From Bacteroidales bacterium (GTDB taxonomy: Bacteria > Bacteroidota > Bacteroidia > Bacteroidales > Bacteroidaceae), in NCBI GenBank assembly GCA_030531335.1, contig JAUNNV010000005.1:1-33136 (forward strand): a DNA stretch of 33,136 bases, read 5' to 3'. This document shows positions 1 through 33,136 of the stretch, piece by piece (positions within the stretch are counted from its first letter, which is position 1; every line of letters begins with the position of its first letter). The position numbers and the translations under genes were made by a program. The notes below the pieces were generated by a model. That model was given only the letters and a program-made list of their open reading frames with translations, was not told the DNA's origin and did not search any database.

Positions 1-44
1 GGAACATTTCAAAACAGCTTCTAAAATCGTTTAATCTCAGAACC

Positions 45-848
45 ATGACTAAAAATGCTGGAATCTTATTAAATGTCGGCCTGGCGGTGTGTCTGGTTGG
101 CATGGTGGCCACTTCGTGCGAGACGGCCACGGACAAGCGGTGGAAACTGTTTTACGAGGAAAATTTCGACTCGGGGGAACTGGATGCCACGGTGTGGAAA
201 AGAACCACCCGAAACAAGGCGGACTGGGGCAATACGCAATCGAGCGACCCACGATGCCTCACTTTCCGAGACGGCTGCCTGGTGCTGCGAGGCATCGTGA
301 ACGACGACCTGAAGGCCGACACGGCCCACTTCCTGACTGGAGGCGTTGTGACACAAGGATTGAAGGCATTGCCTTCTCCGGGCCGTTACCTGGTGCGGGC
401 TCGTCTTCATAAGGCTCAAGGTGCATGGCCTGCCATCTGGTTGCTGCCCTTTGAGGGCCGTTGGCCGGACGGGGGTGAGATAGACATCATGGAACGACTG
501 AACGGTGATTCGATTGCCTACCAGACAGTGCACAGCCACTATACACACGTGTTGAAGCGCAACGACCCACCCCACGGCAGCACAGGCCCCATCGACCCGG
601 ACGACTTCAACGTGTATGGTGTGGACATCTTGCCTGATAGCGTGGTGATGCACATAAACGGAATGACGACATTTTCGTACCCCAGGATTCCCGAGGAAGA
701 GAAAAACGGACAATATCCCTTCATTACTCCCCAGTACATGCTCATCGACATGCAGTTGGGTGGCGAGTGGGTTGGAGGTGTGAAAGCTGAGGACCTGCCG
801 GTGGAAATGGAGATTGACTGGGTACGGGTGTATAGTTATAAAATATAA
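45..848 (+). CDS. GH16 family glycoside hydrolase, lipoprotein
   Basis: A 267-residue secreted endo-acting beta-glucanase of family GH16 (laminarinase/lichenase-like). Residues 1-24 form a signal peptide ending in a lipobox (VATSC, Cys25), so it is probably a lipid-anchored periplasmic or surface enzyme. The catalytic block GEIDIMER gives nucleophile Glu145, assisting Asp147 and acid/base Glu150, in the ExDxxE spacing of the beta-bulge GH16 subgroup. It is preceded by the conserved WPAIWLLP strand, and the protein ends in the usual IDWVRVY strand. It is a single catalytic domain without an added binding module. The ATG at 45 leaves only 44 bases of upstream sequence, so its promoter is not visible. 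It converges with the phosphodiesterase gene and shares a hairpin with it at 848-871. The family is certain; the substrate (beta-1,3 or mixed-linkage glucan) is inferred. Confidence 0.93.
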   Translation: MTKNAGILLNVGLAVCLVGMVATSCETATDKRWKLFYEENFDSGELDATVWKRTTRNKADWGNTQSSDPRCLTFRDGCLVLRGIVNDDLKADTAHFLTGGVVTQGLKALPSPGRYLVRARLHKAQGAWPAIWLLPFEGRWPDGGEIDIMERLNGDSIAYQTVHSHYTHVLKRNDPPHGSTGPIDPDDFNVYGVDILPDSVVMHINGMTTFSYPRIPEEEKNGQYPFITPQYMLIDMQLGGEWVGGVKAEDLPVEMEIDWVRVYSYKI

Positions 849-871
849 GGGGTGATTCATGGAACACCCCT
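848..871. terminator. Hairpin between convergent genes
   Basis: A perfect 7-bp stem (AGGGGTG with CACCCCT) and a 10-base loop lies between the stop of the GH16 gene and the stop of the minus-strand phosphodiesterase gene. An inverted repeat at a convergent junction fits a bidirectional terminator. Neither side has a long T tract, so termination is inferred from position. Confidence 0.55.
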
Positions 872-881
872 AAATGGCAAT

Positions 882-1961
882 TCAAGGAATGTCGTAGAAT
901 TTGGCCTGCACACTCTTGACAATCGTGTTGTCCAGTGCTTCGATCACCAAATGAGCCTTGGTGTCGTGCATGCGCCATCCTGCAAGTTCACGATCCATCC
1001 GGTCGTGTTCGACTTCGTAGGTGCGCTCTCCATTGACGGTGATGCGTAGTTTGCCTTCGAAAGCAATCTGTAAGGTCATTGCACCCAACGCAGGCGTTTG
1101 TTCCATGGCGTGTTCTATTTTCTCACCTTTCTGCAACGAGCCTTTCCAATTCCACTTCGCAATTTGGCTTTTTCTCATTGTTTTCTCCTGTAGCCAACTG
1201 AAATCCGACAACACGATGGACACTCCATCGTGTATCGACTGCATCTCGTGAGGCGTGGGGAAAATGGAAGACTGCACCTCAAAATCCAAACGGCGAAGCG
1301 GAGCGATGAAATTCTTGTCGAGCATCTTGTATTTCATGGTCGAAATGCCGCAAGGCCGGCCGATTCGTTCGAGGCGTTTGATGACATTGTCAACGGTGTC
1401 CGTGCCTGGGTCGAGCAGCACCACACAATCCGAAAATTCGCGTGCCTTTAAGGCCAATCGGTCGTCGGACATGAAGCAAACCCATTTGTCGCCCATTATT
1501 TCCTGGGCCTTTTCGTAAGATTCAGTGAGATGGCTGTGAAGCATCGGTGTCACGTTGTACTTCCTACATTCCAAAAGCATTTCCTCCAATGTGGGAATAG
1601 GCTTTCGAAAAGTAGGGTCTTCAGATGCGAGAACATAGTCTCTTCGAAGTTCCGCAAAGGTCTTTTCCGATACTTTCACGGGTTCCTGTATCACACTGTA
1701 ATCGCCGGCGTTGCGCATGGTTCTGTTTATGGTGGCATCGTGCATCACCACCATTACTTTGTCGGCGGTGTATTTCACATCACATTCGATACCCTTTATA
1801 CCAAACCTTTGTGCCATTCGGATGCCATCCAGGCTGTTCTCCGGGATGAGGTTCTTGATCCATGCGCCACGGTGGGCAACCACCATGGGAATATCACTCT
1901 TGGCACTTACACCGACAATTGCCAGACATGCCATCAACACACAGAATAGATGCTTTTTCAT
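882..1961 (-). CDS. Glycerophosphodiester phosphodiesterase family protein
   Basis: A 359-residue exported protein with an N-terminal signal peptide (about residues 1-20, cut after VSA) and a GDPD TIM barrel. Family motifs are present: AHRGAW (His30, Arg31), ENS (Glu41), GIECDVKYT (Glu59, Asp61) and MHDATINRT (His74). These form the metal site and the acid/base histidine pair. Such enzymes split glycerophosphodiesters into an alcohol and glycerol phosphate. The barrel appears to end near residue 275. The last 80 or so residues look like a small beta-rich extra domain of unknown role. It is the last gene of the aroQ operon, 9 bases after the LolE-like permease gene. The substrate is not identifiable from sequence. 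Confidence 0.88.
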   Translation of the reverse strand: MKKHLFCVLMACLAIVGVSAKSDIPMVVAHRGAWIKNLIPENSLDGIRMAQRFGIKGIECDVKYTADKVMVVMHDATINRTMRNAGDYSVIQEPVKVSEKTFAELRRDYVLASEDPTFRKPIPTLEEMLLECRKYNVTPMLHSHLTESYEKAQEIMGDKWVCFMSDDRLALKAREFSDCVVLLDPGTDTVDNVIKRLERIGRPCGISTMKYKMLDKNFIAPLRRLDFEVQSSIFPTPHEMQSIHDGVSIVLSDFSWLQEKTMRKSQIAKWNWKGSLQKGEKIEHAMEQTPALGAMTLQIAFEGKLRITVNGERTYEVEHDRMDRELAGWRMHDTKAHLVIEALDNTIVKSVQAKFYDIP

Positions 1962-1970
1962 AATGTTCCT

Positions 1971-3200
1971 TTATTTGTTAAACGATAGTAACGAGTTGCG
2001 CAGCCGATGTATGGGAATCCACACCGCCATTAGTCCGACCACAAGCACGGTGACGAAAACACATATTACATCCCAAGTGCGTATGCTTACGGGGTATGCG
2101 TCCACGATAAAGTCGCTGCCCATGGATACCAATCCCAAATGTTGTTGCAGCAAACAGAGCACTACTCCCAGCACGATGCCTACCACAGCCCCCAGAAAGG
2201 ATATGATCCAACCCTCGAACAGGAAGATACGGGATATCAATTGGTCGCTGGCTCCCATATCGTGCAACGTGTTGATGTCGTCGCGTTTCTCCAACACAAG
2301 CATCGAAATGGAACTGATGACGTTGAAGCAGGCAATGAACAGGATGAACGACAAGAAAAGATAAGAGAAGAGTTTCTCTATCTTCATGACATTGAATGTT
2401 TCTGCCTGTTGCTCGAATCGGTCGTGCACGACAAATCCAGTGCCCAATGTGTCGGCGATTCTTTTTCTTGTCTTGTCAACATCGCACCCTTCGCTCAGTC
2501 GTAGATTCACGGCACTTACTTGAGTGTCATAATCGAATAGCTTTTGTACAAACGGCAGTGGAGCCAACAGATACGTGTTGTCGTACTGCTCTTGGTTTAC
2601 CATGAACGCGAGCCCCGACGAATAAAGCTTGGCCTTGCGGAAAGCCGTAGCCGGATTGTTCATGCTGATTTTTGCGTCGCGTATGGGTGCGTAGATGGTC
2701 AAGGGATCAACAAATCGAACGCCGGAACCCAAGGTGGATACAAGCCCCATGCCAGGCAGGGCATAGTCGAAATGTTCGGTATGCAGGCAGGGGTCTCCCT
2801 TGCCATAGAATATGCTGTCGATGGTGGTCAGTTGTTCATAATTCTCCTCTACACCCTTGATGGTCGCCATGGTTTGTCGGTCCTTGTACTGCACCATCAC
2901 GTTGTCCTCAAGCGAAGCACTGAACACAGCCACTTCGCTCCACGACTTTATCGGCACGATGCGTGGGTCGTTGACATCGAACACTTTGCCCGATGCCGCA
3001 CTTATTTTCAGCTCGGGGTCGAAGGCTGTGAACAGCGACTCCATCAAGTCGTGAAACCCATTGAACACTGAAAGTGTGCAGACCAATGCCAACGAGGCAA
3101 AGGCTATTCCACACACGGATATGGCGGAAATGATGTTTATCGCATTGTGCGACTTCTTGCTGAACAAATATCGTTTGGCTATGTAGAACGAGAGTTTCAC
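1971..3200 (-). CDS. LolC/LolE-type ABC transporter permease (FtsX family)
   Basis: A 409-residue inner-membrane protein with the LolC/E layout: one TM helix near residues 20-48, a large periplasmic domain (about 50-275), then three TM helices (about 280-310, 330-360, 375-400). The N-terminal block (IAKRYLFSKKSHNAINIISAIS) and the later segment LEKRDDINTLHDMGAS are typical of lipoprotein-releasing permeases. The latter is the cytoplasmic coupling loop that meets the ATPase. The likely role is extracting lipoproteins from the inner membrane with a LolD-type ATPase encoded elsewhere; no ATPase gene sits beside it. It starts 4 bases after rbfA, an arrangement I recognise from other Bacteroidota. 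Whether it acts as a homodimer or with a second permease cannot be told here. Confidence 0.85.
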   Translation of the reverse strand: MKLSFYIAKRYLFSKKSHNAINIISAISVCGIAFASLALVCTLSVFNGFHDLMESLFTAFDPELKISAASGKVFDVNDPRIVPIKSWSEVAVFSASLEDNVMVQYKDRQTMATIKGVEENYEQLTTIDSIFYGKGDPCLHTEHFDYALPGMGLVSTLGSGVRFVDPLTIYAPIRDAKISMNNPATAFRKAKLYSSGLAFMVNQEQYDNTYLLAPLPFVQKLFDYDTQVSAVNLRLSEGCDVDKTRKRIADTLGTGFVVHDRFEQQAETFNVMKIEKLFSYLFLSFILFIACFNVISSISMLVLEKRDDINTLHDMGASDQLISRIFLFEGWIISFLGAVVGIVLGVVLCLLQQHLGLVSMGSDFIVDAYPVSIRTWDVICVFVTVLVVGLMAVWIPIHRLRNSLLSFNK

Positions 3201-3204
3201 CCTT

Positions 3205-3543
3205 TCAACCTTGTTTCAGCAATTCATCGATGTGGGCGGCATAGTCGAGCGAGTCATCGACAAAGAATTTCAGTTCGGGAATGATGCGCAGTTGATGGCG
3301 TACGCGCGTACCCAGTTCGTAACGCACGGATTTCATGTTGTTGTTGATGTTTCGTACGATTTCCTCGGCCTTTTCCGAAGGGAAAACACTGAGGTATGCC
3401 CGTGCGACACTCAAATCGGGGCTGATGCGTACCGTGGTTACCGAGACTAACACTCCATTCATGACTCGGGTTTGTTGTTGAAAGATATCACTCAATTCCT
3501 TTTGGATGAGACGGCAAATTTTATTCTGTCTGGTCGTTTCCAT
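3205..3543 (-). CDS. rbfA: Ribosome-binding factor A
   Basis: A 112-residue small KH-fold protein that assists late maturation of the 30S subunit by binding near the 5' end of 16S rRNA. Recognised by the N-terminal RQNKICRLIQKELSDIF helix, the VSVTTVRISPDLSVARAYLSVF strand-helix core and the RHQLRIIPELKFFVDDSLDYAAHIDELL end, which matches the RbfA PELxFxxDxS...I..LL signature. Length is usual for the family. It lies 18 bases after the O-methyltransferase gene and 4 bases before the permease gene, in one minus-strand operon. Confidence 0.95.
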   Translation of the reverse strand: METTRQNKICRLIQKELSDIFQQQTRVMNGVLVSVTTVRISPDLSVARAYLSVFPSEKAEEIVRNINNNMKSVRYELGTRVRHQLRIIPELKFFVDDSLDYAAHIDELLKQG

Positions 3544-3561
3544 ACTTTTGTCGTTATGATT

Positions 3562-4206
3562 CTATAAGTTGTTTTTTTTTCGAATAATGGTCAGTCCGTC
3601 GCGCAATGGCAAGATGACTTTCTCCACACTTTCATCCGTTGCAACCATGTCATTGAATCGTCGAATGCCCATGGTTTGTGCATCATGCGTTTCCTGTTCT
3701 GTCACATGACCATCCCAGAGCGTGTTGTCGGCGATGATGTAGCCTTCATCGTTTAGTTTAGGCATGATCATCGCGTAATAGTCGGCATAGTGTCGTTTGT
3801 CCCCATCGACGAATGCCATGTCGAACCTGGTGTCCATCGGGGGGACGAGCTGCAAGGCATCTCCTATGTGCATCACGATTTTGTTTGCGAACGCCGACCG
3901 TTCAATCCAAGGACGTGTGAACACCTCGATTTCATCGTTGATGTCGAAAGTGTGTATCACGCCACCATCATCCAGCCCTTCGGCCATGCAGAGGGTGGAG
4001 TAGCCGCTATAAGTGCCTATTTCGAGAATCGTTTTGGGGCGGATCATCCTCACCAACATTTTCAGCAATCGGCCTTGCAGGTGTCCCGAGGCCATGCGCG
4101 GATACAGCAGTTTTACCTGCGTATCGCGATACAACTTTCGTAGGTAGCCACTCTCCACATCGATGTGCCGCAATATGTAGTCATCTATTTGTGTTGTCGT
4201 ATTCAT
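3562..4206 (-). CDS. O-methyltransferase (class I SAM, caffeoyl-CoA OMT/TrmR-like)
   Basis: A 214-residue SAM-dependent methyltransferase of the O-methyltransferase family 3. Motif I (TILEIGTYSGYSTLCMAEGL) is the SAM-binding loop. The block DMAFVDGDKRHYADYYAMIMPKL and the following IIADNTLWDGHV carry the metal-binding Asp and Asp-Asn residues of this family. Bacterial relatives include TrmR, which methylates 5-hydroxyuridine in tRNA, so tRNA modification is a plausible role. Small-molecule catechol methylation is equally possible from sequence alone. Its start lies inside the end of aroQ (26-base overlap), pointing to translational coupling. Confidence 0.87.
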   Translation of the reverse strand: MNTTTQIDDYILRHIDVESGYLRKLYRDTQVKLLYPRMASGHLQGRLLKMLVRMIRPKTILEIGTYSGYSTLCMAEGLDDGGVIHTFDINDEIEVFTRPWIERSAFANKIVMHIGDALQLVPPMDTRFDMAFVDGDKRHYADYYAMIMPKLNDEGYIIADNTLWDGHVTEQETHDAQTMGIRRFNDMVATDESVEKVILPLRDGLTIIRKKNNL

Positions 4207-4621
4207 CGAGCAATGCTTCTATGGCCAACCTATACGATTGTAATCCGAATCCACAAATTGTTCCCATGCAAGCAGCAGAGAGCATCGAATGGCGTCTGAA
4301 CTCCTCACGGCTGTAAATGTTGGAAATGTGTACCTCCACGACTGGTGCCTGGATAGCCTTGATGGCGTCAAGGATGGCAACCGACGTGTGTGAATATGCC
4401 GCAGCATTCAACACAATGCCGCAATCCTGAAATCCATGCCTCTGAAGTGCATCCACTATCTCGCCTTCCATGTTCGTCTGGAAGTAATCAATCTCTGTTG
4501 CCGGAAAGTCCTTTCGAAGCTTCTCCAAATAGCTTTCAAACGACACATTGCCATACACCTGGGGTTCGCGACGACCAAGCAAATTCAGGTTTGGCCCATT
4601 TATTATGACAACTTTCTTCAT
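4181..4621 (-). CDS. aroQ: 3-dehydroquinate dehydratase, type II
   Basis: A 146-residue cytosolic enzyme of the shikimate pathway that converts 3-dehydroquinate to 3-dehydroshikimate. The type II signature is clear: IINGPNLNLLGRREPQVYG (active-site Arg and Tyr near residues 18-23), LNAAAYSHTSVAILDAI, and EVHISNIYSREEFRRHS containing the catalytic His. The usual NPGA of the third motif reads NAAA here, a change in the Pro-Gly pair while Asn is kept. It is the first gene of a five-gene minus-strand operon and is divergent from xerD, with start codons 38 bases apart. Confidence 0.95.
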   Translation of the reverse strand: MKKVVIINGPNLNLLGRREPQVYGNVSFESYLEKLRKDFPATEIDYFQTNMEGEIVDALQRHGFQDCGIVLNAAAYSHTSVAILDAIKAIQAPVVEVHISNIYSREEFRRHSMLSAACMGTICGFGLQSYRLAIEALLDEYDNTNR

Positions 4622-4629
4622 TTATTTTC

Positions 4630-4648
4630 TATCTTTGTGGCAAAAGTA
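4630..4648. promoter_or_regulatory. Overlapping face-to-face -7 elements for xerD and aroQ
   Basis: The plus strand reads TATCTTTG at 4630-4637 and the minus strand reads TACTTTTG at 4648-4641. Both match the Bacteroidota -7 consensus TAnnTTTG. Predicted transcripts start about 7 bases downstream of each, so the two promoters point toward each other and their first bases overlap. Neither has a clear TTG at the -33 spacing. Leaders would be very short (about 15 bases). Confidence 0.6.
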
Positions 4649-4658
4649 CAAAAAAACA

Positions 4659-5600
4659 ATGGAAACCACCGACAAAACAAAAGAGATATTGACGAAATAT
4701 AGGCAATTCCTGAAATTGGAAAAGGGATTTTCCGCAAATACGGTCGATGCGTATCTGACCGACATCTCGAAACTGCTCAATTTCCTGGCTGTCGAAGGCT
4801 TGTCGGTTACGGAAGTCAATCTGTCTCATTTGGAATCCTTTTCTGCCGGCTTGCGCGACATAGGCATCCAAGCCCGCTCGCAGGCACGCATCCTCTCGGG
4901 CATCCGGTCGTTTTATCGTTTCCTGCTTTTGGAGGGTTGCGTAGAGAACGATCCTTGCGGGTTGTTGGAGTCGCCCAACATTGGCATACATCTGCCCGAG
5001 GTGCTTACAGTAGAAGAAATCGACACATTGATTGCGGCCGTCGATCTCAGCACGCGGGAAGGACACCGCAACCGGGCCATGCTCGAAGTGTTGTATAGCT
5101 GTGGGCTGCGGGTGTCCGAACTTTGCAACCTGAAAATGTCCGACCTGTACCTTGACGAGGGTTTCATCAAGGTGGAAGGCAAGGGCGGCAAACAACGTTT
5201 GGTGCCCATCTCGGGAAAAGCCATCAAGGAACTGCAAGATTATTTTGTCAACCGCAATCTTGATTTCCAGCCCAAGCCTGGATTCGACGACCTGGTGTTT
5301 CTTACTTCGCGCGGCACCAACATTGGTCGTATCATGGTTTTCCACATCGTCAAGGAACTGGCATCGAAAGTCCATTTGCAAAAGAAAATCAGCCCCCACA
5401 CTTTCCGCCATTCCTTCGCGACCCACCTGCTCGAAGGAGGGGCCAACCTACGCGCCATACAATGCATGTTGGGCCACGAAAGCATTGGAACGACCGAAAT
5501 CTACACCCACATCGACCGCCATGGGTTGCGAAGCGAGATACTGCTTCATCATCCGCGCAACATCAAGTGGAGGAAAGCACATTCATTGCCTGAAAAATGA
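4659..5600 (+). CDS. xerD: Tyrosine recombinase XerD
   Basis: A 313-residue tyrosine recombinase. The N-terminal SAM-like core-binding domain spans about residues 5-95 and the catalytic domain about 112-295. All catalytic residues are present: Arg151 (SCGLRVSEL), Lys175 (GKGGKQR), His247 and Arg250 (SPHTFRHSFATHLLEGG), His273 (LGHESIGTTEIYTHI) and nucleophile Tyr282. Length and motifs fit the chromosomal XerD that resolves dimers at dif, rather than an integrase of a mobile element, and no mobile genes surround it. I chose the ATG at 4659 over an in-frame ATG at 4548: the latter would lie inside aroQ and upstream of the -7 element, and residues before METTDK do not fit the family. Confidence 0.92.
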   Translation: METTDKTKEILTKYRQFLKLEKGFSANTVDAYLTDISKLLNFLAVEGLSVTEVNLSHLESFSAGLRDIGIQARSQARILSGIRSFYRFLLLEGCVENDPCGLLESPNIGIHLPEVLTVEEIDTLIAAVDLSTREGHRNRAMLEVLYSCGLRVSELCNLKMSDLYLDEGFIKVEGKGGKQRLVPISGKAIKELQDYFVNRNLDFQPKPGFDDLVFLTSRGTNIGRIMVFHIVKELASKVHLQKKISPHTFRHSFATHLLEGGANLRAIQCMLGHESIGTTEIYTHIDRHGLRSEILLHHPRNIKWRKAHSLPEK

Positions 5601-5658
5601 TATTTCCAAGCTGGCACAACATCAAATGCAACAGAAAAGACATTTTTTTTCCAAATTA

Positions 5659-5691
5659 TTTGTGCTTTTAAAAAAATAATCCTTACTTTTG
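5659..5691 (+). promoter_or_regulatory. Promoter of the OmpA/TPR lipoprotein gene
   Basis: TTTG at 5659-5662 and TACTTTTG at 5684-5691 are separated by 21 bases. This matches both elements of the Bacteroidota primary-sigma promoter. The region is A+T rich and the leader to the ATG at 5753 would be about 55 bases. Confidence 0.8.
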
Positions 5692-5752
5692 CGCAAATAT
5701 ATGTGTTGACAACAGTTGAATATTTATTTTTTTAATGTTAAACAATAAAGTT

Positions 5753-7426
5753 ATGAAAAAGTTTTATTTGCCGCTTGTGGCTTTGTTCGTGATTGTGCTT
5801 TCATCTTGCAGCAAGATGGGTGCATTGTCTTCCGATTACTTCACAACCGATCCCGAAGTGTTGGAAGCAGTAGCAGGCAAGGTGCCTGTAACCATTTATG
5901 GTAAGTTCCCCGAGAAATATTTCAAGAAGAAAGTATCTGTTGTGGCAACCCCGGTTCTTCGTTGGAATGGTGGTGAGGCCAAGGGTCAACCTGCATACTT
6001 CCAAGGCGAGAAGGTGGAAGGCAATGGCCAGACCATCTCTTATAAAGTGGGTGGCGACTATACGATGAAAGCTTCGTTCGACTATGTTCCTGAAATGGCC
6101 AAGTCGGAGCTTTATTTGGATTTCGTTGCCACAAAGGGCAGCAAGACTTACACTATCCCTTCTGTAAAGATTGCCGACGGTGTCATTGCAACTTCCGAAT
6201 TGGCCACAGTTGGCTCGTCCAACGCTTCCAACGCAAAGGACGCTTACCAGCGCATCATCAAGCAGGCTCAGGAGGCCAACATCATGTTCCTTATCCAGCA
6301 AGCCAATCTTCGCAACAGCGAATTGAAGAAGGGTGAGTTGAAAGACTTCTATGCCAAGGTTTCCGAAGTCGATGCCGATAAGAAGAACTTCAAGCTCGAC
6401 AACATCGAGGTTTCCGCATACGCATCTCCCGATGGTGGTGTCCGGCTGAATTCCGGCCTTGCTGAAAACCGTGAGAACAACACCGAAAAATATCTTGCAA
6501 AGCAGTTGAAGAAGGCAAAGGTCAATGCGACTGTTGACGCAAAATACACCGCACAGGACTGGGAAGGCTTCCAGGAACTCGTTTCCAAGTCGAACCTTCA
6601 GGATAAGGACTTGATTCTCCGCGTTCTTTCCATGTACAAGGATCCCGAACAGCGCGAATCCGAGATCAAGAACATCTCTTCTGTCTATAAGACTTTGGCC
6701 GACGAAATCCTGCCACAGCTCCGTCGCGCCCGCCTGACCGCCAACTACGAAATCATTGGCCGTTCGGATGAGGAAATCGTAGAAGCTTTCGATACGGATC
6801 CTAAGGTACTGAGCGTTGAGGAAATGCTGTATGCAGCCACATTGACCAACGACAAGGCCCGTCAGCAGGCTATCTTCCAGAAGACCACCCAGCTCTATCC
6901 CAACGATTATCGTGCATACAACAACCTTGGTGAATTGGCATTCGAGGCTGGCGACTTGGCACAGGCTCAGAACTACTTCAAGCAGGCCCTTGCAAAGAGT
7001 GCCGGCGCTCCTGAAGCAAATGCCAACTTGGGTCTCTGCGAACTCGCAAACAACAATGTGTCCGCTGCCGAAGCTTACCTTGGCAAGGCTACTGGTGCCG
7101 ATGCTGCCAACGAGGCCCTTGGCAACCTCTACATCAAGCAAGGCAAGTATGCCCAGGCCGTCAGCGCATTTGGCGATGCCAAGACCAACTCCGCAGCCCA
7201 GGCCCAGATCCTCAACAAGGACTACAACAAGGCCAAGGCCACCTTGCAGGCTGTTGCCAACAAGGACGCCATGACCGACTACCTGATGGCCATCGTGGGT
7301 GCCCGCACAGAGAACGCCTCATTGGTAAGCAGCTCATTGAAGAGCGCCATCGCCAAGGATGCCACACTGGCCGTCAAGGCAGCCAACGACATCGAATTCG
7401 CAAAGTATGCCGATGCACTGAAGTGA
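5753..7426 (+). CDS. OmpA-like/TPR outer-membrane lipoprotein
   Basis: A 557-residue lipoprotein with signal peptide and lipobox VLSSC (Cys19). Residues about 25-175 form a beta-rich region with repeated YxxGGxYTMKASFDY-like strands. Around 215-260 the stretch VSAYASPDG...LAENRENNTEKYL resembles the peptidoglycan-binding OmpA C-terminal fold. Residues about 380-465 hold tetratricopeptide-like helices (DYRAYNNLGELAFEAGDLAQAQNYFKQAL), followed by an Ala-rich helical tail. The family is recognised in Prevotella and Porphyromonas as a conserved TPR lipoprotein; an envelope-scaffold role is inference. Strong codon bias and a consensus promoter suggest high expression. The ATG at 5753 was chosen over that at 5735 because it puts the charged MKK directly before the hydrophobic signal core. 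Confidence 0.82.
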   Translation: MKKFYLPLVALFVIVLSSCSKMGALSSDYFTTDPEVLEAVAGKVPVTIYGKFPEKYFKKKVSVVATPVLRWNGGEAKGQPAYFQGEKVEGNGQTISYKVGGDYTMKASFDYVPEMAKSELYLDFVATKGSKTYTIPSVKIADGVIATSELATVGSSNASNAKDAYQRIIKQAQEANIMFLIQQANLRNSELKKGELKDFYAKVSEVDADKKNFKLDNIEVSAYASPDGGVRLNSGLAENRENNTEKYLAKQLKKAKVNATVDAKYTAQDWEGFQELVSKSNLQDKDLILRVLSMYKDPEQRESEIKNISSVYKTLADEILPQLRRARLTANYEIIGRSDEEIVEAFDTDPKVLSVEEMLYAATLTNDKARQQAIFQKTTQLYPNDYRAYNNLGELAFEAGDLAQAQNYFKQALAKSAGAPEANANLGLCELANNNVSAAEAYLGKATGADAANEALGNLYIKQGKYAQAVSAFGDAKTNSAAQAQILNKDYNKAKATLQAVANKDAMTDYLMAIVGARTENASLVSSSLKSAIAKDATLAVKAANDIEFAKYADALK

Positions 7427-7463
7427 TTCTTGCAAACGGGATTTTTCCGGCTATCATCACAGT

Positions 7464-7491
7464 GGGGCGAGGAGAGAGTTCTCCCCGCCCT
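7464..7491 (+). terminator. Intercistronic hairpin after the lipoprotein gene
   Basis: The arms GGGCGAGGAGA (7465-7475) and TCTCCCCGCCC (7480-7490) pair over 11 positions with one A/C mismatch around a 4-base loop. It lies 38 bases after the lipoprotein stop and 50 before the esterase start. There is no T tract, so it may be a weak terminator or an mRNA-stabilising hairpin that sets different levels for the two genes. Confidence 0.5.
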
Positions 7492-7540
7492 TCTCGACTC
7501 TAAACATGTCGGCCCACCACTTACTACATTCAATTCATCC

Positions 7541-8890
7541 ATGAAACGTTATCACACAATCAGTGCGCTTCTTTTGCTGCTTTCCCTTTTTGCCCTACCA
7601 TTGGGTGCGCAACGCGCATTGCTCAAACAAGTCCGCCTCACCATCAACAGCCGCGATGGCGTGTTTGCAAAGGGCGACACCATCAAGATCTACGGACAGC
7701 TCACCGAACAATTCAGCAAGCCACTCACCATGTCCATCTACGATGGGGGGACACGCTATTACGGCACCACCAAAGAGTCGCCCGTTCGGACACCTCTTGA
7801 GCTTACCACCGCGCCAAGACTCATCTTCACCGCCGTCTATCAGCAACCGAAAGCCATCATGCTGTCAGTGGCAGCCGACGAAAAGGCATCGTCGATGATA
7901 GGCTTCATGGTCGCTCCCGAGGAAATGCGCCCGGGCTACGAAACACCGGCCGACTTCATGGCCTATTGGGACAACCAGAAGGCCGGGCTACGCAAGTCGA
8001 AACCGGAGGTGACGCTCAGGAAAATGAAAATAGCGGACAAGGCCGACGCCAAGCGCTTCGAGGCCTACGGCGTGGAAATCTCCATGCCCGAAGGCAACCC
8101 CGTCCGCGGTTTCCTTGTCAAGCCACGCAAGGCCGGGAAAGGCTCGTTGCCCATCCTGCTGAATGTACACTCGGCAGGGGTTTCGGGAGCATGGTGTCAT
8201 GCCACCGTGGAAAATGCCGTCGGCTATGCCAAGAGCGGAAACGGCTGCATCGCCATCGACATCAATGCGCACGGCTATCCCGAGGGCCTGCCAAGCGAGT
8301 ATTATGTAAACTTGGAACAAGGCGAGCTCAAGGACTATTCCACACGTCCGTTGGTCGATAGGGAAAGCCTCTACTTCCGCCTGATGTACCTGCGCGAGGT
8401 GCGGGCCTTGGACTATGTGTGCGGCCTGCCCGAGTGGGACGGCCGTCGCGTGTTGGTGCAAGGCGAGAGTCAGGGCGGAGGTCAGGCCGAGGCCATTGCC
8501 GGGCTCGACAGCCGCATCACGGCCGTTGTGGCCAATGTGCCCGCCTTGACCGACCTCGGAGGAATTCTGCACAACCGCCAAAGCGGATGGCCGGCACCCT
8601 ACGAGAAGGAAGCCGCCACCGCACTGGGCAAAAGCATCCTGCCTTATTTCGACGGAGCCCTGTTCCTGCAGTTCACAAAGGCCAAGCTCTTTATGGTGTC
8701 GGGCATGATCGACGAGACCTGCCACCCCGGAGGCGTACATGCCGCCTTCAACGCATCCACATCGCCCGACAAGCAGATCCATCCCTATCCGTATCGTTGG
8801 CATTCGGGCACCAACAAGCCCTTCGACAAGGAGTGGGACGAAACCATTGGCAAGGCCCGTCGGGACTTCATCAACGACTACCTGAAATAG
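7541..8890 (+). CDS. Acetylxylan esterase, CE7 (AXE1) family
   Basis: A 449-residue secreted alpha/beta-hydrolase. The signal peptide (residues 1-23, ending LGAQ) is followed by a beta domain (about 25-125) that is extra relative to the compact Bacillus-type CE7 enzymes. The hydrolase domain runs from about 130 to 449. The nucleophile is Ser310 in GESQGGGQ. Asp391 (SGMIDETCHPGG) and His421 (YPYRWHSG) complete the triad. CE7 enzymes remove acetyl groups from xylan-derived and other acetylated sugars. The ATG at 7541 was chosen because it starts the signal peptide; an in-frame ATG at 7430 would begin inside the upstream hairpin region. No separate promoter was seen, so read-through from the lipoprotein gene is possible. 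Confidence 0.88.
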   Translation: MKRYHTISALLLLLSLFALPLGAQRALLKQVRLTINSRDGVFAKGDTIKIYGQLTEQFSKPLTMSIYDGGTRYYGTTKESPVRTPLELTTAPRLIFTAVYQQPKAIMLSVAADEKASSMIGFMVAPEEMRPGYETPADFMAYWDNQKAGLRKSKPEVTLRKMKIADKADAKRFEAYGVEISMPEGNPVRGFLVKPRKAGKGSLPILLNVHSAGVSGAWCHATVENAVGYAKSGNGCIAIDINAHGYPEGLPSEYYVNLEQGELKDYSTRPLVDRESLYFRLMYLREVRALDYVCGLPEWDGRRVLVQGESQGGGQAEAIAGLDSRITAVVANVPALTDLGGILHNRQSGWPAPYEKEAATALGKSILPYFDGALFLQFTKAKLFMVSGMIDETCHPGGVHAAFNASTSPDKQIHPYPYRWHSGTNKPFDKEWDETIGKARRDFINDYLK

Positions 8891-8900
8891 AAGTCGTTTG

Positions 8901-8919
8901 TCCCCCCTCGCATGGGGGA
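8901..8919 (+). terminator. Small C/G hairpin after the esterase gene
   Basis: TCCCCC and GGGGGA form a 6-bp stem around a 7-base loop, 11 bases after the esterase stop. The C-rich/G-rich form also resembles small dispersed palindromes found between genes. No T run follows, so the terminator role is tentative. Confidence 0.35.
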
Positions 8920-9030
8920 ATTGGGTGTCTCTGATGCGGAGAAAAAAGAGATTGTCCGCATTTGGAAGCCGTTTTGGGAAATGTTCGATTGAAAAAATTC
9001 ATGAAAGATTTCTATACAGTCCATAAGCTA

Positions 9031-9060
9031 TAGGGGATGTTTTCAGTGAAACACCCCCTA
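9031..9060. terminator. Terminator hairpin at the end of the export operon
   Basis: TAGGGGATGTTT and AAACACCCCCTA pair over 12 positions with one mismatch around a 6-base loop. It lies 17 bases beyond the stop of the last exporter gene (minus strand) and between convergent transcripts, so it could serve both strands. It resembles the hairpin at 848-871 in having a GGGG...CACCCC core. Confidence 0.6.
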
Positions 9061-9076
9061 TCTTTCTTTGGACAAA

Positions 9077-11512
9077 CTATTCGGTCTTGATGCTTTCCAT
9101 CGGATTCTTTGTGGCTACGTGCCAGCTTTGAACGACGACAGTGAGGAGAACAACCACACTGACAATGACGAATGCGAGAGGGAAGATCCACCAATAAATG
9201 GGCGTGTGCTCGGCAAAGTTCTGTAGCCATTGCTCGCTAAGGTAGTAACCTATTGGGGCAGCTATCGCGAAGGAAAGGATGAGTGGAAGTATGTAGCGGC
9301 GAGTGAAGAGTGACAACACCTCGCCCACGCTGCTGCTCATCACCTTGCGGATGGCAATTTCCTTACGACGACACTCCGTCTCGAACATTGTGAGGCAGAA
9401 GACTCCGATGAGGGTGATGAAGATGCAGATGAAGGCAAAGAGTTTGACCTGACCGATGAATCGGAACTCCTCTTCGTATGCTTTCTCCAAGCAATCATCC
9501 AGGAAGTAGAACGTGTGCTGCTTGTCGTGGCAAAGGCGGTCGAGCAGTTTTGCAGCATCCTGCTTTGCCTTGAGTTTGTCATAGCCTGCTTTTGTTCGGA
9601 TGAAGATCTTCTTGCAATCATCACTCCAGTATTCCATGCCTGTGCCATAGATGATGAAAGCCATATCCTTCTCGCTGCTGTTGACACGCATGGTTGTGAA
9701 TTGGAAGTCCTTGCACACACCCACCACGGGATAGGTGATGGGAACGTAACCAGAATTCAACTCTAATGGAGCCAATGGCTGGCCAATGTAGAAGTTCTTG
9801 TAGCGACGTGCCGACGATTCAGTTATGATGAAGGCACCATCCTTGTCCGAATCGTTGAAGTCGCGACCTTCCACCATCTCGATTCCCAATGTCTTCAGCA
9901 GATCCTTGTTGGCAGGCATCATGTAGAAGTATCGGCGAACACCTCCTTCGAAATTGCCTCCCCACTGCATGAAAACGTCGGCATCGCCAGGTTCAATCAT
10001 GCCATACGCCACACTTTCCACCCAAGGCAGTTGTTCCAGTTCCTTGTTCAGTACATCTTTCTTGCTCATGCCTTCAGTCGAAAGCATAGTGAAGAGGATT
10101 TCGTCTTTGTTGAATCCATAGTCTGACGAATAGATATGGCGTGTCTGGCACATCATCACACCGATGTAGAGAGTCAGCACGAAGCCAACCACCATCTGCA
10201 TGCATACCATCAGTGTGCGGAGCTGACGACCTTTTGGTGACAATCCGAATGCCCCCTTCAGTGCCAATGCAGGTGCAAATGATGTGGCAAACCAGGCTGG
10301 GTAAATTCCTGATAATACGCCAACCATCACTGCACCAGCAAAGGTAAGAGCACAAAGTTCCAGATGATCCGAGAAATCAACGTTTCCCGACATCAAGGAC
10401 ATGCAATCGTCATTGAGAGCGAACAACTTGACCCACAGTGTGCTAAGAAACAAGGCAACAACTGCAAGCACAACGCATTCTGCGACGAACTCCATGCGCA
10501 AACTGAGTGCAGAGGCTCCCATCACCTTGCGTGTATTGATGCTGCGGATGCGACTTGGTGCCTGAGCCAGAATAAAGTTGCTGTAGTTTAGCAATGCCAC
10601 AATGAGCACGAAGAGTGCCGACCAGAAGATGATAGTCACAAGATTTCTGTTGCCCTTGTCGTAGTGATTGACACCACTGAAATAGGTTTCATCCAAACAG
10701 TTTAGACGAATATCCATTCGCGTGTCTTTATTGAACTGCATCCAATCTGAAGAACCGTATTTCTCCATCAGCATCTTTCGCATAGATGCCTCGACTGACT
10801 CTTTGTTATCGGGAGAATCCAAACGAACATACGTAAGAAAGCTCCATGCTTGACCAGAATTAAAGCTTATGTTTTTCAATCCAAGATAGATTCCATCTTG
10901 AAGAAGGCAGTTTGCTGGCATATCTTCGGCAACACCAATGACCTCCAGTTCGCCCGGCCCAACCCCCCTCCCGACCACCTCTGAGGGGGAGGGGTTTGTG
11001 CCTACAGTTAGGCGTTTGGCTTGGGGAATGCTGAACGTCTTGCCCACAGCATCGGCAGTACCGAACAACTGTTCTGCAACACTTTTCGTTACAACAGCTT
11101 GTGTTCTTGTTGTATAGTGCGATGTGCCGTAAAGCATTTTTACGCCAAAGAAATCCAAGCCAGGATCGCCAATCTGCGTGGACATGATGTCGTCAAATTG
11201 GTTACCTCCGACATATACAGGAAATTTCCAATGCACCATATTGTCACTCACAACATCCTCAACGTGCGTCATCTCCTTTATGGTCAATTCGAATGTACGA
11301 ATCATGTAGCACGACCAATCAGCATTCGTAGTAAAACCACCCACCTCCACTCTATAGGTTCGTTCGTGGTCTTTGATGCTATGGTTGTACGTTCGATTGA
11401 ACTCCACCTGAGTAGCAAAGAGATAGAAGGCAGCCAATGCGATGCTCAACCCAAGAACGTTGAGGGCGTACGCCAATTTATGACTCCTTATTTGATATAA
11501 TAAACTTTTCAT
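9077..11512 (-). CDS. ABC transporter permease with two FtsX halves (MacB-like)
   Basis: An 811-residue inner-membrane protein made of two FtsX/MacB-type halves. TM helix near 13-33, a periplasmic MacB-PCD-like domain (about 40-285), three TM helices (about 290-415), then a second TM/periplasmic/three-TM set ending near 800. The loop ECRRKEIAIRKVMSSS is the coupling helix region of this family, and the end PMESIKTE matches that of the sister permease (PAESIKTE). With the adjacent ATPase, adaptor and TolC homologue it should form a tripartite pump that pushes a substrate from the periplasm outward. Residues about 171-190 (GTNPSPSEVVGRGVGPGELE) look like an insertion within a strand normally reading LTV-VIGVAEDMP. 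This insertion coincides with a palindromic DNA repeat. It is the last gene of the operon. Confidence 0.88.
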   Translation of the reverse strand: MKSLLYQIRSHKLAYALNVLGLSIALAAFYLFATQVEFNRTYNHSIKDHERTYRVEVGGFTTNADWSCYMIRTFELTIKEMTHVEDVVSDNMVHWKFPVYVGGNQFDDIMSTQIGDPGLDFFGVKMLYGTSHYTTRTQAVVTKSVAEQLFGTADAVGKTFSIPQAKRLTVGTNPSPSEVVGRGVGPGELEVIGVAEDMPANCLLQDGIYLGLKNISFNSGQAWSFLTYVRLDSPDNKESVEASMRKMLMEKYGSSDWMQFNKDTRMDIRLNCLDETYFSGVNHYDKGNRNLVTIIFWSALFVLIVALLNYSNFILAQAPSRIRSINTRKVMGASALSLRMEFVAECVVLAVVALFLSTLWVKLFALNDDCMSLMSGNVDFSDHLELCALTFAGAVMVGVLSGIYPAWFATSFAPALALKGAFGLSPKGRQLRTLMVCMQMVVGFVLTLYIGVMMCQTRHIYSSDYGFNKDEILFTMLSTEGMSKKDVLNKELEQLPWVESVAYGMIEPGDADVFMQWGGNFEGGVRRYFYMMPANKDLLKTLGIEMVEGRDFNDSDKDGAFIITESSARRYKNFYIGQPLAPLELNSGYVPITYPVVGVCKDFQFTTMRVNSSEKDMAFIIYGTGMEYWSDDCKKIFIRTKAGYDKLKAKQDAAKLLDRLCHDKQHTFYFLDDCLEKAYEEEFRFIGQVKLFAFICIFITLIGVFCLTMFETECRRKEIAIRKVMSSSVGEVLSLFTRRYILPLILSFAIAAPIGYYLSEQWLQNFAEHTPIYWWIFPLAFVIVSVVVLLTVVVQSWHVATKNPMESIKTE
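10943..11002 (-). repeat. In-frame palindromic repeat inside the permease gene
   Basis: About 60 bases (20 codons) interrupt the conserved strand RLTV...VIGVAEDMP. The core 10961-10996 is an inverted repeat in which AACCCCCCTCCC pairs with GGGAGGGGTT (two extra C on one arm), with a smaller inner hairpin (CCTC-A-GAGG). The high G+C and palindromic form differ from the surrounding coding DNA and resemble a REP-like element. The length is a multiple of three, so the frame is kept. Confidence 0.65.
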
Positions 11513-11516
11513 GTTG

Positions 11517-12191
11517 TCACAAAATTGTATTCTTGACTACCTCACCGTCAAAGAGATTGATGGTGCGATGGGCGTAGGTGGCATCGTGCTGGCTGTGCGT
11601 CACCATCACGATGGTGGTGCCCTCGGCATTGAGCTGTGAGAGCAGTTCCATCACCTCCAAGCCGTTCTTTGAGTCGAGGTTACCTGTTGGCTCATCGGCA
11701 AGAATAAGCTTTGGCTTACCTACAACGGCACGGGCAATAGCCACACGCTGTTGCTGACCGCCAGAGAGTTGCTGAGGATAGTGGGTGGCACGCTGGGAGA
11801 GGTTCACCTTGCGCAGAATATCCAGCACACGCTGCTTGCGCTCCGCCTTTGACACCTTGAGATACTTCAGTTGCAGGTCAACATTCTCCTCCACGGTCAG
11901 TTCGTCGATGAGGTTGAAGCTCTGGAACACGAAGCCGATGCGACCCTTGCGATACTTGGTGCGATCCTTCTCCTTGAGGTGTCCTACCTCTTCGCCTTCG
12001 AGAAAATAGTTGCCACTGTCTGGGTTGTCGAGCAATCCGAGGATGTTCAGGAGGGTTGACTTGCCACAACCCGAAGGTCCCATAATGGCCACGAACTCAC
12101 CTTCCTTTACTTCGAGGCTTACACCATTCAACGCTGTTGTCTCCACATTCTCTGTGCGGAATACCTTTGTGAGATTTTCAATCTTGATCAT
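11517..12191 (-). CDS. ABC transporter ATP-binding protein (MacB/LolD type)
   Basis: A 224-residue ATPase subunit that powers the two flanking FtsX permeases. Walker A is [11 protein letters not shown] (about residues 36-46). The Q-loop is in [17 protein letters not shown], the signature is [14 protein letters not shown], and Walker B with the catalytic Glu is LILADEPTG. The D-loop is NLDSKNG and the switch His lies in MVTHSQHDA. All elements are intact. Length and the [11 protein letters not shown] segment fit the MacB/LolD subgroup. It starts 25 bases after the upstream permease gene and ends 4 bases before the next, so all three should be co-translated. Confidence 0.95.
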
Positions 12192-12216
12192 ATTGCTTTA
12201 TGTTTTTTATTGTTAT

Positions 12217-14655
12217 TTATTCGGTTTTGATGCTTTCAGCCGGATTACTTGTTGCTACGATACGAACATAAATATCTGAGGTTATTGCAACTAATGCCAA
12301 TGTCAATACGAATGCCAGAGCGAACACCCACCATGGGAGACTGGCATGTATAATGAACTGTTGCTCCCATCGTTCTGCAGCTATGGCGGCCAGCACGCAT
12401 CCAACTATTGCAGATGGAACAGCTACCATCATAATATCCCTAATGAACATGAGGCGAATCTCCGAGAACATGGCTCCACTTATTCTTCGTATGGCAATTT
12501 CTTTGCTACGACGCTTTACTTCATCGATAGTGTATCCGATAAGACCGATAATGGCTATGAGCAACGTTACAATACCACCAATAAGAATGGTGTTGCGAAC
12601 ATTTAGAGTTTCCTTGAAGTCATCAAGACGCTGGTAGTTGAACGGCTTGACATCCATGTCTTTACCAGGAACAATCTTTTCTATCGCCTCCTTTGTCTTG
12701 CTTACAGATGTAGCAGTAAGATTGTGATACTTAATGATGATGTAAAAGAAGGCATTACATGATAGGTCGGGATCAAGATAGAATATTGCCATAGGTCTTG
12801 TTTCATAGAAAGCCTGTTCTCCCGCATAAAGACCTTGCGAAATAGATTCGAATACTCCTGCAATGACTGAGATACTCTTTCCATCGGAATGCTCAGTAAC
12901 GACAATCTCCTTACCAATAACATCATCCCATCCTGTGTTTGCTTTAAGCATTTCTTCGAACTTGGTGTCAATGAGTACTTCTTCGTCATAGGATTTATCC
13001 TCTGCGAAAGACTTTCCCTTGACAATCTTCACACCCATAACGTCAAACCAGTGAGAGTCATTCCAATAACCATCAGAGATATTAAACAATGCATCGCTGC
13101 TGCCAGGTAGTAGCACATTGTTGCCTGAATACTTGCCAAATGGATTTTGGTTGGAGAATGTGGCATCGGCGATGTCAGGCAGGGAGCGTATTTCGTCCAT
13201 GAGAGCCCTTTTCTGTGATGCGTTCAATCCCCCCAAATCCACGATGGCAGTATTGGTGCAGTCAAAACCAAGGTCAGTGGTCACAAGTTGATTGTACTGA
13301 AGGGTTATGATGCTTAGCAACACACCAAGAAATGCCACAGCAGAGAACTCCACAGCAAGGAGCACACGCTTCCATACTCTCTTGCCTGTAACATGGTTTC
13401 TGAAGACTGTTGCCACAGGAATTCTGTTGTACATTGCTGCAGGAATAACGGAATTGAGTATGAATACGAACAAAACGACAATAGCAGCAATAAACAGAGG
13501 TTTTCCTGTAAACAAATCTGATACAGACGTTCCTGAAAGAGTTTCAACCGTGCCTCTTGAAGCATAGATTAGGGTTATGGCAATGATGCATGCAACAATG
13601 GTATGCACTAGTGACTCAGCCGTCATCATGCTGTACATGTCGAGGGTATCGCTACCCATACATTTGCGTAACGCCATTTCACGGCTTCTGCTTACGGTAT
13701 TGGAAATCACGACAAGCAGATAATTTAAGACAGAGGTCAGCAAAAGTGCCAATGCAACAAAAGTGAGAACCAACATCATATTTCTTGAGTTGGAATTCTT
13801 ACTATGGAACTCTTCATACGGATGTACAGCAAAATGTATTTCCAATCCTGCATTCAGCATCTCTTCGCGAGGTATGTAACGAGCGATGAATCCGCTCATT
13901 CCCTTATTGATTTGCTCTGCTGTAGATCTGTCCGCAAGTTTTATCAATGAAGAGTAACGGTCATTGCCTACAACCCCATCCGACTTGTCAACCATGCCAT
14001 ATAAGCTGATACTTGGAAGAGAAACTACAATATCCGGTCGATAGCTTGTATTTGCAGGATAGTCCTCATATACTCCAGAAATAGTAACAGCAACCCCATT
14101 CGCATCATCTTCAAGTGTGAAGACCTTTCCCGTTATCTGTTCGGCGGCACTAATAGGATTGCTGATTCCTGATAGTTTCATTGCCATCGACGATGAGATA
14201 ACAGCATTTGCTTTCACTCCCAGAGGTTCAACAAGACTTCCTGCCAAGCACTTTCGGTCAAGTATCTTGAAGAAACAAGAATCAGCAAGTATCACACGTT
14301 CCACACTTGCCTTGCGGTCGCTGTTTTGTATGTTCACCTTAGTGTCGCTCGAAAGATATGTCCATCTCGATGCCTCTTCTATGCCAGGAAAATATGTTTT
14401 CATCAGTGGAGCAATGCCGCCAGGAGTCTTTTCATGACTCTGCTCCTGATTGTTAATCACAGCACTCTCTGTGATGTAGAAGATTCTTTCTGAATCGTCA
14501 AAGCAACTATCGTATGTCTGCTCAAAACATACTTTGGTAAGAAGAACCAAGCTCACAGCAAGGCCCAATCCTAACGAGATAATCTTGATGCCATTCCTGC
14601 GACCTTTGGCAGGGAGTGCCTTTATGGCTGCTAAAATGTAATTGATAAAGTCCAT
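12217..14655 (-). CDS. ABC transporter permease with two FtsX halves (MacB-like)
   Basis: An 812-residue inner-membrane protein with the same 8-TM, two-periplasmic-domain build as the permease at 9077-11512. TM helix near 22-42, periplasmic domain about 45-280, three TM helices about 285-420, then a second half with TM helices near 430, 690, 735 and 780. The coupling-loop motif VKRRSKEIAIRRISGA and the PAESIKTE end are present. The two permeases have the same length but low apparent identity, so they probably form a heterodimer around one pair of ATPases. It lies 14 bases after the adaptor gene. The substrate is unknown. Confidence 0.88.
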   Translation of the reverse strand: MDFINYILAAIKALPAKGRRNGIKIISLGLGLAVSLVLLTKVCFEQTYDSCFDDSERIFYITESAVINNQEQSHEKTPGGIAPLMKTYFPGIEEASRWTYLSSDTKVNIQNSDRKASVERVILADSCFFKILDRKCLAGSLVEPLGVKANAVISSSMAMKLSGISNPISAAEQITGKVFTLEDDANGVAVTISGVYEDYPANTSYRPDIVVSLPSISLYGMVDKSDGVVGNDRYSSLIKLADRSTAEQINKGMSGFIARYIPREEMLNAGLEIHFAVHPYEEFHSKNSNSRNMMLVLTFVALALLLTSVLNYLLVVISNTVSRSREMALRKCMGSDTLDMYSMMTAESLVHTIVACIIAITLIYASRGTVETLSGTSVSDLFTGKPLFIAAIVVLFVFILNSVIPAAMYNRIPVATVFRNHVTGKRVWKRVLLAVEFSAVAFLGVLLSIITLQYNQLVTTDLGFDCTNTAIVDLGGLNASQKRALMDEIRSLPDIADATFSNQNPFGKYSGNNVLLPGSSDALFNISDGYWNDSHWFDVMGVKIVKGKSFAEDKSYDEEVLIDTKFEEMLKANTGWDDVIGKEIVVTEHSDGKSISVIAGVFESISQGLYAGEQAFYETRPMAIFYLDPDLSCNAFFYIIIKYHNLTATSVSKTKEAIEKIVPGKDMDVKPFNYQRLDDFKETLNVRNTILIGGIVTLLIAIIGLIGYTIDEVKRRSKEIAIRRISGAMFSEIRLMFIRDIMMVAVPSAIVGCVLAAIAAERWEQQFIIHASLPWWVFALAFVLTLALVAITSDIYVRIVATSNPAESIKTE

Positions 14656-14669
14656 ATTTGTTGTTTATC

Positions 14670-15920
14670 TTATTTCAATTTCAATACTTCATTGTCTTTA
14701 AATGCCTCGTATCCACTGGTGATGACGCGCTCGCCTGGTTCCAGTCCTTCCTCCACCTCGTAATGCTGAGGGTTCTGGCGACCGATGCGGATGTTGCGGC
14801 GGTATGCCTTGCTGCCACTTTTGTCGAGTACGAATATCCAATTGCCCCCTGTGGTTTGGAAGAAGGTACCCTTCTGGATGAGAACGGCTTGGGTTGGTTT
14901 GCCTAATTCGAGGTTTAGGTAATAGGTTTGGCCGGAGCGGATGTTGTCTGGACGAGTTCCTGTAAAGACCAAGTCCGTGCGGAACTTACCTTGTCGCACC
15001 TCTGGATAAACCTTGCGCACAGTGAGGTTGTAGGTCTTGCCATCGCGCTCGAAGGTGGCAGAGAGACCTGCCTTGATGCGGTCGATGTAGTGTTCGTCAA
15101 TCTGTGCCTCTATCTTGAAGTCGCTCAGGTCGTTGATCTGTCCTATCTTTTGCCCCGCTGTGATACTCTGACCAAGTTCCACGTCAAGCAGCCCTAACTC
15201 TCCGTCGATGGCAGAACGCACCTCAAGTTTGCCTTTGCGGTCGCGCACCAGCACTACATTGCGTCGCATGTTGGCAAGGTTGTCCTCCATCTGCTCCATT
15301 TGTATGTCGCGGTACTGGGCATCTTTCTTCAGTCGTTCACCGATGAGTGTCTGCTTCTTTTGGGAGAGCTCGTATTCCTCCTTGGCTTGAAGGTATGTCT
15401 CTTTGGATATTAGCTTTTCCTTGTAGAGGCGTTCGTTCTGCTCGAAGGCTCTATGCTTACGCTCCACGTCCATGTTGAGCGTTGCCTGTTCCGTTTCGTT
15501 GTTCAGTTTGTCCTGTTGCATCGCTACCTGCGTGTTGCGCAGCAGGTTCTGCTTTTCTGCCAGTTCTGCCTCGGCATTGAGAATCTGCAGGTCGAGGTTA
15601 CTGTTGGAGAGACGGATGATGACATCACCCTTCTTCACGGCTTGCCCTTCCTCTGCCACCTTCTCCATCACGATGCCGCCCTCTTCGGGAGAGATATGCA
15701 CCACCTGGATAGGGATGACCGTACCGTTGAGACGTACGTAGTCCTTAAACTCTCCTCGCGTGACATTGCTGATGGTCACGTCCTCAGCATCTACCTGCAT
15801 CGTGCTCTGATGGTTGCCGAAGAAGATCCACAGCAATACAATCAATACGAACGCGCCTCCTGCCATATAGGGAATGTGCTTCTTCTGTAGGCCGCGTTTC
15901 TTCTCTATTATTCTGTCCAC
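14670..15920 (-). CDS. HlyD/MacA-family periplasmic adaptor
   Basis: A 416-residue membrane-fusion protein. Residues 17-35 form the single membrane anchor after a basic cytoplasmic start (KKRGLQKKH). A lipoyl-like half-motif (GTVIPIQVVHISPEEGGIVMEKVAEEGQAVKKGDVIIRL) is followed by a long coiled-coil hairpin (about 110-235, rich in Glu, Gln, Lys and Leu). The second lipoyl half (AIDGELGLLDVELGQSITAGQKIGQI) and beta-barrel and membrane-proximal domains run to the C-terminus (ITSGYEAFKDNEVLKLK). It joins the inner-membrane ABC permeases to the TolC-type channel. It starts 36 bases after that channel's gene, in the same operon. Confidence 0.92.
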   Translation of the reverse strand: MDRIIEKKRGLQKKHIPYMAGGAFVLIVLLWIFFGNHQSTMQVDAEDVTISNVTRGEFKDYVRLNGTVIPIQVVHISPEEGGIVMEKVAEEGQAVKKGDVIIRLSNSNLDLQILNAEAELAEKQNLLRNTQVAMQQDKLNNETEQATLNMDVERKHRAFEQNERLYKEKLISKETYLQAKEEYELSQKKQTLIGERLKKDAQYRDIQMEQMEDNLANMRRNVVLVRDRKGKLEVRSAIDGELGLLDVELGQSITAGQKIGQINDLSDFKIEAQIDEHYIDRIKAGLSATFERDGKTYNLTVRKVYPEVRQGKFRTDLVFTGTRPDNIRSGQTYYLNLELGKPTQAVLIQKGTFFQTTGGNWIFVLDKSGSKAYRRNIRIGRQNPQHYEVEEGLEPGERVITSGYEAFKDNEVLKLK

Positions 15921-15956
15921 AATTTTATTTACTATTTATAGATTTACTATTTATTT

Positions 15957-17276
15957 CTAATACTCAATGAGTGGTGTGCCTTTGTAATAATTCAACATGC
16001 GTGTTTTGTAGATGTATGTAAGCTGGCATTGCAGCAACTGGACTTTGCTCTGTAGAAGTGTGACCGTCTGTGTCTGCACATCGATGGACGATGCCAGCCC
16101 TTCCTCGTACTTACGGATGGTGAGGTGCGTCGCAAGGCTGTCGGATTTCACCTTTGCCGTCATCTTCTCGGTTTCCTTGCGGCTGTTCTCCTGATCCGCG
16201 ATGGCTTCCTGAATCAGTCGTTGCAGTTCGCTGTTGCGATATGCCAGTTCCTCTTCAGCTCTTTTGACGTTGTTTCGCTGGCGGCGAATGTTGGCCAGTG
16301 TGCTGAGTCGGTTGAATATCGGGATGGAGAGCGAGGCAAACACATACCGACCGGCATTGTTTCGGAACTGCTCATCGAAGCTTGTCACGTTCGGCACGTT
16401 CAACTGCTTGTAGTATGTGGTGGAAATGCCTGCGCCCAGGGAGATTGAGGGGTACAAGGCTCCTTTGCTGGAGCGGTAGGCATATTTGGCTGACTGTAGG
16501 CTGTATTCTGCCTGCTTGATTTCTGGATTGGAAAGTCTCGCTTTTCCAAAAACATCTGCCTCCTCAGTATCTGCCAGCTCCAAAGTTTCTTCACTGTATT
16601 CCGCAATCTCAAGAGCGCCATCAATCGGGTAATTCATCAGCTGCTTCAGCGACAGCATGGCATTTTCATAGAGACTATGCTGGTGTGTCACCTCAAAGTC
16701 ATCGGTGGCGTATGTTGCTTGCATCTGAGCCACGTCGGCTTCTCCCTTTTGTCCAACCTCTGCCATGACCTTTGTCTGGCGAAGGAGCATCTCGCTCTCG
16801 GCCCTCTTTTGGGTGGCAAGGTCTATACATCCTTTATAATACAGCGCCATCACGTAGGTTTCCAGCACCTTCTGGGCTGTGGCATCTTTCTGCGCCATCA
16901 GCTGACTCTTGCCCATCAGCACATTCGCCTTGGCGGCACGCAAATTGTTGTAGCGTTGGAATCCATCGAACACAGGAATGCCGGCATTCAGCCCATACGA
17001 ATTGTAGAATGTGCTGACGTTGGTGTAGGTGTTTGTCTCTGGGTCAATGGCACGGCCAAAGTTGTACTGCCCTCCAATTGAGCCCTCTGCAGCTGGGAGG
17101 AAAGAACCAATAACCCTTACCTTCTCTGCCTTGTAGTCATCAAGCGCAATGTCCTGCAGTCGCACCTCATGATTGTGCGCGACAGCATACTGCATGCACC
17201 TGTCAACCGTCCATGGCTTTTGAGCGTACCCCTCCAGACAGGTCATGAAAAGCAATATGTACGTGAGCCTATTCAT
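15957..17276 (-). CDS. TolC-family outer-membrane efflux protein
   Basis: A 439-residue outer-membrane factor with a signal peptide (about 1-18, ending YAQ) and two repeated TolC-type halves of long amphipathic helices. The segment GGQYNFGRAIDPETNTYTNVSTFYNSYGLNAGIPVFDGFQRYNNLRAAKANV is the first beta-strand pair and helix. The corresponding second half contains GAGISTTYYKQ and YVFASLSIPIFNRLSTLANIRRQRNNV. It should form the trimeric exit duct for the pump encoded downstream. It is the first gene of the exporter operon, with a well-formed promoter and upstream operator-like repeats in the 374-base divergent region. Confidence 0.93.
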   Translation of the reverse strand: MNRLTYILLFMTCLEGYAQKPWTVDRCMQYAVAHNHEVRLQDIALDDYKAEKVRVIGSFLPAAEGSIGGQYNFGRAIDPETNTYTNVSTFYNSYGLNAGIPVFDGFQRYNNLRAAKANVLMGKSQLMAQKDATAQKVLETYVMALYYKGCIDLATQKRAESEMLLRQTKVMAEVGQKGEADVAQMQATYATDDFEVTHQHSLYENAMLSLKQLMNYPIDGALEIAEYSEETLELADTEEADVFGKARLSNPEIKQAEYSLQSAKYAYRSSKGALYPSISLGAGISTTYYKQLNVPNVTSFDEQFRNNAGRYVFASLSIPIFNRLSTLANIRRQRNNVKRAEEELAYRNSELQRLIQEAIADQENSRKETEKMTAKVKSDSLATHLTIRKYEEGLASSIDVQTQTVTLLQSKVQLLQCQLTYIYKTRMLNYYKGTPLIEY

Positions 17277-17316
17277 TTACAATTTTATCATTTACTATTT
17301 GCTCTGAATTTTGATG

Positions 17317-17346
17317 CAAAATTACCGTCAAGGTCACAAGTGACAA
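17317..17346 (-). promoter_or_regulatory. Promoter of the exporter operon
   Basis: On the minus strand TTG (17346-17344) and TAATTTTG (17324-17317) are 19 bases apart. This fits the Bacteroidota primary-sigma promoter. The predicted start near 17310 gives a leader of about 35 bases before the TolC-family gene. Confidence 0.75.
17333..17344. promoter_or_regulatory. 12-bp palindrome within the exporter promoter
   Basis: GTCAC-AA-GTGAC is an inverted repeat with perfect 5-bp arms, lying in the spacer and touching the -33 TTG of the exporter promoter. The position is typical of a repressor site. No candidate protein can be named from this window. Confidence 0.4.
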
Positions 17347-17373
17347 TGGATTCTTATCTCTCCAGCGTAAGAT

Positions 17374-17414
17374 TGTATTAAAACAATACACCTTTCTGTA
17401 TTAAAACAATACAC
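17374..17414. promoter_or_regulatory. Tandem palindromic operator sites upstream of the exporter operon
   Basis: TGTATTAAAACAATACAC occurs twice without change (17374-17391 and 17397-17414), separated by CTTTC. Each copy contains the inverted repeat GTATT-N5-AATAC. The centres are 23 bp apart, about 72 and 95 bases upstream of the predicted exporter transcription start. This is where an activator dimer pair would sit. The neighbouring Fis-type response regulator is the obvious candidate binder, by inference from position. Confidence 0.65.
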
Positions 17415-17562
17415 TTTCGGTTTGGAGGTGTCTAAAAATCGGCTTTTTGTGCACAAATAAGTTCATCCTAACATTGCCAAATGCCACATCAATATCGCGC
17501 CAAATGTACCATCGGATTAAGTAAAATGGTTGCTTTGGGTGACAAAAATCGTTAATAAACGC

Positions 17563-17593
17563 GCGGAAACTGCATTTTCTTATAGGTTTCCGC
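17563..17593. repeat. Inverted repeat in the divergent intergenic region
   Basis: GCGGAAAC (17563-17570) and GTTTCCGC (17586-17593) are perfect 8-bp arms around a 15-base A/T-rich loop. It lies just upstream of the -7 element serving the plus-strand genes. It could be a regulator site, a leader hairpin of an undetected transcript, or a remnant of a boundary. The rest of 17277-17650 holds only the promoter and operator elements listed separately; I see no gene in it. Confidence 0.4.
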
Positions 17594-17613
17594 TAATTTA
17601 CGCCCGAAATCAT

Positions 17614-17621
17614 TACTTTTG
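17614..17621 (+). promoter_or_regulatory. -7 element upstream of the broken ATPase/regulator genes
   Basis: TACTTTTG matches TAnnTTTG and lies 29 bases before the ATG at 17651. No good TTG lies at the right distance. No better candidate was found ahead of the response regulator, so this may drive the regulator genes through the pseudogene. Confidence 0.5.
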
Positions 17622-17784
17622 CACCAAAATCAGATTTAGGCCTTACTGCAATGCTTATAGGCAGAGACAAAGAAAAAATGACACTTCAGAATGCTCTTTC
17701 GGAAGAGTACTCTCAATTTATTGCCGTATATGGCAGACGTCGTGTAGGCAAGACTTTCCTTGTTCGTGAGGCGTACGATTATAA

Positions 17785-17947
17785 ATTCGCTTCGCAGATT
17801 TTCTTCCTCACCTCAGCAGACCACAAGCAAGCTTGGGCTCTGCGTTCGGTTCGTCGAAAATTCGCTTTGCAGATTTTCTTCCTCACCTCAGCAGACCACA
17901 AGCAAGCTTGGGCTCTGCGTTCGGTTCGTCGAAAATTCGCTTTGCAG
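17785..17947 (+). repeat. 75-bp tandem repeat, two full copies plus a 13-bp third start
   Basis: Units 17785-17859 and 17860-17934 differ at one base (GCTTCGCAG versus GCTTTGCAG). The first 13 bases recur at 17935-17947 before normal gene sequence resumes. Each unit has a central imperfect hairpin (CAGACCACAAGC with GCTTGGGCTCTG). The 150 bases are a multiple of three and sit between KFA and LQFAG of the ATPase, as a repeat inserted with a short flanking duplication would. Confidence 0.85.
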
Positions 17948-18108
17948 TTTGCTGGTGCTGCCAAACAGACTGCGAGGAAACAGCTGGTTCGTTTCCGTAG
18001 GGCATTGAAGGAACATGGTCAGAAAGATGCTCCCGAACTGACGAACTGGGGGGATGCTTTCAGTGAACTGAGGCGTTTTGTCGTCAATCTGCCTGAAGTC
18101 ATGGATTC

Positions 18109-18143
18109 CCATTCGACAGGCTCAGGGCAAGCCGGCTCACCAA
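18109..18143 (+). repeat. REP-like dispersed repeat inside the broken ATPase gene
   Basis: The core ATTCGACAGGCTCAGGGC (18111-18128) followed by AAGCCGGCTCACC is a sequence type I recognise as a short dispersed repeat in many bacterial genomes. It is translated as STGSGQAG on one strand and CPEPVE on the other. It lies in a part of the gene where intact relatives have only a short variable linker before the Walker B strand. Confidence 0.6.
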
Positions 18144-18399
18144 CCAAGAAGGTTGTGTTCCTTGACGAACTTCCCCGGATGGATGCGCCACGTTCTGGCT
18201 TCCTGTCTGAGATAGGGTCGTTCGGGGGAATGGGTGGGCATCCTCGCGATGAGGATATTGTCTTTGTCGCATGCGGTAGTAGTGATGACAATGGCGCTTT
18301 CACCGATATTCTATTGCCACAGAAGGGTTGGTGCATAACGAACATTGGGGTGAGGTGCGGGCGGAAATACAGTTGAACGATTCATACGAGCTTTAAGCC

Positions 18400-18921
18400 A
18401 TGGCAAACTACGGAACCATACTTGTTGTGGACGACAACACGTCCATCTTCACTACTCTGGAGATATGCTTGGATGGGGTCTTCGAGCGCATTCTTTCCCT
18501 TACCAAACCGGAGAACATCCTGACTACTCTTGAACAGGTGGCGGTTGACATCATTCTGCTCGACATGAACTTCTCTCTTGGGGTGAACAATGGCCACGAA
18601 GGATTGATGTGGGTGCAGGCTGTTCACCGCAGGCACCCGGATATCCCTATCGTGCTGATGACGGCATACGCAGATGTGAAACTGGCTGTCAAGGGCTTGA
18701 AGAGTGGCGCTGTGGATTTCGTCGTGAAACCATGGGACAACCACGAGCTGATCCGTGTGCTCAAGGACGCCATTGATGCCAATACGGAGGTTGTTCCATT
18801 GGAGAGGATGGAAGAGGAGCATGTGCGCAAGGTGGTGGATAAGTGTCACGGCAATATCAGCAAGGCTGCCGAACTGCTTGAGATCTCACGTCAACGGTTA
18901 TACAAAAAGTTGGGCAAATGA
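18400..18921 (+). CDS. Response regulator: receiver plus Fis-type HTH, no AAA+ domain
   Basis: A 173-residue regulator. Residues 5-120 form a receiver with Asp11/Asp12, phospho-acceptor Asp55 (IILLDMNFS), Thr88 (LMTAYADV) and Lys110 (VVKPWDN). Residues about 133-173 (LERMEEEHVRKVVDKCHGNISKAAELLEISRQRLYKKLG) are a Fis-family helix-turn-helix, the C-terminal end of NtrC-type activators. The receiver sequence also resembles that of Bacteroidota sigma54-dependent regulators linked to MacB-like pumps. The central sigma54 AAA+ ATPase module of about 240 residues is absent. It probably controls the divergent exporter operon. The ATG at 18400 follows a weak ribosome site and comes 23 bases after the broken ATPase frame ends. 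Its stop overlaps the kinase start (ATGA). Confidence 0.88.
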   Translation: MANYGTILVVDDNTSIFTTLEICLDGVFERILSLTKPENILTTLEQVAVDIILLDMNFSLGVNNGHEGLMWVQAVHRRHPDIPIVLMTAYADVKLAVKGLKSGAVDFVVKPWDNHELIRVLKDAIDANTEVVPLERMEEEHVRKVVDKCHGNISKAAELLEISRQRLYKKLGK

Positions 18922-19772
18922 CAACAGTTGTAGTCTTGGTCGTCGTCATCGTTTTCGTTGGCATGGCCTTCTTCTTTCATCATCAGAACAGATTGAAATT
19001 GCGTGCCCGACTGATGCGCGAGGCTGTCAGGAATCACGAATTCACCTTCCATCTGCCTGTCAGAGGTTTGTTTTATGGCGAAAGAGCATTGCAGGAGGCC
19101 CTGAACGGTCTCGGGCAGGACATCAACAAACTGGTGGCTCAGAAGGAAGTGGAGTCATGGCAGAAGCTCACGCGCGTGCTTACACATGAGATAATGAATG
19201 TGTGCACTCCCATCCAGAGTATCAGTCAGGCCTATCTTGAGCATCCCAAGGTCGTAGGCACATCGTTGGAGAAAGGCATCCATGCCATCAATGAGGCAGC
19301 CGGCAATCTGGTGGCCTTTGTGGTTGGCTATCGCAAGCTTACCCAACTTCAGGAGCCTGTCATCGCTTCCCTGCAACTGAAATGTCTCGTCGCAAGCATC
19401 ATGGCCTTATACCCCAATGTGGCTTGGAAGGTCGATATTCCAGAAGATACTGTCGTCAATACCGACGAGTCTCTCCTGCGTCAGGTTCTTGGCAACATCA
19501 TTAAGAATGCCATGGAAGCCGATGCCCAAATCGTGGAATGTGCTTGGAGGGAATCTGCTCTTCGCATCAGCAATAATGGCACACCGATTCCCGCGGAAGT
19601 CAGAAGAGACATCTTCGTCCCATTCTACACCACCAAATCTACAGGAACCGGAATAGGCCTTGCGTTGTCCCGACAAATCATGGCTATGTTGGGCGGTTCG
19701 CTTGAACTAACGGGAAAAGCCGATAGCGGTTATCACGTCACCTTTGTGTTGGACTTGGGACAAAACAAATAG
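18918..19772 (+). CDS. Sensor histidine kinase without a sensing domain
   Basis: A 284-residue kinase, partner of the upstream response regulator (4-base ATGA overlap). One TM helix (about residues 3-20) anchors it, followed by a short linker and a helical region. The dimerisation/phospho-acceptor helix has His90 in VLTHEIMN. The ATP-binding domain has an N box (NIIKNAMEA) and a G2 box (GTGIGLALSRQIM). The G1 box is diverged (ISNNGTPIP where DxGxGI is usual). No periplasmic loop or PAS/HAMP domain is visible, so it must sense through the membrane helix, through the pump components, or through a partner. It converges with the phosphoesterase gene, 30 bases away. Confidence 0.88.
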   Translation: MTTVVVLVVVIVFVGMAFFFHHQNRLKLRARLMREAVRNHEFTFHLPVRGLFYGERALQEALNGLGQDINKLVAQKEVESWQKLTRVLTHEIMNVCTPIQSISQAYLEHPKVVGTSLEKGIHAINEAAGNLVAFVVGYRKLTQLQEPVIASLQLKCLVASIMALYPNVAWKVDIPEDTVVNTDESLLRQVLGNIIKNAMEADAQIVECAWRESALRISNNGTPIPAEVRRDIFVPFYTTKSTGTGIGLALSRQIMAMLGGSLELTGKADSGYHVTFVLDLGQNK

Positions 19773-19802
19773 GGGATGGCCCACTGCTGTGTTGCCAGGA
19801 CA

Positions 19803-20966
19803 TTATTTGGCACGAAACACTTGATTGGTCACCTCCTTGCCTTCCGTGTTCAGCACACGAACCACAAGTTGGCTCCCCTCGGTATGGGCATCGATGATGC
19901 CATTGTTCGAGTTGACCAACACCGGGTACCTCACGGTGTTGTCGGCCGGATGGAACGAATCGCGGTGTGTGTGTCCGCACAACATCACGTCGATGCTCAT
20001 TTCGTTCAGAATAGGTGTGAACTTTTGCAAGCAATCCATCCCACCATGCCAATTGTTCTTTTTCACCACGGTGGGCATGTGTACAACCACAACACGGAAC
20101 TTTGCATCGCGCACGTCTGGGTTGTCGCGAAGGGTCTTCAGCCATTCGGCTTGTTCCGACCGATAGGTGTCGTAGGCTACGATGCCGCCATACTCAATGT
20201 CGGAATCTGGCTTGTCCTCGCCCGAATCTAAACAAATGAAGCAGACAGGCCCTTGCCGGAAGGTGAAATACAGATTGGGTTGGCGAGGGTTGAAATAGTC
20301 GTGGAAGTGGAAGGCAAATTCTCCGCGTGTCTCGTGGTTGCCCCGCACGTAGTATGGACATTTTTCCTTTGCGAAAAGGTTGACACACTCTGTCATGAAC
20401 TGTGAGAAGACGGAGTCGCGTTGGTTGAAAATCGAAACCATGTCGCCGTTGAACATGATGATGTCGCGATTCTGATAATCGGCTATGCCAAGCAACTTGG
20501 TGATGAGGCCACGCCGTCCGTGAATGTCGTTCATGACGACAAACGATGTCTCTGCTTTCCGAGGATCCAGGGTGGTGAAGCGCAGGGGTTCTACCTGATA
20601 TACGGCAGTGGCTGCCACCATGCCATATCTTACATAGATGGCTTGGTGTGAAAGGACTTCCTGCGAGTAGATGCGGTAGCGATAGGTGGTTCCGGGTTGC
20701 AGCCCCTTGATGGCTACTGCATGCAAGGTGGATTCGCGCTTGATGCCGATGTTGGTGTCGAAAATCTTCGGACGCTCTTCCGCATAGAAGTGTGTGCCGT
20801 CGTCGGGTGCTATCTCCACCCATCCGATGGAGGTGGCGCTTGCCTCCCACACAATCGTGGCTTCCGTGTCGGTCACATTCTGCAGATAGGGGCCATAGAG
20901 ATTCTTAAACTGTGCGCTACACACACATGGCAACGCAATACAGAACAAAAGGATGATTCGTTTCAT
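19803..20966 (-). CDS. Calcineurin-like phosphoesterase with a purple-acid-phosphatase-type N domain
   Basis: A 387-residue exported protein with signal peptide (1-18, ending CSA). Residues about 20-132 form a fibronectin-III-like domain (GPYLQNVTDTEATIVWEA...LQPGTTYRYRIYS) as in purple acid phosphatases. The metallophosphoesterase core has all five motifs: NDIHG (Asp147, His149), GDMV (Asp175), GNHE (Asn210, His211), VVHMP (His296) and GHTH (His332, His334). It hydrolyses phosphate mono- or diesters in the periplasm; the substrate is unknown. It is the last gene of the PASTA-ddl operon, 36 bases after the lipoprotein gene. Confidence 0.9.
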   Translation of the reverse strand: MKRIILLFCIALPCVCSAQFKNLYGPYLQNVTDTEATIVWEASATSIGWVEIAPDDGTHFYAEERPKIFDTNIGIKRESTLHAVAIKGLQPGTTYRYRIYSQEVLSHQAIYVRYGMVAATAVYQVEPLRFTTLDPRKAETSFVVMNDIHGRRGLITKLLGIADYQNRDIIMFNGDMVSIFNQRDSVFSQFMTECVNLFAKEKCPYYVRGNHETRGEFAFHFHDYFNPRQPNLYFTFRQGPVCFICLDSGEDKPDSDIEYGGIVAYDTYRSEQAEWLKTLRDNPDVRDAKFRVVVVHMPTVVKKNNWHGGMDCLQKFTPILNEMSIDVMLCGHTHRDSFHPADNTVRYPVLVNSNNGIIDAHTEGSQLVVRVLNTEGKEVTNQVFRAK

Positions 20967-21002
20967 ACGTAAAAAAAATTATTTAAGGCTTGGTCTCTTT
21001 TT

Positions 21003-21614
21003 TCAGAATGGTCTCACCGTGTAGCTTTGCATTCCCTCGTATGTGTTCACGCAAAATTCTAAGGCATTGCCTTTGTCTATCCACTCGGCATATTGCGAGA
21101 GTGGTACCGACGCATACACCTTTTCATAGAACCCTTCGATGTCGTTCTTTCGGTCGTGGATGAAGGTGATGCGCATATTGGTGTCGTCAATCTGCTCGAT
21201 GGCAAAGCCAAAATCGTGTTTCGCGTCGTGGGCCATCACTTCGAGCACCATATTGAGATACGTTCCGCTTTGCCAAACGCTTTGCACCTTCACCGGGTCG
21301 GTCTGAAAATCCGTATGATGTTGGGGGTAGGATGAAAGTGTTTTGGCAACAGCATACACCTTGGCATTTTGGGCATCGAGCAACTCAAAGCGACACACAA
21401 CCCGGTACAGGCTGTCGCGGACAAAGTCGTCCAGATTGCATGAGCTGGTAAAAGCGTATTGTTGCCCATCGTCGGTTTGCATCCAATGCTCGCGATGGCC
21501 CGACGATATGCGCATATCTACAAACGATGTGACCAAATCGGGATAGGCTGGCGCATCGTTTCCACAGGAGGCCAACAGTGTCATTCCCAATATGATTGCA
21601 AGGCACCACTTCAT
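21003..21614 (-). CDS. NigD-like lipoprotein
   Basis: A 203-residue lipoprotein with signal peptide and lipobox LLASC (Cys17). The layout of two small beta domains fits the NigD-like family of Bacteroidota: an early QTDDGQQYAFTSS strand, VRDSLYRVVCRFELLD, and then DPVKVQSVWQSGTYLNMVLEVMAH. Its function is unknown; some members sit beside toxin or surface-protein genes. The start overlaps the acyltransferase stop in ATGA, so it is translationally coupled within the ddl operon. The family call rests on pattern recognition of short segments. Confidence 0.6.
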   Translation of the reverse strand: MKWCLAIILGMTLLASCGNDAPAYPDLVTSFVDMRISSGHREHWMQTDDGQQYAFTSSCNLDDFVRDSLYRVVCRFELLDAQNAKVYAVAKTLSSYPQHHTDFQTDPVKVQSVWQSGTYLNMVLEVMAHDAKHDFGFAIEQIDDTNMRITFIHDRKNDIEGFYEKVYASVPLSQYAEWIDKGNALEFCVNTYEGMQSYTVRPF

Positions 21615-22759
21615 TGGATTGCCTCAAGATGGTTTTTCAGTGGGTTGGCATACATTTCAAGGATTCTTTCGCGTAGGAATGGGATGTCCTTGTCGGGCAA
21701 TTCAATCTTGCCGATTTGCTGTTGCAGGTATTGCTCGAACCGATCTCTTTCTTCGGAGGAGTACATGCCGTCGCCTCTTCCCTCAAGCATGTCGAGTGCC
21801 ACCCTGTTGCACGGATATATGCGGTAGTTTTGGTGGATATGACGGTCGATGCGTTTTGCCATGAAGCCGAAGAGCTCTGTCTTGGGCAGGTGCATCCTGC
21901 CTATTTCGTCGAGTTCGTCGTTGAGGCAACAGGACGTTTGGAAATGTATGTGCCCTTTGTAACCGAAGATTCCCGTCTGCATGCTCAGCAGGTCGTCTTG
22001 GGGGGATTTTCTGAAATCGGCATCGTCGCGTTTCTGTTGTGCTTCCTTGGCCTTCAGATAATCGCAGGGGTCGTACTCGTACGACAACGACAGTGGCACC
22101 AGATTGAGTTGCCTCAAACTCTCTATGGGGGATCCTTCGCCACCCATGGCCATCATTTTCAAGACACTGTCTTGGGTGCGGTCGTTGGAATCCTTCGCGC
22201 GTCCCTGACGTTGTGCTATCCAGATGTTCTCGTTTTTCTGGGTCGCGGCGAAATGGATGTAACGCGACAGTTGGACAGATGCTTGCAATTGTTTGCGCAA
22301 ACCCAAGCCTCGTTTCACGACAAAGGCCTTGCAGATACGTACAAGCGTCTCTATCCATTTGCGGGCCAGAAGGTTGTCGCCGATTGCGATCTCAACGGTG
22401 TTCATGTCTTCATTGATCAGTCCGTAGCAAAGTAAGGCTGGGTCAACGACGATGTCGCGATGGTTGGAGATGAAGGTGTAGTGGGTTTGTCGGTCGGTCA
22501 ATCGCGAGCAGTCGAAATCGGCGCCATCGGTATGTTGTTGTATGATGCTGGTGATGAAATCATATACAAACACCTTCTCGAAATCGCGCCCGGATTTGCA
22601 CTGCTGCATTTTGGCGCGGACAACGTCTATGGTGATTTGTGGGAAAAGAAGCTTCGCCAGTCCTTGGAACTGCTCGTCGGCAAGCAGGCGTTCGAATGCT
22701 TCCGGCAACTCTTCTTCGCAATACGGACGAATGTCGTCAAACTCGTTGGGAATATTCAT
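21611..22759 (-). CDS. 1-acyl-glycerol-3-phosphate acyltransferase-like protein
   Basis: A 382-residue PlsB/PlsC-superfamily acyltransferase found in Bacteroidota. The catalytic motif reads FISNHRDIVVDPALL with His100 and Asp106, a spacing of five residues instead of the usual four. Further blocks fit the fold: EIAIGDNLLARKWIETLVRICKAFVVKRG (acceptor-site Gly and Arg region) and IWIAQRQGRAKDSNDRTQ (the EGTRS-like block). It should move a fatty acyl group to a glycerophosphate-type acceptor at the inner membrane. The start at 22759 was chosen because its ATG overlaps the ddl stop in ATGA; upstream in-frame codons lie inside ddl and encode no family sequence. Confidence 0.83.
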   Translation of the reverse strand: MNIPNEFDDIRPYCEEELPEAFERLLADEQFQGLAKLLFPQITIDVVRAKMQQCKSGRDFEKVFVYDFITSIIQQHTDGADFDCSRLTDRQTHYTFISNHRDIVVDPALLCYGLINEDMNTVEIAIGDNLLARKWIETLVRICKAFVVKRGLGLRKQLQASVQLSRYIHFAATQKNENIWIAQRQGRAKDSNDRTQDSVLKMMAMGGEGSPIESLRQLNLVPLSLSYEYDPCDYLKAKEAQQKRDDADFRKSPQDDLLSMQTGIFGYKGHIHFQTSCCLNDELDEIGRMHLPKTELFGFMAKRIDRHIHQNYRIYPCNRVALDMLEGRGDGMYSSEERDRFEQYLQQQIGKIELPDKDIPFLRERILEMYANPLKNHLEAIQ

Positions 22760-23742
22760 GATTGTTGGATTTTTTCTTCGATAATTTCGGTCAGCACATC
22801 CTCTACGTCCAAGCCTGCGGCACGGATTTGCTGGGGAATGAAACTCGTGGCTGTCATGCCTGGGGTGGTATTCACCTCTATCAGGTTTATTTTGCCCTCG
22901 GGGGTGACGATGTAGTCGATACGGATGATTCCGCTGCATCCCATGATGTCGTAGATGGTCGATGTGAGCAGCCGAATTCGTTCGGCCGTTTCCTCAGGGA
23001 TGCGGGCGGGTGTTATCTCATCGACCTGGCCATTGTATTTGGCGTCATAGTCGAAGAATTCGTTGGCTGTCACCACCTCGGTAAGCGGGAATACGACTTC
23101 CTTGGAGCTTGTCTTGTAACAACCGCACGTGACCTCGGTGCCAGCAACAAAACTCTCCACCACCACATCGCCTCCCTCGGCAAAGGCCTTTTCCATGGCC
23201 GGAAGAAGTTGTTCCTTTGTCTTGACTTTTGAAATGCCGAAGCTGCTGCCGTCGGCATTGGGTTTCACGAAGCAGGGCAATCCCACCTTGTCGATTACTT
23301 CGTCGGTGTCAACCTTGAATCCATGCCGCATGAACACGGAGTCGGCCACCCGGACACCAAAGCCTTTCAGATACTGGTTGCATGTGAACTTGTGGAAGGT
23401 CATGGATGAAGCCAGCACGCCACAGCCTGAATAAGGGATGTCCAACAGGTCGAAATATCCTTGCAGGATTCCATTTTCTCCGGGAGTCCCATGGATGATG
23501 ATGTATGCGAAATCGAAGGTCTTGCGCCGTTTGCGCTCCTCAAAGCTGAAGTCATTACGGTCGATGATTGCCTTACGACCGTTTTTCAGTACTACATGCC
23601 AGTCGAGTCCGCGCATTTCCACAATATATGGGTTGTAACGCTCCTTGTCCAAGAATGACTGGATTCCCTGGGCGCTTCGCAGCGAAACCTCGAACTCGCT
23701 GGAGTCGCCGCCACACACAATGGCTATGGTTCTTTTTTTCAT
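22756..23742 (-). CDS. ddl: D-alanine--D-alanine ligase
   Basis: A 328-residue ATP-grasp enzyme that joins two D-alanines for the peptidoglycan pentapeptide. Motifs: IVCGGDSSEFEVSLRSA (N-terminal nucleotide-fold loop with the catalytic Glu), HGTPGENG, PCFVKPNADGSSFGISKV (ATP loop), NEFFDYDAKYNG (omega loop) and INLIEVNTTPGMTATSF (metal site). Tyr is kept in the DAKY motif, where known D-Ala-D-lactate ligases of Leuconostoc type carry Phe. This points to ordinary, vancomycin-binding D-Ala-D-Ala. The start overlaps the stop of the pseudouridine synthase gene in ATGA. Confidence 0.96.
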   Translation of the reverse strand: MKKRTIAIVCGGDSSEFEVSLRSAQGIQSFLDKERYNPYIVEMRGLDWHVVLKNGRKAIIDRNDFSFEERKRRKTFDFAYIIIHGTPGENGILQGYFDLLDIPYSGCGVLASSMTFHKFTCNQYLKGFGVRVADSVFMRHGFKVDTDEVIDKVGLPCFVKPNADGSSFGISKVKTKEQLLPAMEKAFAEGGDVVVESFVAGTEVTCGCYKTSSKEVVFPLTEVVTANEFFDYDAKYNGQVDEITPARIPEETAERIRLLTSTIYDIMGCSGIIRIDYIVTPEGKINLIEVNTTPGMTATSFIPQQIRAAGLDVEDVLTEIIEEKIQQS

Positions 23743-24806
23743 GATTCTCTATTCATGATATAATGCCGCCACCGTTCCAACAGTTGGGTCATGTCGTCGG
23801 GTAGCGACGAGGTGAAAAACAAATGCTCGCCTGTCCGTGGATGAATGAATCCCAACGTCGTGGCGTGAAGGGCCTGACGAGGACAGATGTTGAAACAGTT
23901 GCTGACAAATTGCTTGTACTTCGCGAAAGTGGTTCCCTTTAGTATCTCATGTCCGCCATATCGTTCGTCGTTGAACAGCACGTGTCCGATATGCTTCATG
24001 TGGACACGTATCTGGTGTGTCCTGCCCGTTTCGAGTACACACTCCACGAGAGTGACGTACCCGATCCGTTCGACTACGCGGTAATGTGTGACCGCGTGTT
24101 TGCCTTGGGTGGCATCCGACAATACGGCCATCTGCATCCGATCCTTGGGGTTGCGCCCAATGTTTCCCTCGATGGTTCCTTCATCCTTATCGACAATACC
24201 CCACACCAGGGCGTTGTATTTTCGTTGGGTGGTCTTGTTGAAGAATTGCCTGCCCAGATGGGTCTTCGCGTCGGGGGTCTTGGCTACCACAAGCAAGCCC
24301 GAAGTGTCCTTGTCGATGCGATGCACCAGTCCCACTTGCGGGTCGTTGGGGTCGTAGTCCTTATTGTCTCTTAAATGCCATGCTATGGCATTGACGAGTG
24401 TGCCGTGGTAATTGCCACACCCCGGATGGACCACCAGTCCGGCTGGCTTGTTCACAACCATCAAGTCCTCGTCCTCATACACTACATCCAAAGGTATGTC
24501 TTCCGGGACAATGTCGTTTTCGTAGCGCGGACGATTCATCATGACGGTGATTACATCGCACGGCTTCACCTTGTAGTTGCTTTTCACCACCCGGCCGTTT
24601 GCCATTACGAATCCGGCATCGGCTGCTTTCTGTATGCGGTTTCGGCTGGAGTTGGGCAGGTGGTCGAACAGATACTTATCGACACGGAGCTGCGTCTGCC
24701 CTTTGTCGGCCACTATGCGGAAGTGTTCATACAACTTGTCGGGGTCGTCGATGACTGGTTCGACGTCGTCCAGACAATCGTCAATGTCCTCAATGAACTC
24801 TTCCAT
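23739..24806 (-). CDS. RluA/RluD-family 23S rRNA pseudouridine synthase
   Basis: A 355-residue RNA-modifying enzyme. An acidic start (EEFIEDIDDCLDDVEP) is followed by an S4 RNA-binding domain (about residues 38-85, LRVDKYLFDHLPNSSRNRIQKAADAG). The catalytic domain contains VVNKPAGLVVHPG and VGLVHRIDKDTSGLLVVAKT with catalytic Asp165, plus LVECVLETGRTHQIRVHM. It isomerises uridines in 23S rRNA; its RluD-type length and S4 domain fit modification of helix 69, an inference. The ATG at 24806 was chosen over 24848 because it leaves the PASTA gene intact and has an AAGG ribosome site about 8 bases before it. Confidence 0.9.
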   Translation of the reverse strand: MEEFIEDIDDCLDDVEPVIDDPDKLYEHFRIVADKGQTQLRVDKYLFDHLPNSSRNRIQKAADAGFVMANGRVVKSNYKVKPCDVITVMMNRPRYENDIVPEDIPLDVVYEDEDLMVVNKPAGLVVHPGCGNYHGTLVNAIAWHLRDNKDYDPNDPQVGLVHRIDKDTSGLLVVAKTPDAKTHLGRQFFNKTTQRKYNALVWGIVDKDEGTIEGNIGRNPKDRMQMAVLSDATQGKHAVTHYRVVERIGYVTLVECVLETGRTHQIRVHMKHIGHVLFNDERYGGHEILKGTTFAKYKQFVSNCFNICPRQALHATTLGFIHPRTGEHLFFTSSLPDDMTQLLERWRHYIMNRES

Positions 24807-24825
24807 AGCTTGACCTTTTGATTGA

Positions 24826-25452
24826 TTAGAACCAGTTGTCATCGACAACAGTCGGAGTGTTCTGGATTGGCTCCACCGTTACGACGGTGTCGGGCTTCAG
24901 GTCATCGGCCTCCACTCCTCCATTTCCTATACATAGCGTCAGGTATGAGTCGCGCGCGATGTTGTCACCCGAATGTAGCAGACGGCCATTGTGTTTTATG
25001 CCATACACCCAGTCGCGCTCGCCCGGCACCATTTCAGGCGCATTCAGCTTGAACCCCATCGAGCGTAGTTTGGCTTCGGCCTGCCGGAATGAGCTGTTGT
25101 CTATCAAGTCGGGGATGATGAGTGTCGGTATGGTTCCGGTGTTGATGGTCAAATAAACCATGCGCCCTTCCTTGACCTTTGAGGCTCCTTCTGGAATCTG
25201 TTCCAGCACGGCTCCTGCCGGCATACCCCTCACGTAGGTGGAATCGATGACTTGTGACTTGAGCAGTTGCTTGCCGAGTTCGTTCATGGCTTGCTCCATG
25301 GGCAGCCCCTTGACATTGGGCACCGTCACCGTCTCGCCGTGACGTGTGTATGAATCCATCCATAGCAAAGCAGTGTATGCCGTAGCCGCGACAAAAAGAA
25401 CGATGGCTACAAGGTTCCAGAACAGCAGTCTTATAGAATGTAGTATTTTCAT
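24826..25452 (-). CDS. PASTA-domain membrane protein
   Basis: A 208-residue protein with an N-terminal TM helix (about residues 9-31) and two PASTA domains outside the inner membrane. The first is about 41-107 (VTVPNVKGLPMEQAMNEL...VLEQIPEGASKVKEGRMVYLTIN) and the second about 110-176 (IPDLIDNSSFRQAEAKLRSMGF). PASTA modules bind peptidoglycan fragments or beta-lactams in kinases and PBPs. This free-standing form without a kinase or PBP domain is common in Bacteroidota and sits before rluD and ddl, fitting a cell-wall role. It ends in an acidic Thr/Val-rich tail. The ATG at 25452 is preferred because it starts the TM segment and follows the promoter at 25479-25509. Confidence 0.87.
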   Translation of the reverse strand: MKILHSIRLLFWNLVAIVLFVAATAYTALLWMDSYTRHGETVTVPNVKGLPMEQAMNELGKQLLKSQVIDSTYVRGMPAGAVLEQIPEGASKVKEGRMVYLTINTGTIPTLIIPDLIDNSSFRQAEAKLRSMGFKLNAPEMVPGERDWVYGIKHNGRLLHSGDNIARDSYLTLCIGNGGVEADDLKPDTVVTVEPIQNTPTVVDDNWF

Positions 25453-25478
25453 AATACACCATATTATGGATTTGGCTG

Positions 25479-25509
25479 CAAATATAACGCATAAATGCAA
25501 GAAAAGCAA
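25479..25509 (-). promoter_or_regulatory. Promoter of the PASTA-rluD-ddl operon
   Basis: On the minus strand TTG (25509-25507) and TATATTTG (25486-25479) are 20 bases apart, a full match to the Bacteroidota primary-sigma promoter. The -33 element lies within the terminator hairpin of the upstream receptor gene. The leader would be about 20 bases. Confidence 0.75.
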
Positions 25510-25527
25510 GCCTTGGCTCGCTTTTCT
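25500..25527 (-). terminator. Rho-independent terminator of the TonB-dependent receptor gene
   Basis: On the minus strand AGAAAAGCGAGCC pairs with GGCTTGCTTTTCT over 13 positions, with one G-U pair and a tiny loop, 16 bases after the receptor stop. The 3' arm itself ends in a T-rich run. The G+C-rich loop end and T-rich base are the classic form. Confidence 0.8.
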
Positions 25528-25543
25528 GTAAGGTTATGGATTG

Positions 25544-28438
25544 TCAGAATCTTCTTCCACCTCCGAAACCACCACCGAAGCCGCCAGGAGGAGGCATCAT
25601 TCCTGGCCTACCACCACGTCCACGCATTCCCTGTCGTGCGTCCTTGCCGCCAAACAGGTTCAAGCGGTAGATGCAGTGGAACATCAGATAGCTGTTGATG
25701 GCATTGTACTGTGTCACGCTTCGTGAGTTGGCGTTCAGCGAGCGGACCACGGTGCTTTGCTGTTGCAGGATGTCGTTCCATTCCGCGCTGATGGTCAGGG
25801 CTCCTTTCAGGAAGGTCTGCGCGATTTGGGCGTTCCACACCAACTCGTCGTTGTTGTAGCTGTTGTCGGTATATCCTCGGCGGCTCATGTTCGATATGTT
25901 GGTCGAAACCGACATGTTCCAAGGCAGGTTGAAATTGGTGCTTGCACCATACGTGTAGGTGTAGGGCTCTTGGTTTTGGTCGGGCTGTAGCTTGCTCTTT
26001 TCCCATTGGTAGTTTATGGTTCCGTGTATGCCGAAATCTATCCAGTCGTTTCGATAGTTGAATTGCAGGCGTTCCATGACCGACAAGTCGGTGGTGGTGT
26101 TCTTGTCATCGACCTTTGTCTCATCGTTGAACAGGAAATCCACATTGTTGGCATAGCGTGCGTTTGTCATGGTGCTCATCGTGAACTTCTTGTTGCGGAA
26201 GGCCGTGTTGAAGATGAACATGCCGAAAGCGTTCCAGTTGCCGTTGATGTTCTTGGGGGTCGTAATCTTTCCACCTGTGGTGGCATCGTATTGGGTGCTG
26301 CTGCTGATGCTGTTTTGGGTCATCGAGGCATTGAGGTGGGTCACGACACCCTGTTGCTTGTCGGCATTGAACGAATTGAAGAACAAGCTCGCATTATGAT
26401 TGAACGATGGCTCCAGTCCCGGATTTCCCACCTTTATGTTCAAAGGATTGGAGTTGTCAACGATGGGCAACAAGTCTTCCATGCCAGGTTGACTGGCATT
26501 GCCACGATAGGTGATGCGTAGTTGGCTTGTCTTGGAATATCGGTATTGGAAGTCGAGATTTGGTGCGACATTGAATACGTTTCGGATTGTATCCGTCATG
26601 AAATCACCCTTTTTGTAATTCAACTTGGTGTTTTGTGGCAGGAATCGCACACCAGCATGCAGGCGGTATTTCTTTTCATTCACCCGGAAGCCAAGTTGCA
26701 CCTCGTGGTTGAAATACTTATAGTTGGCATCCTTGCTGAGTTCCGAATCGTAGGTCTGTTCGTAGTTGGTTGGCAGGGGCATTCCCAATGTCCAATCGGG
26801 GAATGTGGGATACAGGCTATAGGTGGAGTGTTTGCTGTCGGTGTAGCGGTATTGGAAACGATAGTTCACTTGGAGGAAAACCGTATTGGTGATGGGCTCG
26901 CTATACGATGCCCTGATGCTGTAGTTCCAATTGTCGCTGGGAGTGGTGATGTAGCGTCGGCGGATGTTCGTCGAGTCCTTCTGCAACTGGTAGTAGCGGG
27001 TCTCGTTGTCCGAGTACGATTTGTTTTCGCTATCCCCCGCGCCGATGTTGAAATTCAGGTTGATGTTGCGTCCTCTGTCGTTCAGCTTTCTCGTTATCAT
27101 GGCATTGGCACTGAACGAAAGGCTGTTGTTGTTGGTTCTCGAATCGTTTACGCTGGAGTTCACACGGATGGCACGAAGCGGGTCTTGTGCCGGATCCTCG
27201 ATAAATTCCAGATAGGCATTGGGGTCGTTTACGATGCTGTAGGGATCGGCATTGAATGTGCTTGACAGTCCGCTCGACTTGGAGTTTCCTTTCGAGTACG
27301 ACAGGTTCGGTCGGAACAGAATCTGTGTCATGCTGTCGGGCTTCCATTCCAATCGGAAGTTGGCGTTCAGGTTGTCGGTCTTGTTGCGGCTCAACGAGTT
27401 GGAGTTCGAGAAAGTGTTTCCCGACTTCAGGAAGCCCTCCCTGCTGCCAATGCTGTAGGTGTCGTTGTCGCGATAATTGTAGCGTACACTCCCGCCGAAT
27501 TCCGTTTTTGCCGTTTCCTTGGCGAAGTTCACGCCGGCGGTCTTTGTAGTTACCTGCCCATTGCTTCGTCCCCTCGGTCCGCCAGGGCCTCCGCCCGAGA
27601 ATCCCCGGTCGTTTACATTGTTTCCGCTCCCAATCACCGACATCTGGGTTTTGTCGTTGAAATAGTTCACCATTCCGCGCTCGGCATAGCGGTCTTTTGT
27701 GCCGATGCCAAGGTCGAAGTTGCCAAACAGTCCTTGGTTCATTCCTTTTTTCACGGTCAGGTCGAGCACGGTCTCCTCCTCGCCGTCGTCAATGCCGGTC
27801 TGGCGGGTATAGTCGGATTTGCGGTCGTATGCTTTCAACTTATCGACCATATCCACCGGAATGTTCTGCAAACCTGTCTTCACGTCGCCACCGAAAAACT
27901 CCTTTCCGCTCACGTAGAGTTTTTTCACCTCCTTGCCATTGATTTTTACAGTTCCGGATTCGTCAACCTCGGCACCCGGCAGTTTCTTCACCAGTTCCTC
28001 CAGCATGGCTCCTTGTGGGGTGCGATAGGCCGAAGAGCTATACTGGATGGTGTCTTCCACGGCTGTTACGGGTGGGGCTTCGGCAGTCACTACCGCTTCT
28101 TTCAGCATCACGGCATCTGTTTTCAGTGCAATTGTTCCGATGTTTATATCCTTGTTTTTCAGCACGATGTTTCTTTCTTGTGCCACATAGCCTACGAACG
28201 ACACCCGAAGCACATACTTGCCAGGCTTGGCCGTCATGGAGAACAAGCCGCTGTTGTTGGTGACGTTTCCCACAACCATGGAGCTGTCTGGCAATGCCAG
28301 CAGCACCACGGTTGCTTGAGGGACAGTGCTATTGTCTTCTCCATCTACTACCTTTCCACTCACAGTCGCTTTTTGTGCCGATACCTGACTGAACGTAATC
28401 GACATCAATCCGATTAAAAATAAAGCCTTTCTTATCAT
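25544..28438 (-). CDS. TonB-dependent receptor with carboxypeptidase-regulatory-like domain
   Basis: A 964-residue outer-membrane protein. The signal peptide is 1-21 (VSAQ). Residues about 24-108 form a CarboxypepD-regulatory-like beta sandwich (SGKVVDGEDNSTVPQATVVLL...GYVAQERNIVL). Residues about 125-225 form the plug (LEELVKKLPGAEVDESGTVKINGKEVKKLYVSGKEFF). The rest is a beta barrel of the OMP_b-brl_3 type. The C-terminus after the last strand (SYLMFHCIYRLNLFGG) is a Gly/Arg/Pro-rich tail ending in Phe. No SusD-like gene is beside it, so it is not a standard SusCD pair. The substrate is unknown. It is probably a single-gene transcript between its own promoter and terminator. Confidence 0.9.
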   Translation of the reverse strand: MIRKALFLIGLMSITFSQVSAQKATVSGKVVDGEDNSTVPQATVVLLALPDSSMVVGNVTNNSGLFSMTAKPGKYVLRVSFVGYVAQERNIVLKNKDINIGTIALKTDAVMLKEAVVTAEAPPVTAVEDTIQYSSSAYRTPQGAMLEELVKKLPGAEVDESGTVKINGKEVKKLYVSGKEFFGGDVKTGLQNIPVDMVDKLKAYDRKSDYTRQTGIDDGEEETVLDLTVKKGMNQGLFGNFDLGIGTKDRYAERGMVNYFNDKTQMSVIGSGNNVNDRGFSGGGPGGPRGRSNGQVTTKTAGVNFAKETAKTEFGGSVRYNYRDNDTYSIGSREGFLKSGNTFSNSNSLSRNKTDNLNANFRLEWKPDSMTQILFRPNLSYSKGNSKSSGLSSTFNADPYSIVNDPNAYLEFIEDPAQDPLRAIRVNSSVNDSRTNNNSLSFSANAMITRKLNDRGRNINLNFNIGAGDSENKSYSDNETRYYQLQKDSTNIRRRYITTPSDNWNYSIRASYSEPITNTVFLQVNYRFQYRYTDSKHSTYSLYPTFPDWTLGMPLPTNYEQTYDSELSKDANYKYFNHEVQLGFRVNEKKYRLHAGVRFLPQNTKLNYKKGDFMTDTIRNVFNVAPNLDFQYRYSKTSQLRITYRGNASQPGMEDLLPIVDNSNPLNIKVGNPGLEPSFNHNASLFFNSFNADKQQGVVTHLNASMTQNSISSSTQYDATTGGKITTPKNINGNWNAFGMFIFNTAFRNKKFTMSTMTNARYANNVDFLFNDETKVDDKNTTTDLSVMERLQFNYRNDWIDFGIHGTINYQWEKSKLQPDQNQEPYTYTYGASTNFNLPWNMSVSTNISNMSRRGYTDNSYNNDELVWNAQIAQTFLKGALTISAEWNDILQQQSTVVRSLNANSRSVTQYNAINSYLMFHCIYRLNLFGGKDARQGMRGRGGRPGMMPPPGGFGGGFGGGRRF

Positions 28439-28536
28439 ACTCCTATTTCGAAACAGTCTTTTGACTTGGCCGTTTCTTGAAAGTTTAACTCGGATTTGTT
28501 TATTAAGCTTAAAAGTTCTGACTTTTGTTTAAATCA

Positions 28537-28544
28537 CAAAGGTA
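28537..28544 (-). promoter_or_regulatory. -7 element of the TonB-dependent receptor gene
   Basis: TACCTTTG on the minus strand matches TAnnTTTG, giving a leader of about 90 bases. No TTG lies at the usual distance upstream, so the -33 element is weak or supplied by an activator. Confidence 0.5.
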
Positions 28545-28569
28545 TATTGGGGCGTTTTTCAGATGTGTC

Positions 28570-29607
28570 TCAACGCTTCACGACCTTGCCTGCAATCTGT
28601 CGCAGCGACAAGGCAGTGGCATGATCCAGACCACAATCCAACGAAACCGACTCATCGAAGTTCCCACCATAGATGAGCAGGTAATTCACGCAGGCTTTCA
28701 GATAACTGCCTTCGAGGTTTTGATGCTTCTTGTCGGGACCATACACATTGATGCCTTCTTTCCGTGCCAACTCGAAAGCTTGGCCTATGGGAGAAAGGAG
28801 ATTGATGTCGGCCGACTTCCGCACGACGGCCTTGCTGCCCTTGCGAAGCTGCTTGTCGAAATTGCGAAACGACTTGAATCCTCCGAAACTTGCCTTGGAA
28901 TCCTCGTAGGCCCACGTACACTCATAAATGATGCTTGCCTTGGGAGAGCCTGCCCGCATCCGTTGGGCTATTTGCTGGGCTTCGCCCTGCACCGAGGCAT
29001 GTCGCTTGTCGGAAGCATAGTATGCGGCATTCTGGCTCTGGTCCTGAAACAGCACGACATCGTAGGGACCTCCGTTTTCGACCGTCGGAAAGCGTTCTGT
29101 CCCCAAGTGCTTGCCGAGTGTGTAGCCACCCCGCAGGCTACACTTCATGCGTATTTGGTGTCCTTGCACGCGGGCAATCTGTTTCAACAGGAAGTACGAT
29201 GCATAATAGAAGGTGAACGAATTGCCGATGAACGCAATGTCCTTCGTATCGACGACGGGGATTCCAGAGTACGGCACGACTTGCGGATTGCCCCAGGTGC
29301 CGGTACAAAGTTTGGCATCGGATCCCTCATCGCTTGTCATCCGCACGCGGATGCTGTCGGAGGGATGCTTCACCGTGAAACTCTGCACAAAGGTGGCGAC
29401 CTCGTCCTGGGCGTAGTGCTTCACGTCGATCCCGGTGCCACACTTTATCCACTGCCCACCGTCCTCGTATTCGAAAGTCCAGTGCTGGGGAGTAGTGGCA
29501 CTCTTCAGATTGATGTAGAAATCGGCGTCGATGCCTTGTGGGGGCACTTCTGTGGGAGCCTTTACCGCGAAGGAAAAGACTGAGAGCAATAACAGGATGG
29601 TATTCAT
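28570..29607 (-). CDS. DUF4886 domain protein, SGNH-hydrolase-like
   Basis: A 345-residue exported protein (hydrophobic start, residues 1-16). Residues about 22-115 look like a beta-sandwich (DFYINLKSATTPQHWTFEY...FTVKHPSDSIRVRMTSDEG). The rest is the DUF4886 domain, an SGNH-hydrolase relative. Candidate catalytic residues are Ser130 in IAFIGNSFTFYY, Gly160 in RGGYTL, the QDQS block near 188-191, and Asp292/His295 in YGPDKKHQN. This suggests an esterase or deacetylase acting on glycans, but no substrate is known for the family. It lies 100 bases after the HEAT/hydrolase gene, with a stem-loop between them, so it may be transcribed separately. Confidence 0.8.
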   Translation of the reverse strand: MNTILLLLSVFSFAVKAPTEVPPQGIDADFYINLKSATTPQHWTFEYEDGGQWIKCGTGIDVKHYAQDEVATFVQSFTVKHPSDSIRVRMTSDEGSDAKLCTGTWGNPQVVPYSGIPVVDTKDIAFIGNSFTFYYASYFLLKQIARVQGHQIRMKCSLRGGYTLGKHLGTERFPTVENGGPYDVVLFQDQSQNAAYYASDKRHASVQGEAQQIAQRMRAGSPKASIIYECTWAYEDSKASFGGFKSFRNFDKQLRKGSKAVVRKSADINLLSPIGQAFELARKEGINVYGPDKKHQNLEGSYLKACVNYLLIYGGNFDESVSLDCGLDHATALSLRQIAGKVVKR

Positions 29608-29655
29608 TTTAATTTTGGATTAAGGATCAATGACTTGTCACAACGGTAGAATATG

Positions 29656-29691
29656 ACACACGCCAGCAGTGTGTGATGTGCTGGCGTGTGT
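29656..29691 (-). terminator. Stem-loop after the HEAT/3-keto-disaccharide hydrolase gene
   Basis: A perfect 13-bp inverted repeat (ACACACGCCAGCA with TGCTGGCGTGTGT) around a 10-base loop lies 17 bases beyond the stop of the minus-strand gene. There is no T run, so it may act as a terminator or as an mRNA end-protecting hairpin. Confidence 0.6.
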
Positions 29692-29708
29692 ATTGGGATT
29701 GGGATATG

Positions 29709-32700
29709 TTACTTCAGGGCCTTTACCCTCACGTTGCGATACCACAATGTGGAGCCATGGCCGAGGAACCCGATGTAGCCTTTCTTGTTGAACAAGCCCG
29801 GATGCTCCTTCTTGTCGTAGTTGCCGTTCTTGGTGGCCTCGCGGATGTTGCCTTCGGTAATGACCACGCCGTTGAGCGTCACACGAATGTTGTCGCCCTT
29901 GACATAGATTTCCTCTTCGTTCCATTCGCCGACAGGCTTCAGTTGGTCGCGGTTCTGGGTAGGGATGATGCCATACACTGAGCCGTGATACTGGTAGTCG
30001 CGCAATCCCGGTTGGTAGATTTTGTTGTAATGGTCGAGCACCTGGATTTCCATGCCGTAGTAGGCAGCGTCCTTGCCCATCTCGGCACGGATGCCGATGC
30101 CGTTGTTGGCTCCTTCGGTGAGCTTGAACTCGAAGCGGAAGATGAAGTCGGTGTATTCGTCGTTGGTATAGAGGTTGCCGAAACCGCGTCCTACAGGACG
30201 AACAGCTATGGTGCCATTCTCGGTGGAGTAGTTCACCTTGTCGCCTTGGAAGTTGTTGAGCGAAGTGCCGTCGAACAACAGCTTGAAGCCTTCCTTTTGC
30301 TCCTGCTTCGACAGGGTGATGGGTTCGGCCTGTGGGAGTTCGCGGATGTAGAGGTTGCGGTAGGCCACGCGGCTTCCGTGTGCCTGCAGCTCAATCTGCT
30401 CCTTCCAGAAAATCGGCAACGAGCGATCCCAGTAGTTTTCCATCACTACGTTATCCACCACCAGTTCACCATTCAGATAGACCGTCACGCTCTCATCGAC
30501 CATCTTGATGTAGAAGCTGTTCCATTCTCCCAGTGCGTTGTCGGCCACCTTCAGGGGTTTCGACTCGTTTATCTTGTTGTTGTAGAGTCCACCTGAACCT
30601 ACCTGTGCGCCCACGTTGGTACGGGCGATGTCCCAAATCTGAACCTGTGGGGCACCTCTAAGGTAAATGCCTGCGTCGGGTTCCGGACCCGGATAGAGTT
30701 TCCAATCTACATACATCTCGAAGTTGCCATACTGCTTTTCGGTGGCAAGGCTTTCGCCCTTGCCGCTGAACACGATGTTGCCATCCTCCACCGTCCAGTT
30801 CTTCTTCATGGACTCGTTGGCCTCCTGCTGACGCTTGGCCAGTTCGGCAGCCTTCAGCGTGGCACGTTTGATGGGGTTGTCGTAGGGAGCGAGCAACAGA
30901 CCCTTCCAGCCGGTGAGGTCCTTGCCGTTGAACATGCTTACGAAACCTTCGTCGTTGGCACGTTTCTCAAGCTGCTGGTCTATCTCCGTCTTCTGATAAC
31001 CGGCATCACCGCCTGTAATCACTTCCTTCGCACGCTTCAGCAAGGCTTTCACCTCGGGGCCGTTGATGGTCTCGTCGCTTACAGCCAGTGTGCGGATGGC
31101 CTGTGCGGCAGCCTGTTGCAACTCAGCGGTCTCTATGTATTTGCCGAGGAAGACGATTCCTAAGAATGTCTTTGTCTTTGCCACGGCAGCAAGCACCTGC
31201 GCCTTTTGGTTGTTGTCCTGGGCAAACTGCATGGCGTTTTCGAGCATGAGCAGCCGTTGTGCTCCGGGCAGTTTGTTGGAGATGGAGTTCATGTAGGAGC
31301 TGAAGGCATCGCCGAGCAACGCGGCCTTGCCTTCCTTCTGCAAGTTGCGGCAGATGCCGAGCAGCTTGCTGTTGTCGGCAATGCGGAAGATGACGGGCCA
31401 GTAGAGAGCCTGCTTGCTTTCCTGTACGGCATCCTTGCGTGCCACGATGGTGTCGTACTTCTCGTTGGCATCCAACTCATTCAGAACAACCACGATGGCA
31501 TCCTGCACATCGGCCACATATTCCTTGTCGGCGGCTTCGAGTATGGTGTAGAGGTTGTTGAGGTCGGCCTTGGTCGTTACGGCCTTCAGGGCGGCATAGG
31601 CAGCCTTCTTCACGTTGTTGTCGGTAGCGGCAAGTTGGGAGGTCACGATGTCTTTCTTCGCTTTGTCCTTGCGGGCTGCGATGAGGTTCAGCACAGCCAC
31701 CTGTCCGTCGGCAGTAAGCTGGTCGAGCGAAGTGGCGGCATCGGTCACCTTCCCGGGATAAGCCTTCAGGCAAGCCTCGGCCAAAGCCACTTTTTGTGCA
31801 TCGGCCGATGTCAGCAGGGCGGCCACATCGGCAATGTTCTCAGCCTTGCCAATGCGTGTGAGCGTCCATGCGGCAGCTTCGGCCACAGTGTTGTCCTTAT
31901 TGGCAAGCATGGCTACAATGGCCTTGGTGTCGGCCAGCTGTGGATACATGGCAAGCCATTTCAGCACATCCACCTTTGCCTCGTTGCCCAACTTCGGAAG
32001 TACCTTGGTGACCTCGGCCAGCATGGGAGCGATAGCATCGGCTCCTTCCTTGCCTTCGTTCACGGCGTTGATGGCGGCGGCACGGTATTCGCGACACGGT
32101 TCCTTCATGGCCTTCACGATGGTCTTGGTGGCGGCAGCTATGCCGGCACCCTGGATGTATTCACGCAGGGCTGCATAGTTCTTGGCGCGGTTCTCGAAGG
32201 TGTTGTCCTTCTTCACGGCGGCAGCGGCAGCCTTCATGTTGGCGGTGAGCACCTTCACGTCGGTTTCCACCACGGCATCGGCTGGCTTCGAGGGATACTG
32301 TGCCAATTGTTTCATCATGCGTACAAGCAGTTCCTTGTTGGTGACAAGGGCAGGCTTGTTGACAATGTCGCTGAATGGATTGCCCGACAGCTGTAGGTCG
32401 ATGGCCTCGATGGCCTTCTTCAGGTTATCCACGATCATTTGTTTCTGCTTGGTGTCGAAATCGTTGGCACCAGCGTATGCGGCATAGGCGTTAAGTGCAT
32501 ACTGCACCTTCGGCAAGCTCTCGTCGCTTTTCTGCAACATGCCCAAAAGCATCTGTAGACCCTGTTCGCCGGTCGATGCGATATCGGCCATCAGGCTGTT
32601 GTAGAGTTTGGGGTTGTCGGCAGGCAGTTGGTTGAGTGCATCGACGATTTTCGTTTCGGCGGTGCGGTTGTTGTTCTGTGCGTTCAGTGTGAGCGTACAT

Positions 32701-32747
32701 GCCACTACGAGCAGCAGGCTCAGCATCAAGCTTTTTATGTCCTTCAT
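29709..32747 (-). CDS. HEAT-repeat protein with two 3-keto-disaccharide hydrolase (DUF1080) domains
   Basis: A 1012-residue exported protein with signal peptide (1-23, LNAQ). Residues about 30-575 are Ala-rich HEAT-like helical repeats (for example AIVAMLANKDNTVAEAAAWTLTRIGKAENIADVAALL). Two DUF1080 beta-jelly-roll domains follow: about 597-810 (GFVSMFNGKDLTGWKG...FEMYVDWKLYPGPEPDAGIYLRG) and about 816-1012 (EGFKLLFDGTSLNNFQGD...FRFEFKLTEGANNGIGIRAEM). DUF1080 proteins cleave 3-keto-glycosides made by Gfo/Idh/MocA oxidoreductases. Such an oxidoreductase gene lies directly upstream (22 bases), which supports a joint oxidise-then-cleave pathway for glycosides. Which domain is active cannot be told from sequence. 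Confidence 0.9.
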   Translation of the reverse strand: MKDIKSLMLSLLLVVACTLTLNAQNNNRTAETKIVDALNQLPADNPKLYNSLMADIASTGEQGLQMLLGMLQKSDESLPKVQYALNAYAAYAGANDFDTKQKQMIVDNLKKAIEAIDLQLSGNPFSDIVNKPALVTNKELLVRMMKQLAQYPSKPADAVVETDVKVLTANMKAAAAAVKKDNTFENRAKNYAALREYIQGAGIAAATKTIVKAMKEPCREYRAAAINAVNEGKEGADAIAPMLAEVTKVLPKLGNEAKVDVLKWLAMYPQLADTKAIVAMLANKDNTVAEAAAWTLTRIGKAENIADVAALLTSADAQKVALAEACLKAYPGKVTDAATSLDQLTADGQVAVLNLIAARKDKAKKDIVTSQLAATDNNVKKAAYAALKAVTTKADLNNLYTILEAADKEYVADVQDAIVVVLNELDANEKYDTIVARKDAVQESKQALYWPVIFRIADNSKLLGICRNLQKEGKAALLGDAFSSYMNSISNKLPGAQRLLMLENAMQFAQDNNQKAQVLAAVAKTKTFLGIVFLGKYIETAELQQAAAQAIRTLAVSDETINGPEVKALLKRAKEVITGGDAGYQKTEIDQQLEKRANDEGFVSMFNGKDLTGWKGLLLAPYDNPIKRATLKAAELAKRQQEANESMKKNWTVEDGNIVFSGKGESLATEKQYGNFEMYVDWKLYPGPEPDAGIYLRGAPQVQIWDIARTNVGAQVGSGGLYNNKINESKPLKVADNALGEWNSFYIKMVDESVTVYLNGELVVDNVVMENYWDRSLPIFWKEQIELQAHGSRVAYRNLYIRELPQAEPITLSKQEQKEGFKLLFDGTSLNNFQGDKVNYSTENGTIAVRPVGRGFGNLYTNDEYTDFIFRFEFKLTEGANNGIGIRAEMGKDAAYYGMEIQVLDHYNKIYQPGLRDYQYHGSVYGIIPTQNRDQLKPVGEWNEEEIYVKGDNIRVTLNGVVITEGNIREATKNGNYDKKEHPGLFNKKGYIGFLGHGSTLWYRNVRVKALK

Positions 32748-32769
32748 TTGTTTTGTCCTCCTTGCAATG

Positions 32770-33136
32770 TTAAAGTTTCCAGGGTGCTCTCATGGGTTGA
32801 TATACCAAAGCGTTGGCTGCATCGTCGTTGATGAACTCCATCTTGTCGGAGTCGAAGTGCAGGGTGCGGTTCAGCTGTAGAGCCACGGCTCCGATGTTCA
32901 CGAGCGTACAGCTGCGATGTCCGTTGGCCTCGTTCAGGGCAAACTTCTGGCGTGTGCGCACACACTCCTCGAAGTCGGTGTTCTGCGGCAGCGGATCGGG
33001 ATATTCAGCCAGTTTCTGTTGCCAGTCGGGGATGTCGCAGATGAAATTGTTATATACATTGCCCTTCGGGCCTGCTATGTATGGTGTGTTGGGGTCGCCG
33101 AAGTCGCCTCCCCAGAGCACGATCTGGCATCCGTCG
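32770..33136 (-). CDS. Gfo/Idh/MocA family oxidoreductase, C-terminal part
   Basis: An open frame entering from beyond the window end and stopping at 32770. The visible 121 residues (from DGCQIVLWGGDFGDPNTPYIAG to VYQPMRAPWKL) match the end of secreted Gfo/Idh/MocA oxidoreductases of Bacteroidota, including the FEECVRTRQKFALNEANGHRSCTLVNIGAVALQL helix. These NAD(P)-dependent enzymes oxidise the C3 hydroxyl of sugars. The N-terminal Rossmann domain lies outside the window. It lies 22 bases before the HEAT/3-keto-disaccharide hydrolase gene and probably shares its mRNA. Confidence 0.85.
   Translation of the reverse strand, partial: DGCQIVLWGGDFGDPNTPYIAGPKGNVYNNFICDIPDWQQKLAEYPDPLPQNTDFEECVRTRQKFALNEANGHRSCTLVNIGAVALQLNRTLHFDSDKMEFINDDAANALVYQPMRAPWKL

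Follow-up and report, generated by a model that had tools for sequence, protein, structure and literature searches.

A palindrome in a loop of a Bacteroidales exporter permease is a probable decayed copy of a dispersed repeat family

Introduction

How did a G/C-rich palindrome come to lie, in frame, inside the gene of an ABC exporter permease? Palindromes of this kind within reading frames are best known from Rickettsia. The gene in question lies in a stretch of 33,136 nucleotides from a Bacteroidales bacterium, referred to here as the window. The window corresponds to contig C149 in a fragmentary assembly (G000; 2.3 Mb in 222 contigs, 83% complete), and its nearest named relatives are metagenome assemblies labeled Bacteroidaceae and Prevotellaceae. 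We compared the palindrome with the orthologues of its host gene, with the rest of its own genome and with related genomes, and then considered what kind of repeat it may represent.

Results

The palindrome and its host gene

The permease is encoded in an exporter cluster that also holds an ABC ATPase, a second permease, an HlyD-type protein and an OEP-type outer membrane protein. The coordinates of the palindrome, its host gene and two of these neighbors are listed in Table 1.

Table 1 Features of the palindrome and of the exporter cluster in the window.
Feature	Position	Strand	Basis
MacB/FtsX-type ABC exporter permease, 811 aa, host gene	9077..11512	-	ORF; Pfam MacB_PCD 6.7e-22, FtsX 2.2e-19
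Left arm of the imperfect palindrome	10956..10972	+	DNA fold
Right arm of the imperfect palindrome	10987..11002	+	DNA fold
Codons probably derived from the element, n=15 (residues 172-186)	10955..10999	-	DNA/protein alignment with L010 and L011; rare codons; pLDDT
Match to the CCTCCC...GGGAGG family: C-rich head CCCCCTCCCGA, then hairpin	10961..10997	+	nhmmer; pairwise match
ABC ATPase, neighbor in the exporter cluster	11517..12191	-	Pfam ABC_tran 1.3e-37
Second MacB/FtsX permease, neighbor in the exporter cluster	12217..14655	-	Pfam FtsX and MacB_PCD

An earlier note on this DNA had described a G/C-rich inverted repeat that keeps the frame of the permease and contains no stop codon. The ORF confirms this description, although the palindrome is imperfect. 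Its hairpin is mutated: in the DNA fold the two arms enclose a loop of 14 nt, compared with short loops in the other copies of the repeat family described below. The stretch that we attribute to the element comprises 45 nt with 71% GC and encodes, on the gene strand, the 15 residues TNPSPSEVVGRGVGP, flanked by LTVG and GELEV. The C-rich head of this copy is on the strand opposite the permease gene and is therefore antisense to it. The 15 codons are unusual: only 5 of 796 windows of the same length in the permease gene, and 22 of 6036 in the other genes of the window, are equally rare.

The closest orthologues, L010 (76% identity) and L011 (74%), align with the permease on both flanks and lack the DNA of the element. 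At its site they carry linkers of their own, 9-11 residues long (EDESSASQNDE and SDAPGSNGE), so the permease is longer by a net of just 4 and 6 residues, respectively. Given so small a change, either the native linker was partly lost or the linkers arose separately. In the protein alignment, the element was present in no more distant orthologue that spans the stretch. A gain of about 20 residues was seen only against distant orthologues, most of which are some 19-22 residues shorter at the site, a shortfall that includes residues of a native hairpin. The earlier estimate of about 20 added residues must thus be reduced to 15 codons, with the smaller net gain over the two closest orthologues. 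The suspicion that the segment is foreign to the protein fared better, as it is not conserved at the protein level among orthologues.

An AlphaFold2 model computed from 10 sequences was of modest quality (mean pLDDT 66.9). In this model, residues 168-185 have pLDDT values below 50, followed by a confident strand at residues 188-195 (the block 191-200 has a mean of 90). The predicted position of the element is therefore a low-confidence loop, at residues 168-185, in a variable linker of the MacB_PCD periplasmic domain. This agrees with the placement first proposed, on the loop side of the domain, but not with the accompanying claim that the repeat interrupts a conserved strand.

Copies in related genomes

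The repeat unit consists of a C-rich head of ~12 nt, followed by a CCTCCC-n-GGGAGG hairpin. Among 90 copies that could be oriented, the common layout is an A-rich start, the C-rich head and the hairpin. We counted palindromes in several genomes, using the reversed pattern as a control. With spacers of 1-30 nt, the pattern occurred at 39 sites in the genome of L010 (G301; control, 4), at 150 in that of L011 (G302; control, 9) and at 7 in the window's own genome (control, 4), where a strict pattern gave 4 sites against 0. With spacers of 1-12 nt, genome G121 had 270 sites (control, 1). Across 301 genomes of the bacterial family, a stricter pattern matched in 137, with up to 222 matches per genome and controls of at most 8 per genome; many of the 301 had none.

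A short palindrome in many dispersed copies is thus evident in the relatives and weakly so in the window's own genome (7 against 4). The proposal that the DNA is a dispersed, REP-like palindrome is borne out by the counts in the relatives. For the further copies expected in the same genome, the outcome was mixed: a search for near-identical copies returned a single match, the element itself, and just three other members of the family, all divergent, are present there, compared with dozens to hundreds in the relatives.

Some other repeats were also seen. Four loci in G302 (L090, L094, L095, and L101) have compound repeats: behind the main hairpin comes another small one, before a GGAGAGGGTC-like end; these resemble a repeat doublet. 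In the window, two tandem copies (99% alike) of a 75-bp repeat occupy positions 17783-17932, in frame and encoding 25 residues each, within an ORF (17651-18376) that has weak ATPase_2-like matches. This 75-bp repeat has 25 matches in its own genome, a number of them likewise in tandem pairs; G121 has 7 weaker matches, and G001, G301, and G302 have none. The same ORF contains TTCGACAGGCTCAGG at 18112-18126, which encodes Ser/Gly-rich residues and which we take to resemble another dispersed repeat.

Position and orientation of the copies

To locate the copies relative to genes, 100 sites were sampled: 29 from G301, 19 from G302, 50 from G121, and 2 from G000, with two nested double counts (L093 and L095). 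The G301 sites came from 23 regions, those on C21, C51, and C60 being excluded because of their long loops. The G302 sites came from 15 regions out of 150 sites, excluding the listed sites on C6 and C7, and the G121 sites were about the first 50 of the 270 listed. From G000 we used the sites on C80 and C204; neither the C90 site nor the window site is among the 100. Gene positions were taken from ORFs rather than from a gene caller. The in-gene threshold of 200 aa was set after part of the data had been seen; ORFs L069, L075, and the second ORF in L077 are among those below it, and ORF L089 was removed by hand from the in-gene count as a likely false ORF.

Forty-five of the 100 sites lay no more than 60 nt past the stop codon of an ORF of at least 150 codons, 23 lay within intact ORFs of at least 200 aa, and 32 lay elsewhere, one of them near a possible split gene according to a crude test based on ORFs rather than homology. 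Past stop codons, 35 copies had the head on the coding strand and 3 had it on the opposite one, with 7 not orientable. Inside genes, the head was antisense in 12, sense in 9, and unclear in 2. This contrast suggests that orientation after genes reflects selection and not the insertion process.

Such a distribution could mean that the family is mainly an RNA element of gene 3' ends, with a rut-like C-rich head and a protective hairpin, maintained by selection, and that its mobility has put copies into genes by accident. Both the abundance of sites just past stop codons and the bias among the 38 orientable copies there, missing from genes, are in keeping with this idea. However, the tail consensus has no T run behind the hairpin, and copy number is patchy; as many genomes have no copies, such a function cannot be essential. 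We regard this explanation as possible but doubtful.

What moves the repeat?

The obvious model for the mobility of such repeats is a trans-acting transposase that processes hairpins, and here it is not supported. If the family consisted of classical GTAG/CGTC-type REPs that a RAYT (a Y1 HUH transposase) mobilizes, its size, palindromic form, copy number, and location past stop codons would all be as expected, and Y1_Tnp genes are present in 8 of 14 palindrome-rich genomes versus 4 of 12 that lack strict matches. The tags, however, are not enriched: beside the 90 orientable copies GTAG, GTGG, and CGTC were found 3, 4, and 5 times, compared with 11, 18, and 12 times in control flanks. Y1_Tnp was matched in G301 and G001. 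Neither G000 nor G302 had a match, although these two assemblies are fragmentary and that of G000 is also incomplete. Only 1 of 13 Y1_Tnp loci examined (L138) had a palindrome. With no clear link between RAYT and the repeat, classical REP identity seems unlikely.

Chance resemblance or family member

We also asked whether the segment in the permease gene could resemble the family by chance. Fold energy was rejected as proof of a palindrome, as it was not significant: when the 48-nt strand was dinucleotide-shuffled 200 times, 17 of the shuffles folded equally well as DNA, and for a 71-nt stretch 46 of 200 did so as DNA and 111 of 200 as RNA. An nhmmer profile, trained on only 29 hand-picked copies that did not include the window copy, scored 11.8 bits at the family match of Table 1 (E = 0.44 over 61 sequences searched); the best of 60 shuffled windows reached 6.1 bits. 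The best single match to the element, a copy in L127 (G121), shares 28 of 35 nt in an ungapped alignment; none of 100 shuffled elements attained its pairwise score of 19.6 (best, 16.5). It is this family membership, from profile and pairwise match, and not the energy, that sets the segment apart from chance. A native, fast-evolving Gly/Pro/Ser linker, G/C-rich by chance and with a coincidental inverted repeat, is thus quite improbable: it accords with the unrelated Ser/Gly/Asp-rich linkers at the same place in L010 and L011, with the unexceptional fold energy and with the near absence of the family from the window's own genome, but not with an ungapped match in the same head-hairpin order, a profile score above all shuffled windows and such rare codons.

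In-frame copies in genes of relatives

If the permease palindrome is a member of the family, are there comparable copies in other genes? The 23 in-gene copies occupy 21 ORFs, of which 19 were scanned against Pfam (L152 and L154 were left out). In 14 of the 19, the palindrome lies within a matched domain: AraC-type HTH, GDSL lipase, QueA, GNAT, glycoside hydrolase family 2, SDR, the GltD oxidoreductase domain, IspG (two), SufS-type aminotransferase (two copies), HAD, exo/endonuclease/phosphatase, MFS, and Ham1/RdgB (two copies). In the other five (L083, the second ORF of L117, L120, L121, and L151), the copy is outside the matched domain. The SufS-type cysteine desulfurase and RdgB/HAM1 of G121 (L115 and L157) have two in-frame palindromes each, and IspG has one in two genomes, at different places (L102 in G302 and L155 in G121).

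Alignment of SufS with a solved cysteine desulfurase (5vpr) showed both palindromes as extra peptides, that is, as insertions. For RdgB, QueA, and IspG the alignment to solved structures breaks around the palindromes, and for GltD it has gaps at the palindrome. The SDR of a relative is nearly unchanged in length despite its palindrome, so either native residues gave way to the copy or an insertion is masked in the alignment, much as in the window gene. Two of the three frames account for most of the encoded peptides, and the window copy is in one of these frames (frame 1, codon reading). As nearly a quarter of the sampled sites lie in long ORFs, SufS, QueA, GltD, IspG, and RdgB among them, in-frame insertion is recurrent. 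Its recurrence in housekeeping genes of the relatives goes beyond what the earlier note had claimed.

Discussion

We consider it very probable that the segment in the permease gene derives, in decayed form, from a short palindromic repeat that has spread in dispersed copies through Prevotellaceae-like bacteria, and that it inserted into or replaced the linker of a loop. A copy would have entered, or taken the place of, a variable linker at a loop of the periplasmic domain, and it would have survived because it kept the frame, contained no stop codon and fell in a flexible loop; copies that broke genes would have been removed by selection. The element is probably of no benefit to the exporter.

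For the family as a whole, we tentatively propose a broader picture, which we hold with less than even confidence: a tag-less palindrome family of Prevotellaceae-like bacteria that comprises both protein-coding palindromes across core metabolism and copies past stop codons, kept in a single orientation as elements of RNA 3' ends. If this is true, a single mobile hairpin would be at once a gene-end signal and a continuing supply of new surface loops for enzymes. The in-frame palindromes of gut-type Bacteroidota offer many naturally occurring loop insertions in enzymes whose relatives have solved structures. They also present a puzzle: why are the copies after genes oriented, and those inside genes not?

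In-frame palindromes as such are already known. The Prevotella-type family appears to be new, but with low certainty: our literature search found no description of this palindrome family in Prevotella, which is weak evidence of novelty as most subscription papers lay outside the search.

The likeness to Rickettsia palindromic elements (RPEs) that had been suggested for the permease repeat is supported. RPEs are described as short palindromic repeats in frame within unrelated metabolic genes (PMC10969869, PMC3733652), and copies of the present family are likewise in frame in unrelated protein genes, the window gene and the 21 ORFs above. Unlike RPEs, which are given as ~150 bp (PMC10969869), the core here is ~35-48 nt and belongs to another phylum; this comparison is by description, not by sequence. 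The intragenic REPs in the GTAG and CGTC superfamilies (PMC3733652) are palindromes of 20-40 nt, mostly near gene 3' ends; REPs there mostly adjoin gene ends, with some lying entirely inside ORFs, RPE-4 and RPE-6 included. Our family has the same short palindromes and the same distribution, but neither the enrichment of tags nor a detectable linkage to RAYT. The REPs of subclass 2.4 are described as in frame within tnpAREP genes and abundant in Cyanobacteria and Bacteroidetes (PMC6006769). They share with the present family the frame-keeping insertion and, in part, the Bacteroidetes hosts; the gene that receives them, however, is the transposase itself, whereas the palindromes described here lie in an exporter gene and, in the relatives, in housekeeping genes.

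Follow-up and report, generated by a model that had tools for sequence, protein, structure and literature searches.

Paired palindromes as a predicted operator of a short Fis-type response regulator at a Bacteroidales efflux pump operon

Two 17-bp palindromes located 23 bp apart upstream of a TolC-HlyD-FtsX-ABC-FtsX exporter operon very likely form a two-dimer operator of the short response regulator encoded nearby, which probably activates the exporter from upstream once phosphorylated. This reading is derived from comparative sequence analysis of a Bacteroidales stretch of 33,136 nucleotides, referred to here as the window, and of related loci. It provides a predicted operator and promoter geometry for two-component-controlled pumps of gut and rumen Bacteroidales.

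The paired sites and their genetic context

An earlier note on this DNA had described two identical palindrome-containing sites 23 bp apart. Exact copies of TGTATTAAAACAATACAC were indeed found at 17374-17391 and 17397-17414, with an expected chance number of 0. Within the window no further match to this 18-mer was detected at up to 3 mismatches, and none occurred in 100 shuffles. The repeated unit proper is a palindrome of 17 bp, TGTATT-N5-AATACA, which is present twice with a start-to-start distance of 23 bp. This corresponds to approximately 2.2 helical turns rather than to the exact two turns assumed in the earlier note, whose spacing was correct. The core GTATT-N5-AATAC given there lies inside the palindrome, the fuller core across loci being TGTATK-N5-MATACA. 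Both sites are upstream of the exporter as described, but the distances of 72 and 95 bases had to be replaced: the palindrome centres are at about -69 and -92, because the exporter-strand -7 box TAATTTTG is located at 17324-17317. The features discussed below are the following.

9077-11512, minus strand: second MacB_PCD/FtsX permease (Pfam)
11517-12191, minus strand: ABC transporter ATPase (Pfam ABC_tran)
12217-14655, minus strand: MacB_PCD/FtsX permease (Pfam)
14670-15920, minus strand: HlyD-type membrane fusion protein (Pfam HlyD_3)
15957-17276, minus strand: TolC-type outer membrane efflux protein, exporter gene 1 (Pfam OEP, 1.8e-41)
17317-17324, minus strand: predicted -7 box TAATTTTG of the exporter promoter (consensus TAnnTTTG; the G of the box lies 65 bp from the proximal palindrome centre)
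17344-17349, minus strand: predicted -33-like element CCATTG of the exporter promoter (weakly conserved columns -35 to -31)
17374-17390, no strand: exporter-proximal 17-bp palindrome TGTATTAAAACAATACA (centre 17382, about -69; exact match and column-wise conservation)
17397-17413, no strand: exporter-distal 17-bp palindrome TGTATTAAAACAATACA (centre 17405, about -92; exact match and 23-bp spacing)
17651-18376, plus strand: truncated AAA ATPase gene between operator and response regulator gene (weak ATPase_2/AAA matches)
18400-18921, plus strand: response regulator with receiver and Fis-type HTH (Pfam Response_reg 7-121, HTH_8 134-173), AAA+ absent
18918-19772, plus strand: histidine kinase partner (Pfam HATPase_c; H-box LTHEIMN; one N-terminal membrane helix)

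The draft genome to which the window belongs (2.3 Mb, 83% complete) contains seven TGTAT-N7-ATACA sites, of which only the two at 17374-17413 pair up. A single GTATT-N5-AATAC at 25443-25457, near the start of a PASTA-domain gene, is isolated and occurs at about the chance number, and on these grounds it was rejected as a third operator site.

The response regulator of the window comprises 173 aa, and its receiver (5.9e-18) is joined straight to the HTH_8 domain (1.8e-9). Receiver residues D11, D12 and D55 are present, the recognition helix reads ISRQRLYKK, and the best solved relatives of the receiver are 2qr3 and NtrC receivers. The protein has the receiver and the Fis-type HTH of the NtrC family and lacks the central AAA+ domain (GAFTGA) and a sigma-54 (-24/-12) target promoter. 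In its partner kinase and in those of relatives, a single membrane helix was found and no recognised sensor domain, which suggests that the signal may arrive through the membrane or from the pump itself.

As a consensus-based prediction, which also applies to all other -33/-7 and start assignments reported here, the exporter promoter of the window fits the sigma-ABfr-type class of Bacteroidales. The consensus of this class is TAnnTTTG at -7 and TTTG at -33 (PMC7366714). The -7 box TAATTTTG agrees with it, while CCATTG matches the -33 element only partially. A sigma-54 box with up to 2 mismatches was absent at the equivalent place of this promoter.

The AAA ATPase gene at 17651-18376 is missing from most orthologous loci, in which the operator adjoins the response regulator gene. 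It plays no part in the operator mechanism, although its insertion probably cut the regulator gene of the window off from its own operator. The encoded protein has the Walker A motif GRRRVGKT, and about 75 bp of the gene are directly duplicated within it. A different kind of ATPase occupies the same spot between operator and regulator gene in locus L005 (3500-5000), and the apparent last 24 or so codons of an ATPase of that kind were seen just before the regulator gene in the intergenic regions of L002-L004, L006 and L007. In sequence terms this interval looks like an insertion hotspot for ATPase genes with later deletion. Short repeats like GCCAAATGCCACATCAATATC are present at about 17475-17512, and similar ones were noticed close to the insertions in L005 and L008; they are possibly linked to the ATPase genes.

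Conservation of the pair and its distance to the exporter promoter

Scanning one genome per species in 84,980 species for the response regulator yielded 68 loci, and a second set of 399 genomes of the family contributed short and full-length forms. The earlier note had named absence of the motif from orthologous divergent regions as evidence against its proposal; instead, nearly every orthologous or paralogous locus retains the pair. In close orthologues it lies in the same 23-bp register between the divergent TolC and regulator genes. In nearly all Bacteroidales relatives it is found upstream of the regulator gene, even where the exporter begins with ABC or FtsX genes. The general pattern consists of two 17-bp palindromes of the form TGT-N11-ACA, each with G-N13-C and an A/T centre, with centres 23 bp apart.

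Since the loci were mostly collected through the regulator and their sequences are related, the following counts, like those further below, are not independent and are inflated: in an unbiased search for repeated 17-bp palindromes upstream of the regulator at spacings of 17-45, the best spacing was 23 bp in 85 of 115 loci; this spacing was found in 68 of 85 full upstream regions of short regulators compared with 7 of 255 shuffled controls; a score of at least 24 was reached by 59 of these 85 upstream regions and by 2 of the 255 controls; and among the scored pairs of short regulators, 74 of 75 had the 23-bp spacing. In 72 aligned promoters the G and C edges (+/-7 of each centre) are conserved to 100% and enclose an A/T core. 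The ungapped logo of these promoters displays the two palindromes, the proximal one flanked by ATC, as well as the -7 box and a weak -33 element; the stretches between them show little conservation. For a few regulators (e.g. L104, L118, L120, L127, L128 and L131) no recognisable pair was found. An order-wide search with the exact pattern matched two genomes only, owing to sparse sampling within families and to variation of the arms.

The pair is also fixed relative to the exporter promoter. Of 73 non-redundant loci, 65, among them the window, have a TAnnTTTG -7 box that ends 64-66 bp from the exporter-side centre, and most of the remaining loci carry a near-variant of the box at the same position. 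This distance is kept although the first exporter gene may encode a TolC, HlyD, ABC or FtsX protein. It still amounts to 65, 65, 66 and 66 bp in the window, L005, L017 and L080, respectively, in all of which inserted genes separate the operator from the regulator gene. On the regulator side the distances are variable. They cluster at about 25, 48, 54-55, 63-65, 75-77 and 86-88 bp and are phased at 10.5 bp (Rayleigh R 0.75; p about 4e-4 when distinct distances are counted once). With a fixed distance on one side, helix-phased distances on the other and an operator that stays with the exporter, the constraint is on the exporter promoter as target, whereas the regulator promoter is a secondary target that depends on phase.

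When 70 genomes were searched in reverse for pairs, allowing up to 2 mismatches, 27 of the 50 that carry the response regulator contained them, compared with 1 of the 20 that lack it. The sole exception (G403) turned out to be an unrelated tandem repeat, and most regulator-bearing genomes without a matching pair have TGTC-type arms. Many regulator-bearing genomes have extra pairs elsewhere, most of which precede FtsX/MacB permeases or outer-membrane efflux genes and have the -7 box at 65. The pair marks a regulon, as it recurs at an identical distance in other pump operons of these genomes. One pattern, i.e. two 17-bp palindromes 23 bp apart and 65 bp from a -7 box, can thus be used to read pump regulons from genomes. 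The regulon may extend beyond pumps, since genes for a thioredoxin-like secreted protein and an M60 peptidase (L158 3160 and L167 3075) are likewise preceded by a pair and, 65 bp from it, a -7 box.

Proposed mode of action and identity of the binder

In the mechanism that we propose, one regulator dimer would occupy each 17-bp palindrome, with the HTH helices touching the TGT/ACA edges on both sides of the A/T-rich centre. Relative to the TolC-HlyD-FtsX-ABC-FtsX promoter, the two dimers would be positioned at -69 and -92, with about 2.2 helical turns between them. Phosphorylated by its kinase partner, the regulator would most likely activate the housekeeping-type -33/-7 promoter from upstream by contacting RNA polymerase; such a class-I-like contact is proposed because the protein has no AAA+ motor for sigma-54. 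We infer activation rather than repression from the operator position and from the sigma-54 relatives, and phosphorylation dependence is likewise presumed. In relatives without an insertion, the pair also lies on the correct DNA face for the promoter of the regulator gene itself, which would permit autoregulation. In the window this link was probably severed by the inserted ATPase gene. A pump switch of this kind may help to explain bile or antibiotic tolerance.

The main rival is that the response regulator binds the pair as a repressor of the exporter and is released by phosphorylation or by an inducing compound. Divergent operators of pump regulators often are repressor sites, and in one group of relatives the regulator-side palindrome is 24-25 bp from the -7 box of the regulator gene and overlaps its -33 region, as would suit autorepression. 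Nevertheless, a location at -69 and -92, well upstream of the polymerase footprint and at a single fixed distance, is typical of upstream activators. Moreover, the full-length relatives combine the same kind of sites with sigma-54 promoters, which are obligately activator-dependent. Repression of the exporter is therefore regarded as unlikely.

Much less probable still is that the pair serves as the site of another regulator (MerR, TetR, Fur/PerR-like or a nucleoid protein) while the response regulator acts elsewhere. Palindromes of this size would suit many dimeric regulators, but the response regulator and its kinase are the only regulatory genes seen to be shared by the loci, whatever the exporter, and the 20 searched genomes without the regulator are devoid of pairs except for the unrelated tandem repeat. 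In addition, the arms vary with the helix class of the regulator and the geometry is of the Fis type: the window-type operator is a dimeric palindrome with G-N13-C and an A/T-rich centre. Helix ISRQRLY goes with TGTATT arms in the window clade, ITRQTLY followed by A, K or S with TGTATG, and ISRQTLYN with TGTC(C/T)A, whereas ITRQTLYN is mixed. That the arm sequence follows the recognition-helix residues indicates the response regulator as the binder. An unrooted receiver-domain tree, restricted to short and full-length forms of Bacteroidales, places the TGTC/ISRQT group (L030-L109) within TGTATG/ITRQT relatives, and the window clade likewise, so that arms and helix appear to have changed together. 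In a tree-based contrast test of helix against arms the direction was mostly as expected, with 1-5 independent contrasts on well-supported branches, which is too few for significance. The association provides a testable code for Fis-type HTH regulators. The regulator at 18400-18921, already named as likely binder in the earlier note, is thus the predicted protein to bind the pair, in agreement with the fixed 65 bp, the pair staying with the exporter and the helix covariation.

There is a negligible probability that the repeats have no operator role and stem from mobile or repetitive DNA, from duplication by chance or from a pair of transcribed RNA hairpins: the 18-bp duplication is exact and its neighborhood is an apparent hotspot for ATPase gene insertion, but the comparative data contradict it in that palindromy, the 23-bp register and the 65-bp promoter distance are kept across diverged sequences while the exact duplication is not, and the pair, being upstream of both predicted promoters in relatives, would be in neither primary transcript. 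At L155 (G403:C53) and G501:C147 the operator pattern is mimicked by a 23-bp tandem repeat, TGTATCTCACCCATACATGTGTT, to which it is unrelated. The reading as a mobile or satellite repeat applies to these pattern hits, not to the window, for which it was rejected.

Sigma-54 relatives and comparison with known systems

Palindrome pairs, chiefly TGTC-N9-GACA and with a spacing of 21-23 bp, also occur at the loci of full-length relatives of about 450 aa (NtrC-type proteins that contain AAA+). Among the 21 full-length loci in which a pair was found, 10 show a sigma-54 box TGGCAC-N5-TTGC (up to 2 mismatches) on the divergent side, beginning 62-64 bp from the centre; the non-divergent side has none. 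In five more full-length loci TGGCACG is found at this position, but the second half of the box is weaker. No sigma-54 box was found at that position for the short forms. The gene divergent from the full-length regulator looks like a TolC-type channel by sequence. The full-length side of these findings agrees with a published survey of sigma-54, in which ABC antimicrobial-peptide permeases (COG0577) of Bacteroidia are predicted to have sigma-54 promoters (PMC12316311). The earlier note had proposed a new operator for this class of pump; an operator of pump operons is indeed conserved, and it belongs to a wider class, NtrC-type sigma-54 regulators included.

In the receiver tree, short and full-length forms constitute two groups, except for one sequence of 342 aa that probably is a truncated full-length form. 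On this unrooted tree we consider it likeliest that the short clade lost the AAA+ domain and exchanged the promoter class while the operator was retained. With moderate confidence the course can be drawn further: an NtrC-type sigma-54 activator would have lost its AAA+ domain, kept the paired operator with its 22-23-bp register and acquired -33/-7 pump promoters at a new fixed distance, after which the arms would have diverged together with three helix positions, leaving a natural series for the Fis-type recognition code. Loss of rpoN as the cause of the short regulator was rejected, as sigma-54 is present in 80 of 80 genomes tested, that of the window included. Side by side, the two forms offer a tractable example of how a regulator may pass from sigma-54 to the housekeeping polymerase and still retain its binding site.

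The Bacteroidales pump regulators of the NtrC family (REC-AAA+-HTH_8) share with the window regulator the receiver and HTH families, the divergent exporter gene and the paired 17-bp palindromes. They differ in the AAA+ domain, which the window regulator lacks, in the promoter (TGGCAC-N5-TTGC at 62-64 bp versus a -7 box at 65 bp) and in the arms (TGTCYA versus TGTATT). In the papers searched, all four operator sequences looked for were absent, and nothing specific on REC-HTH_8/exporter operators in Bacteroides was retrieved.

The two-domain architecture (REC and HTH_8, no AAA+) is that of the PrrA/RegA/ActR type, and the solved response regulator 3rqi matches the window protein over residues 7-173, nearly its whole length. 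In the searches made, however, the window receiver was nearest to Bacteroidales NtrC-type proteins. The operator and target of the PrrA/RegA/ActR redox regulators are also unlike those of the window regulator, whose target is a pump operon.

The pair resembles motif PM2 of B. thetaiotaomicron, a near-palindromic promoter motif at -10/-30 of 75 genes (PMC7366714), in being near-palindromic and located in Bacteroidales promoters. Identity with PM2 was rejected, given that the pair is found at -69/-92 with a separate -7 box and once or a few times per genome. Sites of Fis, the nucleoid protein of E. coli, are 15 bp long with G-N13-C and an A/T-rich centre, and an arginine contacts the edge guanine (PMC3711457). 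The operator is alike in G-N13-C and A/T centre, with invariant G/C edges. Fis sites are highly degenerate, whereas the sites described here have specific arms and come in pairs of fixed spacing. A move of NtrC-type proteins from sigma-54 to sigma-70 promoters is likewise represented by NtrC of Rhodobacter capsulatus and Caulobacter, enhancer-binding proteins that act at sigma-70 promoters (PMC10274813). These proteins keep the AAA+ domain and have lost only the GAFTGA loop, whereas the window regulator is without the whole domain.
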